From assembly GCA_023653025.1 (NCBI GenBank), contig JAMNXS010000009.1, positions 1 through 60,420 on the forward strand: 60,420 nucleotides of DNA. Reading direction: 5' to 3'. Positions 1 through 60,420 of the stretch are shown here, one piece after another. Both the position numbers and the translations under genes were made by a program. The notes under the pieces are model-generated. The model searched no databases. It was given only the letters and a program-made list of their open reading frames with translations, and was not told the DNA's origin. The stretch's first letter is position 1. Each line of letters opens with the position of its first letter. Source of the stretch: Burkholderiaceae bacterium (lineage in GTDB: Bacteria; Pseudomonadota; Gammaproteobacteria; Burkholderiales; Burkholderiaceae_D).

Positions 1-15
1 AACGCCATTTTCAGC

Positions 16-48
16 GTAGGGCGGATAGAGCCGCAGGCGAAATCCGCC
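16..48. repeat. dispersed intergenic repeat, single copy
   Basis: A 33-base unit beginning GTAGGGCGGATAGAGC and ending GAAATCCGCC. The same unit recurs at 2295-2327 identically, at 18101-18131 in a 2-base shorter form, and in variant forms near 37.4 kb. It lies just downstream of the FKBP gene. Function unknown; it looks like a REP-type extragenic element. Confidence 0.8.
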
Positions 49-68
49 GCGTCATCCGCCCCCGCAAA

Positions 69-425
69 TCAGACCCCCAGCAATTCCACATCGAAAATCA
101 GCGTCGCATGCGGCGGAATCACGCCGCCCGCGCCGCGCGCGCCGTAACCGAGCGCCGACGGAATCACCAGACGGCGCTTGCCGCCGACCTTCATTCCCTG
201 CACGCCCTGGTCCCAGCCCTGGATCACGTGGCCGGCGCCGAGCGGAAACTCGAAGGGCTCGTTGCGATCGACACTGGAGTCGAATTTCTGGCCCTGGCTG
301 CCGTCCGGGTTCTGCAGCCAGCCGGTGTAGTGGACGCTGACATAGCTGCCCGCCTTGGCCTCATCGCCGTCGCCGGCGGTCAGGTCTTCGTACTGGAGGC
401 CGGTCGAGGTCATGGTCAGGGACAT
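69..425 (-). CDS. FKBP-type peptidyl-prolyl cis-trans isomerase
   Basis: A 118-residue single-domain FKBP that catalyses cis-trans isomerisation of proline peptide bonds. The fold is recognisable from the VSVHYTGWL segment (about residues 29-37), the KFDSS stretch, the VIQGWDQGVQGMKVGGKRR core and the carboxy-terminal GYGARG...IPPHATLIFDVELL. No signal peptide is seen, so it is probably cytoplasmic. The start at 425 gives MSLTM; a second Met four codons in is an alternative. It is transcribed away from the next gene at 573, with about 147 bases between them. Length is normal for short FkpA/Mip-type catalytic domains. Confidence 0.93.
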   Translation of the reverse strand: MSLTMTSTGLQYEDLTAGDGDEAKAGSYVSVHYTGWLQNPDGSQGQKFDSSVDRNEPFEFPLGAGHVIQGWDQGVQGMKVGGKRRLVIPSALGYGARGAGGVIPPHATLIFDVELLGV

Positions 426-572
426 GATGAAATCCTTTGCTGTGAATGAACGAGGCGGCCATTCTAGCAGCGGCGGTCATCCCGGAGCGGCCGGCAGGCG
501 AGCACCCGCTGCAACATCGCAAGCCGCGACACCGCGCAGCCTCTTATAATCGCGGCACCACCTCCGGACGCC

Positions 573-1415
573 ATGCCCTCGCTCATCACATCGCTCTACC
601 GCGCGCTCATTGCGCAACTGCATCCGCGCATGCTGCTCTTGACGCTGCTGCCTTTCGTCGTCGCGCTCGTCCTGTGGGGCATTGCGCTGTGGACCGGCCT
701 GCAGCCCCTGATCGACCAGCTGCATGCGTGGTTCGCCGATTACGGGCTCTTCCGCACGGCAGGTGAGATGCTCGACGCGATGGGCTTGTCGTCGGTGCGC
801 GCGATCATCGTCCCGCTGCTGGCGATGTGGCTGCTGCTGCCGTTCATGATCGTCACCGCGCTCGTGCTCGTCGGGTCGATGGCGATGCCGGCGATTGCCC
901 GCCATGTCGGACTGCGCCAGTATCCGCAACTGGAATTGCGGCGCGGTGGCTCGTTCGCCGGCAGCTTGTGGGTATCGCTGTCGTCGTTTTTCGTGTTCAT
1001 CGTGATCTGGCTGCTGACGCTACCGCTGAACCTGATTCCGCTGTTCGCGCTGTTCGTGCAGCCGGTGCTCTGGGGCTGGCTGGCCTGCCGCGTGATGAGC
1101 TACGATGCGCTGGCCGACTACGCCGACGCCGACGAGCGCAGCCGCATCATGCTGCATGAGCGTTGGCCGCTACTCGTCATCGGCATCGCCTCCGGCAGCC
1201 TCGGCGCCGCACCTGGCCTGTTGTGGCTGGGCGGCGTGATGTCGGTGATTTTCTTTCCCATCCTCGCCGCCGTCGCGATCTGGCTCTACCTGCTGATCTT
1301 CGTCTTTAGCGGACTGTGGTTCCAGTACTACTGCCTCGAGGCGCTGGCGCGGCTGCGCAGCACGCCTCCGGCTGCGACGCCGCCGGAGGCGGAGCGCACC
1401 ATCGACATTCCCTAG
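573..1415 (+). CDS. EI24-domain (CysZ-like) integral membrane protein
   Basis: A 280-residue protein with several strongly hydrophobic stretches: about residues 20-45, 78-108, 128-155, 195-225 and 228-250. The pattern and the tyrosine/aspartate-rich loop YDALADYADADERSRI match the EI24 family (Pfam), whose bacterial members include the sulfate permease CysZ and many uncharacterised proteins. It sits 19 bases upstream of the molybdopterin-binding-fold gene and is probably co-transcribed with it. The substrate cannot be told from the sequence; no cysteine-synthesis genes are adjacent, so a CysZ role is not supported by context. Confidence 0.8.
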   Translation: MPSLITSLYRALIAQLHPRMLLLTLLPFVVALVLWGIALWTGLQPLIDQLHAWFADYGLFRTAGEMLDAMGLSSVRAIIVPLLAMWLLLPFMIVTALVLVGSMAMPAIARHVGLRQYPQLELRRGGSFAGSLWVSLSSFFVFIVIWLLTLPLNLIPLFALFVQPVLWGWLACRVMSYDALADYADADERSRIMLHERWPLLVIGIASGSLGAAPGLLWLGGVMSVIFFPILAAVAIWLYLLIFVFSGLWFQYYCLEALARLRSTPPAATPPEAERTIDIP

Positions 1416-1434
1416 ACCGACAAGAGAAGACCCC

Positions 1435-2235
1435 ATGGCATTCGGCATCATCATCATCGGCGACGAAATCCTGTCCGGCCGCCGCACCGACAAGCATCTG
1501 GCAAAGATCATCGAACTGCTCGCCGAGCGCGGCCTTTCGCTCGGCTGGGCCGAGTACATCGGTGACGATCCCGCGCGCATCGCCGCAACGCTCCGACGCT
1601 CGCTGGCCAGCGATGACATCGTGTTCTCCTGCGGCGGCATCGGCGCGACGCCGGACGACCACACGCGCCAGTGCGCCGCCACTGCGCTGGGCGTGCCGCT
1701 GGCCCTGCACCCGGAGGCGAAGACGCTGATCCGGCAGCGCATCGTCGAAATGGCCGACGGCGATCCGCAGAAAGCCGACCTCGAATCGGCGGAGAACCTG
1801 CACCGCCTCAAGATGGGCGAGTTTCCGGTCGGCGCTGGCATCATCCCCAATCCGTACAACAAGATCCCCGGCTTCTCGCTGCGCAACGGCGACGGCGGCG
1901 CGCATTACTTCGTGCCGGGTTTCCCGGTGATGGCCGCGCCGATGATGGCGTGGGCGCTCGATACCCATCATTCGTCGCTGTTTCATGCGGTGCCGCATCT
2001 GGAGAAATCCGTCATCGTCTACGACGGCATCGAATCGACGCTGACGCCGCTGATGGAAGCCATCGAAGCCGAATTCGCCGGCGTGAAAGTGTTCAGCCTG
2101 CCGAGCGTGGCCGAAGGCGGCAAGCGGCGGCAGATCGAGCTGGGCGTCAAGGGCGAGCCGGCGCGGGTCGAACTGGCGTATGCGAGGATGACCGAGGGGC
2201 TCGATCGGTTGCGGCAGGAGTACGCGGCTACCTGA
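1435..2235 (+). CDS. molybdopterin-binding (MoaB/Mog/CinA N-terminal fold) protein
   Basis: A 266-residue protein that begins directly with the MoCF_biosynth fold: IIIIGDEILSGRRTDKHL (residues 4-21) and the CGGIGATPDDHT loop near residue 66. This is the CinA amino-terminal domain arrangement; the carboxy-terminal nicotinamide-nucleotide amidase domain of full-length CinA is absent, as in YfaY-type proteins. The exact substrate is unknown; a nucleotide or pterin phosphate is likely. An AAGAGAAGA ribosome-binding stretch precedes ATG 1435. Likely in an operon with the EI24 gene upstream; followed by repeat DNA and the convergent ureG. Confidence 0.82.
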   Translation: MAFGIIIIGDEILSGRRTDKHLAKIIELLAERGLSLGWAEYIGDDPARIAATLRRSLASDDIVFSCGGIGATPDDHTRQCAATALGVPLALHPEAKTLIRQRIVEMADGDPQKADLESAENLHRLKMGEFPVGAGIIPNPYNKIPGFSLRNGDGGAHYFVPGFPVMAAPMMAWALDTHHSSLFHAVPHLEKSVIVYDGIESTLTPLMEAIEAEFAGVKVFSLPSVAEGGKRRQIELGVKGEPARVELAYARMTEGLDRLRQEYAAT

Positions 2236-2241
2236 TTTGCT

Positions 2242-2327
2242 GGCGGGTTTGTCGAAACCTTCGGCTCTACCCGCCCTGCAGGCTGTCCGGCAACGTAGGG
2301 CGGATAGAGCCGCAGGCGAAATCCGCC
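2242..2327. repeat. inverted pair of dispersed repeat units
   Basis: Left arm 2242-2277 (GGCGGGTTT...CTCTACCCGCCCT) is an imperfect inverted copy of the right arm 2295-2327, which is identical to the unit at 16-48. The pair fills the space between two convergent genes (1435-2235 plus, ureG minus) and could fold into a long hairpin ending transcription from both sides. Confidence 0.8.
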
Positions 2328-2341
2328 GTCACTCCCGACCC

Positions 2342-2962
2342 TTACTTCCCCTCGTCCAGCAGCCCCTGCCGGCGAATGAACGCTATCACCTGATCCACGC
2401 CTTCGCCCTTGCGCAGGTTGGTGAACACGAACGGCCGGTCCCCGCGCTGCTGCTTCGCGTCGGCCGCCATGATGTCGAGGTTTGCGCCGACATGCGGCGC
2501 GAGGTCGGTCTTGTTGATGATCAGCAGGTCGGAGCGGGTGATGCCGGGGCCGCCCTTGCGCGGTATCTTCTCGCCGCCGGCCACGTCGATCACGTAGATC
2601 GTCAGGTCCGACAGTTCGGGGCTGAAGGTGGCGGCAAGGTTGTCGCCGCCGGATTCGACCAGGATCAGGTCGAGGTCGGGAAAATCGGCGCTCATGCGCG
2701 CGATCGCCTCGAGGTTGATCGACGCGTCTTCGCGGATCGCGGTGTGCGGACAGCCGCCGGTCTCCACGCCCATCAGGCGCTCGGCCGGCAGCGCATCGGC
2801 GCGCAGCAGGATCTCCATGTCTTCCTTGGTGTAGATGTCGTTCGTGATCACGGCCATGTCGTAGTGATCGCGCATCTTCTTGCACAGCATTTCGCACAGC
2901 GCCGTCTTGCCGGAGCCGACCGGGCCGCCGATGCCAACGCGCAGGGGATTCGATGATGTCAT
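2342..2962 (-). CDS. ureG: urease accessory GTPase UreG
   Basis: A 206-residue GTPase that powers nickel delivery to apo-urease through the UreDFG complex. The P-loop GGPVGSGKT is at about residues 10-18, followed by [10 protein letters not shown], the metal-binding invariant [11 protein letters not shown] (CPH), [17 protein letters not shown], and the [11 protein letters not shown] guanine-specificity motif. The frame is open further upstream, but the start at 2962 ([10 protein letters not shown]) gives the family length and a normal amino terminus. Last gene of the urease cluster, 23 bases behind ureF. Confidence 0.98.
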
Positions 2963-2985
2963 GAGTAGGAGTTTCCGTCGTTGAG

Positions 2986-3684
2986 TCAGGAGCGGTAGAG
3001 CCGCGAGTATTGCACCTCGTGCTGCATCGACAGCAATTGCAGCCCGGGCGACCAGTTGGACAGCTCGTCGTCGTCGAGCGCCATCGCGACGGCGGCGGCG
3101 GCCTCGATGGGCGCGCGCAGCGACAGCAGCAGCCGCTGGCCGGCGACCTGCCCCAGCGGCACTGATTTTACACAGGCGAGCACCTGGTTCTCGGCCCACG
3201 AGAACAGTAGGCCGAGCAGCGCCTCCTCGGACGGCACATCGAGTGCCACCGCGGCGGCGGCAAGGGCCGTCGGGAACGGCAGCTCGCGCTGCGCAGCCAG
3301 CAGTTCCAGCACTTCGGTGCGATGCGGCGTCAGCTCGGGCAGCAGTTTGCCGAGCGAATAGCCCATCTGTATGGTTTCGGCGCGGAATTCGGCGCTGTCG
3401 CGCGAGGCGATGAACAGTGCCGTCCAGCGGCTCACGGCTTCGGCATCACCCCTGTTGAAGGCGTGCAGCAGCCGCCACGCGACCGGCGCTTCGAAGCGGG
3501 CGACCACCTGCGCCAGCATGTCGACGATCCAGGCGCGCGCGCTCGCCTCGTCGCTGACGAGGCCGCTTTCCATCGCCGCCTCCAGACCCTGCGAGTAGCT
3601 GTACGCGCCGACCGGCAGCGACGGGCTGCAGATCTGCAGCAGATGCAGCAGCGACGCCGCCGGCAGGTTCGAGCGGTCGTTCAC
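2986..3684 (-). CDS. ureF: urease accessory protein UreF
   Basis: A 232-residue, mostly alpha-helical nickel-insertion chaperone subunit. The family signature [21 protein letters not shown] lies at about residues 15-35 (typical UreF FSYSxGLE element), with [13 protein letters not shown] in the carboxy-terminal third. It bridges UreD and UreG in the pre-activation complex. Its start overlaps the ureE stop by 4 bases, indicating translational coupling. Confidence 0.97.
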
Positions 3685-4199
3685 TGCGCGTCGCCCGGAC
3701 GGTGGATCTTTTGCCGCAGCGGTATCGGCGCCAGCGGGTTGTGGTGGCCGTCATGGTGGTGATGGCCGCCGCCGAATCCGGCCGAATACGCGCCCGACTC
3801 CGGCTCGAACGGCGCCTGCTCGTCGATAACCTGCGCACCGAGACCGGCCAGCATGTCGCGTAGCACGATGTCCTTGCGGATGCGCAGCCAACCGTCGCCG
3901 ATCTGCGCCTGCGTGTGCCGGTTGCCGAGGTGGAAGGCGCAACGCAGCAGCGCCTGCGGCGACGCGCATTCGACGCGGTAGGTCGCTTCGGCGGCGGCTC
4001 TCACGATGACGATGCGGCCATCGTCGCCCTTGAGCAGGTCGCCGTCGCGCAGCACGGTGCCGCGCACGGTCAGTACCGCGACTTCCTCGCCCGACGCGAG
4101 GGCGGCACGCAGGCGGCTCTTTTCGCGCAGTTCGTAGGGCAGGACGAGTTCGGCGTCGATGGTTTCTGCGTGGTCTACTTTGGTGTGGAGGGTGAGCAT
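3681..4199 (-). CDS. ureE: urease accessory nickel metallochaperone UreE
   Basis: A 172-residue nickel donor. An amino-terminal peptide-binding domain is followed by the metal-binding domain with LGNRHTQAQI (conserved His near residue 93) and a histidine-rich tail, FGGGHHHHDGHH, typical of nickel-buffering UreE forms. The frame stays open upstream of 4199, but that extension translates intergenic repeat DNA (reading VIPAQAGIH), so ATG 4199 (MLTLHTKV) is chosen. Separated from ureC by 113 bases that hold two palindromic repeats. Confidence 0.96.
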   Translation of the reverse strand: MLTLHTKVDHAETIDAELVLPYELREKSRLRAALASGEEVAVLTVRGTVLRDGDLLKGDDGRIVIVRAAAEATYRVECASPQALLRCAFHLGNRHTQAQIGDGWLRIRKDIVLRDMLAGLGAQVIDEQAPFEPESGAYSAGFGGGHHHHDGHHNPLAPIPLRQKIHRPGDAQ

Positions 4200-4222
4200 G
4201 GTTGGGTCGGTGGATGAGCAGG

Positions 4223-4305
4223 CGTGGATTCCAGCTTGCGCTGGAATGACGTTTAAAAAGCTGTCGATCTCTGAATCGTCACCCCAGCTCACACTGGGAT
4301 CCACG
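4223..4305. repeat. two palindromic repeats between ureC and ureE
   Basis: Unit one, 4223-4251, contains ATTCCAGCTTGCGCTGGAAT; unit two, 4277-4305, is a degenerate inverted relative (CACCCCAGCTCACACTGGGATC). A third member of the family is at 32087-32117. These resemble widespread betaproteobacterial palindromic intergenic elements that read as IPAQAGIH when translated. Inside the urease operon they may attenuate transcription or stabilise the upstream ureDABC message. Confidence 0.8.
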
Positions 4306-4312
4306 CTCCGCG

Positions 4313-6009
<1,697 letters not shown>

Positions 6010-6013
<4 letters not shown>

Positions 6014-6330
6014 TGCTTGCCCTCCTTCAGCCGGCCCATTACCTTGCCGTTGAAGCCGTAGACCTTGCGCTCGCCGGCCAGCGCGACGAGCTCGACCGTG
6101 CGCTCCTGCCCGGGCTCGAAGCGCACCGCGGTACCGGCCGCGATGTTGAGCCGCATGCCGTAGGCCAGCCGGCGCTCGAACTGCAGCGCCGGATTGGTCT
6201 CGTAAAAGTGGAAATGCGAGCCGACCTGGATCGGGCGGTCGCCGCTGTTGGCGACCTTCACGGTCGCGGTCGGGCGGCCGACATTGAGTTCGATGTCGCC
6301 GTCCTCGATGAACATTTCGCCGGGAATCAT
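6010..6330 (-). CDS. ureB: urease beta subunit
   Basis: A 106-residue structural subunit beginning [16 protein letters not shown] and containing the family stretch [14 protein letters not shown] (about residues 37-50) and [15 protein letters not shown]. Normal length for a separate UreB, so the beta and gamma subunits are not fused as in Helicobacter. Translationally coupled to ureC (4-base overlap); 15 bases follow ureA. Confidence 0.98.
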
Positions 6331-6345
6331 GGGCTGCTCCGTCGG

Positions 6346-6648
<303 letters not shown>

Positions 6649-6680
6649 GGGACGGTCCTTGGGTTGGTCTTGTCGGTTGT

Positions 6681-7580
6681 TCAGGTATGCCAGATGCGCA
6701 GCTCGGGCGCCGCGCGCCCGATCAGGGCCGGCCGCAATTGCTGCCACGCCGCCAGCATCGCATGGCGCGCGGCCTCGGACGAGTGGCCGAGGTAGCGCAC
6801 GAGGACCACGGATTTCATTTGCGTCGCGCCGGTGCTGCCGTGGCCGGCGGCCGCCTCCCGGCAGGCGGCACGCAGCGCGGCCATGCCCTTGCTGCCCAGC
6901 GTCGCGCCGACGGCGACCAGGCTGCCGCAGACGGTCTGGCCGGCGAGGCCGAGCGGGCTGTCCATCGCCGCGCTGCCGCCGGCCAGCGTGCCCTGTTCCA
7001 GCCACAGCGGCCGGCCATCGCGTTCGATGCGCAGCCGCTGGCGCACGCGGCCGCGCTCGAAGCGCTCGCCATGCGCGCTGCGGCCGAAGCACAGGATCTC
7101 GCAACCGAGATAGCGCGCATCGCCGGCCAGCCGCACTCTACTGTCGAGCTCCACGTCCGCTTCGTTGAAAAAAATCGTTTCCTGCGGCATCCATTCGAGC
7201 ACGGCGCCGGCCTGCACCCGCAGCTCGAGATGCTGGGTCGAGACCTGGCCATTGGCGCGGTACCACTTGGCCGCGCCCGGCGTCGACAGCACTGCATGCG
7301 CGTCCGGGCCGACCTCGGCCGCGATGCGCAGTTCGTCGCCGCCGACGACGCCGCCCGGCGGATGCACGATGATCGCGTGGCAGGCGCTCGGGCCTTCCGG
7401 GTACAGCGCCTTCTGCACGCGCAGCGGCCCGAAGTGCGCGCGGTGAACGAGGCGCGAGGTGTCGCCGTCGCGCCCGAAGCCAAGCTCGAGCGTGGCCAGC
7501 AGGTGGGATGCGGAATGGGCGCTGGCGTTGCCGGCGTTCCCGGCGCTTCGCGCACGGAGCTCTGTCATCGTATCCATCAT
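6681..7580 (-). CDS. ureD: urease accessory protein UreD
   Basis: A 299-residue scaffold that binds apo-urease and recruits UreF/UreG for nickel insertion. Family features include [20 protein letters not shown] (residues about 44-63), the [12 protein letters not shown] motif and [12 protein letters not shown], and [13 protein letters not shown]. First accessory gene of the cluster; only 4 bases separate it from the stop of the membrane gene upstream, so both are probably on one message. Confidence 0.96.
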
Positions 7581-7584
7581 TGCG

Positions 7585-8193
7585 TCAGCCGCTCAGTTGG
7601 CCCGGCCTGCGGCGGAACGCGGCCAGCACGATCTTCATCGCGTAGACGATGATCAGCGTGCCGGCCAGGTCGCCGATGAACATGGTCACGAAGCCCTGCA
7701 TCATGTCAGGAAAGTGCCCGCGCAGCGCGAACCACAGTGAGTGCAGGCTCGCGCTCGTAAACGCATAGGCCAGCGCGAGCAGGCTCAGGCGGCCGGCAGT
7801 CAGGCGCTGCAGCGTGGCCGGCATGCCCAATTGGCGTGCGATGCGGTAGACGAGGTAGGGTGCGCCGGACGAGATGAGGGCGGTGACCAGGCCGGTCAGC
7901 CAGTCCATCGTGCCGCCGAAGTGCAGCACGACGATCAGCAACGACGCCAGCAGCAGGCCCAGCGCGCCTTCGCCGGCGAACAGCAGCGTGCACAGCAGCC
8001 GCACGCCAGCAGGCAGGAAAATCCAGTTGGCCCCGGCATGCAGTTCCAGTGTCCGGAACAGCCAGTCGTTCAGATGAAAGAAGCTGAAGTACAGCGCGGC
8101 CGACAGGCCGATGGACAGTAGTTGCAGGCCGCTCATCGGATCAAACGGAGGCGCCGGCGCGCTCGCCGGCGCATTGGCCAGCGCATCGGCCAC
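7585..8193 (-). CDS. predicted membrane protein at the head of the urease operon
   Basis: A 202-residue protein with about five or six hydrophobic helices (roughly residues 22-45, 58-85, 88-112, 133-155, 165-190). The NWIFLPAGVRLLCTLLF stretch resembles the WxPAGxxLA region of MASE1-type sensor domains, but there is no output domain. Because it ends 4 bases before ureD it may serve the urease system, for instance in urea or nickel handling, but no known transporter motif is visible. Function not assigned. Confidence 0.7.
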   Translation of the reverse strand: MADALANAPASAPAPPFDPMSGLQLLSIGLSAALYFSFFHLNDWLFRTLELHAGANWIFLPAGVRLLCTLLFAGEGALGLLLASLLIVVLHFGGTMDWLTGLVTALISSGAPYLVYRIARQLGMPATLQRLTAGRLSLLALAYAFTSASLHSLWFALRGHFPDMMQGFVTMFIGDLAGTLIIVYAMKIVLAAFRRRPGQLSG

Positions 8194-8301
8194 AAGCCCC
8201 GCTTCCGAAAATAAAAAAAGCCTGCATCTGAGAGAAAGTCGTTAAGTGTTTATCATGCGAGCGGAATTATAGCGAAGCGTCGTTCGATAAACGCCCATCA
8301 C

Positions 8302-8336
8302 AAAGAAAAAGGCCGGCGGGGAGATCCCGGCCGGCC
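8302..8336 (-). terminator. rho-independent terminator of the phasin gene
   Basis: On the minus strand a GC-rich stem (GGCCGG pairing with CCGGCC, 8311-8336, short loop around GATCTC) is followed by a T-rich tail, read from 8310 down to 8302. It lies 20 bases after the phasin stop. Confidence 0.85.
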
Positions 8337-8356
8337 TGCTGCTGCGGAGTGGCGAC

Positions 8357-8920
8357 TTATTTTTTTGTGCGGGCTGCAGGCTTGGCGGCGAGCTGGTTCA
8401 GCTGCGTGCTGGCGGCGTTCATGTTGTGCTCCATCGCCTCGATGGCGACCTTGGCGCTGCGGTTCATTTGCGCGTAGCCCGAGCTGACGTTGTCGATGGC
8501 CGACTTCATCACCGAGAGGGCGGTGTCGGAACCGGCCGGCGCGACCTTGCCGACGCTGTCGAGCAGCGAGACCAGTTGGCGGCTGCTCTCGGTCACCTGC
8601 GACTCGGCGGCCTGGGCCAGTTCGACCTGCGTGTTGGTCGCGATGCTGGCGAAATGGCGTGCGTAGGTGAGCACGATGTCGGCGTGCGGCTGCGACTGGC
8701 TAGACGACAGCGTGAAAAATTCCTGCGGATCCTTGACCGTCAGCAGTTGCTGGACATTGCCGACCGATTGCTCGAGGCTGGCCTTGGCCGCCTGCATGTT
8801 CAGGCCGATGACCTTCTCCATGTTGCCGATCATCGAGTCGGTGACGGCGGTCGCCAGCTGCAGTTGCGATTCGAGCTGGGCGCGGGCGGCGGCGGTGAAC
8901 TGTTCGTGCGAAGTAAGCAT
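8357..8920 (-). CDS. phaP: phasin family protein (polyhydroxyalkanoate granule-associated)
   Basis: A 187-residue amphipathic helical protein coating polyhydroxyalkanoate granules. Seen: the Phasin_2 type layout with long alanine/glutamine-rich helices, the segment EKVIGLNMQAAKASLEQS (about residues 35-52), and VKDPQEFFTLSSSQSQP, followed by a lysine-tipped AAKPAARTKK tail. Monocistronic: its own promoter-like sequence upstream and a terminator downstream. Indicates PHA storage in the host. Several paralogous phasins usually occur per genome, so the symbol is by family. Confidence 0.92.
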   Translation of the reverse strand: MLTSHEQFTAAARAQLESQLQLATAVTDSMIGNMEKVIGLNMQAAKASLEQSVGNVQQLLTVKDPQEFFTLSSSQSQPHADIVLTYARHFASIATNTQVELAQAAESQVTESSRQLVSLLDSVGKVAPAGSDTALSVMKSAIDNVSSGYAQMNRSAKVAIEAMEHNMNAASTQLNQLAAKPAARTKK

Positions 8921-8989
8921 GGAATCTCCTCGTTGTGCGGAAGGGTGGGGTGCCGGTGAGTTCTTTATGGTGCGATGCAGCAGTCGTGC

Positions 8990-9018
8990 ATATTGAGGTC
9001 GGAGTGGTGTCCTGTCAA
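8990..9018 (-). promoter_or_regulatory. probable sigma-70 promoter of the phasin gene
   Basis: On the minus strand a perfect TTGACA (9018-9013) is followed after 17 bases by CAATAT (8995-8990), a weak -10. The surrounding DNA is AT-rich and carries several TGCA-type repeats (GATGCAGCAG, GATGCATC), which could be sites for a PhaR-like repressor; that part is inference. Confidence 0.55.
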
Positions 9019-9133
9019 GTAAAAATATTGCGATGCATCAATCGATGGCGATGAGTCCGATGACATTATTCGAGCCCCGTTTTCCGGCCCGCTCGCCAGT
9101 CGTATTCGAGACCGAACTTGGGATTTGCTGACA

Positions 9134-10039
9134 GTGAAGGCCTACTACAGCGACCGCTTCGTGCTGCCCTTGCCGGAAGGGCATCGCTTTCCCATGCGCA
9201 AATACCGGATGCTGCGCGATGCGGTCGCACGCACGCTGCCGCAGGTCGTGTTCGACGAAGCCCCGCACACCACCGACGGCGTGCTGGCGCTAGCCCATCA
9301 TCCGCATTACATCCATCGGGTGGTCAGCGGCGCGTTGTCGGCCGACGAGCAGCGCGCGATCGGCTTTCCGTGGTCGCCGGCGATGGTCGAGCGTTCTCGG
9401 CGCTCGTCGGGCGCGACCATTGCCGCCTGCCGCGCCGCGTTCGTCGACGGCGTGGCGGTCAATCTCGCCGGCGGCACCCATCATGCGCATGCGGACCGCG
9501 GCGAGGGCTTCTGCGTCTTCAATGACGCGGCCATCGCGGCGCGGCTGATGCAGGCCGAGCGGCGCGCGACGCGCGTGGCCATCGTCGATCTCGACGTCCA
9601 TCAGGGTAACGGCACTGCGGCCATTCTCGCGAACGACGACTCGGTCTTTACCTTGTCGCTGCATGGCGAAAACAACTACCCGTTCGACAAGGCGCGCAGC
9701 GACCTCGACATCGCGCTGCCCGACGGCACCGACGATGCGGCCTACCTCGGGCATCTCGATGCTGCGATCGACACGCTGTTCGCGCGCTTCGATCCGCAAC
9801 TGATCATCTACCTGGCCGGCGCCGACCCGCACGAAGGCGATCGCCTCGGGCGGCTGAAGCTGAGCGCCGACGGGCTCGCGCAGCGCGACCGGCGCGTGCT
9901 CGACACGGCGCGCGTACGCGGGCTGCCGGTTGCGATTGCGATGGCCGGCGGCTACGGCCGTGTGATCGACGACACCGTGGCCATCCACCTGCAAACGATC
10001 GGCATTGCCGCCGGCTATTGCCGCCGGGAGGGCGCATGA
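9134..10039 (+). CDS. histone deacetylase superfamily protein (acetylpolyamine/acetoin-utilisation type)
   Basis: A zinc amidohydrolase of the arginase/deacetylase fold, about 301 residues. The His-His dyad is in [10 protein letters not shown], the zinc-binding Asp and His in [10 protein letters not shown], the third zinc Asp in AGADPHEGD, and the catalytic-loop AGGYG near the end. Substrate is uncertain; bacterial members deacetylate polyamines or small acetylated amines. GTG 9134 with GGGA eleven bases before is preferred over TTG 9125, which lies too close to any ribosome-binding site. Its stop overlaps the ATG of the next gene. Confidence 0.88.
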
Positions 10040-10929
10040 GCGACAGCGATACCGCCCTGCGCGCGCCGCTGGCCGAGGCGGCGATGCCGCTGCTGTTCGT
10101 GCTGATCTGGAGCACCGGCTTCATCGTCGCCAAGTTTGGCCTGCCCTATGCGCCGGCACTGACCTTCCTGCTGCTGCGCTACCTCGGTGTGCTCGCGCTG
10201 CTGCTGCCGGCGCTGGCCGTGATGCGCGCGCCGTGGCCGCATGGCCAAGCCGTGCATATCGCGGTCGCCGGCGTGCTGGTGCAAGCCGGTTACCTGTCGG
10301 GCGTCTGGTGCGCGATCAAGCTCGGCATGCCGGCCGGGCTGTCGGCGCTGATCGTCGGCCTGCAGCCGCTGCTGACCGGTTTTGCCGCGCCGCTGGTCGG
10401 CGAACCGGTACGCCCGCGGCAGTGGATCGGGCTGCTGCTGGGACTGGCCGGCGTTGCACTGGTCGTGATGGAGAAGCTGACGCCCGACGGCAGCTCGGTG
10501 CTCAATGTATCGCTGTGCGTGTTCGCGCTGCTGTCGATCACGGCCGGCACGATGTACCAGAAGCGTTTCTGCTCGCGCTTCGACCTGCGGACAGGGGCGG
10601 CGATACAGTTCACGGCCTCGGCTGTCATTACGCTGCCGCTGGCCATCTGGCTCGAGGGGCTGACGCCGGATTTCAGCACAGTACAATGGACGACGGATTT
10701 CCTGCTGGCGCTCGGCTGGTCGGTGCTGGCGCTGTCGATCGGCGCGATGTTCCTGCTGTTCTCGCTGATCCGCAAGAATGCCGCGACTCACGTGTCCAGC
10801 CTGATGTACCTGACGCCGCCGGTCACGGCGCTGATCGCATGGCTGATGTTCGGCGAGCGCTTCGGCCTGCCTGGGCTGGCGGGCATGCTGCTGGCGGTGG
10901 CCGGCGTGGCCTTCGTCGTGAAGAAGTGA
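10036..10929 (+). CDS. EamA/DMT-superfamily permease
   Basis: A transporter of the drug/metabolite superfamily, 297 residues from ATG 10036, with ten predicted membrane helices in two EamA repeats. Typical elements are [19 protein letters not shown] in the first repeat and [17 protein letters not shown] in the second. It overlaps the deacetylase stop by 4 bases (ATGA) and has a GGGAGGG ribosome-binding site inside that gene, so the two are translationally coupled. Substrate unknown; an amine or amino acid linked to the deacetylase is a reasonable guess only. Confidence 0.88.
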
Positions 10930-11005
10930 CCGCAAAGCAGGCGGAGCAAGGCCGCAGCTAGAGCTGAACAAAAGCAGGACAAAACCGGAACAACAGCAGA
11001 ACATC

Positions 11006-11443
11006 ATGAGAGACAGTCCGAAGACCCGATCCCATTTTCGTCACTTCCATCCGATCACCACGCGCTGGGCCGACAACGATGCCTACGGTCATGTGAACAA
11101 TGTCGTCTACTACCAGTGGTTCGACACCGTCGTGAACCAGTTCCTGATTGCCCGCGGCACGCTCGATATTCATGCCGGCGAGGCAATCGGTCTGGTGGTC
11201 GAGACGCACTGCAACTACTTCTCGTCGATCGCATTCCCCGAGCCCGTCACCGCCGGCTTGTGCGTGACGCGGCTCGGCGAGAGCAGTGTCCGCTACGAGG
11301 TTGGCATCTTCCGCGGCGACGACGACACGGTCTCGGCCCAGGGCCACTTCATCCATGTCTACGTCGACCGCATCACGCGCAAGCCGACGCCGGTTCCTGC
11401 GCCTGCCCGGGCACTTCTGCAAACCCTCCTGTCCAACCCATGA
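11006..11443 (+). CDS. hotdog-fold acyl-CoA thioesterase (YbgC/FadM type)
   Basis: A 145-residue 4HBT-family thioesterase. The active-site stretch RWADNDAYGHVNNVVYYQWF (about residues 20-39) carries the family Asp and the DxxGHVNN loop. It should hydrolyse acyl-CoA or acyl-ACP thioesters in the cytoplasm. Its stop overlaps the start of the nitroreductase gene by 4 bases. The 75-base gap upstream holds repeated ACAAAA/GCAGGACAAAA-like stretches, without a clear promoter. Confidence 0.9.
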   Translation: MRDSPKTRSHFRHFHPITTRWADNDAYGHVNNVVYYQWFDTVVNQFLIARGTLDIHAGEAIGLVVETHCNYFSSIAFPEPVTAGLCVTRLGESSVRYEVGIFRGDDDTVSAQGHFIHVYVDRITRKPTPVPAPARALLQTLLSNP

Positions 11444-12135
11444 TCACGACACCAGAACAACACGCCGTCGATAACGCCATCACCTCGCGCCGCTCGGTCC
11501 GCGCCTTCCTGCCGACGCCGGTCGCGCGCGCGGATATCGAGGCCATCTTGTCGGTCGCCTCGCGGGCACCGTCGGGCTCGAACACGCAGCCTTGGAAGGT
11601 CTATGTGCTGACCGGCGAGATCCGGCAGCGGCTGTCGCAGCGCATACTCGACGCCTACCTCGATCCGCAGCAGGCCGCGCAGCACAAGGAAGAGTATGAC
11701 TACTACCCGCGCGAATGGGTATCGCCCTACGTCGACCGGCGGCGCAAGGTCGGCTGGGACCTGTACGCGCTACTCGGCCTCACGCGCGACAACAAGGCCG
11801 GCATGCAGGCTCAGCACGGGCGCAACTATGCGTTTTTCGATGCGCCAGTCGGGCTGATCTTCACCATCGATCGCGTGATGGAGCAGGGCTCGTGGCTCGA
11901 CTACGGCATGTTCCTGCAGAGCGTGATGGTCGCCGCGCGCGCGCGCGGGCTCGACACCTGCCCGCAGGCGGCGTTCACGCAGTTCCATCGCGTGATCGCC
12001 GACACGCTGCAGATTCCGGACGGCGAGCAGCTGGTCTGCGGCATGGCGCTCGGCCATGCGGACGGGTCGAAAGTCGAGAACACGCTGGCCACCGAGCGCG
12101 CGCCGGTGTCGGAATTCGCCCGCTTTCTCGACTGA
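11440..12135 (+). CDS. nitroreductase family flavoprotein
   Basis: A 231-residue FMN-dependent oxidoreductase. The FMN-binding signature SRRSVRAFLPTPV is at about residues 16-28, APSGSNTQPWKVYV at 43-56, and the carboxy-terminal GLDTCPQAAF and GMALGHAD are typical. Substrates could be nitroaromatics, quinones or similar electrophiles using NAD(P)H. The start at 11440 overlaps the thioesterase stop. Next gene (dehydrogenase) starts 4 bases after its stop. Confidence 0.9.
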   Translation: MITTPEQHAVDNAITSRRSVRAFLPTPVARADIEAILSVASRAPSGSNTQPWKVYVLTGEIRQRLSQRILDAYLDPQQAAQHKEEYDYYPREWVSPYVDRRRKVGWDLYALLGLTRDNKAGMQAQHGRNYAFFDAPVGLIFTIDRVMEQGSWLDYGMFLQSVMVAARARGLDTCPQAAFTQFHRVIADTLQIPDGEQLVCGMALGHADGSKVENTLATERAPVSEFARFLD

Positions 12136-12139
12136 CGCC

Positions 12140-13207
12140 ATGAAGACTATTGCGGTGATTGCCGGCGACGGCATCGGCAAGGAAGTCATGCCCGAGGGGC
12201 TGCGCGTGCTCGACGAGGCGGCGCGCAGGTTCGGCATCGCCATCGATGCCGAGCATGTCGATTTCGCGAACTGCGACTACTTCGCCCGTCACGGCCAGAT
12301 GATGCCGGACGACTGGAAGGATCAGCTGGCACCGAAGGACGCGATTTTCTTCGGCGCCGTTGGCTGGCCGGCCACCGTGCCCGACCATGTGTCGCTCTGG
12401 GGCTCGCTGCTGAAGTTCCGCCGCGAGTTCGACCAGTACGTGAACCTGCGGCCCTGCCGCCTGATGCCGGGCGTGCCGTCGCCGCTGGCCGGGCGCCGGC
12501 CGGGCGACATCGATTTCGTGGTCGTGCGCGAGAATACCGAGGGCGAGTATTCGTCGGTCGGCGGCCGCATGTACGAGGGCACGCCGCGCGAGGTGGTGTT
12601 CCAGCAGAGCGTGTTCTCGCGCGCGGGCACCGACCGCATTCTGAATTTCGCGTTCGAACTCGCGCGCAAGCGCCCAAAGCGACACCTGACTTCGGCCACC
12701 AAGTCGAACGGCATCTCGATCACGATGCCGTACTGGGACGAGCGCGTGGCGCAGATGGCGCCGGCCTACCCGGACGTGGTTTGCGACAAGTACCACATCG
12801 ACATCCTGTGCGCGCATTTCGTGCGGCACCCGGACTGGTTCGACGTGGTCGTCGCCTCCAATCTGTTCGGCGACATCCTGTCCGACCTCGGCCCGGCCTG
12901 CACCGGAACGATCGCGATCGCGCCGTCGGCCAACATCAATCCGGAAGGGCAGTGGCCATCGCTGTTCGAACCCGTGCACGGCTCTGCGCCGGACATCGCG
13001 GGCAAGGGCATCGCCAATCCGGTCGGGCAGATCTGGTCGGCGGCGATGATGCTCGAACATTTCGGCCATGCTGACGCGGCTGCGGCCATCGTGTCGGCCA
13101 TTGAACGGGTGCTGGAAGCCGGTCCCCGCGACGCGCCGCTGACCCCTGACATGGGCGGAAAAGGGACGACTATTGACTTGGGGAAAGCTATTGCGCAGGC
13201 GCTTTGA
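12140..13207 (+). CDS. tartrate/D-malate-type dehydrogenase of the isopropylmalate dehydrogenase family
   Basis: A 355-residue NAD- and metal-dependent decarboxylating dehydrogenase. Seen: IAVIAGDGIGKEVMPEG at the start, the substrate-binding LRPCRLMPGV, the VVVRENTEGEYSSVGG signature (NTEGEYS), SNLFGDILSDLGP and the FEPVHGSAPDIAGKGIANP nucleotide-binding end. The NTEGEYSSVGG and length fit the TtuC/DmlA subgroup (tartrate, D-malate) rather than LeuB. Probably the third gene of a thioesterase-nitroreductase-dehydrogenase operon. Confidence 0.88.
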   Translation: MKTIAVIAGDGIGKEVMPEGLRVLDEAARRFGIAIDAEHVDFANCDYFARHGQMMPDDWKDQLAPKDAIFFGAVGWPATVPDHVSLWGSLLKFRREFDQYVNLRPCRLMPGVPSPLAGRRPGDIDFVVVRENTEGEYSSVGGRMYEGTPREVVFQQSVFSRAGTDRILNFAFELARKRPKRHLTSATKSNGISITMPYWDERVAQMAPAYPDVVCDKYHIDILCAHFVRHPDWFDVVVASNLFGDILSDLGPACTGTIAIAPSANINPEGQWPSLFEPVHGSAPDIAGKGIANPVGQIWSAAMMLEHFGHADAAAAIVSAIERVLEAGPRDAPLTPDMGGKGTTIDLGKAIAQAL

Positions 13208-13298
13208 ACTTGCGTAACTTAGTTGATAGAAAACATTGAGCCAGTGTAATAAGGGGTAATAAACCTGTTTAATTATGGCTTCTAACTCCCTCATTTGC

Positions 13299-13326
13299 TT
13301 GCGAAATTTCATGTTTTTGCTACACT
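13299..13326 (+). promoter_or_regulatory. sigma-70 promoter of the PBP7-like gene
   Basis: TTGCGA (13299-13304), 16 bases, TACACT (13321-13326), in an AT-rich island (13208-13345) that contrasts with the surrounding GC-rich genes. The start codon lies about 25 bases after the expected start of transcription. Confidence 0.65.
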
Positions 13327-13356
13327 GCAAGCAATTTTCAGGCATCAATTTCGGGG

Positions 13357-14442
13357 ATGTGGATGCGCGGGTTTTCTCTCAAGGTGCTGGTTGTCGCATT
13401 GGCTACGGTAGTCATGCTGCCGGCGGCGCATGCTGCCCGTTCGCAGAAGGCTGAGCCGGCTGCCGTCGGCAAGAAGGTGTCGCAGGCGAAGAAGGGCCGG
13501 TCCATGAAAGCCGTGGCCGACGCGCGCAAGCCGCGCGCGATGCGCGCCCACCTGTCCGGCGGCAAGCGCAAGGCATCGATTCAGCGCGTGGCCTACGCAT
13601 CGGCGCTGGCCGGCGTGCCACCGATGCTGACCGCGGGCGATCTCGCCGGCCTGCACCTGACCCGCGATCCGCTCGACCTCAACTCCAGTGTCGCGCTGGT
13701 GCTCGACCAGTCCACCAACGAAGTGTTGTTCGAGAAGAACGCCAGCGTCGCGCTGCCGATCGCGTCGATCACGAAGCTGATGACCAGCCTGGTCGTGGTG
13801 GAGGCGAACCAGGACCTCGACGAGATGCTGACCGTGACCGAGGAAGACGTCGACCGCGAGAAGTTCAGCCACTCGCGCCTGCGCATCGGCTCCCAGCTGT
13901 CGCGTGCCAACATGCTGCACATCGCGCTGATGAGCTCCGAAAACCGCGCCGCCTCCGCGCTCGGCCGGCACTATCCGGGCGGCATACGAGCCTTCGTTGG
14001 CGCCATGAACGCCAAGGCGCAGGAACTCGGCATGGGCAGCTCGCATTTCGCCGATGCGACCGGACTGAGCAGCGCCAACGTCTCCAGCGCGCGCGACCTC
14101 GCCAAGCTGGTGGTCGCTGGCTACCAGCATCCGCTGATCCGCCAGTTCTCGACCGACAGCCGCTACGCGGTCGATCCGGGCGGTCGCACGCTCGAGTACC
14201 GCAATTCGAATGGCCTGATCGAAAAGCCGGACTGGGAGATCGGCCTGCAGAAGACCGGCTACATCTCCGAGGCCGGCCGCTGCCTGGTGATGCAGGTGCA
14301 TGTATCGGGCCGCCCGGTCGTCATGATCTTTCTCGACTCCAAGAGCAAGCAGTCGCGTCTGGCCGACGCCAGCCGCATCCGCAAGTGGCTCGAGAACCGC
14401 GGCGCCTCGGCGATGTCGGAGCGCAGCGCCAAGCGCAGCTGA
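13357..14442 (+). CDS. pbpG: D-alanyl-D-alanine endopeptidase (PBP7/8-like)
   Basis: A 361-residue periplasmic serine peptidase of family S11 that cuts peptidoglycan cross-links. It has an amino-terminal signal (residues about 7-26 ending AHA), a basic alanine/lysine-rich linker, and the three active-site motifs: Ser137-x-x-Lys140 (SITK), Ser194-Glu-Asn196, and Lys299-Thr-Gly301. Tyr and Gly of the SHSRLRIGSQL stretch match PBP7. ATG 13357 or ATG 13363 could start it. Its own promoter lies upstream. Confidence 0.92.
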   Translation: MWMRGFSLKVLVVALATVVMLPAAHAARSQKAEPAAVGKKVSQAKKGRSMKAVADARKPRAMRAHLSGGKRKASIQRVAYASALAGVPPMLTAGDLAGLHLTRDPLDLNSSVALVLDQSTNEVLFEKNASVALPIASITKLMTSLVVVEANQDLDEMLTVTEEDVDREKFSHSRLRIGSQLSRANMLHIALMSSENRAASALGRHYPGGIRAFVGAMNAKAQELGMGSSHFADATGLSSANVSSARDLAKLVVAGYQHPLIRQFSTDSRYAVDPGGRTLEYRNSNGLIEKPDWEIGLQKTGYISEAGRCLVMQVHVSGRPVVMIFLDSKSKQSRLADASRIRKWLENRGASAMSERSAKRS

Positions 14443-14446
14443 ACGC

Positions 14447-15235
14447 TCAGGCTATCTCGGCCGGCCGGTAGCCCAGCACCGACGAAATGTCGGTGGCCGT
14501 GGCGATCAGGTCTTCCAGCCACTCGTCCCGCAGGCGATCGACCGGCGCCGAAATCGACAAGCCGGCGATCAGCCGGCCGGCGTCGTCGCGAATCCCGGCG
14601 GCCATGCAGCGCACACCCAGTTCCAGCTCTTCGTTGTCGCGCGCATAGCCGCGCGCGCGCACCAGCGACAATTCGCGTTCCAGCTTGGCGAGGTCGGTGA
14701 TCGAATTGCGGTTGTGGCCGGCCAGTCCGGTGCGGGTCGCATACGAGCGCACGGCCTTCGCATCGTCAACCGACAGAAACAGCTTGCCGACCGAAGTCAG
14801 GTGCAGCGGCGCGCGGCCGCCGATGGCACGCACGACCTGCATCCCGGAGCGTTCGGAAAAGGCGCGGTCGATATAGACGATCTCGTCGCTCTGCCGGACC
14901 GACAGGTTAACCGTCTGTTGCGTCTTGCGGTGCAGCGCCTGCATGTAGGGCAGCGCCGCCTCGCGCACGTTCAGCCGGCTCTTGACGATGTTGCCCAGTT
15001 CCAGCAGGCGCATCCCGAGGCGGTAGGTGCCCGGCTCGGCGCGATCGACGAAACGCTTGGTCACCATGTCGTTCAGGATCCGGTGCGCGGTCGACGGATG
15101 GAGTCCGGTGGCCGTCGACAATTCCTTCAGGCTGACGGGATCCGGATGTCCCGCCAGGGCGTCGAGCAGGGTCATCATGCGCTCGATCACCTGGATCGAG
15201 GTCTTGTCGCTGGGTGCGTTAGAGTCGGCTTTCAT
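14447..15235 (-). CDS. IclR-family transcriptional regulator
   Basis: A 262-residue regulator with an amino-terminal winged helix-turn-helix (about residues 14-75; LKELSTATGLHPSTAHRILND) and a carboxy-terminal IclR effector domain ending in the LIAGLSISAPVDR element. It is divergent from the lutAB genes across a 245-base gap, so it is a candidate regulator of that cluster. Start 15235 (MKADSNAP) is chosen over an open extension that only translates intergenic DNA. Confidence 0.9.
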   Translation of the reverse strand: MKADSNAPSDKTSIQVIERMMTLLDALAGHPDPVSLKELSTATGLHPSTAHRILNDMVTKRFVDRAEPGTYRLGMRLLELGNIVKSRLNVREAALPYMQALHRKTQQTVNLSVRQSDEIVYIDRAFSERSGMQVVRAIGGRAPLHLTSVGKLFLSVDDAKAVRSYATRTGLAGHNRNSITDLAKLERELSLVRARGYARDNEELELGVRCMAAGIRDDAGRLIAGLSISAPVDRLRDEWLEDLIATATDISSVLGYRPAEIA

Positions 15236-15480
15236 GGCGGAATTGGTGCGATGCAATGCCGCCGTTATACCACAATGTGAAAATCTCCTACAAGCCAGCC
15301 GCCCGCAAGCGTCGCCGCCGGCAGTGCGGAAGCGAGTGTCCGCTGTCGGGATTTCGATGCCGCCGTGCAAGGACCTCACACATTCGGCGAATATATTTCA
15401 TCCCTCGCGGCTGTTCGAATGCCGGCGCTGTCGGCAGATAATTGACGTTCTTGAAAACGGCATCGGAACAGGGAAATTTC
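15236..15480. other. divergent intergenic region between the IclR gene and lutA
   Basis: 245 bases with no gene. It is more AT-rich near both ends (ATACCACAATGTGAAAATC near 15270; TTGACGTTCTTGAAAAC near 15443). It should hold both promoters and the regulator's operator, but no convincing -35/-10 pair or palindromic operator could be fixed by eye. Confidence 0.4.
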
Positions 15481-16218
15481 ATGCGTGTTGGATTGATGGT
15501 GACTTGCCTCGTGGATGTCATGCGTCCCGAGATCGGATTTTCCGCCCTTAAACTGCTCGAGGCCGCGGGCTGCGAAGTCGTCGTGCCCGAGAACCAGACC
15601 TGCTGCGGTCAGCCGGCCTACAGCAGCGGCAACAAGGACGCGGCGCGCGAACTGGCGGCCAAGTTCCTCGACGAGTTCGAGAGCTTCGACTATATCGTCA
15701 TTCCGTCCGGCTCCTGCGGCGGCACCATCAGGACGCATTACGACGATATCCTCGCCGGCCATCCGGCGCTGCTGGCGCGCTACGCGAAGATCAAGGAGCG
15801 CGTCTACGAGCTCACCGATTTCCTCGCCACCGTCGTCAAGCTCGACTCGTTGCCTGCCGCGCAGCCGGGCGCGTTCAAGGGTACGGTGACGTATCACGAT
15901 TCCTGCTGCGGCCTGCGCGAGCTCGGCGTGCAGCGCCAGCCGCGCGAGCTGCTGGCGCGGCGCGACGGCGTCGAACTGAAGGAAATGGCGCAGGCGCGCC
16001 AGTGCTGCGGCTTCGGCGGCACTTTCGCGGTCAAGTACGGCGACATCTCGACGGCCATCGTCGATGAGAAGTGCGAGCACATCCATGACAGCGGCGCCGG
16101 CGCCGTCGTGCTCGGCGATCTCGGCTGCATGCTCAACATCGAAGGCCGGCTGCGTCGCACCGGAGACCACACCACCCGGGTGCTGCATGTCGCCCAGGTA
16201 CTCGCAGGAGACGCATGA
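15481..16218 (+). CDS. lutA: LutA/YkgE-type (Fe-S)-binding oxidoreductase subunit
   Basis: A 245-residue protein of the CCG-domain family, part of the LutABC-type L-lactate oxidation system. Two cysteine-rich units are visible: NQTCCGQPAYSSGN with GSCGGTIRTHY, and DSCCGLRELGVQRQPR with RQCCGFGGTFAVKY. These CCG motifs bind a Fe-S centre or serve heterodisulfide-type chemistry. The start at 15481 (MRVGLMVTC) fits the family; the frame is open 39 bases further. Its stop overlaps the lutB start. Confidence 0.9.
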   Translation: MRVGLMVTCLVDVMRPEIGFSALKLLEAAGCEVVVPENQTCCGQPAYSSGNKDAARELAAKFLDEFESFDYIVIPSGSCGGTIRTHYDDILAGHPALLARYAKIKERVYELTDFLATVVKLDSLPAAQPGAFKGTVTYHDSCCGLRELGVQRQPRELLARRDGVELKEMAQARQCCGFGGTFAVKYGDISTAIVDEKCEHIHDSGAGAVVLGDLGCMLNIEGRLRRTGDHTTRVLHVAQVLAGDA

Positions 16219-17630
16219 TGCAAGTCCAGTCCATGCACTTCAAGGCGCGCGCCGGCCAGAAACTCGCCGACCAGCGCCTGCAGCAGAACCTCAAGAAGCT
16301 GTCGACCAAGTTCGTCACCGCGCGCGCCAGCGCCATCACCGAGCTTGACGATTTCGAAGGCACGCGCGACGCCGCCATCGAGCGCCGGATGCGCGCGATC
16401 AAGAATCTCGATGTCTGGCTCGCCACCTTCGAGCAGGAAGCGACCCGCCGCGGCGCGACCGTGCTGTATGCGCAAACCGCCGAGGAAGCATCGAAGCTGG
16501 TGGTCGAGATCGCGCAGAAGCATGACGTGAAGAAGGTCATCAAATCGAAATCGATGGTGTCCGAGGAGATGCAGCTGAACCGCGCGCTGGAGGCCGTCGG
16601 TGTCACGCCGGTCGAGACCGACCTGGGCGAGTACATCCTGCAGATCAACGACAACGAGGCGCCGTCGCACATCATTGCGCCGGTGGTCCACAAGGACAAG
16701 GAAGAAATCGCCGACCTGTTCGCGAAGGTGCACAACAAGCCGCGCCTGACCGACATACCGGAAATGACGCGCGAGGCGCGCGAGGTGCTGCGCCCGCATT
16801 TCCTGTCGGCCGACATGGGCGTCACCGGCGGCAATTTCATCATCGCCGAATCCGGCTCGGTCGCCGTCGTCACCAACGAGGGCAACGAGGGCATGTGCAC
16901 GATCATGCCGCCCAAGGTACACGTGGTCGTGACCGGCATTGAAAAGGTGCTGCCGACGCTGGCCGACCTCGCGACCGTGATGCGCCTGCTGCCGCGCTCG
17001 GCCACCGGGCAGTCGATCTCGAACTACTTCTCGCTGCTGACCGGCCCGCGCGGCAAGGACGACCGCGACGGCCCCGAGCACATGTACTTCGTGCTGGTCG
17101 ATGCCGGCCGCACCGGCCTGATCGGCTCCGAGTTCGAGGAAATGCTCCGCTGCATACGCTGCGGCGCCTGCATGAACCACTGCCCGGTGTACCAGAAGAT
17201 CGGCGGCCACAGCTATGGCTGGGTCTATCCCGGCCCGATGGGCAGCGTGCTGACCCCGTCCTACGTGGGCGTCGAGAATGCGATGGACCTGCCGCAGGCC
17301 TCGACCCTGTGCGGCGAGTGCCATGTGGTGTGCCCGGTGAAGATCCCGCTGCCTGACCTGCTGCGCAAGCTGCGCGAGAAGCAGTTCAAGAAAGGCTTGC
17401 GTCCGCGCTACGAGTACCTGGCGTTCGAGGTCTGGGCCTTCTTTGCAAAGCGACCGACACTTTATCGATTTGCTACCAAAATCGCCGCCCGCGCGCTCAG
17501 ACTGTGGGGCGGCAGCGGCAAAGTGATCCACTCATTGCCGGGCGCTGGCGGATGGACGGATAATCGCGACATGCCGGCTCCCTCGGGCAAGACCTTCAGG
17601 GAGCTGTACCGAGAGCGAAACTCCACCTGA
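16215..17630 (+). CDS. lutB: LutB/YkgF-type iron-sulfur protein
   Basis: A 471-residue protein: an amino-terminal LUD (DUF162-type) domain, then two [4Fe-4S] ferredoxin motifs, CIRCGACMNHCPVY (about residues 312-325) and CGECHVVCPVKIP, then a carboxy-terminal LutB-specific region. Acts with LutA in cytoplasmic lactate oxidation. An AGGAG ribosome-binding site lies inside the end of lutA, 4 bases before ATG 16215. The third member, lutC, is not present: the next gene is dgkA, 3 bases downstream. Confidence 0.92.
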   Translation: MMQVQSMHFKARAGQKLADQRLQQNLKKLSTKFVTARASAITELDDFEGTRDAAIERRMRAIKNLDVWLATFEQEATRRGATVLYAQTAEEASKLVVEIAQKHDVKKVIKSKSMVSEEMQLNRALEAVGVTPVETDLGEYILQINDNEAPSHIIAPVVHKDKEEIADLFAKVHNKPRLTDIPEMTREAREVLRPHFLSADMGVTGGNFIIAESGSVAVVTNEGNEGMCTIMPPKVHVVVTGIEKVLPTLADLATVMRLLPRSATGQSISNYFSLLTGPRGKDDRDGPEHMYFVLVDAGRTGLIGSEFEEMLRCIRCGACMNHCPVYQKIGGHSYGWVYPGPMGSVLTPSYVGVENAMDLPQASTLCGECHVVCPVKIPLPDLLRKLREKQFKKGLRPRYEYLAFEVWAFFAKRPTLYRFATKIAARALRLWGGSGKVIHSLPGAGGWTDNRDMPAPSGKTFRELYRERNST

Positions 17631-17633
17631 ATC

Positions 17634-18029
17634 ATGTCCGACAGCCAGCAGATCAGCGAATTCAAGAGCAAGAGCGGTATCAAGCGGATCTTTTCCGCCT
17701 TCTTCTACTCGGTCGATGGGCTGCGGACGGCGTGGCGCCACGAGCATGCATTCCGGCAGGAGGTGATGATCGCGCTGCCCGGGATCGTGGTCGCTCTGCT
17801 GCTGCCGGTGACGCGTTTCGAGAAGCTCGCGCTGATCGGCGTGCTGGTAGCCGTGCTGGTCGTCGAACTGCTGAACTCGGCCGTCGAGGCGGTGGTCGAC
17901 CGGGTATCGCTGGACCGGCACTCGCTGTCCAAGAACGCGAAGGATCTCGGCAGCGCGGCAGTACTCCTCAGTTTCGTGTTTGCGCTGGTGACGTGGGGGG
18001 TGATTCTCTATCCGGTTGTTTTCGGGTGA
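17634..18029 (+). CDS. dgkA: diacylglycerol kinase
   Basis: A 131-residue integral membrane kinase that phosphorylates diacylglycerol to phosphatidic acid. It has the prokaryotic DagK signature region ELLNSAVEAVVDRVSLDRH (about residues 80-98), the acidic/active-site residues there, and three membrane helices. It starts 3 bases after lutB and probably shares its message. Downstream is a perfect inverted repeat that can act as terminator. Confidence 0.94.
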   Translation: MSDSQQISEFKSKSGIKRIFSAFFYSVDGLRTAWRHEHAFRQEVMIALPGIVVALLLPVTRFEKLALIGVLVAVLVVELLNSAVEAVVDRVSLDRHSLSKNAKDLGSAAVLLSFVFALVTWGVILYPVVFG

Positions 18030-18042
18030 GTGGTGGGTAGAT

Positions 18043-18131
18043 GGCGGATTTCGCTGCGCTCTATCCGCCCTACGGGCCTCGGGGCCTGGATGTTTGATCT
18101 GTAGGGCGGATAGAGCGCAGCGAAATCCGCC
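18043..18131. repeat. perfect 31-bp inverted repeat between convergent genes
   Basis: Left arm 18043-18073 and right arm 18101-18131 are exact reverse complements over 31 bases, with a 27-base loop. The right arm belongs to the GTAGGGCGGATAGAGC repeat family. A partial third copy (GCGAAATCCGCCAT) follows near 18141. It lies between dgkA and the convergent tas and could stop transcription both ways. Confidence 0.9.
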
Positions 18132-18193
18132 GTCCTATCCCGCGAAATCCGCCATTCATCAAGGCCAAGCCCGCCATCCTGACCCGCGCCGCG

Positions 18194-19234
18194 TCACATC
18201 CCCGGATTCGTGAACTCGAGGTGTACGTCGTTCACCGCCTTCACCACCTCGTCCGACAGCTTCACCGAGTACGCATCGATGTCGGCCTTCAGCTGCCCGA
18301 TGCTGGTCGCGCCGATGATGGTCGAGGCGACGAACCAGCGCGTGTAGCACCAGGCCAGCGCCAGTTCGGTCACGCTCATGCCGTTGTCGGCGGCGATCTT
18401 CATGTAGCGGCGGGTGGCCTCGACGACGCGCGGGCGCAGGTAGCGCGGGCTCCAGTTCGGCGGGAAGATCGTCAGGCGACCGTGCGTTTTCGGATCGTCG
18501 ATGTACTTGCCGGTCAGCTGGCCGAAAGCCAGCGGGCTGTAGGCGAGCAGACCGACGTTGGCACGGTAGCAGGCTTCGTCGGTGCCGGACTCGAATTGCC
18601 GGTTCGCCAGATGGTAGGCGTTCTGTATCGAGACGATGCGTGGCAGTCCCATCTGCCCGGCGATGCGCACGAATTCCGCCACGCCCCAGGCGCTCTCGTT
18701 CGACACGCCGATGTGGCGCACCTTGCCTTCGTCGATCAGTTCCTTCAGCGCCGCCAGCGTCTCCTCGATCGGCACGCAGGCACGCTCGCGCTGCGGGTCG
18801 AAGAACAGCTGGCCGAAGACGGGCACGTTGCGGCTCGGCCAGTGCAGCTGGTAGAGGTCGACGTAGTCGGTCTGCAGCCGTTGCAGGCTGCCTTCGATGG
18901 CCGCGCGCAGGTTCTTGCGGTCGAAGTTGTTCTCGCCGTTGCGTATCCATTTCATCTGCGACGGGCCGGCGATCTTGGTCGCGACAATGACGTCTTGGCG
19001 CCGCCCGGATTTCTTCAGCCAGGTGCCGATGATGCGCTCGGTGGCGCCGGTGGTCTCGGCGCGCGGCATCACCGGATACATCTCGGCCGTGTCGATGAAG
19101 TTGACACCGCGCTCGAGCGCGTAGTCGAGCTGGCTGTGGCCCTCGGCTTCGGTGTTCTGCTCGCCGAAGGTCATGGTGCCGAGGCAGATCTTCGATACCT
19201 CGAGATCGCTGTCGCCGAGGCGGGTCTTGTCCAT
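18194..19234 (-). CDS. tas: NADP-dependent aldo/keto reductase, Tas type
   Basis: A 346-residue aldo/keto reductase, the same length as E. coli Tas, with its characteristic LGTMTFGEQNTEAEGHSQLD start. Catalytic tetrad residues are recognisable: Asp and Tyr in FIDTAEMYPV, Lys in VATKIAG, His in LYQLHWPSRN; the nucleotide-binding end reads TIIGATSIGQLKADI. The frame is open upstream, but ATG 19234 (MDKTRLGDSDLEV) fits. Physiological substrate unknown. It ends the pyrD-side gene string, 29 bases behind pyrD. Confidence 0.92.
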   Translation of the reverse strand: MDKTRLGDSDLEVSKICLGTMTFGEQNTEAEGHSQLDYALERGVNFIDTAEMYPVMPRAETTGATERIIGTWLKKSGRRQDVIVATKIAGPSQMKWIRNGENNFDRKNLRAAIEGSLQRLQTDYVDLYQLHWPSRNVPVFGQLFFDPQRERACVPIEETLAALKELIDEGKVRHIGVSNESAWGVAEFVRIAGQMGLPRIVSIQNAYHLANRQFESGTDEACYRANVGLLAYSPLAFGQLTGKYIDDPKTHGRLTIFPPNWSPRYLRPRVVEATRRYMKIAADNGMSVTELALAWCYTRWFVASTIIGATSIGQLKADIDAYSVKLSDEVVKAVNDVHLEFTNPGM

Positions 19235-19263
19235 GCTTGTCTCCGTTCTTGTTGTGGGCGTGT

Positions 19264-20301
19264 TCAGGCGGCCAGCGCCGCTGCGCATTCGCGCACCAGT
19301 GCCGGCCCGCGATAGATCAGTCCAGTGTAGAGCTGTACGAGGCTGGCGCCGGCGTCGGTCTTGGCCTTCGCATCCGCGCCGGACAGGATGCCGCCGACGC
19401 CGATGACGGGCAGCGCGCCGCCGAGTTCACGGTGCAGTGCGGCGATGACTTGGGTCGACAGATCGCGCACCGGCGCGCCGGACAGGCCGCCGGTTTCCTG
19501 TGCGTGCGGCAGGCCCTGCACCGCGTCGCGCGTGATGGTCGTGTTGGTGGCGATGACGCCGTCGATCTTGTGGCGGACCAGCGCGCCGGCGATGGCCTTG
19601 ACCTGTTCATCGTCGAGATCGGGCGCGATCTTCAGCACGACCGGCACGTAACGCGCATGCCGGTCGGCCAGCTTCGCCTGCGACTGCTTGAGGCGGAACA
19701 GCAGGTCGTCGAGTTCGGATGCCTGCTGCAACTGGCGCAGGTTCTTCGTGTTCGGCGACGAGATGTTGACCGTCACGTAGGCCGCATACGGATAGACCTT
19801 GTCGAGGCAGGCGAGGTAATCGTCGGTAGCGCGCGCTATCGGGGTGTCGGCGTTTTTTCCGATGTTCAGCCCGAGGATGCCCTGCTGCTCCTGGTAAAAG
19901 CGCGAAGCCTGCACGTTGCGCACGAAGGCATCGACGCCGCCGTTGTTGAAGCCCATCCGGTTGATCAGCGCGTCGGCGGCCGGCAGCCGGAACATGCGCG
20001 GCTGCGGGTTGCCCGGCTGCGGGCGCGGCGTCACCGTGCCGACCTCGATGAAGCCGAAGCCGAGGGCGGCGAGTCCGTCGATGTACGCGCCGTCCTTGTC
20101 GAGGCCGGCGGCCAATCCCACCGGGTTCGGAAAGCGCAGGCCCATCACCGTGCGCGGGTCGGGCGCCGGGCGCGGCAGCCATTGGGCAAGACCGAGCCTG
20201 GCGGCAGTGCGCAGGGCGGGAAGGGTCAGGTTGTGCGCAGACTCGGGATCAAGCGAGAACAGCAGCGGGCGGGCGAGAGAATAGAGCAGGCGTTCGGACA
20301 C
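19264..20301 (-). CDS. pyrD: dihydroorotate dehydrogenase (quinone), class 2
   Basis: A 345-residue FMN enzyme that oxidises dihydroorotate to orotate in pyrimidine synthesis, passing electrons to quinone at the inner membrane. Class 2 features: the amino-terminal helical segment [56 protein letters not shown], the active-site [14 protein letters not shown] with its Ser base, and [12 protein letters not shown]. Lies 55 bases behind bpt. Confidence 0.96.
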
Positions 20302-20356
20302 GATAGGGCTTCAGGGAAAAATCCCGCCCATTCTAACGGACAGTCACGGATCGCAG

Positions 20357-21085
20357 TCAGGCATCCAACGCTTGCCAGTGGCCGCGGCGCAGCGCCTCGA
20401 TCGGATGGAAGTTGACCTTGTAGCGCATTTTCTCGCTGTCGGCGATCCAGTAGCCGAGGTACACATAGGGCATGTTCAGCTGGCGCGCCTGCTCGATCTG
20501 CCACAGCACGTTGTAGGTGCCGTAGCTGGCTCGCGGCTGGTCGGGATCGAAGAAGGTATAGACCGACGACAGCCCGTCGTCGAGCACGTCGATGATGCTG
20601 ACCATCTGCAGCGTGCCCTGCGCATCGCGGAATTCGACCAGCCGCGTGTTGACCTTGCTCTGCAACAGGAACTGCGCGTACTGGTCGCGGCTGTCCTGGT
20701 CCATGCCGCCGCCGGCATGACGGACCGACTGGTAGCGCAGGTAAAGCTCGTAGTGCTCGTGCACATAGGCGAGGCGCGATACCGACGTGGCGAGGTCGCC
20801 ATGCTGCTTCCATGCGCGGCGCTGGCTGCGGTTGGGCACGAAGTCGGCAGCGCGCACCCGCACCGGGGTGCAGGCCTGGCAGCCGTCGCAGTAGGGCCGG
20901 TAGGTGAAGATGCCGCTGCGGCGAAAGCCGTTCTTGACCAGCTCGGAGTAGACGTCGGCGTTGATCAGGTGCGACGGCGTGGCGACCTGCGACCTCGCCT
21001 GCCGGTGCTCGAGGTAGCTGCACGGGTAGGGGGCAGTCGCATAGAACTGCAGTGTCGAGAAAGGCAGGTCCTTAAGATGAGTCAT
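20357..21085 (-). CDS. bpt: aspartate/glutamate leucyltransferase (Bpt / Ate1-like)
   Basis: A 242-residue tRNA-protein transferase of the bacterial N-end rule pathway, adding Leu to proteins with amino-terminal Asp or Glu. The cysteine-rich start [12 protein letters not shown] and [16 protein letters not shown] (about residues 64-79) are family hallmarks, as are [20 protein letters not shown] and [14 protein letters not shown]. It starts 9 bases after aat, the other N-end rule transferase. Confidence 0.95.
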
Positions 21086-21094
21086 TCAAACAAT

Positions 21095-21880
21095 TTACAC
21101 TGATCCCGGGGCGGCTTGCAAAGCTTTGTTTCCGGCATTTCCGTCGAAGAATCCGTCGCCCAGCAGCCGTGGTTTCCAGACGGCGATCGGCGGCTGGGCC
21201 AGCGCGCTGCGCATCCGGCGCAGGAAGTCGGCGCGCGGCATCGGGCGCGCGCCGAGCGAGGCCAGATGCGAGGTCTCCTGCTGGCAGTCGATCATCTGCA
21301 CGCCTTCGCCGCGCAGGAAATGCACCAGATAGGCCAGCGCTGCTTTCGAGGCGTCCGGCAGCAGCGCAAACATCGATTCGCCGTAGAACATCCGCCCGAG
21401 GCCGACGCCGTAGGCGCCGCCGACCAGGCGTCCCTCGAACCAGAGTTCGGACGAGTGCGCGTGGCCGAGCCGGTGCAGCTCTCCGTAGCCATCGACGATC
21501 TGCGGCGAGATCCAGGTACCGGCCTGGTCGGGACGGGGCGCCGCGCAGGCGCGCATGACCGCCGCGAAGGCGCTGTCGAACCGCACCTCCCACGGGCCGC
21601 CGCCGGCCATGCTGCGGTCGATCTTCTTCAGCGTCTTGCGCAGGCTGCGCGAGACACGGAAATCGGCCGTGTGCAGCACCATGCGCGGGTCCGTGCTCCA
21701 CCAGAGTATCGGCTGCTGTTCGGAAAACCACGGGAAGATGCCGTGGCGGTAGGCGTCGAGCAAGCGCGCCGCAGACAGGTCGGCGCCCGCCGCCAGCAAG
21801 CCGGGGGCGCCATCCCGCTCGGACAAGGCCGAAGCTGGGTCGGGAAAGGGTGTATCGACTTCAAGCCAGGGAATGGGCAT
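21095..21880 (-). CDS. aat: leucyl/phenylalanyl-tRNA-protein transferase
   Basis: A 261-residue transferase that adds Leu or Phe to proteins starting with Lys or Arg, marking them for ClpS/ClpAP. Diagnostic: [23 protein letters not shown] (about residues 50-72), [27 protein letters not shown] and [21 protein letters not shown] 21880 (MPIPWLEVD) is preferred over the in-frame TTG nine bases upstream. First gene of aat-bpt-pyrD. Confidence 0.95.
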
Positions 21881-22067
21881 CTTCACCAATTCGGTTGCTG
21901 TTCATGCACTTTCGCAGTGCAGGCAGACGCATGAAGGTTTTGGCAACAAGAAAAATTTAAATCAAATCAATTACTTGAGAATTTTTTCCAGAGCGCACAA
22001 TAACGGAACAATTATTGCTTGAAGGCAGACTTTTTCATTTTTCCTGCACACAAAAGGGGAGACCACC

Positions 22068-23270
22068 ATGGATGCCTTCCGCAGCGGCGCGGACAGCCTG
22101 TTCATTTTGCTCGGCGCGATCATGATTCTCGCGATGCACGCCGGCTTTGCCTTTCTCGAGCTGGGCACGGTGCGCAAGAAAAACCAGGTCAATGCGCTGG
22201 TAAAAATCTTAGTCGATTTCGCGATCTCGACCATCGCCTATTTCTTCGTCGGCTACGGCATCGCCTACGGAATCCATTTTTTCGGCAGCGCCGAGCTGCT
22301 CTCCCAGAAGAGCGGCTTCGAGCTGGTGAAGTTCTTCTTCTTGCTGACTTTCGCCGCGGCCATTCCGGCCATCATCTCGGGCGGCATCGCCGAGCGGGCG
22401 CGCTTTCATCCGCAACTGGTGGCCACGGCGCTGATGGTCGGCTTCGTCTATCCGCTGTTCGAGGGCATCGCATGGAACCAGAACTTCGGCATACAGGCGT
22501 GGCTCGAGGCCAGCTTCGGCGCGCCTTTCCATGACTTCGCCGGCTCGGTCGTCGTGCACGCGGTGGGCGGCTGGGCGGCGCTGCCGGCCGTGATCCTGCT
22601 GGGCTCGCGCCGCGGACGCTACACCAAGGACGGCGGCATGGCCGCGCACCCGCCGTCGAGCATTCCCTTTCTCGCGCTGGGCGCATGGATTCTGGCCGTG
22701 GGCTGGTTCGGGTTCAACGTGATGAGCGCGCAGACGCTGGACAAGATGAACGGGCTGGTGGCGATGAACTCGCTGATGGCCATGGTCGGCGGCACGCTGG
22801 TGGCTGTGCTGCTCGGCAAGAACGACCCGGGTTTTGCCTACAACGGCCCGCTGGCGGGGCTGGTGGCCATCTGCGCCGGCTCGGACCTCATGCATCCGAT
22901 CGGCGCGCTGGCCACCGGCGGTATTGCCGGTGCCATCTTCGTCTGGCTCTTCACGCTGACGCAGAACCGCTGGAAGATCGACGATGTGCTGGGCGTCTGG
23001 CCGCTGCACGGACTGTGCGGCGCCTGGGGCGGGATCGCCGCCGGCATCTTCGGCGCGCAGTCGTTCGGCGGCCTCGGCGGCGTATCGCTGCTGTCGCAGC
23101 TGGCGGGCACGGCGCTGGGCATCGTCATCGCCGCGCTCGGCGGATGGGTGGTTTATGGCGCGCTGAAGCTAATGGTCGGCATCCGCCTCGACGCCGAAGA
23201 AGAGTATGAAGGCGCCGACCTGTCGATCCACAAGATTACGGCGACGCCGGAGCGCGAGGTGAGCTGGTAG
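22068..23270 (+). CDS. amtB: ammonium transporter, Amt family
   Basis: A 400-residue channel-like ammonium transporter with eleven expected helices. The pore twin histidines are His164 (FAGSVVVHAVGG) and His313 (GVWPLHGLCGAWGG). Strong GGGGAGA ribosome-binding site before ATG 22068. No glnK gene is next to it, unlike the usual glnK-amtB pair, so PII control would have to come from elsewhere. The upstream 187 bases are AT-rich but no sigma-54 promoter could be found. With urease in the same window it suggests good use of urea-derived or external ammonium. Confidence 0.93.
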   Translation: MDAFRSGADSLFILLGAIMILAMHAGFAFLELGTVRKKNQVNALVKILVDFAISTIAYFFVGYGIAYGIHFFGSAELLSQKSGFELVKFFFLLTFAAAIPAIISGGIAERARFHPQLVATALMVGFVYPLFEGIAWNQNFGIQAWLEASFGAPFHDFAGSVVVHAVGGWAALPAVILLGSRRGRYTKDGGMAAHPPSSIPFLALGAWILAVGWFGFNVMSAQTLDKMNGLVAMNSLMAMVGGTLVAVLLGKNDPGFAYNGPLAGLVAICAGSDLMHPIGALATGGIAGAIFVWLFTLTQNRWKIDDVLGVWPLHGLCGAWGGIAAGIFGAQSFGGLGGVSLLSQLAGTALGIVIAALGGWVVYGALKLMVGIRLDAEEEYEGADLSIHKITATPEREVSW

Positions 23271-23336
23271 CTCCAAGGCGTTGCTGGTAGCTCCGAGGCG
23301 TTGCTGGCGGATGTCGCTGCGCCCCATCCGCCCTGC
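23263..23336. repeat. 20-bp tandem duplication and a decayed dispersed repeat after amtB
   Basis: GCTGGTAGCTCCAAGGCGTT at 23263-23282 is repeated at 23283-23302 with one base change, followed by a third partial start; the first copy contains the amtB stop codon. Directly after, 23306-23336 is a diverged member of the GGCGGATTTCGC...ATCCGCCC repeat family. A further 9-bp perfect stem (23365-23391) precedes the Nudix gene end. Confidence 0.75.
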
Positions 23337-23392
23337 GGCAATGAAAATCGGAACCGGCCAGACCGAGGCGGCCCGGCAACCTGGCCGCCTCG

Positions 23393-23959
23393 CTACCGCC
23401 CCAGGCTGCGGCGGATGTCGAGGCAGTGGACGCCGAACGGCTTGCCCTCGCGCAGGGCGGCGAACTCGCTGAAGAACAGCTTGAGCGTGTGCGAGACGGT
23501 GGGAAAGGCGATGTCGTCCCACGGTATCTCGTCTTCGGCGAACAGCTTCACCTCGAGGCTCTCGGTGCCCGCCTCGATGTCGAGATCGAGCAGGCGGGCG
23601 CGGTAGAACAGGTGAACCTGATGCACGTGCGGTACGTTCAGCAGCGTGAACAGGCCCTGCAGTTCGACGCGCGCGCCGGCTTCCTCGAGCGTCTCGCGTT
23701 GCGCCGCTTCTTCGCTGGTCTCCTCGTTTTCCATGAAGCCCGCCGGCAGCGTCCAGTAGCCGCGCCGCGGCTCGATCGCGCGCCGGCACAGCAGCAGCCG
23801 CGGCTGCTCGCCCTGCATCCAAAGCGGAATGCTGCCGATGACCATCTTCGGGTTCTGGTAGTGGATCGTGCCGCAGTGGCCGCAGACGTGACGCAGGCGG
23901 TTGTCGTCTGCCGGCATGGTGAGCGACACGGGTTGTCCGCAGTCGGAGCAGAAATTCAT
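23393..23959 (-). CDS. Nudix hydrolase with amino-terminal zinc ribbon
   Basis: A 188-residue hydrolase of nucleoside-diphosphate-linked compounds. The Nudix box GX5EX7REXXEEXG is complete (GFMENEETSEEAAQRETLEE, about residues 76-95, followed by AG). The start carries a zinc ribbon, CSDCG and CGHCG, plus the HYQNPKMV strand, as in the NADH pyrophosphatase-like group, though shorter than NudC. Start 23959 (MNFCSDCG) puts the zinc ribbon at the terminus, as usual. Substrate not determined. Confidence 0.9.
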   Translation of the reverse strand: MNFCSDCGQPVSLTMPADDNRLRHVCGHCGTIHYQNPKMVIGSIPLWMQGEQPRLLLCRRAIEPRRGYWTLPAGFMENEETSEEAAQRETLEEAGARVELQGLFTLLNVPHVHQVHLFYRARLLDLDIEAGTESLEVKLFAEDEIPWDDIAFPTVSHTLKLFFSEFAALREGKPFGVHCLDIRRSLGR

Positions 23960-24053
23960 CGTTAGCAGGGGCAGTCGGCAGCCAGTGCCGCGATTGAAAG
24001 ATGCCGTCGAGTGTAGCATTCGGCGACTCGGGGCATTTATCTGCATTCAGTGT

Positions 24054-24082
24054 TTGCATCGCTCGACCATACCCGCTATACT
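24054..24082 (+). promoter_or_regulatory. sigma-70 promoter of the initiator tRNA gene
   Basis: TTGCAT (24054-24059), exactly 17 bases, TATACT (24077-24082); transcription would start a few bases before the tRNA at 24096. Confidence 0.85.
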
Positions 24083-24095
24083 TTCATTCTTCAGA

Positions 24096-24172
24096 CGCGG
24101 GGTGGAGCAGTCTGGCAGCTCGTCGGGCTCATAACCCGAAGGTCACAGGTTCAAATCCTGTCCCCGCAACCA
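24096..24172 (+). tRNA. initiator tRNA-fMet (CAU)
   Basis: A 77-base cloverleaf with encoded CCA end. Acceptor arms CGCGGGG and CCCCGCA leave the first C unpaired against A, the C1-A72 mismatch that marks initiator tRNA; the anticodon stem has three consecutive G-C pairs (CGGGCTCATAACCCG). The T arm reads AGGTTCAAATCCT. Single copy in the window, with its own promoter and terminator. Confidence 0.97.
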
Positions 24173-24183
24173 GACAAAGAGAA

Positions 24184-24216
24184 GGGTCCGGTGTTACTCC
24201 CGGACCCTTTTTGTTT
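24184..24216 (+). terminator. rho-independent terminator of tRNA-fMet
   Basis: An 8-bp perfect stem GGGTCCGG/CCGGACCC (24184-24191 with 24200-24207), loop of 8, then TTTTTGTTTT. Confidence 0.92.
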
Positions 24217-24236
24217 TGGCGGCGGGCGATGGGCGA

Positions 24237-24265
24237 ATGACAATCGCGGCGAACTCCCCTATAAT
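24237..24265 (+). promoter_or_regulatory. strong sigma-70 promoter with long leader to scpB
   Basis: ATGACA (24237-24242), 17 bases, TATAAT (24260-24265). The next gene, scpB, starts at 24491, so the message would have a leader of about 218 bases. No convincing riboswitch or leader peptide was recognised in 24272-24490. Confidence 0.75.
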
Positions 24266-24490
24266 CCGGCGCAACGCGAATCCGCGCGCAGCGCACAGCT
24301 TTGCTGCCCCACGGCCGATCCGCGAGTCTTACCGGCGCACAGCACGCCAGCGACCACAGAAAAAATTCCACAAGCCGGTCCCTGGTTCGCCAGCATCACC
24401 ACACGACGGATATTCGCCTGCGGCGTCCTTGATGCAGGCCCCGATTTTGAGCTGTTCACTGCAACCAAACGCGCACTTCACGAATCGTAG

Positions 24491-25408
24491 ATGAATACAG
24501 TTGAGGCGAAAAAAGTCCTCGAGACGGCACTGCTGTGTGCCCATGAGGCGATTGCGATCAATGAACTGAAGAAATTGTTCACCGGCCAAGGTGACGAGCA
24601 GGAGGGCGCGCTCGACAGCGACGCGATCAAGGCGATCCTCGAAGAATTGCAGCAGGAGTGGACGGAGCGCGGCATCGAGCTGGTACGTCTGTCGAGCGGC
24701 TGGCGCTTCCAGAGCCGCCCCGAGATGAAGCCCTTCCTCGACCGCATGAATCCGGAGAAGCCGCCCAGATACACGCGCGCGACCCTCGAAACACTGGCCA
24801 TCATCGCTTACCGCCAGCCCGTGACGCGCGGCGACATCGAGGAAATCCGCGGAGTCGCGGTGAACTCGCAGACCATCAAGATGCTGGAAGACCGCGGCTG
24901 GGTCGATGTGATCGGCCATCGCGACGTGCCGGGACGTCCGGCGCTGCTGGCGACGACGCGGCAGTTCCTTGACGATCTCGGCCTGTCTTCGCTCGACGAG
25001 TTGCCGCCGCTGCAGCAGGTGGGGCAGCAGAACCTGCCGGGCGGCCCGGAGAACGCGATGGAAGCGATGGAGCAGAACCTGCAAGCCACGCTGGATCAGG
25101 CATCGATCGACTTCGTCGGCACCGATGCCGAAGCGGCCGGCGCACTGGCCGTATCGGTTGCCGTCGCCGAAGTCGATATTGACGTCGATATCGATGTCGA
25201 TGTCGATGTTGATGTCGATGTCGATGTCGATGTTGATGTTAATGCCGGCGCCGACGGCATTGACGACATTGACGAACGAGGTCCGGCCGGAACGGACGAC
25301 GAGGTTTCCGGACAACAGCCTGACCAAGGCGGCGATGCCCGCGCCGATACCGGTGCGCCTGACGAAACCCAGCCCCTAGCAAAACATGACAGTCCACAAC
25401 CCGAATGA
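24491..25408 (+). CDS. scpB: segregation and condensation protein B with acidic repeat tail
   Basis: A 305-residue ScpB. The conserved tandem winged-helix domain covers about residues 1-190 ([79 protein letters not shown]). ScpB pairs with ScpA and SMC in chromosome condensation. After that comes a non-conserved tail of about 110 residues including a Val-Asp repeat of twelve dipeptides. scpA is not adjacent. It overlaps the next gene by 23 bases. Confidence 0.93.
25172..25243 (+). repeat. hexanucleotide microsatellite inside scpB
   Basis: Twelve imperfect GTCGAT-type hexamers (variants GATATT, GATGTT) encode a run of Val-Asp and Ile-Asp dipeptides. Unit changes keep the reading frame, so length can vary without breaking the protein. 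Confidence 0.9.
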
Positions 25409-26954
25409 CACCCCGCTGATGCCCGCCGTCGATAACGGCGAGTCCGCCGCGCCGAGCGCTGCCGCGACCGAGGCCGACGGCCCGGGCCAGGAAAAGAAGA
25501 ACGCCCGTCGCGGCGTGCGTGGACCGCGATCTCTGCGGCGCGCGCGCGGCAGCGAGCGTGTCGACGGCACGCCGCACGACGGTGCCGACGGCGGCGAGCC
25601 CGCGGCGAAGGAGGGCGAACGCGCCCGAGGCAAGCGCCAGGGCGCGGGCCGGGAACCGGGGGCGCGGCAAGGACGTAACGCGGGCCAAAACACGGGCCAA
25701 AACACGGGCCGCAGCGCAAGCCAGAGCGCGGGCCGGAACGCGGGCCAAAACATGGGTCGGGGGAACGGGCAGGGCCGGGACGGCAAGGCGCGGCCCGCCG
25801 CGAAGCAGGGGCAGCGCAAGCCGGATGCCGATGCCGACGCGATCTTCAGCCTCGTGACTTCCGGTGCCTTCGACGAGGCCGTGGCCGGCGACGACAAGCA
25901 GGGCCGCGGCCGTCAGCAGAAGCCGGCACGCCGCGATCTGACCGCCGACGACGATGCGCCCAAGCTGCACAAGGTGCTGGCCGAGGCCGGCCTCGGCTCG
26001 CGGCGCGACATGGAAGAACTCATCATCGCCGGCCGCGTGTCGGTCAATGGCGAGCCGGCGCATATCGGGCAGCGCATCCTGCCGACCGACCAGGTGCGTA
26101 TCAACGGCAAGCTCATCCAGCGCAAGGTCAGCACCAAGCCGCCGCGCGTGCTCGTTTATCACAAGCAGGCCGGCGAGATCGTCAGCAGCAGCGATCCCGA
26201 GGGACGCGCGACGGTCTTCGATCGCCTGCCCGTCATCAAGACGGCCAAGTGGCTGGCCGTCGGCCGTCTCGACTTCAATACTGAAGGCTTGCTGCTGTTC
26301 ACGACCTCCGGCGACCTCGCCAACCGCCTCATGCATCCGCGCTACGGCATCGAGCGCGAATACGCAGTGCGCACACTCGGCGAGCTCGAGGAGGGCATGC
26401 GCCAAAAGCTGCTGTCGGGCGTGGATCTCGACGACGGCCCGGCGAACTTCAACAAGATCGCCGACGGCGGCGGCGAGGGCGTCAACAAGTGGTACCGCGT
26501 CACCATCTCCGAGGGCCGCAACCGCGAGGTGCGGCGCATGTTCGAGGCGGTCGGCCTGACGGTCTCGCGCCTGATCCGCACTCGTTACGGGGCGCTGACG
26601 CTGCCGAGCAACCTCAAGCGCGGTCGCTGGGAAGAACTTGACGAACACGCGGTGCGCAACCTGATGGCCGCCAGCGGGCTGGAAAAGCCCCGCCAGGGCG
26701 CCGCCAAGGGAAAGGGCGCCGGACCGGGGCAAGGCCCGGCCGCGCGCAATGGCAACGCGGCACAGGGGCCGAAGCGCCCGCGCCAGCCGGATCCGCTGCA
26801 GACGGCGCTGGGTTTCCCGACCGCGGGCAAGGGTGGCCGTCCGCAGCAGCGCGGCGGGCAGCAGCGCCGCGCGAATGCGAACGCTGCCGCCGCCGTCGGC
26901 GTCTGGACGCCCGACAGCTTTGGCATGGGCCAGCGGCGCCGCTCGCGCGGCTGA
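25386..26954 (+). CDS. rluB: 23S rRNA pseudouridine synthase (RluB-like) with long low-complexity arms
   Basis: A 522-residue protein, about twice the length of E. coli RluB. The catalytic core lies at about residues 195-425: S4 RNA-binding domain ([20 protein letters not shown]), then the RsuA/RluB catalytic domain with [14 protein letters not shown], Asp near residue 296, and [15 protein letters not shown]. The first 190 residues are Arg/Gly/Gln/Asn-rich with near-identical GQNT units, and the last 95 are Gly/Gln/Arg-rich. These arms look like disordered RNA-binding tails. It starts inside the end of scpB (23-base overlap). Target position in 23S rRNA is inferred from family. Confidence 0.9.
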
Positions 26955-27002
26955 CGGAGTTTCGATGTTCCTTGTTTGATAACGTCCCGGTCGGGTTTTG
27001 CG

Positions 27003-27031
27003 TTGCAGCGCAAGGCCCGATCGAATATAAT
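27003..27031 (+). promoter_or_regulatory. sigma-70 promoter of the rimP-nusA-infB operon
   Basis: TTGCAG (27003-27008), 17 bases, TATAAT (27026-27031). Transcription would begin near 27038, giving a leader of about 180 bases before rimP that contains two hairpins. Confidence 0.8.
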
Positions 27032-27110
27032 CAGGGACTTAACAAGGCCGTCGGTGATTCGCTTGCGTGTTGATTCGCTGCGGATCCTGTCAGGCGGGGA
27101 GCATAAGAAG

Positions 27111-27135
27111 ATGGGCAGATGCCCATTTTTTTTTT
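27111..27135 (+). terminator. leader terminator 1 upstream of rimP
   Basis: ATGGGC/GCCCAT stem (27111-27116 with 27121-27126), four-base loop AGAT, directly followed by a run of ten T. It is a textbook intrinsic terminator placed between the promoter and rimP, so it must be read through or regulated. Confidence 0.85.
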
Positions 27136-27146
27136 GGCGAAACGAT

Positions 27147-27167
27147 CGCCCTCGGGAGGGCGGTTTT
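27147..27167 (+). terminator. leader terminator-like hairpin 2 upstream of rimP
   Basis: CGCCCT/AGGGCG stem (27147-27152 with 27157-27162) with a CGGG tetraloop, followed by GTTTT. Second of two tandem hairpins in the leader; weaker T tract than the first. Confidence 0.6.
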
Positions 27168-27220
27168 CCTCCCGCTGGTTGACGGATCGGGCGGATTCGA
27201 ACGGGATGGAGTGAAGGCTG

Positions 27221-27694
27221 GTGCTGCACGCGCTGATTGAAAAAACCGTGACCGGGTTGGGGTATGAGGTGGTCGATGTCGAGCAGGCCGCGCGCGGCCT
27301 GCTTCGCGTGTACATCGACACGCTGCCCGCAGAAGACCGGCCGGTGACGGTCGAGGATTGCGAAAAGGTCACGCACCAGCTGCTGCATGTGCTGACCGTC
27401 GAGAACGCCAGTTACGAGCGGCTCGAAGTGTCGTCGCCCGGGCTCGACCGCCCGCTGAAGAAGCTGGCCGATTACGCGCGTTTCGCGGGGCAGGAGGCGG
27501 TCGTGAAGCTGCGCATGGCGATGCCCGGCGCGGCCAACCGCAAGTCGTTCCAGGGCGTGCTGCACGAGCCCGACGGCGAGACGCTGAGACTCGAATTCGA
27601 GGGAAATGAAGGGCCGGCGATGCTGGAGTTTTCGCTGGCGGAAGTGGACAAGGCACGCTTGGTGCCCAAAGTGGATTTCAGGAGCCGTAAATGA
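27221..27694 (+). CDS. rimP: ribosome maturation factor RimP
   Basis: A 157-residue factor for 30S subunit maturation. Seen: [20 protein letters not shown] at the start, the conserved [19 protein letters not shown] (about residues 62-80) and the SH3-like carboxy-terminal domain. GTG 27221 is the start, with GGAG eight to ten bases upstream. First gene of rimP-nusA-infB; its stop overlaps the nusA start by 4 bases. Confidence 0.95.
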
Positions 27695-29250
27695 GTCGCG
27701 AAATTTTGTTGCTGGTCGACGCGCTGGCGCGTGAGAAGAACGTCGACAAGGAAGTCGTTTTCGGCGCGCTCGAGCACGCACTGGCCCAGGCCACCAAGAA
27801 ACGCTACGAAGGCGAGGTCGACATTCGCGTGTCCATCGACCGCGACAGCGGCGAGTTCGAGTCCTTCCGCCGCTGGCACGTGGTGCCGGACGAAGCCGGC
27901 CTGCAGCTTCCCGACCAGGAAATCCTGCTGTTCGAAGCCAAGGAGCAGATCGACGACATCGAGGTCGACGACCACATCGAGGAGCCGATCGAGTCGGTCG
28001 AGTTCGGCCGCCGCTTCGCGCAAGACACCAAACAAGTCGTCCTGCAGCGCATCCGTGACGCCGAGCGCGAGCAGATCCTGGCCGACTTCCTGGCCCGCGG
28101 CGACGCGCTGGTGACCGGCGCGATCAAGCGCATGGAGCGCGGCGACGCGATCGTCGAGTCCGGCAAGATCGAGGCGCGCCTGCCGCGCGACCAGATGATC
28201 CCGAAGGAAAACCTGCGCATTGGCGACCGCGTGCGCGCCTACATCCTGCGCATCGACCGCAATGCGCGCGGCCCACAGGTGATCCTGTCGCGCACCGCGC
28301 CCGAGTTCATCATGAAGCTGTTCGAGCTCGAGGTTCCCGAGATCGAACAGGGCCTGCTGCAGATCAAGTCCGCGGCGCGCGACCCGGGCGTACGCGCGAA
28401 GATCGCGGTATACACCAGCGACAAGCGCATCGACCCGATCGGCACCTGCGTCGGCATGCGCGGTTCGCGCGTGCAGAGCGTGACCGGCGAACTCGGCGGC
28501 GAGCGCGTCGACATCGTGCTGTGGTCCGACGATCCCGCGCAGTTCGTGATCGGCGCGCTGGCCCCGGCCAACGTGTCGTCGATCGTCGTCGACGAGGACA
28601 AGCACGCGATGGACGTGGTGGTGGACGAGGAGAACCTCGCGATCGCGATCGGCCGCGGCGGCCAGAACGTGCGCCTGGCGTCGGAGCTGACGGGCTGGCA
28701 GATCAACATCATGACCGCCGAAGAGTCGGCCGACAAGGCCGCTTCCGAGACGGCGGCGATCCGCGGGCTGTTCATGGAAAAGCTCGACGTCGACGAGGAA
28801 GTCGCCGACATCCTCGCGCAGGAGGGCTTCTCCACGCTGGAAGAGATCGCCTACGTGCCAATCCAGGAGATGCTCGAGATCGAGGCGTTCGACGAAGATA
28901 CCGTCAACGAGCTGCGCAACCGCGCCCGCGACGCGCTCGTCACCGAGGCGATCGCGTCGGAAGAGGGGCTCGAGGGCATGGACGAGGCGCTGGTCCAGCT
29001 CGACGGCATGGACCGCATCACGGCCGGCAAGCTGGGACTGGCCGGCGTGAAGACGCTCGAGCAGTTCGCGAACCTCGCGTACGACGAGTTCGGCGCGATC
29101 CTCGCGCTGTCGATCGACCGCGCGCGCCAACTGATTGATGAAGAATTCAAAGATGTGACAGACGATGAAATGCGGCTGATCGATGCGAAATACGACGACC
29201 GCGCCAAGGCACTGCAGGCGCGCGTCTGGAGTGTCGCAGAGAGCAAGTAA
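27691..29250 (+). CDS. nusA: transcription termination/antitermination factor NusA
   Basis: A 519-residue RNA polymerase-associated factor. Domains in order: amino-terminal domain (about 1-125), S1 (about 135-200, [17 protein letters not shown]), KH1-KH2 (about 230-345, with [14 protein letters not shown] and [17 protein letters not shown]), and two acidic helix-hairpin repeats at the end ([36 protein letters not shown]). NusA acts on terminators, so it is a plausible regulator of the two hairpins in its own leader. Confidence 0.97.
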
Positions 29251-29295
29251 GCGGTCGGAACATCATCACAACGCGTCACAAGAAAAGAGGATTGA

Positions 29296-32076
29296 ATGGC
29301 GAGTAACAACGTAGCCCAATTTGCCACCGAGCTGAAGATGCCGGCGGACCTGCTGCTGCGGCAGCTGCGCGACGCGGGAGTCGAGAAGAGTTCGGCCGAG
29401 GATCAGCTGTCCAAGGAAGACAAGGACAAGCTGCTCGGGCATTTGCGCAAGGTCCACGGTGTCGCGGCGGATGGCGAGAAGAAGAAGATCACCCTGACGC
29501 GCAAGGAAACCACCGAAATCAAGCAGGCGGACTCGAGCGGCAAGTCGCGCACCATCCAGGTCGAGGTCCGGAAGAAGCGCACCTTCGTCAAGCGCGACGA
29601 CATGCCGGTCGCCACCGAAGTCGATGCGCCGCAGCCGGCCGCGCCCGTGGTCGATGAAGCCGAACTCGCGCGTCGCGCCGACGAGGCGCGTCGCCAGGCC
29701 GAGCTGATCGCCCGCCAGGAAGCAGAATTGCGCGAGAAGCAGGAAAAACTCGCCCAGCTCGAGGCCGAGCGTGCCGCCGAGCTGGCGCGCGAGGCCGAAC
29801 GCGCGAAGGCCGAAGCCAAGGCGGCGGCCGAAGTCGCCAAGACCGAGGCCTCGGCAGTCGAGGCGGCCGCTGCGACGGCCGCTGCCGCGGCGGCGCAGGC
29901 CGCACGCGAGAAGGAAGCCGCGGAACGCGCGGCCGCCTCCGAGCGCGCCCGCAAGGCCGTCGCCGACGAGGTCGCGCAGATCAAGGCCATGATGGCGCAG
30001 CCGCGCAAGGTCATCAAGGCGCCGGAACCGGCGCCTCCGGCCGCGCGCGCCGAGGGCACGCTGCATCGACCAGCGACCGCGTCGCCGGCCAAGCCCGGCG
30101 ACAAGAAGGACGACAAGAAACCCGGCGACAAGAAGTCGATCAAGTCGGCCAACGTATCGTCGACCTGGCAGGATGAAAAGAAGCGCAGCCCCGGCGGCCT
30201 GAAGACCCGCGGCGGACCCGCCGGCGGCGGCCGCGATGGCTGGCGTGCCGGTCCGCGCGGACGCCGGAATTCACATCATGACGATCGCGAGTCCAACTTC
30301 CAGCAGCCGACCGAGGCCGTGGTGCGCGAAGTCCACGTGCCGGAGACCATCACCGTGGCCGAACTGGCGCACAAGATGGCGGTGAAGGCCGCCGAGGTCA
30401 TCAAGCACCTGATGAAGCTGGGCCAGATGGTCACGATCAACCAGGTGCTCGACCAGGAAACCGCGATGATCGTGGTCGAGGAGATGGGACACGTCGCGCA
30501 CGCGGCCAAGCTCGACGATCCCGAGGCGCTGCTCGAAGTGGGCGGCACGCAGGCTGATGCCGAACTGGCGCCGCGTGCGCCGGTCGTCACCGTCATGGGC
30601 CACGTCGACCACGGCAAGACCTCGCTGCTCGACTACATCCGTCGCGCCAAGGTCGCTGCCGGCGAAGCAGGCGGCATCACGCAGCATATCGGTGCCTACC
30701 ACGTCGAGACGCCGCGCGGCATGATCACCTTCCTCGACACGCCGGGCCACGAGGCGTTTACCGCGATGCGTGCGCGCGGCGCGAAAGCCACCGACATCGT
30801 CATCCTGGTGGTCGCTGCCGACGACGGTGTGATGCCGCAGACGAAGGAAGCGATCTCGCATGCGAAGGCGGCAGGCGTTCCGCTGGTCGTTGCCATCAAC
30901 AAGATCGACAAGCCGGGCGCCAACTCCGAGCGCGTCACGCAGGAACTGATCGCCGAGCAGGTGGTGCCGGAAGCCTACGGCGGCGAGTCGCCATTTATCC
31001 CGGTGTCGGCCAAGACCGGCGAGGGTATCGATTCGCTGCTCGAGAACGTGCTGCTGCAGGCCGAGGTGCTGGAACTGAAGGCACCGGTCGAGGCACCGGC
31101 AAAAGGCCTGGTCATCGAAGCCAAGCTCGACAAGGGCCGCGGCCCGGTGGCGACCATCATGGTTCAGTCCGGCACGCTCAAGCGCGGCGACATCGTACTC
31201 GCCGGCTCGGCCTACGGCCGCGTGCGCGCGATGCTCGACGAAAACGGCAAGGCCATCAGCGAAGCGGGCCCGTCGATTCCGGTCGAGATCCAGGGCCTGA
31301 CCGAAGTGCCGGCCGCCGGCGAAGAAGCGATGGTGCTGACCGACGAGCGCAAGGCGCGCGAGATCGCGCTGTTCAGGCAGGGCAAATATCGCGACGTCAA
31401 ACTTGCCAAGCAGCAGGCGGCGAAGCTGGAGAACATGTTCGAGCAGATGGCCGAAGGCGAGGTCAAGAACCTGCCGCTGATCATCAAGGCCGACGTCCAG
31501 GGTTCGCAGGAAGCGCTGGTCGCGTCGCTGCAGAAACTGTCGACGTCCGAGGTGCGCGTGCAGGTCGTGCATGGCGCCGTCGGCGGCATCAGCGAATCCG
31601 ACGTCAACCTTGCGCTGGCGTCGAAGGCCGTCATTCTCGGCTTCAACGTGCGCGCCGACGCATCGGCGCGCAAGCTGGCCGAGACCTCGGGCATCGATAT
31701 CCGCTACTACAACATCATTTACGACGCGATCGACGAGATCAAGGCGGCAATGGGCGGCATGCTGACGCCGGAGAAGCGCGAGAACAACATCGGCCTCGTC
31801 GAGATTCGCCAGGTTTTCGTTGTCAGCAAGGTTGGCTCCATCGCCGGCTGCTACGTGCTCGACGGCGTCGTCAAGCGCGGCTCGAACGTGCGCCTGCTGC
31901 GCGACAACGTCGTGGTCTGGACCGGCGAGCTCGATTCGCTCAAGCGCTTCAAGGATGACGTGAAGGAAGTGAAGTCCGGCTTCGAGTGCGGCCTGTCGCT
32001 GAAGAACTTCAACGACATCAAGGAAGGCGATCAGCTGGAAGTCTTCGAGGTGCAGGAAGTCGCGCGCACGCTGTAA
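29296..32076 (+). CDS. infB: translation initiation factor IF-2
   Basis: A 926-residue GTPase that brings initiator tRNA to the 30S subunit. IF2_N domain at about residues 1-52, a long Ala/Glu/Lys/Arg coiled region (about 110-240), a Gly/Arg-rich stretch, a second IF2_N near 350-400, and the G domain from about 430: [32 protein letters not shown]. Four domains follow to the end. Starts 45 bases after nusA with an AAAGAGGA site. Confidence 0.97.
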
Positions 32077-32086
32077 TTCAAACGCC

Positions 32087-32117
32087 CGTGGATCCCAGCT
32101 TGCGCTGGGATCCATCG
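32087..32117. repeat. palindromic intergenic repeat between infB and rbfA
   Basis: Contains GGATCCCAGCTTGCGCTGGG followed by ATCC, a near-perfect palindrome, same family as the two units between ureC and ureE. As an RNA it forms a strong hairpin within the operon, possibly a partial terminator or a processing site. Confidence 0.8.
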
Positions 32118-32134
32118 TTTTGAACCCAATATTC

Positions 32135-32524
32135 ATGGTCAAACACAGCAAATCCATCCCCGGGCGCAGCCTCCGCGTCGCCGACCAGATCCAGAAAGAC
32201 CTGGCCGAACTGATCGCGATGGAGGTGAAGGACCCGCGAGTCGGCATGGTGACGCTGACCGAGGTCCAGCTGACGCCCGACTACGCGCACGCGAAGATTT
32301 TCTTCACCACGCTGATCGACGATCCGGCGGCAGTGCAGAACACGCTGCAGGGCCTGAAGAAGGCAGCCGGCTTCCTGCGCGCCCAGCTGGGGAAGCGCCT
32401 GCACATCCACACGCTGCCCGAACTGCACTTCGTGCATGACACGTCCACGTCGCGCGGTGCCGCGCTGTCGAAACTGATAGACGAAGCGAACGCTACCCGC
32501 GCGAAAGACGCGGACGGGCAATAA
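32135..32524 (+). CDS. rbfA: ribosome-binding factor A
   Basis: A 129-residue KH-like factor for late 30S maturation. Typical segments: [24 protein letters not shown] (about residues 12-35), [20 protein letters not shown] and [23 protein letters not shown] 32135 ([11 protein letters not shown]) is chosen; an in-frame TTG at 32120 lies closer to the repeat. The ribosome-binding site is weak. Confidence 0.94.
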
Positions 32525-32540
32525 GCCTTCCATTTCTCCG

Positions 32541-33473
32541 ATGAACCCGCCCGTGAAACGCAAGCGCGTGCCCGTGCACGGCGTGCTGCTGCTCGACAAG
32601 CCGGCCGGCATGAGCAGCACGCAGGCGCTGGCCAAGGCCAAATGGCTGCTGAATGCGGAAAAGGCCGGGCATACCGGCACCCTTGATCCGTTTGCGACCG
32701 GCCTGCTGCCGCTGTGTTTTGGCGAGGCGACCAAGTTCGCGCAGGATCTGCTGGAAGCGGACAAGACCTACGAAGCCGTCGTGCGGCTGGGTATCACGAC
32801 CGCGACCGGCGATACCGAAGGGGAGGTCATCGACACGCGCCCGGCGGAGGTGACTAGGGAGCAGGTGGAGGCCGTCATCGCGACCTTCCGCGGACCGATA
32901 CGGCAGGTGCCGCCCATGCATTCGGCCCTGAAGCGGGATGGCAAGCCGTTGTACGAGTACGCGCGCGCCGGCATCACGCTCGAGCGCGAGGCGCGCGAGG
33001 TCGTCATTCATTCGCTGGAACTCACCGCCATCGCGCTGCCGGAGATCACGCTCCGTGTTACCTGCAGCAAGGGAACCTACGTGCGCGTCCTCGGCGAGGA
33101 TATCGGTGCGGCGCTCGGCTGCGGCGCCCATCTGCGGGCCCTGCGTCGAACCGGCATCGACACCCTCGCCCTGTCCTCTGCCACGACGCTGGAGGCGCTG
33201 GCATCGCTCGCCGATGGCGAGCGGGCCGCCAGCCTGTTGCCGGTCGATTCCCTGTTGTCGAGTTTCCCGCGCCTCGAACTCGATGCCGAACTGGCACGCC
33301 GTTTCCGCCAGGGACAACGGATCGCCCTGGGCCGCGCCGGCATCGTCGCTCCTTGCCGGGAGGGGCGGGTGCGGGTGGTCGGGCCTGACGGCGGCCTGCT
33401 CGGCACGGGAATGCTGGCCGAGGATGCGCTGCTGCGTCCCGAGCGGCTGATGGCCACTATTCCAACCCATTGA
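32541..33473 (+). CDS. truB: tRNA pseudouridine-55 synthase
   Basis: A 310-residue enzyme that makes pseudouridine 55 in the T loop of tRNAs. The catalytic motif GHTGTLDPFATGLLP with its nucleophile Asp is at about residues 46-60; VRLGITTATGDTEGEV and the carboxy-terminal PUA-like region follow. It starts 17 bases after rbfA, completing rimP-nusA-infB-rbfA-truB. Confidence 0.96.
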   Translation: MNPPVKRKRVPVHGVLLLDKPAGMSSTQALAKAKWLLNAEKAGHTGTLDPFATGLLPLCFGEATKFAQDLLEADKTYEAVVRLGITTATGDTEGEVIDTRPAEVTREQVEAVIATFRGPIRQVPPMHSALKRDGKPLYEYARAGITLEREAREVVIHSLELTAIALPEITLRVTCSKGTYVRVLGEDIGAALGCGAHLRALRRTGIDTLALSSATTLEALASLADGERAASLLPVDSLLSSFPRLELDAELARRFRQGQRIALGRAGIVAPCREGRVRVVGPDGGLLGTGMLAEDALLRPERLMATIPTH

Positions 33474-33553
33474 AATTTCAGGTTTTTTCATAATTCAGAC
33501 ACGCCGGCGTGCTACACTCGCGGGTTTCTCGAATCTCCCTTGCACGGCATCCC

Positions 33554-35392
33554 ATGACCACTACCCAACGCGCGCTGCGCAACATCGCCATCATCGCCCA
33601 CGTCGACCATGGCAAGACCACGCTGGTGGACCAGCTGCTCCGCCAGTCGGGCACCTTCCGCGAGAACCAGCAAGTCGACAACCGCGTGATGGACTCGAAC
33701 GATCTCGAAAAAGAGCGCGGTATCACCATCCTCGCGAAGAACTGCGCGGTCGAGTACCAGGGCACGCACATCAACATCGTCGATACCCCGGGCCACGCCG
33801 ATTTCGGCGGCGAGGTCGAGCGCGTGCTGTCGATGGTCGACTCGGTGCTGCTGTTGGTCGATGCGGTCGAAGGGCCGATGCCGCAGACCCGTTTCGTCAC
33901 GCGCAAGGCGCTGGCGCTGGGCCTGAAGCCGATCGTCGTCGTCAACAAGATCGACCGTCCCGGAGCGCGCCCGGACTGGGTCATCAACGCGACCTTCGAG
34001 CTGTTCGACAAGCTCGGCGCGACCGAAGAGCAGCTCGACTTCCCGGTCGTGTTCGCGTCCGCGCTCAACGGCTACGCCAGCCTCGACTCCGAGGTGCGCG
34101 AAGGCGACATGACGCCGCTGTTCGACGCCATCCTGCGGCACGTGCCGGTGCGCGACGATGACTTCGACGGCCCGCTGCAGCTGCAGATCTCGTCGCTCGA
34201 CTATTCGTCCTACGTCGGCAAGATCGGCATCGGCCGCATCAGCCGCGGCCGCGTGAAGGCGCTGCAGGACGTGCTGATCCTGAACGGCCCCGATTCGACG
34301 CCGGTCAAGGGCCGCATCAATCAGGTGCTGAAATTCCGTGGTCTCGAGCGCGAAGTGGTGTCCGAGGCCATGGCCGGCGACATCGTGCTGATCAACGGTA
34401 TCGAGGATATCGGCATCGGTTCGACCGTCTGCGCTCCCGATACGCCGGATGCACTGCCGATGCTGACCGTCGACGAGCCGACGCTGACGATGAACTTCAT
34501 CGTCAACACCTCGCCGCTCGCGGGCCGCGAAGGCAAATTCGTCACCAGCCGCCAGCTGCGCGAGCGCCTCGAGCGCGAGCTGAAATCCAACGTTGCGCTG
34601 CGCGTCGCACCGACCGGCGACGACACCACTTTCGAAGTCTCCGGCCGCGGCGAGCTGCACCTGACCATCCTGCTCGAGAACATGCGCCGCGAAGGCTACG
34701 AACTGGCCGTCTCGCGTCCGCGCGTGGTGTTCAAGATGGTCGAAGGCGTACGCCACGAGCCCTTCGAGAACCTGACCGTCGATGTCGAGGAAGCGCATCA
34801 GGGCGGCGTGATGGAAGAACTCGGCCGCCGCCGCGGCGACCTGCAGGACATGCAGCCGGACGGCAAGGGTCGCGTGCGCCTCGAGTACCGCATTCCGGCG
34901 CGCGGCCTGATCGGCTTCCAGGGCGAGTTCATGACGCTCACGCGCGGCACCGGCCTGATGAGCCATGTGTTCGACGCCTACGGTCCGGTTGATCCCAACA
35001 AGGGCGAGCTGGCCGGCCGCCGCAACGGCGTGTTGATCTCGCAGGACGATGGCGCAGCCGTCGCGTATGCGCTGTGGAAGCTGCAGGACCGCGGCCGCAT
35101 GTTCGTCAGCCACAACGACCCGGTGTACGAGGGCATGATCATCGGCATCCACTCGCGCGACAACGACCTCGTCGTCAACCCGATCAAGGGCAAGCAGCTG
35201 ACCAACGTGCGTGCGTCCGGCACCGACGAAGCCGTGCGCCTCGTGCCGCCGATCGAGCTGACGCTCGAATACGCGGTCGAGTTCATCGAGGACGACGAAC
35301 TCGTCGAGATCACGCCCAAGAGCATTCGCCTGCGCAAGCGCTATCTGAAGGAGCACGAGCGCAAGCGCGCTTCGCGCGAGGAAGCGGCGTAA
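33554..35392 (+). CDS. typA: ribosome-associated GTPase TypA/BipA
   Basis: A 612-residue translational GTPase. G domain motifs: [17 protein letters not shown] (about 13-29), [30 protein letters not shown]; the BipA-specific carboxy-terminal domain includes [18 protein letters not shown]. An extended -10 (TGCTACACT, 33510-33518) lies 36 bases before ATG 33554. A strong terminator follows, so this is a separate unit. Confidence 0.96.
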
Positions 35393-35410
35393 CTCTCGAC
35401 TTCCGCTGGA

Positions 35411-35440
35411 AAAGGCGCCTGACGGCGCTTTTTCTTTTTT
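35411..35440 (+). terminator. rho-independent terminator of typA
   Basis: AAGGCGCC/GGCGCTTT stem (one G-U pair) with a TGAC loop, followed by TTTTCTTTTTTT, 19 bases after the typA stop. Confidence 0.88.
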
Positions 35441-35482
35441 TGCCTCCGATACACTATCCGCAGCAAGACTTCATCGAGAGCC

Positions 35483-36478
35483 GTGAGCCAGCAACGCAAC
35501 AACCTTCCTCCCCGCCGCCTGTCCGTCGCGCCGATGCTCGACTGGACCGACCGTCATTGCCGATATTTTCACCGGCAGCTGACGAAACACACGTGGCTGT
35601 ATACCGAGATGGTGACGACCGGCTCGATCATCCACGGTGACCCCAACCGCCAGCTGGACTTCAATGATGCAGAACATCCGGTGGCGCTGCAGCTCGGCGG
35701 CAGCGAGCCGGACGAGCTCGCGAAATGCGCACAGCTCGGCGAGCAATGGGGCTATGACGAGATCAACATCAACTGCGGCTGTCCGTCCGAGCGCGTGCAG
35801 CGCGGAGCGTTCGGCGCCTGCCTGATGGCCGAACCCGGGCTGGTGGCCGATGGCGTGAAGGCGATGCGCGACGTGACCGATATCGACATCACCGTCAAGC
35901 ATCGGATCGGTATCGACGATGTCGAGTCCTACGACTTCGTGCGCGACTTCGTCGGCACCATTGCCGAGGCCGGCTGCAGCACCTTCATCGTGCACGCGCG
36001 CAACGCGATACTGAAGGGCTTGTCGCCGAAGGAAAATCGCGAGATCCCGCCGTTGAAGTACGCCTATGCCTACCGGCTGAAGCAGGACTTCCCGCAGCTG
36101 GAGATCATCGTCAACGGCGGCGTACGCACGCTGGAAGAGATCGACGAACACCTGCGGCATCTCGACGGCGTGATGATCGGTCGCGAGGCCTATCACAACC
36201 CGTGGCTGCTGACGGCTTTCGACGAGCGCTATTACGACGACCAGCCTTTCTGCAAAACCCGTCTGCAGGTGGTCGAGGCGATGCTGCCGTACATCGCCGC
36301 ACAGGTGGCCACCGGCGGTCCGCGCATGAACTCCATCGTCCGCCACATGCTCGGCATCATGATGGGCTTGCGCGGCGCGCGCGAGTTCCGGCAGAAAATG
36401 TCGGATGCGAAAGCACTAGCCTGCGGTGATCCGCGGCTGCTGTGGCAGGCGGCGCTGGCTTTGCCCGAAGCGGCCTGA
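35483..36478 (+). CDS. dusA: tRNA-dihydrouridine synthase A
   Basis: A 331-residue FMN enzyme reducing uridines 20/20a in tRNA D loops. DusA features: LSVAPMLDWTDRHCRYFHR, NCGCPSERVQRGAFGACLM with the catalytic Cys, TVKHRIGID, FIVHARNAILKGLSPKENR, INGGVRT-type NGGVRTLEE and GVMIGREAYHNPW. GTG 35483 is the start, with GAGAG before it. Ends 16 bases before a sigma-54 promoter. Confidence 0.94.
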   Translation: MSQQRNNLPPRRLSVAPMLDWTDRHCRYFHRQLTKHTWLYTEMVTTGSIIHGDPNRQLDFNDAEHPVALQLGGSEPDELAKCAQLGEQWGYDEININCGCPSERVQRGAFGACLMAEPGLVADGVKAMRDVTDIDITVKHRIGIDDVESYDFVRDFVGTIAEAGCSTFIVHARNAILKGLSPKENREIPPLKYAYAYRLKQDFPQLEIIVNGGVRTLEEIDEHLRHLDGVMIGREAYHNPWLLTAFDERYYDDQPFCKTRLQVVEAMLPYIAAQVATGGPRMNSIVRHMLGIMMGLRGAREFRQKMSDAKALACGDPRLLWQAALALPEAA

Positions 36479-36494
36479 ATTTTCGCCGTGCCAC

Positions 36495-36509
36495 TGGCAC
36501 GGAAGCTGC
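36495..36509 (+). promoter_or_regulatory. sigma-54 (-24/-12) promoter of the SDR gene
   Basis: TGGCACGGAAGCTGC matches the consensus TGGCACG-N4-TTGC except for one base, with the invariant GG and GC exactly spaced. The -24 element is also one arm of the palindrome CCGTGCCACTGGCACGG (36486-36502). Transcription would start near 36521, 26 bases before the SDR start codon. Confidence 0.8.
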
Positions 36510-36546
36510 GAGCAGCGGTCGTCTGATCTCACACCAGACGACCGAC

Positions 36547-37401
36547 ATGAGCGAGCCAGCCTTCCCTCCGCAGCAGCAGAACCAGCAACCCGGCATCGAA
36601 GCGGCGATGACGCCACGGCCGCAGATCGAAGGGAAAAATTACCGGCCTGCGGGAAAACTGCAGGGCAAGGTCGCGATCATCACTGGCGGCGACAGCGGCA
36701 TCGGCGCGGCGGCTGCGATTGCCTTCTCCAAGGAAGGTGCCGATGTGGTCATCGCCTACCTGAACGAGCATCAGGATGCCGATCACGTGAAGCAGCTGGT
36801 CACGCAGCAGGGCCGACAGTGCATCGGCCTCTCCGGTGACATCGGCGACGAAGCCTTTTGCCGGAAACTGATGCAAGACACCATCGCGCGTTTCGGCAAG
36901 CTGGATATCCTCGTCAACAATGCGGCCGAGCAGCACTCGGCCGCGACCATCGAAGACATTCCCAGTGAGCAGTTCGAGCGTACCTTCCGCACCAACATCT
37001 TCGCCTACTTCTACCTGACCAAGGCCGCGATGCCGCATCTGAAAGAAGGCGCCTGCATCATCAACACGACGTCGGTCACCGCCTATCGCGGCAGTAGCCA
37101 CCTGCTCGATTACTCATCGACGAAAGGAGCCATCGTCACGTTCACGCGGTCGCTGTCGCAGCAGCTGGCCGGGCGCGGCATACGCGTCAACGGCGTCGCG
37201 CCGGGACCGGTATGGACACCGCTGATACCGGCCAGCAGCAGCGCCGAAGGCGTGACGCAGTTCGGGCAGGGCGCACCCATGGGCCGGGCCGGGCAGCCGG
37301 ACGAGATTGCGCCTTGTTTCGTGTTCCTCGCGAGCGACGACAGCAGCTACATGACGGGGCAGGTGTTGCATCCGAATGGGGGGGAGGTTATCAATGCCTG
37401 A
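36547..37401 (+). CDS. short-chain dehydrogenase/reductase (YghA-like)
   Basis: A 284-residue NAD(P)-dependent SDR with the amino-terminal extension (about 40 residues, PQQQNQQPGIEAAMTPRPQ) typical of YghA / glucose-dehydrogenase-like general-stress SDRs. Rossmann motif TGGDSGIGAAAAIAF (about 45-59), NNAAE, catalytic Ser (TTSVTAYRG) and Tyr-x-x-x-Lys (YSSTKGA). Substrate unknown. ATG 36547 is chosen because the sigma-54 promoter start site (about 36521) lies just upstream and would exclude the longer open frame. Confidence 0.9.
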   Translation: MSEPAFPPQQQNQQPGIEAAMTPRPQIEGKNYRPAGKLQGKVAIITGGDSGIGAAAAIAFSKEGADVVIAYLNEHQDADHVKQLVTQQGRQCIGLSGDIGDEAFCRKLMQDTIARFGKLDILVNNAAEQHSAATIEDIPSEQFERTFRTNIFAYFYLTKAAMPHLKEGACIINTTSVTAYRGSSHLLDYSSTKGAIVTFTRSLSQQLAGRGIRVNGVAPGPVWTPLIPASSSAEGVTQFGQGAPMGRAGQPDEIAPCFVFLASDDSSYMTGQVLHPNGGEVINA

Positions 37402-37422
37402 GGGGTGTTTAGGGCAAGACAT

Positions 37423-37570
37423 GGCGGGTTTCGCCTGCGGCTCTACCCGCCCTACGGTACTGACAGGGTGTGGAACGATCGACGACGGGTTTCGCCTGCG
37501 GCTCCACCCACCCTATGCGAAAACGATGGTCGCGATGACATAGGGCGGGTAGAGCAAAGCGAAACCCGCC
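37423..37570. repeat. cluster of three dispersed repeat units
   Basis: Unit A 37423-37455 and unit B 37484-37516 point the same way (GGGTTTCGCCTGCGGCTC core); unit C 37540-37570 is inverted (TAGGGCGGGTAGAGC...GAAACCCGCC). They fill the space between two convergent genes and can form alternative hairpins A:C or B:C. Variant family with GGGTTT in place of GGATTT. Confidence 0.85.
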
Positions 37571-37579
37571 ATCAATTCT

Positions 37580-38527
37580 TCAGTACTCCTTCAGCCGGTT
37601 GTACAAGGTCTTCACGCTGATCCCCAGCGCCGACGCCGTCAGCCGCTTGTTGCCGCTGAAATGGCGCAGCGTGGCCATGATGAGTTCGCGCTGCGCATCG
37701 GCCAGCGGCGTGCCGACCGCGAAGCTGAGCGTGCCGTCGGCCAGCAGGGCACGGCCGGCGCCGCGCGTGGCCGGCGTGTCGAGGTGCACGATATCGGCCG
37801 ACAAAATGTAGGCTCGGTGTACGAGGTTCTTCAGTTCCCGCACGTTGCCCGGCCACGCATAGTTGCGCAAGGTATCCACGGCAGAGCTGGAGAACTGCTT
37901 TGACGTCCCGGCCTGTGCGTTCAGCTCCTGCAGAAAAAGACGCGCCAGCTGCTCGATGTCGTGCCCGCGTTCGCGCAGCGGCGGTACCCGGACCGGAAAG
38001 ACCGCCAGCCGGTACATCAGGTCCTGCCGCAGTTTGCCTTGCTGGACCGATTGCAGCAGCGAGCGGTTGGTCGCCGCGATCAGGCGCACGTCGACCCGCA
38101 CCTGCTCGCTGCCGCCGACCCGGTGGAAACAGCCGCTCTCCAGCACGCGCAGCAGCTTGACCTGCATGTCGCACGGCATCTCGGTGATCTCGTCGAGAAA
38201 AAGCGTGCCGCCGGACGCGTGCTCGAAATAGCCGGTCTGCCTACGCACGGCGCCGGTGAAGCTGCCCTTCTCGTGGCCGAACAGCGCGGCCTCGATCAGG
38301 TGCGCCGGTATCGCGCCGCAATTGACGGCGACGAACTGCCGCTCTGCACGCCGGCTAGCCAGATGCAGCGATTGCGCGATCAGTTCTTTTCCGGTACCGC
38401 TCTCGCCCTCGAGCAAGACGGTCGCGTCGGTAGCGGCCACGCGTTCGAGCTGGCGATACATCGTTTCCATCACCGTTGAACTGCCATACAGCCGGCCGAA
38501 TCGTTTCAGCGCTTTGTCACTGGTCAT
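37580..38527 (-). CDS. sensorless sigma-54-dependent activator (PspF-like architecture)
   Basis: A 315-residue enhancer-binding protein consisting only of the AAA+ domain and a Fis-type helix-turn-helix. Walker A GESGTGKE (about residue 40), sigma-54-contacting loop GSFTGA (a variant of GAFTGA), Walker B GGTLFLDE, sensor region [14 protein letters not shown]-finger [14 protein letters not shown], and the [23 protein letters not shown] at the very end. No regulatory domain precedes it, so activity must be set by a partner protein or by expression. Start 38527 ([10 protein letters not shown]) has a GGTGA site; an open extension upstream is probably not translated. Confidence 0.9.
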
Positions 38528-38773
38528 CAATTCACCGCGAAGAAACAGGAATTGGACACCGGCTGCGTCCTGCCGCGCCCGGCAGTGTGCGATCCCCTGC
38601 CGGATATCAAACAAGGCCGCTCATCTGGCGTCACCGTCGTCCCTGCCAACGCGTTCGTTGCCGGATCCGACTTTGCTGGATCGCAGACCGTCCGGCCGGA
38701 TGTTGAAACTTATGCAGCATGCCTCAGTCAAGACGAAAGGCGACGACTTCATCGTTAGTTGAAAGGAATTGCA

Positions 38774-39346
38774 ATGAACTCAAGACTGCATGCTTCAAAA
38801 ATCCTGATCCTGATGGGCTTGCTGACGATGAGTGTCGCAGCCTGCAACCGCGGTGGCAGCGGCGGAGACCAGGGCGGCGGCACCGGAGGCACCAGCAGCC
38901 CGCCCAGCACGTCGACCCCGTCTTCGTCCACGCCTCCGCCATCCGAATCTCCGGCAGCAACGCCGAGCACGCCGCCCTCCGGCGGTGCCAGCACGCCGCC
39001 TCCGGGCGGCGCGGCGGGCGGCGACGCCAGCAGCACCCCGCCTCCATCCGGCGGCACCAGCGGCGGCGCGTCGGATACGGGCAGTTCCAGCAGCGGCGTA
39101 TCGACCGGCGGCTCCTCGAGCGGCGACATGTCGGGCAGCAGCCCGTCGGGTTCGTCGAGTTCGGGCGCGTCCGATCCGGGTGCCAGCTCGTCCGGCGGCT
39201 CGACCGGCGGCGACACCGGCACCGGCATGTCCAGCGGCGGTGCCTCCGACAGTTCGACCGGCGGCAGCAGCGGCACCAGCGGCAGCACGGGCGGAACCTC
39301 GGGCAGTTCAACCGGCGGCGGCAGCAGCTCGGGCGGCGCGAAGTAA
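38774..39346 (+). CDS. Ser/Gly/Pro-rich low-complexity lipoprotein
   Basis: A 190-residue predicted lipoprotein: signal sequence ILILMGLLTMSVAAC with lipobox VAAC (about residue 25), then a mature part almost wholly of Gly, Ser, Thr and Pro, proline-rich first (STPPPSES-like) and SSGG/GSSSG-rich later. No folded domain is recognised. The AAGGAA ribosome-binding site is good. A paralogue follows at 39399. Such tails may act as flexible surface linkers; function unknown. A weak sigma-54-like sequence is at 38662-38676. Confidence 0.75.
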   Translation: MNSRLHASKILILMGLLTMSVAACNRGGSGGDQGGGTGGTSSPPSTSTPSSSTPPPSESPAATPSTPPSGGASTPPPGGAAGGDASSTPPPSGGTSGGASDTGSSSSGVSTGGSSSGDMSGSSPSGSSSSGASDPGASSSGGSTGGDTGTGMSSGGASDSSTGGSSGTSGSTGGTSGSSTGGGSSSGGAK

Positions 39347-39398
39347 GCACGCGGCCTCGCAACGACGGAAATCTCATTTCTGCACAAGGAAGATCGAT

Positions 39399-39644
39399 AT
39401 GAACAGACGACACAATCGGTGGCTGGTCACGGTGCTGTTACCCTTGTTCGCGGCCGGCTCGCTGGCAGCCTGCCAGCGCGCGGGCGACGACGCGGGCGCC
39501 GGCAGCTCGGGCGCCAGCGGCGGCGGCACATCGCAGTCCGGCGGCGGCATGTCGTCGGACAGCAGTTCCGGCAGCAGCAGCGGTGCCAGCGGTACCAGCG
39601 GCTCGGATTCGAGTTCTTCTCCCAGCGAGTCGAAGTCCCAGTAA
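39399..39644 (+). CDS. small Ser/Gly-rich lipoprotein
   Basis: An 81-residue predicted lipoprotein with signal LVTVLLPLFAAGSLAAC (lipobox LAAC) and a mature Gly/Ser/Asp-rich tail ending SPSESKSQ. AAGGAAG precedes ATG 39399. It resembles the carboxy-terminal half of the lipoprotein just upstream, so the two look like a duplicated pair. No enzyme or binding motif is seen. Confidence 0.75.
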   Translation: MNRRHNRWLVTVLLPLFAAGSLAACQRAGDDAGAGSSGASGGGTSQSGGGMSSDSSSGSSSGASGTSGSDSSSSPSESKSQ

Positions 39645-39668
39645 TCGCGCTGCTCGCAGCGTGTTCCG

Positions 39669-39698
39669 GCAGGGACGGGCCCGACGGTTCGTCCCTGC
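39669..39698 (+). other. 9-bp perfect inverted repeat upstream of the activator gene
   Basis: GCAGGGACG (39669-39677) pairs with CGTCCCTGC (39690-39698). It could be a terminator without a T tract for the lipoprotein genes, or an operator for the regulator starting at 39744. Confidence 0.5.
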
Positions 39699-39743
39699 GC
39701 CTCCTCCGTTAGCGACGACCGGGCGATCCGGTCAGGTTGCCCG

Positions 39744-41138
39744 ATGCCCCATGTCCTGATTGTCGACGCCGATGCGCAGAGCAGCGGCGCACTGCGTACC
39801 CTGCTGGCCGACGAATCCTGTACCTGCGCCGTGGTGGCCACGCTGCGGCAGGCAGCCACGCAGCTGGCCCTGCAGCAGCCGGACTGGATCCTGGCTGCGC
39901 ACGATCTGCCCGACGGCAGCGGCCTCGATTTGCTCGAGGCCGTCGATGGCGACGAGGCGCCGGCGCTGGCGCTGATGGCCGACCGGCCGACGGCCGAGCA
40001 GGCGATCGACGCCTTTCGGCGCGGGGCGCTCGATTACCTGATCCGGCCGATCGATGCGCGGCGCCTGCGTCAGCTGCTCGCGTCACGTAAGCCGCGCTCG
40101 CGCAGCGACGCGCCGCGCTCGGCTGCCGCGCCGCAGCTGCTGGGCGCGTCGCCCGTCATGCAGACCCTGCGCGACCATATCGACCGCGTCGCGCCGACCG
40201 AGGCCAGCGTGCTTCTGCTCGGCGAGAGCGGAACCGGCAAGGAACTGGTCGCGCAGAACATCCATGCGCGCTCGCCGCGCCACCGCCAGCCTTTCCTGCC
40301 GGTGAACTGCGGCGCCATTTCACCGCAACTGATCGAGAGCGAGATCTTCGGCCACGAGCGGGGCAGCTTCACCGGCGCGGACCGCCAGCACAAAGGCTAT
40401 TTCGAACGCGCGTCCGGCGGCACGCTCTTTCTCGACGAAGTGATCGAGATGCCGATCGAGTTGCAGGTCAAGCTGCTGCGCGTGCTGGAAACCGGCGCCT
40501 TCATGCGCATCGGCAGCAACCAGGAACTGGGCACCGACGTGCGCATCATCGCCGCGACCAACCGCGACCCGGAGGCGGCGATTGCCGAGGGCCGCCTGCG
40601 GCTCGACCTGTACCACCGGCTGAATGTCTTTCCGCTCAGGATTCCCGCGTTGCGCGAGCGCGGCCACGACATCGACATACTCGCCCGGCACTTCCTCGAC
40701 GAGTTCAATGCGGCCCACGGCACCGCCAAGCAGATCCCGCCGTCCGCGCTGGTTGCGCTGTGCAACTATCATTGGCCGGGCAACGTCCGCGAGCTGCGTA
40801 ACTTCATGCAGCGCGCCTACATCCTGTCCGACCAGGTGCTCGATACGCCGACGCTCGAGGCCGGTCCCGCGCGCTGCTCGGCCATGGCGCTGACGCTCGC
40901 CATTCCGGTCGGCACCTCGCTGGCCGACGTCGACCGCAAGCTGATCTTCGCCACGCTCGAGCTCTGCGGCGGCGTGAAGAAGCGCGCGGCCGACCTGCTC
41001 GGCATCAGCCTCAAGACGCTCTACAACCGGCTCGAGGAATACGGCAACGACGACCGCGCGGCGGCTATCGCGGCGCGGCACCAAGGCGTGCCGGCGTCGA
41101 TTGTCGTGCCGGGGTATGAAAGCGGGTTGTTGAACTGA
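39744..41138 (+). CDS. sigma-54-dependent activator with degenerate receiver domain
   Basis: A 464-residue NtrC-family protein: receiver-like domain (1-115), AAA+ domain (about 130-370) and Fis HTH (about 405-445, RAADLLGISLKTLYNRLEEYG). Walker [15 protein letters not shown] loop, Walker [23 protein letters not shown]. In the receiver, alignment to NtrC puts Ala52 where the phosphorylated Asp should be, Met78 at the Thr/Ser switch and Arg101 at the conserved Lys (LIRPID), while the acidic pocket VDADAQ remains. It should not be controlled by ordinary phosphorylation, as in FleQ-type regulators. No histidine kinase gene is adjacent. Confidence 0.92.
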   Translation: MPHVLIVDADAQSSGALRTLLADESCTCAVVATLRQAATQLALQQPDWILAAHDLPDGSGLDLLEAVDGDEAPALALMADRPTAEQAIDAFRRGALDYLIRPIDARRLRQLLASRKPRSRSDAPRSAAAPQLLGASPVMQTLRDHIDRVAPTEASVLLLGESGTGKELVAQNIHARSPRHRQPFLPVNCGAISPQLIESEIFGHERGSFTGADRQHKGYFERASGGTLFLDEVIEMPIELQVKLLRVLETGAFMRIGSNQELGTDVRIIAATNRDPEAAIAEGRLRLDLYHRLNVFPLRIPALRERGHDIDILARHFLDEFNAAHGTAKQIPPSALVALCNYHWPGNVRELRNFMQRAYILSDQVLDTPTLEAGPARCSAMALTLAIPVGTSLADVDRKLIFATLELCGGVKKRAADLLGISLKTLYNRLEEYGNDDRAAAIAARHQGVPASIVVPGYESGLLN

Positions 41139-41217
41139 CGGCACTTAATGTCCCCTCCCGCAGTCCAACACGGGCGCATTCCGCGCGCCAATCATCCACT
41201 GAATGAAAGGACACCAG

Positions 41218-41658
41218 ATGAGTCTCTCTTCCGATCCCTCCCAGGGTGTGCAGGGTCAGCAAGGCGCCCGCATCGTTCAGCGCCATCCCGACGACAACAG
41301 TGGACCGGGGCCGGAGGTCATGGCTGCCGACACGCTGCAGGGCGATGACGTGGTCAATTTGCAGGGCGAGAAGCTCGGCAGTATTGAGGACATCATGCTC
41401 GACGTGCAGGGCGGCAGGGTCGCCTACGCCGTGCTGTCCTTCGGCGGCCTGCTCGGCATGGGCGACAAGCTGTTTGCCATCCCGTGGAGCGCACTGACCC
41501 TCGACACCGACCGCAAATGCTTCGTCCTCGACGTGCCGAAGGACAGGCTGCAGAATGCGCCCGGCTTCGACAAGGACCACTGGCCGTCGATGGCCGACGA
41601 GAGCTGGGCCACCCAGGTCTATTCGTTCTACAACCAGCAGCCCTACTGGCGGCAATAG
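41218..41658 (+). CDS. PRC-barrel domain protein
   Basis: A 146-residue protein with one PRC-barrel (about residues 40-115): GDDVVNLQGEKLGSIEDIML, RVAYAVLSFGGLLGMGDKLF and AIPWSALTLDTDRKCFVLDV. These barrels bind partner proteins or small ligands; in non-photosynthetic bacteria the role is usually unknown, often stress-linked. A good AAAGGA site precedes ATG 41218. A second PRC-barrel gene is at 44255. Confidence 0.88.
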   Translation: MSLSSDPSQGVQGQQGARIVQRHPDDNSGPGPEVMAADTLQGDDVVNLQGEKLGSIEDIMLDVQGGRVAYAVLSFGGLLGMGDKLFAIPWSALTLDTDRKCFVLDVPKDRLQNAPGFDKDHWPSMADESWATQVYSFYNQQPYWRQ

Positions 41659-41682
41659 CCGGCAGAGCTCGCCGCAACGCCA

Positions 41683-42183
41683 GTGCCGTTCACCGCGGGC
41701 ATCGACTGGGCCGACCTGTTCGGGCTGTCGATGCCCGTGGCCGAGATCGTCGTGCGCGGCACGGCCATCTACTGGTTCCTGTTCTGCATCTTCCGCTTCC
41801 TGATCCGGCGCGACGTCGGCTCCGTCGGCATCGCCGACATCCTCATCCTCGTGCTGGTGGCCGATGCCTCGCAGAACGCGATGGCCGGCGACTACCGGTC
41901 CATCACCGACGGCATGGTGCTGATCGCCACGCTGATCTTCTGGAACATGCTGCTCGACTGGCTGGCGTTCCGCTTTCCCGCTTTCCGCCGGCTGGCCGAG
42001 CCGGGCACGCTGGTGCTGGTCAGGGACGGCCGCCTCGTGATGCGCAACCTGCGCCGCGAGTTCATCACCGAAGACGAATTGTGGGCGCAGCTGCGCAAGC
42101 AGGGCATCGAGCGGCTGGATCAGGTCCGCCATGTCTATCTCGAGGCCGACGGCAATTTCAGCGTGATCCGCAAGGAAGGCTGA
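41683..42183 (+). CDS. DUF421 (YetF-type) membrane protein
   Basis: A 166-residue protein with three amino-terminal helices (about 20-40, 48-68, 76-98) followed by the cytoplasmic DUF421 domain (EPGTLVLVRDGRLVMRNLRRE... ITEDELWAQLRKQGIERLDQVRHVYLEADG). Family members occur beside stress and germination genes; biochemical role unknown. GTG 41683 is the likely start; ribosome-binding site weak. Follows the PRC-barrel gene by 24 bases. Confidence 0.85.
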   Translation: MPFTAGIDWADLFGLSMPVAEIVVRGTAIYWFLFCIFRFLIRRDVGSVGIADILILVLVADASQNAMAGDYRSITDGMVLIATLIFWNMLLDWLAFRFPAFRRLAEPGTLVLVRDGRLVMRNLRREFITEDELWAQLRKQGIERLDQVRHVYLEADGNFSVIRKEG

Positions 42184-42203
42184 GCGCGGCCACCATGCAG
42201 GTT

Positions 42204-42590
42204 TTACATCCCCTGCAGTAATTCCTGCACGGCATCGACCACCGATTTGGGCGCCACCTCGGACGGGCCGGCGGCCAGCACCAGCGGCAGCCCGCCCTCG
42301 CGCAGCGCACGCAGCTCCGGCGTACACATCAGTACGTCGCCGGCGGCATCGACGCACACGGCGAGCACGTCGATGCGCCGGCGCACGCTGGCCACCGCCG
42401 CCTCAGGTATCAGGCCGCGCGCGATGCCCGGCTGGTTACTGACGACGATCAGCAAAAACCCCTGCGCGCCGGACCGCGTCACGGCCACGATGTCTCCCGC
42501 ATCGGCAGGATCGTGATCTCGGGCACCGCCGTCGCCGCCGGTCACCAGCATGACCTGGCCTTGCAACGGGACGGTTTGGGGTTGACTCAC
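42204..42590 (-). CDS. small protein with a HAD-phosphatase-like segment
   Basis: About 128 residues if started at GTG 42590, which has GGAGGT three bases upstream; ATG 42551 is an alternative. The segment LLIVVSNQPGIARG is close to the second motif region of heptose-bisphosphate phosphatases (GmhB), but the usual first motif (DRDG) is only represented by RDHDPAD and no third motif is seen. It may be a diverged or decayed HAD domain. It is the only minus-strand gene between 38.5 and 46 kb. Confidence 0.5.
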   Translation of the reverse strand: MSQPQTVPLQGQVMLVTGGDGGARDHDPADAGDIVAVTRSGAQGFLLIVVSNQPGIARGLIPEAAVASVRRRIDVLAVCVDAAGDVLMCTPELRALREGGLPLVLAAGPSEVAPKSVVDAVQELLQGM

Positions 42591-42672
42591 GTTACCTCCG
42601 ATCGCAGGGAATGGATGGGTCTGCCGAGCGGTGGAGTGAGGCACGGGGCGCCGCGTTCCCGGCCCTTGCGTT

Positions 42673-42687
42673 TGGCATGGATGGTGC
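42673..42687 (+). promoter_or_regulatory. sigma-54 (-24/-12) promoter of the glycine-zipper lipoprotein gene
   Basis: TGGCATGGATGGTGC has the invariant GG and GC at exact spacing and matches the -24 element in six of seven bases. Transcription would start near 42699, 46 bases before ATG 42745. Two sigma-54 activators are encoded within 5 kb. Confidence 0.75.
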
Positions 42688-42744
42688 TAACGCTTGTTTG
42701 CACCAAATCGCTTCATCAACCGCAAGACATTGCAGGAGAACAGT

Positions 42745-43197
42745 ATGTGGATCAGAACCCTGTCACTTCCCGTCATCGTCGTCGCTGCGCTCGCCGCCGG
42801 CTGCCAGGGCAGCGGTGACTTGTTCGGCGGCGGCTCGTCGCCGCAGGTGCAGCCGATCGCCTCCAACGTCAACGGCACCGGCACCATACAGTCGGTCGAC
42901 ATGGTGCCGCGCTCGCAAGGCATCGGCCTGGGCACGCTGGCCGGAGCTGCAGTCGGTGGCATCCTCGGTAACCAGGTGGGCGGCGGCACCGGCCGCACCG
43001 TCGCAACGGCAGCCGGCGCGGCCGGCGGCGCCTATGTCGGCAACGAGATGGAAAAGCGCCGCAATCCGGGCCAGATCTATAAGGTCACCATCCGCATGGA
43101 CGACGGCACCACCCAATCCTTCGCGCAGGAAGCGGCGCCTGCCGTGCGGCAGGGCGACCGCGTGCAGATCACGAACGGCGTACTGACCAAGCTGTGA
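42745..43197 (+). CDS. glycine-zipper 2TM lipoprotein
   Basis: A 150-residue outer-membrane-type lipoprotein: signal with lipobox LAAGC (about residue 17), then a glycine-zipper hairpin (GLGTLAGAAVGGILGNQVGG and TAAGAAGGAYVGNEME, about residues 58-100) and a carboxy-terminal DDGTTQSFAQEAAPAVRQGD domain as in SlyB/PcpY-like proteins. AGGAG five to nine bases before ATG 42745. Family members stabilise the envelope under stress. Driven by a sigma-54 promoter. Confidence 0.9.
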   Translation: MWIRTLSLPVIVVAALAAGCQGSGDLFGGGSSPQVQPIASNVNGTGTIQSVDMVPRSQGIGLGTLAGAAVGGILGNQVGGGTGRTVATAAGAAGGAYVGNEMEKRRNPGQIYKVTIRMDDGTTQSFAQEAAPAVRQGDRVQITNGVLTKL

Positions 43198-43310
43198 TGT
43201 TCTGACGCCACGCACGGCGTGCGCGGCGTTTGACGCGCGCCAAAGCGGCAGGAGTTTTCATGCCGGGCCGACTCCAACGACCAATCCCAATCACGCAAGG
43301 AGATTTGCAG

Positions 43311-44186
43311 ATGGCCACGATTCACCTCGACACCGGCGCCAACTATCCGGGCGGCACCCTGATCTCGCAGGAAAACATCATGCGGCGTCCGCTGTTTCCG
43401 GCCATACGCTGGGGGGCGGTGCTGGCCGGCGTGGCCGTTGGTATTTCGGTGCAGCTGGTGCTGACGCTGCTGGGCATCGCCAGCGGCCTGTCGATGACCA
43501 GCGTGCAGCAGGGCGAGGCGCCCGGCACCGGCGCGCTGATCTGGGCCGGCATTTCGATGCTGATCTCGGCGCTGGTCGGCGCGTATGTCGCCGGCCGCAT
43601 GTCCGGCCTGAAGCGCAAGACCGACGGCATCCTGCACGGCGTGGTGTCGTGGGCAGTGACGACGCTGCTGTTCGTCGTGCTGGCCACCTCGGCCGGCGGT
43701 TCGCTGCTGTCCGGCCTGTTTTCCGGCGTCGGCCAGGGCGCCAGCGCGATGGCACAGAGCGGCGCCTCGGCCGGCGGCCTGACTTCGCTGCTGAACCGCC
43801 AGCTCGGCACCAATGTCAGCGCCGACAACATGCGCACCCTGCAGGGGCATATTACCGCCGGCCGGCGCGACCAGGCCATCGACTACATGAGCAGCACCAT
43901 GGGCGTGCAGCGCGACCGTGCATCGACCATCGTCGACCAGGCGCTGATCCTGTCGGGTTCGCCCGACCAGGCCTCGCCGCAGGGACGGGCCGCGGCCGAT
44001 CGCGCGATCCAGGGAGCCAGCACCGCTGCCTGGGTCGTCTTCGGCGCAGTCGCGCTGTCGCTGATGCTGAGCTTCGTCGGCGGCGCCCTCGGCGCCATGG
44101 GCGCTCGCCGCACCACCTGGGCCGAGTCCGATTCCGCGACCAGCACCACCGCCACGACCGCGCGCACCGACCTCGGCCGTTCATGA
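43311..44186 (+). CDS. conserved membrane protein, envelope-stress type
   Basis: A 291-residue protein with helices at about residues 32-57, 73-95, 108-132 and 243-268. The arrangement RWGAVLAGVAVGISVQLVLTLLG...GAYVAGRMSG resembles uncharacterised 2TM/4TM proteins often found next to PRC-barrel and glycine-zipper genes. A soluble middle part (NRQLGTNVSADNMRTLQG) may be extracytoplasmic. AAGGAG lies 8 bases before ATG 43311. Function unknown. Confidence 0.75.
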   Translation: MATIHLDTGANYPGGTLISQENIMRRPLFPAIRWGAVLAGVAVGISVQLVLTLLGIASGLSMTSVQQGEAPGTGALIWAGISMLISALVGAYVAGRMSGLKRKTDGILHGVVSWAVTTLLFVVLATSAGGSLLSGLFSGVGQGASAMAQSGASAGGLTSLLNRQLGTNVSADNMRTLQGHITAGRRDQAIDYMSSTMGVQRDRASTIVDQALILSGSPDQASPQGRAAADRAIQGASTAAWVVFGAVALSLMLSFVGGALGAMGARRTTWAESDSATSTTATTARTDLGRS

Positions 44187-44254
44187 GCGAACCGGGAGGG
44201 AGTGAACTCGCGTGAGCAGGGATGGGTCTTATTCCACTCATTCGCGAGGGCTTC

Positions 44255-44548
44255 ATGCTGAGAACACACGAGGGGGCAACCGGGCGGGCGAAGGAATCGC
44301 GCAAGCGCTTCGCCTGCATGACGGCGGGACAGTCGTCGGCTACCGAGTTGCTGCGCTCCTGCCCGGTCGTCACCGCCACCGGACAGGCGATGGGCCGCGT
44401 GCGCTCGGTGCTGGTCGATGTGCGCAGCCGGCAACTGCGCTTCGTCGTCGTCGCGCCGCAGGGCGGCAAGGCGCCGGTCGTGATTCCGTGGCAAGCCTTG
44501 TATTTCGACTCTTCGCTCGTGAGGCTGGTGTATTACACGTTCTCGTGA
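44255..44548 (+). CDS. small PRC-barrel protein
   Basis: A 97-residue protein with one PRC-barrel (about 38-95: PVVTATGQAMGRVRSVLVDV, LRFVVVAPQGGKAPVVIPW). Start could be ATG 44255 (GAGGG four bases upstream) or ATG 44222. It overlaps no neighbour and sits between the membrane protein and the SRPBCC gene. Related in fold but not closely in sequence to 41218-41658. Confidence 0.75.
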   Translation: MLRTHEGATGRAKESRKRFACMTAGQSSATELLRSCPVVTATGQAMGRVRSVLVDVRSRQLRFVVVAPQGGKAPVVIPWQALYFDSSLVRLVYYTFS

Positions 44549-44682
44549 GATCGCTCACCTCGCCGCCTCCCTGTCCGCCAGGCGCCCCTTGGCGTCGCTG
44601 TCGAGCCGATTGACGCGCCGGCAGGAATGGCCCTTGCGTCAGTCGCCGCATGCAATTCCAACCCCGGCATGGAGGACTGACG

Positions 44683-45207
44683 ATGACCCATATCAGACAT
44701 AGCATCGATGTGAACGCGCCGCTGAGGGCGGCCTACAACCAGTGGACCCAGTTCGAGGACTTTCCGCTCTTCATGGAGGGCGTGCACGAGGTGCGGCAGC
44801 TCGACGACGCCCACCTGCACTGGCGCGCCGACCGGCAGGGGCGCGAGATCGAATGGGACTCGGAGATCGTCGAGCAGGTGCCGGACCAGCTGATCGCCTG
44901 GCGCGACGTCGGTGGCCCCGGCAACCACGGCTGCATACGCTTTTCGCCGCTGACCGAGGACGCCACGCGCGTCGAACTGGAAATGGACCTCGCCTCGCGC
45001 CTGCCGGCCAGCGACCAGGCGCAACACGAGACCGACTTGCGGCGCCGCCTCGAGCAGGACCTGATGCGCTTCAAGCAGATGCTGGAGACGCAGGGACAGG
45101 AATCGGGCGCGTGGCGCGGAGAGATCCGCGAGGCGCGTTCGCTGCCGCAGTCGCCATCGCAGCCACCCTCGCAGTCACCCCCGCAGTCACCCCCGTTCGA
45201 GGTCTGA
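44683..45207 (+). CDS. SRPBCC-fold (polyketide cyclase/dehydrase-like) protein
   Basis: A 174-residue protein. The START-like domain covers about residues 1-145: IRHSIDVNAPLRAAYNQWTQFEDFPLFM, WRADRQGREIEWDSEIVEQVPDQLIAWR and GGPGNHGCIRFSPL. The last 25 residues are a Pro/Gln/Ser repeat (QSP-type) from tandem CAGTCACCC-like units. Good GGAGG site. Such proteins (YndB/COG5637-like) bind hydrophobic ligands; role here unknown. Confidence 0.85.
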   Translation: MTHIRHSIDVNAPLRAAYNQWTQFEDFPLFMEGVHEVRQLDDAHLHWRADRQGREIEWDSEIVEQVPDQLIAWRDVGGPGNHGCIRFSPLTEDATRVELEMDLASRLPASDQAQHETDLRRRLEQDLMRFKQMLETQGQESGAWRGEIREARSLPQSPSQPPSQSPPQSPPFEV

Positions 45208-45229
45208 CTTGCGCTTTGGCATGCGCAGC

Positions 45230-45264
45230 TTTTACCTGCACCGGTAAAAATTCCAGTACTGGAA
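45230..45264 (+). other. hairpin and adjacent palindrome after the SRPBCC gene
   Basis: TTTTACC/GGTAAAA (7-bp stem, six-base loop, 45230-45249) followed by the palindrome TTCCAGTACTGGAA (45251-45264). Possible transcription stop or protein-binding site in AT-richer DNA. Confidence 0.45.
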
Positions 45265-45382
45265 CGCACGGCACGCCCCTCGCGGCTGCCGGCATGCGTG
45301 CAGCGGCGTGGCTTGGTCTTGCAGGTATGCCAATTGCTAGCTCGGCTCGACCGGCCTGCGGGCTGTTCGGGAGTGAGCGTCC

Positions 45383-45708
45383 ATGCAAAGAATTGCCGTG
45401 ATCAGCGAGCATGCTTCCCCGCTGGCGCTGCCGGGAGGCACGGACAGCGGCGGGCAGAACGTCTGTGTCGGCCATCTCGCGCGCGAGTTGTCGCGCCTCG
45501 GCTACCGGCTCGACATCTTCACGCGGCGCGAACATGCGGCGCAGCCGGCCATCGTCGAGTGGCGCAGTGGCGTGCGCAGCGCCATTTCACCTGGAGCCGC
45601 GTGGCCCTGCAGGTCGCCGCGCTGTACCGGGCCGTGCTGACCCGGCAGGCGCTGCATGCTGCCTCGCCCCTGCAGGCAGCCCGCGATGCGGCCGGACTGG
45701 TCCAGTAA
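45383..45708 (+). pseudogene. GT4 glycosyltransferase remnant with large internal deletion and frameshift
   Basis: The first about 60 residues (IAVISEHASPLALPGGTDSG, then GQNVCVGHLARELSRLGYRLDIFTRR up to VEWRSG) are the amino terminus of a sucrose-phosphate-synthase-like glycosyltransferase. The following bases, in the next frame, read HFTWSRVALQVAALYRAVL and end at a TAA at 45706, which is the typical carboxy end of the same family. About 300 middle residues are missing and the frame changes near 45563-45590. The ribosome-binding site is absent or weak. A possible -12 type sequence lies at 45323-45337. Confidence 0.75.
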
Positions 45709-45991
45709 GCTGCGCGTGCGTGGCAGCCTGGTGGCGATGTTTTTCATCGTCGCCGTCGGCTCGGCCGGCATGCATGGGCTGGCGCTGCTGGCGAGGAGTG
45801 CGGGCGACGAGGCGTGGGTCGAAGCCGTCTACCGCTTTCGCCCCGACGCGGTACCGAGTTGCGAGCAGCTGGCAGGGCGCGCGCACCTGCCGCGGGCGGA
45901 CGCTGACCTGAGATGGGCGAGGTTGGGCGAACTGGCGGCATCGACTACCGTCGATGGCCGCTGCAGGATGGAATCGCGTCCGGCGAGTTGA
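45686..45991 (+). CDS. hypothetical small protein with one membrane segment
   Basis: About 101 residues from ATG 45686. A hydrophobic stretch, LVAMFFIVAVGSAGMHGLALLA, near residue 14 could be a signal or anchor; the rest is Arg/Ala-rich. It overlaps the end of the glycosyltransferase remnant and has no clear ribosome-binding site. It may be a fragment of another decayed gene or not a gene. Confidence 0.3.
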   Translation: MRPDWSSKLRVRGSLVAMFFIVAVGSAGMHGLALLARSAGDEAWVEAVYRFRPDAVPSCEQLAGRAHLPRADADLRWARLGELAASTTVDGRCRMESRPAS

Positions 45992-46003
45992 TACTGCCCC
46001 TGT

Positions 46004-46165
46004 TTACATCCGGTTCTGCGTGCTGGTGGCCGCGTCCTGCACGCGCTCGCCGCCGCGCTCGACATCCTTGCCGAAGCCGCGCATGGTGTTGCATCCAGAC
46101 AGGGCAATGCCCACGACCAGCACGCCGATCCAGCGTGCCGCTTGTTGCAGACTCAGTTGTCGCAT
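46004..46165 (-). CDS. entericidin A/B-type small lipoprotein
   Basis: A 53-residue protein. It has a signal helix WIGVLVVGIALSGC with a lipobox (LSGC), then NTMRGFGKDVERGGERVQD and ends QNRM, the standard entericidin pattern (GxGxDVxxxGxxI/VxxxA). An AGGAGG site lies four bases before ATG 46165. Entericidins are outer-membrane lipoproteins of toxin/antidote or stress type under stationary-phase control. It follows the YqjK-like gene by 33 bases and may share its message. Confidence 0.88.
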   Translation of the reverse strand: MRQLSLQQAARWIGVLVVGIALSGCNTMRGFGKDVERGGERVQDAATSTQNRM

Positions 46166-46198
46166 GTTGCCTCCTCGCTCAGTGTCGCTCAGTGTCGC

Positions 46199-46747
46199 TT
46201 AGTGAACACGGGTGGTCGCGCGCGCCGTCGGCGTGACCAGGGTGACGGTGCCCGCCGTTTTCTTCTGTCGCTGCTGCTGCAGCCACTGCCATGCCGAGCC
46301 GAGAACCCGGGCAGCGGCGCGCATCCGTGCCGGATCGCGCAGCAGCAGCACCGCCGCGGTCAGCAGCGCGCGAGCGGTACCGCCCGACGGCACGCGCGCG
46401 GCCTCGCGCTGCAGTTCAAGCCGCTGTTCGCGCCGCTTGCGCTGCTGCCGTTGGCGGGCGACGGCGGCGGTCTTCCCCATCATCTGCGGCGCCAGCAGCA
46501 CCAGCAGCGCCACGCCGCCGGCCACCCACAGCGGGTGATCCATCATCCACAGCACTGCCGGGCTCTGGGCCACCTGCACGCGCATGGTCGGCTTGCCGGC
46601 GGCGGCCTGCAGTCCCGGCCGCGTGCCGCGCGGAGTGCGCAGCGCCGCGGCGCCCAGCTCGCCGGCCAGCATCCGGCGGTACACCGCACGGCTGGCTTCG
46701 ATCTGCTCAAGCAGTGCGCGCCGCTCGTCTTCCAGCGATGGCTTCAT
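46199..46747 (-). CDS. YqjK-like membrane-associated protein
   Basis: A 182-residue basic protein with a helical amino end (LEDERRALLEQIEASRAVYR), one membrane segment near residues 72-88 (PLWVAGGVALLVLLAP), and a long Arg/Gln-rich helix. Position after the YqjE-like gene (4-base overlap) is the main reason for the name; sequence identity to YqjK cannot be judged by eye. Its stop is preceded by threefold CGCTCAGTGT-like repeats near 46177-46205. Confidence 0.65.
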   Translation of the reverse strand: MKPSLEDERRALLEQIEASRAVYRRMLAGELGAAALRTPRGTRPGLQAAAGKPTMRVQVAQSPAVLWMMDHPLWVAGGVALLVLLAPQMMGKTAAVARQRQQRKRREQRLELQREAARVPSGGTARALLTAAVLLLRDPARMRAAARVLGSAWQWLQQQRQKKTAGTVTLVTPTARATTRVH

Positions 46748-47112
46748 AGGCTCTCCCGCACCAGCGCGACATCGCGCTTGAGTTCGTCGCGCAGCGTGCC
46801 CAGCCCGGCGGTCTTACCCGAATGCTTGCGCGCTACCGCCACGCCGGCCGCCGCGCCGCCCGCGTACAGGAGGACCACGAACCAAGCCGCCAGCGCGCGA
46901 TAGTCGCTGTCCCAGAAGCTGACGATGATCGCAATGCCGAGGAACAGCAGCACGAACAGGCCGAGCAGGGCGGCCACCGCATAGCCGATCATCTGCACGA
47001 CCAGTTCGCGCCCCTGCAGTTTGAGCTCGATGCGCAGCAGCGCGAGATAGTCGCCGAGGCGGTCAAGCGCGATCAGCGACAGTTGCCGGGTTTTTTGCAG
47101 GGTTTCGAACAC
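46744..47112 (-). CDS. YqjE-type phage-holin-family membrane protein
   Basis: A 122-residue protein with two membrane helices (about 42-67 and 77-97) and charged flanks; GRELVVQMIGYAVAALLGLFVLLFLGIAIIV is typical of the Phage_holin_3_6/YqjE family. In enterobacteria YqjE lies between YqjD and YqjK, exactly as here. Probably forms an inner-membrane complex with the DUF883 protein upstream. Confidence 0.85.
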   Translation of the reverse strand: MFETLQKTRQLSLIALDRLGDYLALLRIELKLQGRELVVQMIGYAVAALLGLFVLLFLGIAIIVSFWDSDYRALAAWFVVLLYAGGAAAGVAVARKHSGKTAGLGTLRDELKRDVALVRESL

Positions 47113-47140
47113 GCCGCACTCTCCAGTCAGGTCGATCGCA

Positions 47141-47548
47141 TCAGCTGCGGCGCAGCATCGCGCCGATCAGCAGGCCGACACCGGCTGCGATGGCCACCGA
47201 CTGCAGCGGCTTGTCCTTCACATAATCGACCGTCATGTCGCGTCCCTGGCTGAACTGCTTCGTCGCCTGCTCGGCGATGCCGCGCGCGGCATACCGCATC
47301 GACGAGAAGCGGGCCAGGATGCGGTCGCGCGCCTCTTGCAGCTCGGTGTCGTTCAGCGTGGAAGAATGCGACATCAGCGCATCGAGGTCGCTCTTGAGCA
47401 TCGATAGCTCGTCGCGCATGCGCATGGCCTTGCCGCCGATCCCGCCACCGGTCCCGCCCGAGTCGGACTCCCCGAGGCCGGAGGCGCTGCCCCCGCTCTT
47501 GTGCAGCCCCGTCGATTCGCTGCCCGTGGTCGGATAATTGGTTTCCAT
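47141..47548 (-). CDS. DUF883 family (ElaB/YqjD-like) membrane-anchored ribosome-binding protein
   Basis: A 135-residue protein: a flexible Gly/Ser amino end, a central coiled helix (MRMRDELSMLKSDLDALMSHSS), and a carboxy-terminal membrane anchor, KPLQSVAIAAGVGLLIGAMLRRS, which is the DUF883 hallmark. ElaB/YqjD bind ribosomes at the membrane in stationary phase. First gene of the YqjD-YqjE-YqjK-like operon. Confidence 0.9.
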   Translation of the reverse strand: METNYPTTGSESTGLHKSGGSASGLGESDSGGTGGGIGGKAMRMRDELSMLKSDLDALMSHSSTLNDTELQEARDRILARFSSMRYAARGIAEQATKQFSQGRDMTVDYVKDKPLQSVAIAAGVGLLIGAMLRRS

Positions 47549-47773
47549 CGCTGTCGTCTCCTGCGGTTGCGTTTTGGGAAAAGCGGGCAGCGCGCGTCAT
47601 GGCCGTTGCCGGTGCGCGTGTTCCGTTAGGGGATAGGCAAGGCGTGAAGGGCAAAGTTCATGGCTTTGATCCGCGTCGGTCAGGCAGGCGGCGCGCGCGG
47701 CGCCAGCCGGCAAAATCGTCATGCTAAGATCTGCCTCGCTCAAGTTTCAGATCAATAACGAGGGAGACTCCAC

Positions 47774-48973
47774 TTGAAGATCCGCATTCTCACGCTTGCT
47801 GCCGCTGCCGCGCTGTCCGGCCCCGCGGTGCATGCGCAAGTGTCGAACGACACGATACGCATCGGTTTCATCACCGACATGTCCGGCGTCTATGCCGACG
47901 TCGACGGGCCGGCCGGCGCTGACGCGATCAAGATGGCCATCGCCGACGCCGGCGGCGCGATCGACGGCAAGAAGATCGAGCTGCTGACGGCCGACCACCA
48001 GAACAAGGCCGACATTGCCGCCAGCAAGGCGCGCGAATGGTTCGACCGGCAGGGCGTGGACATGCTGATCGGCGGTACCAACTCGGCGACCAACCTGGCG
48101 ATGGCCAAGGTCGCAGCCGAAAAGAAGAAGCCCTTCATCGCCATCGGCGCCGGCACCTCGCGCCTGACCAACGAGGAGTGCACGCCGTACACCATCCACT
48201 ATGCGTACGACACGGCGGCGATGGCGCGCGGTACCGCGGCGGCATTGACGAAGCAGGGCAACAAGGACTGGTATTTCCTGACCGCCGACTACGTGTTCGG
48301 CATCTCGCTCGAGAACGACGCAGCGCAGATCGTGAAGTCGCAGGGCGGTCGCGTGACGGGGTCGGTGCGCCATCCGCTGGCCGCTGCCGATTTCTCGTCC
48401 TTCCTGCTGCAGGCCCAGAATTCGAAGGCGCAGGTGCTGGGCCTGGCGAACGCCGGCGGCGATACCGTGAACTCGATCAAGGCCGCCAACGAGTTCGGCA
48501 TCAACAAGAAAATGAAGCTCGCCGGCCTGCTGATGTTCGTCAACGACGTCCATGCGCTGGGCCTGAACGTCACGCAGGGCATGTACCTGACCGACGGTTG
48601 GTACTGGGACACCAATGACGAGACGCGCGCCTGGGCCAAGCGCTTCATGCAGCGCAACAAGAAGGCGCCGTCGATGCTGCATGCCGCCGACTACTCCGCT
48701 GCATCGTTCTACTTTGCCGCGGTCAAGGCCATCGGTACCGACGACGGCGACAAGGTAATGGCGAAGATGAAGTCGACCAAGGTCAACGACATGTTCGCCA
48801 AGAACGGCGTCGTGCGTCCCGACGGCCGCATGGTGCACGACATGACGCTGATGCAGGTGAAGTCGCCGGCCGAGTCGAAGTACGCATGGGACTACTACAA
48901 GGTCGTGCAGGTGATCCCCGGCGACCAGGCCTACATGACGAAAGAGGAGAGCAAGTGCTCCCTGTGGAAATGA
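47774..48973 (+). CDS. ABC transporter periplasmic binding protein, branched-chain amino acid (LivK) type
   Basis: A 399-residue periplasmic protein. TTG 47774 with GAGGGAGAC upstream starts a signal peptide (LTLAAAAALSGPAVHA), then the Peripla_BP_6 fold: IRIGFITDMSGVYADVDGPAG, DHQNKADIAASKAREWFDRQ, GGTNSATNLAMAKVA, DWYFLTADYVFG. No permease or ATPase genes are adjacent, so this is an orphan binding protein. The subgroup is often tied to aromatic or amide-type ligands, but the ligand cannot be read here. Ends with a strong terminator. Confidence 0.92.
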   Translation: MKIRILTLAAAAALSGPAVHAQVSNDTIRIGFITDMSGVYADVDGPAGADAIKMAIADAGGAIDGKKIELLTADHQNKADIAASKAREWFDRQGVDMLIGGTNSATNLAMAKVAAEKKKPFIAIGAGTSRLTNEECTPYTIHYAYDTAAMARGTAAALTKQGNKDWYFLTADYVFGISLENDAAQIVKSQGGRVTGSVRHPLAAADFSSFLLQAQNSKAQVLGLANAGGDTVNSIKAANEFGINKKMKLAGLLMFVNDVHALGLNVTQGMYLTDGWYWDTNDETRAWAKRFMQRNKKAPSMLHAADYSAASFYFAAVKAIGTDDGDKVMAKMKSTKVNDMFAKNGVVRPDGRMVHDMTLMQVKSPAESKYAWDYYKVVQVIPGDQAYMTKEESKCSLWK

Positions 48974-48991
48974 ACTGATTGCTGCATAATC

Positions 48992-49020
48992 AACGGCGCG
49001 TATACCGCGCCGTTTTTTTT
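48992..49020 (+). terminator. rho-independent terminator of the binding-protein gene
   Basis: Nine-bp perfect stem AACGGCGCG/CGCGCCGTT (48992-49000 with 49006-49014), loop TATAC, then eight T in total. Confidence 0.93.
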
Positions 49021-49056
49021 GCGCATGACGACAAGAACCAAGCCGGAGACAAGACC

Positions 49057-49554
49057 ATGAAAAAAATGCTGCTGCTTGCGCTGTTCCCCCTGCATGCGTT
49101 CGCCGCCGGCCTGCCCGACGGCTTCGACGGCCTGCGCTGGGAGGCGCCGGTCGCCCAGCTTGCCGATGCTCGCAAGCTGGCCGAGACCAAGGCCTACCAG
49201 TGCTACCGCAGTGGCGAGGGGCAGGGCAAGGTCGGCGGCGCCCCGGTCAGCAACCAGCGCCTGTGCTTTTCCAACGACCGTTTCTATTTTGTGCAGATGG
49301 AGTTCGCCGGCCAGGCCGCGTATGACACGCTGCTCGCCTATGCGACAGCCCAGTGGGGCGCCGGACGCGCGGGCCAGCGCTTTACCGAAACCCATGTCTG
49401 GGGCGGCGGCGACGACAAGGTGTACGTCGAGCTCGAGTTCAGCAAAGTCGACGACCGCGGCACGCTCGCGCTGGTCTACCTGCCGATCTACCGCGAAACC
49501 CAGGAGGCTTCACGCCAGGAACGGGCGCGGGCACGGGCGGGCGCCGGGTTCTGA
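49057..49554 (+). CDS. hypothetical secreted protein
   Basis: A 165-residue protein with a short signal (MLLLALFPLHAFAA, cleavage after about residue 17). The mature part begins LPDGFDGLRWEAPVAQLADARKL and contains two cysteines (CYRSG, RLCFSNDRFYF) that could form a disulfide. No known domain recognised. GGAGA lies before ATG 49057. Its carboxy end is Arg/Ala-rich. Confidence 0.65.
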   Translation: MKKMLLLALFPLHAFAAGLPDGFDGLRWEAPVAQLADARKLAETKAYQCYRSGEGQGKVGGAPVSNQRLCFSNDRFYFVQMEFAGQAAYDTLLAYATAQWGAGRAGQRFTETHVWGGGDDKVYVELEFSKVDDRGTLALVYLPIYRETQEASRQERARARAGAGF

Positions 49555-49600
49555 CGTCCGCTGGCCTGCAAGCCGGGCCGAATGTTTCTCTGAGGGAATT

Positions 49601-49628
49601 TTGATAATCGTCCCTCGTCTTGCATAAT
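49601..49628 (+). promoter_or_regulatory. sigma-70 promoter of the GGDEF-EAL gene
   Basis: TTGATA (49601-49606), 16 bases, CATAAT (49623-49628), in an AT-rich gap; about 75 bases from the expected start of transcription to ATG 49709. Confidence 0.65.
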
Positions 49629-49708
49629 GGAAAGATAACGTCGGGTGCCCGAATGCGCCATTCCGGCTCCTTTCATCGCGACAGCGCGCTCCGGCGCAGC
49701 GAGCCATC

Positions 49709-52372
49709 ATGCAGACAGTGCTTACCCAGCCCAAGCAGACCCCAGGCCCCGGCCATGCCCGTATCGGGCTGCTGTGGGGGCTGGGCTGCGCGCTGGTGGT
49801 CGCGCTGGTCTGGGCGGCGGCCCTGTTCAAGGTCCACACCGACGAGCAGCACCTGATCGAGGAGGCGCTGGTCGATGCCGGTTTCCGCGCCCGCACCTAT
49901 GAAGAGCAGCTGCTGCGTACGGTCACGCAGATCGACCAGCTATCGATGTCGATCAAGTACCAATGGGAGCAGCGCAGCGGCGCGCTCAACCTCGAGGAGC
50001 AGTACGCGCGCGGCGTGTACCCTACCGATCTCTATCCGGTGGCGATCGATGCCGGCGGTTATGCCGTCAGCAGCACGCGCCGGCTGCCGCGCGGCACCTA
50101 CATGGGCGACCTCGACTTCTTCCTGCACCACAAGGCCGCGGGGCGTTCGCAACTGCTGATTTCGCCGCCGACCGAAGGCCGCGGCGGTTTTGCCGGCAGG
50201 CAGATCGTCCGTTTCTCGCGCAGCTTCAACAAGCCCGACGGCAGTTTCGATGGCGTGGTGCTGATCGCCATCGAAGCCGATCGGCTGGCGTCCTTCCACG
50301 ACCTGGCGAAGCTGGCCACCGGCGACTTTGCCGCCGTGCGTTTCGCCGATGGCGCACCGCTGGTGGCACGCGCTGCCGGCGACCTGCCGGCCCGGCTTTT
50401 CCTCGACCGTCCGCGTTTCGACGGCGGCGAGGGCGCGCGCACCGAAGCGGCCGAGGCTTTCATCGACCGCCAGACGCGCATCGTCAGCTGGAAGCGGCTC
50501 GACGGCTACCCGCTGATCGCGGTCGCTGCCGCCGGGATGGCGACGGCGCTGGCGCCGTATGAGGAAACCGAGAACACCTACCTCGGCATCGCCGCGATGG
50601 CGAGCCTGCTGCTGGTAGTCGCAGCAGTGCTCGGCGCCGGCGCGCAGATGCGGCAGCTCGCGCAGCGCCGGCGCCAGGCCGAGGTGCAGTCCACGTTCCG
50701 CCTTGCCGTCGATGGCGCGCGCGAAGCGTTCTACATGATGGTGCCGGTCGTCGACGCCGACGACTGGCTGCTGGAAGACTGCAACGAGCGTGGCGCCGAG
50801 CTGCAGGGCCGCCTGCGCGCCGAGCTGGTGGGCTGTACGCTGTCGCAACTGTACGCCGGTGATGACCTCGAGTCGGTCCTCAGCTTCTGCCAGCGCGTGC
50901 AGCGCAACGGTTTCGTCGAGGAAGAGTTCCATGTCCCGCACGACCGGAATCATGCGGCCGGCTGGTTCCAGCGCCGGGGCGTGCGCTCGGGCATCGGCAT
51001 CGCGGTGACGGTGCGCGACGTGTCCGAGGCGCGCCAGCAGGCGGCGACGCTGGCGGCGATGGCCCGCACCGATGCGCTGACCGGGCTGCCGAACCGGCAC
51101 TGGCTGAACGACTACCTGCCGGGCGCGCTCGATGCCGCGAACCGCGCCTACGGCAAGCTGGCGCTGCTGTACATCGACCTCGACAATTTCAAGAACATCA
51201 ATGACGCACTCGGCCACCGGGTCGGTGACGAAGTGCTGGTCTCGGTCGCGCGCTGCCTCGAGAACACCCTCGGCCAGCGCGGCCGGCTGGCACGCATCGG
51301 CGGCGACGAATTTACCGTGATCGTCGAGAGCGTGGCCGACGGCAGCGAGCCGGCCGCCATCGCCGGGCGGCTGATCGATGCGCTCGGTCGCCTCGGCGCT
51401 GGCACCGACTGGCGCATGTTCAGCCTGCGGGCCTCGATCGGCATCAGCTTGTTTCCGGACGATGCGCATGACGTCGTCGGCCTGCTGCGCGCGGCCGACA
51501 TCGCGATGTACGAGGCCAAGTCGGCGGGCAAGGCGCAGTTCCGGCATTTCGACGAGACCTTCGCGCAGAAGATCCGCGACCGCATCTCGATCGAGCACGA
51601 GCTCGAACTGGCGCTCAAGCATGACGAGTTCATCGTCTACTACCAGCCGCGCGCCGATGCCGGCAGCGGTATCCTGTGTGGGATGGAGGCCCTGATCCGC
51701 TGGCGCCATCCGCAGCGCGGGCTGGTCGGGCCGACCGAATTCATCGGCATCGCCGAACAGACCGGCCTGATCGTGCCCATCGGCGAACTGGTGGTGAAGA
51801 AGGTCTGCGCGCAACTCGCGGCATGGCGCAGCGCCGGCCTCGCGCCGCGGCCGGTATCGGTCAATGTGTCGGCGCTGCAGCTCACCAGCGATCGCTTCCG
51901 CCTGACGCTGGCCGACGAGTTGCAGCGGCACGGGCTGCCGGCCTCGCTGGTCGCCATCGAGCTGACCGAATCGAGCATGCTCGACGACAGCGGCTTCGCA
52001 CAGGGGGAACTGCGCCTGCTGCGCCAGATGGGCATCGAGCTCGAGATCGACGACTTCGGCACTGGCTATTCGTCGCTGTCCAAGCTGCAGAGCCTCGATA
52101 TCGATGTGCTGAAGATCGACCAGTCTTTCGTGCGTAAGCTGGGCGCCGACCGCCAGACCTGGGCGCTGTGCCAGTCGATGGTCTCGGTCGGCCGCGATCT
52201 CGGCATCGCGGTCGTGGCCGAAGGCGTGGAAACCGAGCGCCAGCTGCAGATCCTGCGCGAGATGGGCTGCCACCAGATCCAGGGCTATCTGGTGTCGCCG
52301 CCGGTGCCGCCGGAGAAAATTCCCGCGCTGGTGGCGCGTTCGTTTTTTGCGCCGCTGACGCAGCCGGCCTGA
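49709..52372 (+). CDS. membrane GGDEF-EAL protein (diguanylate cyclase/phosphodiesterase)
   Basis: An 887-residue c-di-GMP enzyme. Membrane helix about 19-41, a periplasmic Cache-type sensor (about 45-285), second helix about 291-312, a PAS-like domain (about 330-440), GGDEF domain (motif RIGGDEF near residue 531) and EAL domain (motif MEALIRWRHP near 660; NVSALQL, IELTESSML, IDDFGTGYSSL). Both catalytic motifs are intact. The RxxD inhibitory site before GGDEF is absent (GQRG instead). It ends 1 base before the convergent mtnA stop. Confidence 0.95.
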   Translation: MQTVLTQPKQTPGPGHARIGLLWGLGCALVVALVWAAALFKVHTDEQHLIEEALVDAGFRARTYEEQLLRTVTQIDQLSMSIKYQWEQRSGALNLEEQYARGVYPTDLYPVAIDAGGYAVSSTRRLPRGTYMGDLDFFLHHKAAGRSQLLISPPTEGRGGFAGRQIVRFSRSFNKPDGSFDGVVLIAIEADRLASFHDLAKLATGDFAAVRFADGAPLVARAAGDLPARLFLDRPRFDGGEGARTEAAEAFIDRQTRIVSWKRLDGYPLIAVAAAGMATALAPYEETENTYLGIAAMASLLLVVAAVLGAGAQMRQLAQRRRQAEVQSTFRLAVDGAREAFYMMVPVVDADDWLLEDCNERGAELQGRLRAELVGCTLSQLYAGDDLESVLSFCQRVQRNGFVEEEFHVPHDRNHAAGWFQRRGVRSGIGIAVTVRDVSEARQQAATLAAMARTDALTGLPNRHWLNDYLPGALDAANRAYGKLALLYIDLDNFKNINDALGHRVGDEVLVSVARCLENTLGQRGRLARIGGDEFTVIVESVADGSEPAAIAGRLIDALGRLGAGTDWRMFSLRASIGISLFPDDAHDVVGLLRAADIAMYEAKSAGKAQFRHFDETFAQKIRDRISIEHELELALKHDEFIVYYQPRADAGSGILCGMEALIRWRHPQRGLVGPTEFIGIAEQTGLIVPIGELVVKKVCAQLAAWRSAGLAPRPVSVNVSALQLTSDRFRLTLADELQRHGLPASLVAIELTESSMLDDSGFAQGELRLLRQMGIELEIDDFGTGYSSLSKLQSLDIDVLKIDQSFVRKLGADRQTWALCQSMVSVGRDLGIAVVAEGVETERQLQILREMGCHQIQGYLVSPPVPPEKIPALVARSFFAPLTQPA

Positions 52373-52373
52373 A

Positions 52374-53459
52374 TCAGTCGTCGAACAGCGCGCGCAGCTT
52401 GTCTTCGTCAGGCGCCTCGACCACGCCTTTCTCGGTAATGAGCGCCGTCACCAGTTCGGCCGGCGTCACGTCGAACGACGGGTTGCGCACCCGCACGCCG
52501 GCCGCCGCCCACTGCGTCTCCCGAAACCCGGTCACTTCCTGCGGCGCGCGCTCCTCGATCGGTATCTCGCGCCCGCTGGGCACCGACAGGTCGATCGTCG
52601 ACAGCGGGCACGCCACATAGAACGGAATCCGGTGCCGGTGCGCCAGCACGGCGACCATGTAGGTGCCGATCTTGTTGGCCACATCGCCGTTGGCCGCCAC
52701 CCGGTCGGTACCGACGATCACGGCGTCGATCTCGCCATGCGCCATCAGGTGGCCGGCCATGTTGTCGGTGATGAGCGTGACCGGTATGTTTTCCTGCACC
52801 ATCTCCCATGCCGTCAGCCGCGCGCCCTGCAGGAAGGGGCGGGTCTCGTCGGCAACCACGCTGATCTTCTTGCCCGCTGCGACCGCCGAGCGGATCACGC
52901 CCAGCGCGGTGCCATGGCCGGCCGTGGCCAGCGCGCCGGCGTTGCAGTGCGTGAGCACGCGCGCGCCATCGGCCAGCAGTTCGGCGCCGTGCTCGCCCAT
53001 CTGGCGGTTGATGCGGATGTCTTCGTTGTGAATCGCTTTCGCCTCGGCCAGCAGGGTCGCGGCGATTGCGGCGGATGATGTGCTGCCTTGCCGTGTGCTG
53101 CCCTGCCGCGCTCGGCAGGCGCGCATGCGCTCGAGTGCCCAAAACAGGTTGACGGCGGTCGGTCGGCTGGCGGCCAGCAGGGCGAAGCCGGCATCCAGCG
53201 CCTCGTCGAAATCTTGTCGCGGCAGCGACTGCAGGCGCAGCGCCTCGACCGCCACGCCATAGGCGGCAGCCACGCCGATGGCCGGCGCGCCGCGCACGAC
53301 CATCGTGCGGATGCCGTCGGCGACGCCTGCCGCCGAGTCATACGGCAGGTATGCGAACACGGCCGGCAGCCGGGTCTGGTCGATCATCTCGAGCCGCCCG
53401 TGGCCGGGCGCGTCGAACCAGCGCAGCGTGACGACTGCGCCTTTGTCGCCGCCGCTCAT
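52374..53459 (-). CDS. mtnA: methylthioribose-1-phosphate isomerase
   Basis: A 361-residue isomerase converting 5-methylthioribose-1-phosphate (or 5-deoxyribose-1-phosphate) to the ribulose form. Typical: MVVRGAPAIGVAAAYGVA (about residues 53-70), LTHCNAGALATAGHGTALG with the active-site Cys, DETRPFLQGARLTAWE, and IVGTDRVAANGDVANKIGTY with the active-site Asp. A short RQGST duplication sits near residue 118. Last gene of mtnP-ald2-apt-mtnA; starts 1 base after the apt stop. Confidence 0.95.
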   Translation of the reverse strand: MSGGDKGAVVTLRWFDAPGHGRLEMIDQTRLPAVFAYLPYDSAAGVADGIRTMVVRGAPAIGVAAAYGVAVEALRLQSLPRQDFDEALDAGFALLAASRPTAVNLFWALERMRACRARQGSTRQGSTSSAAIAATLLAEAKAIHNEDIRINRQMGEHGAELLADGARVLTHCNAGALATAGHGTALGVIRSAVAAGKKISVVADETRPFLQGARLTAWEMVQENIPVTLITDNMAGHLMAHGEIDAVIVGTDRVAANGDVANKIGTYMVAVLAHRHRIPFYVACPLSTIDLSVPSGREIPIEERAPQEVTGFRETQWAAAGVRVRNPSFDVTPAELVTALITEKGVVEAPDEDKLRALFDD

Positions 53460-53460
53460 C

Positions 53461-53991
53461 TCAGTGGCCCTCGAACGCGCACAGCGTGAACACCGACAAC
53501 CCCATCTTCTCCAGCTTCGTGCGGCCGCCCAGGTCGGGCAGGTCGACCACGAACGCGCACTCGACGACCTCGCCGCCCAGACCGCGCACCAGCATCACGG
53601 TCGCCTGCGCGGTGCCGCCGGTGGCCAGCAAGTCGTCGATGACGAGCACGCGGTCGCCGGCATCGATCGCATCGTCATGCATCTCGATGCGGTCGTGGCC
53701 GTACTCGAGCGCGTACTCGTGGCCGGTGGTCTTGCCGGGCAGCTTGCCTTTCTTTCGTACCGGTACGAAGCCCACGCCCAGCGCATAAGCCAGCGGCGCG
53801 CCGAACAGGAAGCCGCGCGCCTCGGTGCCGACCACTTTTGTGATCGGCTGGCCACGATAGCGTTCGACCAGCGCGTCGATGGTGGCCCGGAAGCCAGCCG
53901 CGTCCTTGAGCAGTGTGGTGATGTCGCGGAACTGTATGCCGGGTTTCGGATAGTCGGGAATGGTACGGATCAGCGAGCGGAGGTCAGTCAT
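53461..53991 (-). CDS. apt: adenine phosphoribosyltransferase
   Basis: A 176-residue enzyme that makes AMP from adenine and PRPP. The PRPP-binding loop [15 protein letters not shown] is at about residues 118-132; [15 protein letters not shown] and [18 protein letters not shown] are the usual Apt motifs. In this operon it recovers the adenine released by MtnP. Its start overlaps the aldolase stop by 4 bases. Confidence 0.97.
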
Positions 53992-54637
53992 GTTCTGTGG
54001 GATGCGGCGGCGTTCCTGCCGTAGGTTTTGAATCGTTCGATCACCTGCGCCATCTCGTCAGCCGACAGCAGCGTCGGTCGGCCGACCTGGCGCGCGAGCA
54101 GGTATTGCTGGCACAGCGCTTCGATCTCGACGGCAATTGCCATCGCCTCGTCGAGGTCGCGGCCGAGCGTGATCATGCCATGGTTTGCCAGCAGGCAGGC
54201 CTTGCGGTCGGCCAGCGCGGCGACCGCATGCTGCGACAGCTGCTCGGTGCCGAACAGCGCATACGGCGCGCAGCGCACCGAGTCGCCGCCGGCGACCGAG
54301 ATCATGTAGTGAAACGGCGGTATGTTCTCGCGCAGGCAGGCCAGCGCGGTCGCATGCGGCGAGTGCGTGTGAACCACCGCATTGATTTCCGGCCGCGCCT
54401 TCAGGATGTCGCAGTGGAAGTGCCATTCGCTCGACGGCTTGCCGATGCCGATCACCTTGCCGTCGAAGCCGACGGAGACAATCTTCGACGGCGTGATCTC
54501 CTCGACCGGCACGCCGGTCGGCGTGATCAGGAAATGATGGTTCTCGCGGCAGCTGACATTGCCCGAGGTGCCGCGGTTCAGGCCGCTGCTCTCGAGCTTC
54601 TTGCAGGCGGCGACGATCTGTTCGCGGATCAGGGCGC

Positions 54638-54641
<4 letters not shown>
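53988..54641 (-). CDS. class II aldolase (Ald2-type, probable 5-methylthioribulose-1-phosphate aldolase)
   Basis: A 217-residue zinc aldolase of the FucA family. Catalytic Glu72 (PSSEWHFH) and zinc ligands His91, His93 (VVHTHSPHA) and His154 (ANHGMI) match fuculose-phosphate aldolase residues 73, 92, 94 and 155 with a constant one-residue offset. Between mtnP and apt-mtnA it is best read as the aldolase of the DHAP shunt, cleaving methylthioribulose- or 5-deoxyribulose-1-phosphate to DHAP and an aldehyde. Distinguishing it from the related dehydratase MtnB rests on the intact aldolase Glu and on absence of other methionine-salvage genes. Confidence 0.85.
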
Positions 54642-55525
<884 letters not shown>

Positions 55526-55591
55526 GGAGTGTCCGTCAGGTGCATGATAAGGCTTCCACTCTACCAAAGAAATCCGGCGCTACCATCGGGC

Positions 55592-55966
55592 TTACTCCGC
55601 GCAGGCCATCTCCATGCTCACCTCGCCCAGCGTCTCGGGCGCAACCGGACGCCATTCGCCATTGACCGCGCGCGAGAACACAACGTCGCCTTCGGTCATG
55701 TCGCGCGTGTGGCCCGACAGGTGGACGATGCGGTAGCGGCGCGACTGGCAGTCGTACTCGGTGCGGCTGCGCAGCGAGACCACGCCGCTGGCATCGGCCA
55801 CCGTGTTGTTGTCCACCTCCCAGACGCGCACGAGATGGCCGCTGCGGTCGATGGTCTCGCGGTCGATATACCGCTCATATCCTTCGCCGCCATCGACGAA
55901 AGTCCAGGCCGCGCCGGCAGGCACGCCGAAGGCCAGCAGCGGGATGGCAAGAAGCCAGGTTTTCAT
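55592..55966 (-). CDS. small secreted protein (surface-adhesin-E-like fold)
   Basis: A 124-residue exported protein: signal peptide LLAIPLLAFGVPAGA, then WTFVDGGEGYERYIDRETIDRSG and LRSRTEYDCQSRRYRIVHLSG. The pattern of a YxDxxTI strand, a RTEYDC strand and a final Cys (MEMACAE) is that of small surface-adhesin-E-like proteins common in betaproteobacteria. GGGAGAC lies before ATG 55966. Function unknown; monocistronic. Confidence 0.7.
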   Translation of the reverse strand: MKTWLLAIPLLAFGVPAGAAWTFVDGGEGYERYIDRETIDRSGHLVRVWEVDNNTVADASGVVSLRSRTEYDCQSRRYRIVHLSGHTRDMTEGDVVFSRAVNGEWRPVAPETLGEVSMEMACAE

Positions 55967-56209
55967 TGTCGTCTCCCAGGGTAAGCACATTGCGAAAATA
56001 GCAATACTGACCAGGGGAAATGCTGATGAATGTCAATTTTTTGAACCGCTGAACGCGTGTCGTCGCCATGTCATGTTTTACCAAAAGTAACCTTGCCTTA
56101 AAGATATAATCGCGATCGAAGATTTCTGCTAACCGAACATCGAGCCGAACATCGTGATCGGCTGTCCCTTCCGGCGACCCGCCGGTGGCACTCGGAGGAG
56201 CGCGGCATT

Positions 56210-56779
56210 GTGAAGACGACCGGGCAGCGCAAACGGGCCCCGCGGCGGGCGACCGCCGCCATGGCCATCGTGCTGGCGTTGTGCGCAGCAGCCACCTTGT
56301 CGTTCGCCAACGACGAGGCGAGGCGTCCGTCCGCGGCCGGCGATCCGGCCTCGCTGAAGGCAGCCTACCTGTACAACTTCGCGCTCTACACCACGTGGCC
56401 GATCGGTCAGGCCGCCAGCGTCGCACTGTGCTCCTACGGCCGCGACGACCTCGGCGTTGCGCTCGATGCGCTGGCCGGCCGGCAGATCGACGGCAAGCCG
56501 GTGCAGGCGCGGCGCATTGACAGCGTCAATGAGGCGAAGTCCTGCCATCTGCTGTACGTGTCCGAGGGCGCCGCCGGCAGCCTTGCCCCGGTGGCGCGGG
56601 CGCTGCAGGCCTGGCCGGTGCTGGTGGTCAGCGATGCGGTGGGCGCGGCCGAGCATGCGATGATCCAGATCGAGCCCGACGGCAACCGCCTCGCGTTTGC
56701 GGTGAACCTGCCGCGCGTGCGCTCGGCCGGCCTTGACCTCAGCGCCAAGCTGCTGCGGCTTGCGAGGAGCGTGCGATGA
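56210..56779 (+). CDS. YfiR/DUF4154 family periplasmic protein
   Basis: A 189-residue exported protein. Signal about residues 15-33 (AMAIVLALCAAATLSFA), then the YfiR-family domain: SLKAAYLYNFALYTTWP, CSYGRDDLGVALDALAGRQIDGKPV and LVVSDAVG...IQIEPDGNRLAFAVNLPRVRSAGL. In Pseudomonas YfiR holds the cyclase YfiN inactive from the periplasm. Here too the next gene is a membrane GGDEF protein, with a 4-base overlap. GTG 56210 has GGAGGAG upstream. A TATAAT (56105-56110) lies about 100 bases before, with a poor -35. Confidence 0.88.
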   Translation: MKTTGQRKRAPRRATAAMAIVLALCAAATLSFANDEARRPSAAGDPASLKAAYLYNFALYTTWPIGQAASVALCSYGRDDLGVALDALAGRQIDGKPVQARRIDSVNEAKSCHLLYVSEGAAGSLAPVARALQAWPVLVVSDAVGAAEHAMIQIEPDGNRLAFAVNLPRVRSAGLDLSAKLLRLARSVR

Positions 56780-58809
56780 GACTGCGGCGCCTGCTCAACC
56801 GTTTCGTCGACCTCAGCCTCGGCCGCAAGCTGGGCATGACGAATGCCGCCGGCCTGCTGCTGGCCGGCGTGCTGATCTGCGTGGCGCTGGGTGCCGCGTC
56901 GTGGGCGACGCTGCGCAGCGACCTGATGCGCACCAGTCAGATCGTCAGCAGCGTGCTGGCGCAACATGTCGCGCCGGCGATCCAGTTCGAAGACCCGATC
57001 AGTGCCAGCGAACTGCTGTCGGCACTGTCCGTCCATCGCGAGTTTGTCGAAGCCGTGCTTTACCGGGCCGATGGCGAACTGTTTGCGCGCTACCGCCGGA
57101 CAGCGGATCCGTCGCTGCCCGGCCCGAGCGCAACGCCGGACGACGGGGCACGCATGGTCGTCAGCGTGCCGGTCGAGGCGCAGGGGCAGGTCATTGGCGA
57201 GCTGCGCGTGGCGGTCGATATGCAGTACGCCTATCGCCGCGTCCTGCTGGCCGTGGCGGCCATCTTGCTGGTCGTGCTGCTGGTGCTGGGCGCGGTGCTG
57301 CTGCTGCAGATGCGGCTGGTCGCGCGCGTGCTGGCGCCGGTGCAGTCGCTGCTGGCCGGCATGCGCCGCGCCGGCGACGAAGCGGACTACAGCCAGCGCG
57401 TGCCGGTCGCCGGCCGCGACGAAATCGGCGAGCTCGGCGCCAGCTTCAATGCGATGATGGAACTGGTCGAGGAGCGCGACCGCGCGATGGAGCATCTCGC
57501 GATGCACGACTCGCTGACCGGTCTCGTCAATCGCCACTACCTGCGCATGCGCGCCCGCCTGCCGGACGCCGATGAAGGCCGGCGTGCGGCGCTGTTCTAC
57601 ATCGACCTCGACAACTTCAAGGCCATCAACGACACCATCGGCCACAATTTCGGCGACCGGGTGCTGGCCGCCGTTGCCAACCGACTGATGTCGCTGCTCG
57701 GCGACGGCGATATGCTGGCGCGGTTCGGTGGCGACGAGTTCGTCCTCTGCACCAGCTTGGCGGACGGCGAGGATCCGGTCGTGCGCGCCGAGCAGCTGCG
57801 CCGCGCCATCGGCGCGCCGCTGCAGTTGCAGAAGCGCGAGCTGTTGCTGCGGGCATCGGTCGGCATCGCGCTCGCGCCGGACCACGGCAGCACCGTCAGC
57901 GAACTACTGCAGAAGGCCGACGCGGCGATGCATGTGGCCAAGGACAACGGGCGCGACAGCGTGCAGTGCTGGAACGCCGCGATTACCCAGCGCGCCAACC
58001 AGCGTTTTGCGCTCGAGACCGAATTGCGGCAGGCCATGCAGGCCGGGCAGCTGGTCATTGCCTACCAGCCCATCGTCGCGCTGGCCAGCGGCCGTGTGAC
58101 CGGCATGGAAGCGCTGCTGCGTTGGCATCATCCGGAGCGCGGCCCGGTGTCGCCGGCCGAGTTCATTCCGGTGGCCGAGGAGAGCGGGCTGATAACGGAA
58201 CTCGGCGCCTGGGTGCTCGAGCGCGCCTGCATCCAGGTGCGCAACTGGCATGCGCAATACGGGCCGCTGCACCTGGCCGTGAACGTGTCGGGCCGGCAGT
58301 TCCGCGACCCGGCCCTGGTCGATACCGTGCGTGCTGCCTGCGAGGCCTGCGGGTTCCCGACGGATCTGCTGCATCTGGAGGTGACGGAAAGCACGCTGAT
58401 GCACGACACCGAGGCGGCCGCGCGCGTGATGCGGCAGCTGGTCGGTCTCGGGCTCAAGCTCTCGCTCGACGACTTCGGCACCGGCTATTCGTCGCTGGCT
58501 TACCTGAAGCGCTTCCCGCTGCACAAGCTCAAGATCGACCGCAGTTTCGTCAAGGACCTGCCGCACAACGCCGACGACGGCGCGATCGTGAAAGCCATCG
58601 TCAACCTCGCGCGCGCGCTAGACATGCTCGTGCTGGCCGAGGGCATTGAGTCCGAGAAGCAGCACCTCGTGCTGGGCGCACTCGGCTGCGACTTTGGCCA
58701 GGGCTATTTCTACAGCAAGGCCCTCGAGCCGAAAGAGTTCGAGCAGTTCATGGCGCAGCGGCATCGCGAGCCACAGCGCTCGGAAGACGACCCGCCGGCC
58801 CGCTACTGA
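56776..58809 (+). CDS. YfiN-like membrane GGDEF-EAL protein
   Basis: A 677-residue c-di-GMP enzyme. Helix about 24-46, periplasmic CHASE8-like domain (about 47-155), helix about 156-179, HAMP (about 180-232), GGDEF domain (RFGGDEF near 316-322) and EAL domain (MEALLRWHHP near 444; NVSGRQF, TESTLM, LDDFGTGYSSL). Both motifs intact; the RxxD inhibitory site is not complete (GDGD). The front half matches YfiN/TpbB, but YfiN has no EAL domain, so net output may switch between synthesis and breakdown. Partner of the YfiR-type protein; 40 bases before the PYP-like gene. Confidence 0.93.
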   Translation: MRLRRLLNRFVDLSLGRKLGMTNAAGLLLAGVLICVALGAASWATLRSDLMRTSQIVSSVLAQHVAPAIQFEDPISASELLSALSVHREFVEAVLYRADGELFARYRRTADPSLPGPSATPDDGARMVVSVPVEAQGQVIGELRVAVDMQYAYRRVLLAVAAILLVVLLVLGAVLLLQMRLVARVLAPVQSLLAGMRRAGDEADYSQRVPVAGRDEIGELGASFNAMMELVEERDRAMEHLAMHDSLTGLVNRHYLRMRARLPDADEGRRAALFYIDLDNFKAINDTIGHNFGDRVLAAVANRLMSLLGDGDMLARFGGDEFVLCTSLADGEDPVVRAEQLRRAIGAPLQLQKRELLLRASVGIALAPDHGSTVSELLQKADAAMHVAKDNGRDSVQCWNAAITQRANQRFALETELRQAMQAGQLVIAYQPIVALASGRVTGMEALLRWHHPERGPVSPAEFIPVAEESGLITELGAWVLERACIQVRNWHAQYGPLHLAVNVSGRQFRDPALVDTVRAACEACGFPTDLLHLEVTESTLMHDTEAAARVMRQLVGLGLKLSLDDFGTGYSSLAYLKRFPLHKLKIDRSFVKDLPHNADDGAIVKAIVNLARALDMLVLAEGIESEKQHLVLGALGCDFGQGYFYSKALEPKEFEQFMAQRHREPQRSEDDPPARY

Positions 58810-58849
58810 CGACGTACACATTTTGCCATCCATCTCCAGACCCGAGCCC

Positions 58850-59239
58850 ATGCCCGAGACCTTCGACGCCCCCCAGCTGCTCGCGCAGCTCCTGTCCGCC
58901 ACCGACGAGTCCCTCGACCAGTTGTCGTTCGGCGTGATCGCTATCGATGCGCAGGGCCGCGTGACCCGCTACAACCGCTACGAATCGCAGCTGTCCGGCC
59001 TGTCGCCGGAGCGCGTCAAGGGCAAGCACCTGTTCACCGGCGTGGCGCCGTGCATGAACAATCCGCTGATCTCCGGCCTGATCCGCGAGGCGCGCGAGGC
59101 CGGCGATGCACTCGACGAGACGATCGATTACGTGCTGGCCTTTCGCATTCGGCCGGTCGCCGTCAAGCTGCGCATGCTCTGCGAGCCCGGCGTGGACGGC
59201 TGCTATCTCGTAATCCGGCGCGCCGACGAGGCCGCATGA
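58850..59239 (+). CDS. photoactive yellow protein-like PAS protein
   Basis: A 129-residue single PAS domain, collinear over its length with Halorhodospira PYP (125 residues). Key chromophore-site residues are kept with a one-residue offset: Tyr41 (PYP Tyr42) and Glu45 (PYP Glu46) in RYNRYESQLSG, and Cys68 (PYP Cys69) in GVAPCMNNP. PYP Thr50 is Ser49 here and Arg52 is Leu51. PYP binds p-coumaric acid through Cys69 and senses blue light; whether this protein does is not known. ATG 58850 is the first good start; ribosome-binding site weak. Its stop overlaps the next PAS gene by 4 bases. Confidence 0.85.
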   Translation: MPETFDAPQLLAQLLSATDESLDQLSFGVIAIDAQGRVTRYNRYESQLSGLSPERVKGKHLFTGVAPCMNNPLISGLIREAREAGDALDETIDYVLAFRIRPVAVKLRMLCEPGVDGCYLVIRRADEAA

Positions 59240-59613
59240 CGACCGACCCTTCCCGCGCCGTTGCCGAACTCGAGGAACTGACCGAGTTCCTGTACTTGAT
59301 TCCGGTCGGCATCGCGCAAATCGATGCCGCCGGTAAGGTCGGCTTCATCAATCCGCTGGCGGTCCAGCTGCTGATGCCGATCGTGACGCCGGGCGACGAC
59401 TTGTCGAACCTGTTCGATGCCCTGCACGAACTGGCGCTCGACCTGCGGCAGATCGTGCGCGACTTCAAGGGCGAGCAGGGCAGCATCGTGAGGGACTATC
59501 GGATTGCGGTTCCGGCCGGCGGCGCGAAGCGACCGGAAGCCAGCGTCTATGCGATATCGCTGGTCAAGCTCGACCAGGCGCGCATCATGGTGGCGCTGCA
59601 AACGGTTTCCTGA
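59236..59613 (+). CDS. small PAS-like protein coupled to the PYP-like gene
   Basis: A 125-residue protein with a PAS-like start (LYLIPVGIAQIDAAGKVGFINPLAVQLLMP, about residues 18-47), a helical centre (LSNLFDALHELALDLRQIVRDF) and two closing strands (ASVYAISLVKL, ARIMVALQTVS). No output domain and no conserved Cys. Translational coupling to the PYP-like gene suggests the two proteins work together, possibly as partners. Last gene of the yfiR-like operon. Confidence 0.75.
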   Translation: MTTDPSRAVAELEELTEFLYLIPVGIAQIDAAGKVGFINPLAVQLLMPIVTPGDDLSNLFDALHELALDLRQIVRDFKGEQGSIVRDYRIAVPAGGAKRPEASVYAISLVKLDQARIMVALQTVS

Positions 59614-59830
59614 GCGGGGTGGTGCGGCAGGTCAGCGCGGCGGTCTTGGGAGGGATGCTTGAGCCTGCGCGGTGAGGGCAGCTGCTCGGGGACAGGAGGC
59701 GCGTGCGCGCCCCGGGTGTTGAGGTGGGGTGACCGATGGGACGCCTCGCCAATTTCCCCAAAACCCTTTGAAATCTTTGAGATTCAAGGATATCTAGTCC
59801 CGACTGTACCCAAAAATTGTACCCAAATCG
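59614..59830. other. junction between core genome and integrated element
   Basis: 217 bases without a gene. From about 59757 base use becomes AT-rich (CCCTTTGAAATCTTTGAGATT). Two copies of TGTACCCAAA (59805-59814, 59818-59827) lie directly before the integrase start; they may be integrase-binding or attachment-site sequences. Confidence 0.5.
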
Positions 59831-60272
59831 ATGGCTCGCCCTAATCAAGATCGCCGGAAGAACCTAAAGCTGCGCGGGTCAATGTGGTATCTGAACCTGC
59901 CGATACCAACGGACATCCGTCATCTTTTTTTGTCGTCCAAAGGGGTGCCACGCTCTCATATTGTGGAAGCGCTGCACACATCTGACTTGGCGGAAGCCGA
60001 CTATCGGAAGAAGCGCCGCATCGCAGGTTGGGAGCGGGAATTCAGGATCGCTCGCAGCACGGCAGCAGGGGTGCTTGCGAGTGAGTTCGACCGGGCACGA
60101 GTTTACCGCGAGGACTTTAAGCATATCCAATTGAAAGGAACCGAAGCAGACCACGACGGCTGGCTAGACGGCGTGTTTGCCGAAGCTGAGCGAATCACCG
60201 GAGGTCACGACAAAGAAACCCCTGAATCGCTGGAGAGAGCAAGGGATTTTGTCAGGGCCGCTGAGGGTAAGT
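59831..60272 (+). pseudogene. phage/island integrase, amino-terminal fragment cut by an IS
   Basis: About 147 residues of the amino-terminal part of a tyrosine recombinase with the DUF6538-type start (LRGSMWYLNLPIPTDIRHLF, about residues 14-33) and an Arg/Glu-rich helical core-binding region. The catalytic domain is missing: at 60273 the sequence passes into an IS3-family end and the frame ends artificially at 60355. Lower GC than the rest of the window, so recently acquired. Confidence 0.8.
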
Positions 60273-60420
60273 TGGACTACCCCCGATATTTGGACAGTCG
60301 CCAGCCTCACGCTGAGGCACGCTCAAAGGCCTCGGGGCTGACGTCACCGAGATGACTGTGACGCCGGGTTCGATTGTAAAACGCTTCGATGTAATCAAAG
60401 AGGTCGGCCTTGGCCAAGTC
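60273..60420 (-). mobile_element. IS3-family insertion sequence, one end (continues past window)
   Basis: The terminal repeat reads TGGACTACCCCCGATATTTG on the plus strand from 60273, followed by GACAG, the style of IS3-family (IS150/IS2-like) ends. The transposase gene reads outward on the minus strand and runs off the window. The exact boundary is judged from the TGGACT start and could be off by a few bases. Confidence 0.75.
60307..60420 (-). CDS. IS3-family transposase OrfB, carboxy-terminal end (partial)
   Basis: Only the last 37 residues are in the window. They read DYIEAFYNRTRRHSHLGDVS then PEAFERASA and a TGA stop at 60307-60309. The YIExFYNRxRRHSxLGxxSP pattern is the end of the DDE integrase domain of IS3-family OrfB proteins. 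Confidence 0.9.
   Translation of the reverse strand, partial: DLAKADLFDYIEAFYNRTRRHSHLGDVSPEAFERASA

Follow-up and report, generated by a model that had tools for sequence, protein, structure and literature searches.

A photoactive yellow protein of clade C and its candidate partner domain at a Burkholderiaceae locus, with a possible route to c-di-GMP enzymes

The window analysed here is the whole stretch of 60,420 nucleotides from a Burkholderiaceae bacterium (contig JAMNXS010000009.1), and the genes of interest lie close to its 3' end, at which the contig ends (60420). Four genes follow one another on the plus strand. The first (56210..56779, GTG start) encodes a YfiR-like periplasmic protein of 189 amino acids, identified by Pfam DUF4154 (YfiR/HmsC-like, 130.6 bits). 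It overlaps by 4 bases the second gene (56776..58809), whose product is a membrane-type CHASE8-HAMP-GGDEF-EAL protein of 677 amino acids with CHASE8, HAMP, GGDEF and EAL all above their Pfam cut-offs and with both the GGDEF and the EAL motif present. After a gap of 40 bases comes the gene of a 129 amino acid protein of the photoactive yellow protein (PYP) family (58850..59239), recognized by the TIGR02373 profile, a PDB match, its position in a tree and its residues; it overlaps, in an ATGA, the gene of a 125 amino acid protein (59236..59613). The latter is homologous to the domain that follows PYP in related loci, here called PPD (PYP-partner domain), and is free-standing. This layout is as the first-pass annotation had described it. 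All four have a codon-position GC typical of genes (GC3 0.83-0.90), and a tRNA scan found nothing near them. About 220 bases 3' of the PPD gene there is an integrase-type ORF; the 217 bases after the PPD stop codon have no gene-like codon pattern (one frame computed).

PYP is a bacterial blue-light sensor. The membership of the 58850..59239 protein in this family, proposed earlier, was borne out by the TIGR02373 profile (88.4 bits, E 3.8e-25), which outperformed other PAS families (PAS_4, E 1.5e-8), and the best PDB match was the PYP domain of Ppr (E 2.2e-19). Judged from these sequence comparisons, the likeness to PYP is far beyond chance. The score misses the curated equivalog cut-off of 143 bits; since TIGR02373 is reported in PMC9664959 to recover about 20% of PYP homologs, this denies equivalog status, not membership in the family. 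Tyr41, Glu45 and Cys68 do align with Tyr42, Glu46 and Cys69 of PYP, and this triad is kept together in 86 of 87 clade-C rows (see below), the sole exception being a frameshifted gene. The changes Thr50 to Ser and Arg52 to Leu are likewise seen in the alignment. Their interpretation as local tuning of the chromophore site had to be abandoned, because substitutions at both positions run through clade C: position 52 is Leu in 86 of the 87 rows, and position 50 is Ala in 81 rows, Ser in 4 and Thr in 2. Phe92, Phe96 and Trp119 are lost in the window PYP, being replaced by Ile, Leu and Tyr. The window protein thus resembles canonical PYP (Halorhodospira halophila; TIGR02373) in length, fold family and chromophore triad, but differs from it in profile score and at positions 50 and 52, and has no adjacent pcl or tal genes.

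The tree places the window PYP within clade C (Xing et al. 2022), the clade labels being our own assignment, matched to PMC9664959 by features and taxa. Six loci repeating named contigs (L034, L035, L037, L038, L040 and L041) and A_L194, a row without a profile match, were left out of the tree. Clade C comprises 87 rows with a support of 100/99, and the window PYP is its deepest branch, both results carrying a long-branch warning. According to Xing, Gumerov and Zhulin 2022 (PMC9664959), this clade occurs mostly in Burkholderiales and is without a characterised member. The window copy fits that description in the kept triad, in the loss of Phe92, Phe96 and Trp119 and in the Burkholderiales-centred clade with its often adjacent GGDEF genes; it departs from it in its deep branching, in having Ile in place of Met100, in its free-standing PPD and in a genome without lyase or dedicated ligase.

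The PPD forms the N-terminal domain of the protein encoded after PYP in 79 of 80 related loci; the remaining locus is cut off by the end of its contig. Among 399 genomes of the order PPD was found in 11, exactly the 11 with a clade-C PYP, and among plasmids in 11 records, all of them among the 13 with PYP; the search profile was derived from PYP-adjacent PPDs, so diverged PPDs elsewhere may escape it. The PYP count among the 399 genomes dropped G044 and G209, which give about 30 bits within frames longer than 1000 amino acids, and G145, which has four PYP-like genes, all outside clade C. A Synechococcus control match at E 0.001 disappears at 1e-6. All seven invariant PPD positions are kept in the window protein. 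Searched against all Pfam and NCBIfam models at E 0.1, the window PPD protein gave no match, and none of 27 PPD members matched Pfam at E 0.01. The earlier label of a second PAS protein could not be maintained: compared with true PAS domains, the PPD profile reaches a probability of 2%, whereas PYP gives 93.8%. A second PYP was rejected on a profile probability of 0.3%, and an ordinary PAS domain on the 2% just given, though in view of a PAS-like motif near the PPD start a PAS fold may still apply. From its sequence distribution, PPD appears to be a candidate dedicated partner of clade-C PYP. The part of PMC9664959 available to us makes no mention of a partner domain shared by clade C.

The output domains found behind PPD are PAS-GGDEF (60), GGDEF-EAL (13) and kinase (1), most of them thus belonging to the enzymes of biofilm signalling. 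The proposed link to c-di-GMP holds at the level of the clade, whose PYP usually precedes PPD fused to PAS-GGDEF or GGDEF-EAL, and Xing et al. 2022 (PMC9664959) likewise describe a tie of clade C to c-di-GMP enzymes. For the clade as a whole, a light input into c-di-GMP has good support. Since PPD is fused in most relatives, the signal would there stay within a single chain; since it is free in the window, the signal would have to reach a separate protein. The same source describes Ppr and Ppd (PYP with phytochrome and kinase or GGDEF-EAL), in which PYP likewise feeds a kinase or a c-di-GMP enzyme, but is fused to it in one chain, whereas the window PYP and its partner domain are separate proteins.

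A free PPD could also mean that PYP and PPD are what remains of a larger module after loss of the chromophore genes and the GGDEF part, with little function left. The scarcity of PYP in the window's genus (just 2 of 21 genomes), the fusion of PPD to PAS-GGDEF in a genome of the same genus (G011), the integrase-type ORF downstream and the frameshifted PYP of genome G183, with Tyr42 and Glu46 changed, are all in line with such decay. It is made unlikely by the state of the two window genes, which have open, overlapping reading frames and the codon usage of genes and retain the triad and the invariant PPD positions, and by four loci (L057, L061, L113 and L119) that likewise have first partners without output domains. 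Truncation of the window PPD gene by the integrase-type element was considered separately and rejected as improbable: a search of the genome turned up no close PPD-linked PAS-GGDEF piece, its two matches (30% and 28% identity) being taken for ordinary PAS proteins, and the 217 bases behind the PPD stop codon do not look coding in the one frame computed. Some chance of it is left, since the contig stops at 60420.

YfiR-YfiN is a pair of a periplasmic repressor and a diguanylate cyclase. The two upstream genes resemble this system in that a DUF4154 protein gene overlaps a CHASE8-HAMP-GGDEF gene; they differ from it by the extra EAL domain of the enzyme, and are without PYP linkage in the 80 loci. 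The YfiR-like product reaches the cut-off of neither NCBIfam YfiR model, and the YfiR-YfiN equivalog cut-offs were missed (NF053586, 33.3 against 85; NF053591, 100 against 125; NF007423, 238 against 325). In the first-pass annotation all four genes made one module, with YfiR and PYP as two inputs on the one GGDEF-EAL enzyme. The common strand and the gap of 40 bases speak for such an arrangement, as does the region 55900-60420, in which a scan limited to consensus patterns found no promoter-like or same-strand terminator-like site; moreover, the window PPD is without its own output and therefore needs an enzyme in trans. YfiR and the N-terminal 235 residues of the enzyme, however, were found in none of the 80 related loci, and YfiR was not found in 14 regions (L031-L044) partly overlapping them. 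Conservation of the gene order in relatives, the check proposed in the first-pass annotation, thus applies to the PYP-PPD pair and fails for the yfiR-like and cyclase genes, and we regard the coupling of all four as quite doubtful. As an output of PYP and PPD, by position, the enzyme 56776..58809 is possible.

Regarding chromophore supply, the lyase and ligase that the first-pass annotation proposed to look for did not turn up in the draft genome of the organism (95.8% complete): it contains no PF00221 aromatic ammonia-lyase, and matches to the 4-coumarate ligase model TIGR02372 reach 56 bits at best, below its cut-off, and come solely from pieces of other acyl-CoA ligases. The genome does encode an enzyme of the benzoate-CoA-ligase family. 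Loss of the chromophore across the whole of clade C was rejected, because a ligase gene adjoins PYP in 33 of the 80 related loci and a TAL-like lyase gene in 6. Two of the six lyase-bearing loci (L117 and L123) have a second, canonical-type PYP in the cluster, and an Indioceanicola plasmid carries canonical pyp, pcl, lyase, a clade-C-like PYP and PPD-PAS-GGDEF in one string. Eight of 57 genomes searched, the window's included, match neither PF00221 nor TIGR02372 (E 1e-40), which would suit a sensor that is chromophore-free or differently liganded, its Cys68 bearing another acyl group or sensing redox state or thiols, with PPD reading the state. Redox sensing has been proposed for some PYPs that lost Cys69 (PMC9664959). 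We think such a sensor improbable here: the window protein and 86 of 87 rows retain Tyr42 and Glu46, the residues that hold the phenolate and for which a plain thiol sensor would have no need, and scavenging of p-coumarate, as suggested by Dohmen et al. 2025, would offer another supply.

The explanation that we favour, by a modest degree, is that the clade-C PYP and PPD relay the light state to a c-di-GMP enzyme with a scavenged chromophore. PYP would carry a p-coumaroyl thioester on Cys68 and change shape in blue light; PPD would dock on PYP, read its state and hand the signal to c-di-GMP enzymes, in most relatives through its own fused PAS-GGDEF or GGDEF-EAL part, and in the window through another protein, for which the GGDEF-EAL enzyme, its gene lying 40 bases before that of PYP, is the closest candidate. 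Because the known biosynthetic genes for p-coumarate are lacking, the cell would have to scavenge the chromophore, and a broad-range aromatic CoA ligase would then probably activate it. For the window copy we infer the chromophore source and the output enzyme from gene content and position, and chromophore binding, binding of PYP to PPD and the light response are likewise predicted. Counted against this explanation were the missing lyase and dedicated ligase, the Ile at the clade-conserved Met100 (Met in 85 of 87 rows), the lone window PPD, the two plasmid records with PYP and without PPD, and the two PPDs of G183 placed away from its PYP.

Two recent papers on the family (PMC9664959 and PMC12826048) call the onward signalling of single-domain PYPs an open gap, the former also citing studies on neighbouring signalling proteins that bind PYP. 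The PYP family, clade C and its GGDEF neighbourhood were known before; what is new here is a candidate dedicated partner domain. Small, tied to one PYP clade, encoded directly downstream and standing ahead of varied outputs, PPD is a concrete candidate receptor, and the window supplies it as a free protein of 125 amino acids, which makes it convenient to test for binding. Where a clade-C genome has neither lyase nor ligase, the question arises from where, or whether at all, its PYP obtains a chromophore.

p-Coumarate is a plant phenolic. We tentatively suggest, with more doubt than conviction, that PPD may be the dedicated receptor and missing signalling partner of clade-C PYP, through which, by exchange of domains, a single light sensor could control cyclases, phosphodiesterases and kinases, and that the free receptor of the window acts on an enzyme in trans. 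If so, and as chromophore genes are lacking, environmental p-coumarate and blue light would both be required, and together they would gate c-di-GMP as an AND gate in the window's branch.

Four plus-strand genes of the window have the layout claimed for them in the first-pass annotation: a YfiR-like gene (56210-56779) and a GGDEF-EAL gene (56776-58809), whose products are confirmed by domain matches but score below the equivalog cut-offs, a gene for a photoactive yellow protein (PYP)-like protein (58850-59239), and a gene for a 125-aa protein (59236-59613) recognized by its likeness to a domain of relatives which we call the PYP-partner domain (PPD). Codon use is gene-like in all four (56210-59613). 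The window is an entire contig of a 2.89 Mb draft genome (126 contigs, completeness 95.8%). An ORF matching Pfam DUF6538, a domain which usually stands at the start of phage-type integrases, lies at 59831-60355, is immediately preceded by a repeated GTACCC-type sequence and ends after 174 aa close to the contig end. Translations read by eye also revealed methionine-salvage-like genes (MtnA, aldolase, MTA phosphorylase) accompanied by an adenine phosphoribosyltransferase gene on the minus strand (52374-55567).

The proposed PYP-family identity was borne out and is firm: against the PYP model TIGR02373 the protein scored 88.4 bits (E 3.8e-25; cut-off of 143 not reached), and it matched solved PYPs, with the PYP domain of Ppr on top. 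Its assignment to clade C is well supported. In a 97-row tree, clade C (87 rows) was separated from 10 rows of canonical or Ppr type (support 100/99), and the window PYP was sister to the other 86 clade-C rows (99/92); this position as the deepest branch is provisional because the tree was midpoint-rooted and the program warned of few columns, long branches meeting and a long window branch. In the available portion of the paper defining the clade (PMC9664959), its signature is the loss of Phe92, Phe96 and Trp119, which the window PYP shares, and a conserved Met100, whereas the window PYP has Ile. Cys69 is kept in 87/87 clade-C rows, Tyr42 and Glu46 each in 86/87, and Arg52 is changed to Leu in 86/87; 80 of these rows are the best 80 of 147 relatives retrieved by a pair of peptide patterns; Cys69 falls inside one of them, and Tyr42 and Glu46 are outside both. 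The sole row lacking Tyr42 and Glu46 comes from a frameshifted gene (locus L043, genome G183) with His and Ala there; this gene adjoins an intact PPD-kinase gene. The clade-C PYPs of loci L199, L200 and L202 are labelled 'phosphonate transporter' in public records, a misnaming pointed out previously in the same portion of that paper (PMC9664959).

The 125-aa protein had been described as a second PAS protein, a label that found no support. A PAS-like motif is visible in the PPD, but the PAS profile test, which PYP passes, fails for it, and no Pfam or NCBIfam model matched the window protein or 26 diverse relatives. In 79 of the 80 named loci, PYP is followed directly, on its own strand, by a PPD protein; in the remaining one (L055) the contig stops 152 bases on from PYP. 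By our own domain searches, this first protein is PPD-PAS-GGDEF in 60 loci, PPD-GGDEF-EAL in 13 (3 with an additional GGDEF), PPD-kinase in 1, PPD-PAS without GGDEF in 3 (one, L088, interrupted by a contig end) and PPD only in 2 (L113 and L119; Pfam adds PAS in L119).

Among 399 genomes of the order, TIGR02373 matched in 14 (E 1e-6) and PPD, among the matches listed, in 11, the very genomes in which a clade-C PYP was matched. As the PPD search brought no new genome handles, the PPD genomes fall within the TIGR02373 set, whose three members without PPD are G145, with PYP-like genes of the other (not clade-C) group, and two with weak generic PAS matches. The chance figure for this co-occurrence, 1e-21, does not correct for species kinship and cannot be read as if the events were independent. 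With a profile made from PPDs adjoining PYP, and at most 11 candidates scored per genome, at least 22 PPD places were found in the 399 genomes, two of them, both in G183, away from a PYP cluster. Among 398 genomes of the phylum, PPD occurred in 2, both with clade-C PYP; TIGR02373 matched at 1e-10 in 5, and the three without PPD sit within 900-910 aa frames. One locus of G145 (L032, G145:C1:133875-137373) packs four PYP-like genes, a pair of each of two types, into some 3.5 kb; a p-coumarate-ligase-like gene lies between these genes.

Plasmid records, searched with the PPD of locus L067 and the window PYP, gave PPD in 11 and PYP in 13, all 11 PPD records being among the 13; Alphaproteobacteria are included. 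By printed coordinates, PPD follows PYP after 28-50 nt in nine records, and each of the two genes that follow PYP in Caballeronia M1242 contains it. In the Indioceanicola profundi plasmid (L201), canonical pyp, pcl and an aromatic lyase gene precede, in one gene string, a clade-C-like PYP gene overlapping a PPD-PAS-GGDEF gene. PPD is missing from two of the PYP records: that of Niveispirillum, which has no gene table and in which the PYP match is partial, and that of Comamonadaceae OTU4NAUVB1 (L199), in which a clade-C-like PYP faces a CheB-CheR-PAS-kinase-receiver protein, possibly another type of PYP partner, with a BLUF protein near.

Conservation of the four-gene order was not seen: at E 1e-3, YfiR and the N-terminal 235 residues of the GGDEF-EAL enzyme were each found in 0 of the 80 named loci, some of which end at contig ends, and YfiR was likewise not found in loci L031-L044. 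The link of YfiR/GGDEF-EAL to PYP looks local to the window.

The lyase and 4-coumarate ligase suggested as a check on chromophore supply did not turn up in the source genome: in this 95.8% complete draft there was no match to the aromatic ammonia-lyase model PF00221, and matches to the p-coumarate ligase model TIGR02372 reached at most 56 bits. Of the eight TIGR02372-matching loci classified, one encodes a member of the benzoate-CoA ligase family (749 bits, cut-off 375), a possible activator of scavenged p-coumarate. In 57 genomes (13 with G handles, namely 12 with clade-C PYP and G145, plus those of 44 of the 80 loci), TIGR02372 matched at E 1e-40 in at least 32, exceeding its cut-off in at least two; for some of these genomes the scoring covered the first 27 candidates. 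PF00221 was absent from eight (G000, G011, G049, G183, G273, G303, G412 and G438, the last being Schlegelella koreensis; G183 and G412 are just 64-68% complete), and none of these had TIGR02372 at E 1e-40 among the matches listed. Of the many lyases found in other genomes, two were classified: one is HutH, over its cut-off, and the Methyloversatilis lyase adjoining PYP matched a tyrosine ammonia-lyase (TAL) model best, below cut-off. A ligase gene lies near PYP in at least 33 of the 80 named loci and a TAL-like lyase gene in at least 6; contig ends make both counts minima. In plasmid records, PPD-GGDEF is followed by a gene annotated as 4-coumarate-CoA ligase (Rhizobium) or AMP-binding protein (others). 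The accessible part of Dohmen et al. 2025 (PMC12826048) gives TAL in 7/113 operons and suggests uptake for some bacteria. Taken together, the findings in genomes, loci and plasmids make members of clade C look in general to be p-coumarate photoreceptors; a subset, to which the window PYP belongs, appears to be without the known p-coumarate supply. Light sensing by the window PYP can plausibly be inferred, although the absence of chromophore genes weakens the case.

PYP occurs in 2 of 21 genomes of the genus, a sporadic presence that fits horizontal transfer or repeated loss. Clade C and its proximity to GGDEF genes are already published (PMC9664959, available portion); no mention of a shared PYP partner domain was found in the main-text portions of the literature examined, and such a domain may already have been described in other publications. 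About 4 kb upstream of the four genes, 49709-52372 encodes another large protein (887 aa), in whose translation GGDEF and EAL motifs could be recognized by eye; this protein is another possible target in trans. Most likely, PYP and PPD form a sensor-receptor pair feeding c-di-GMP control, PPD being the candidate receptor by genome context; in the window this receptor would be detached from its output, and the upstream GGDEF-EAL enzyme is, by position, its candidate target.
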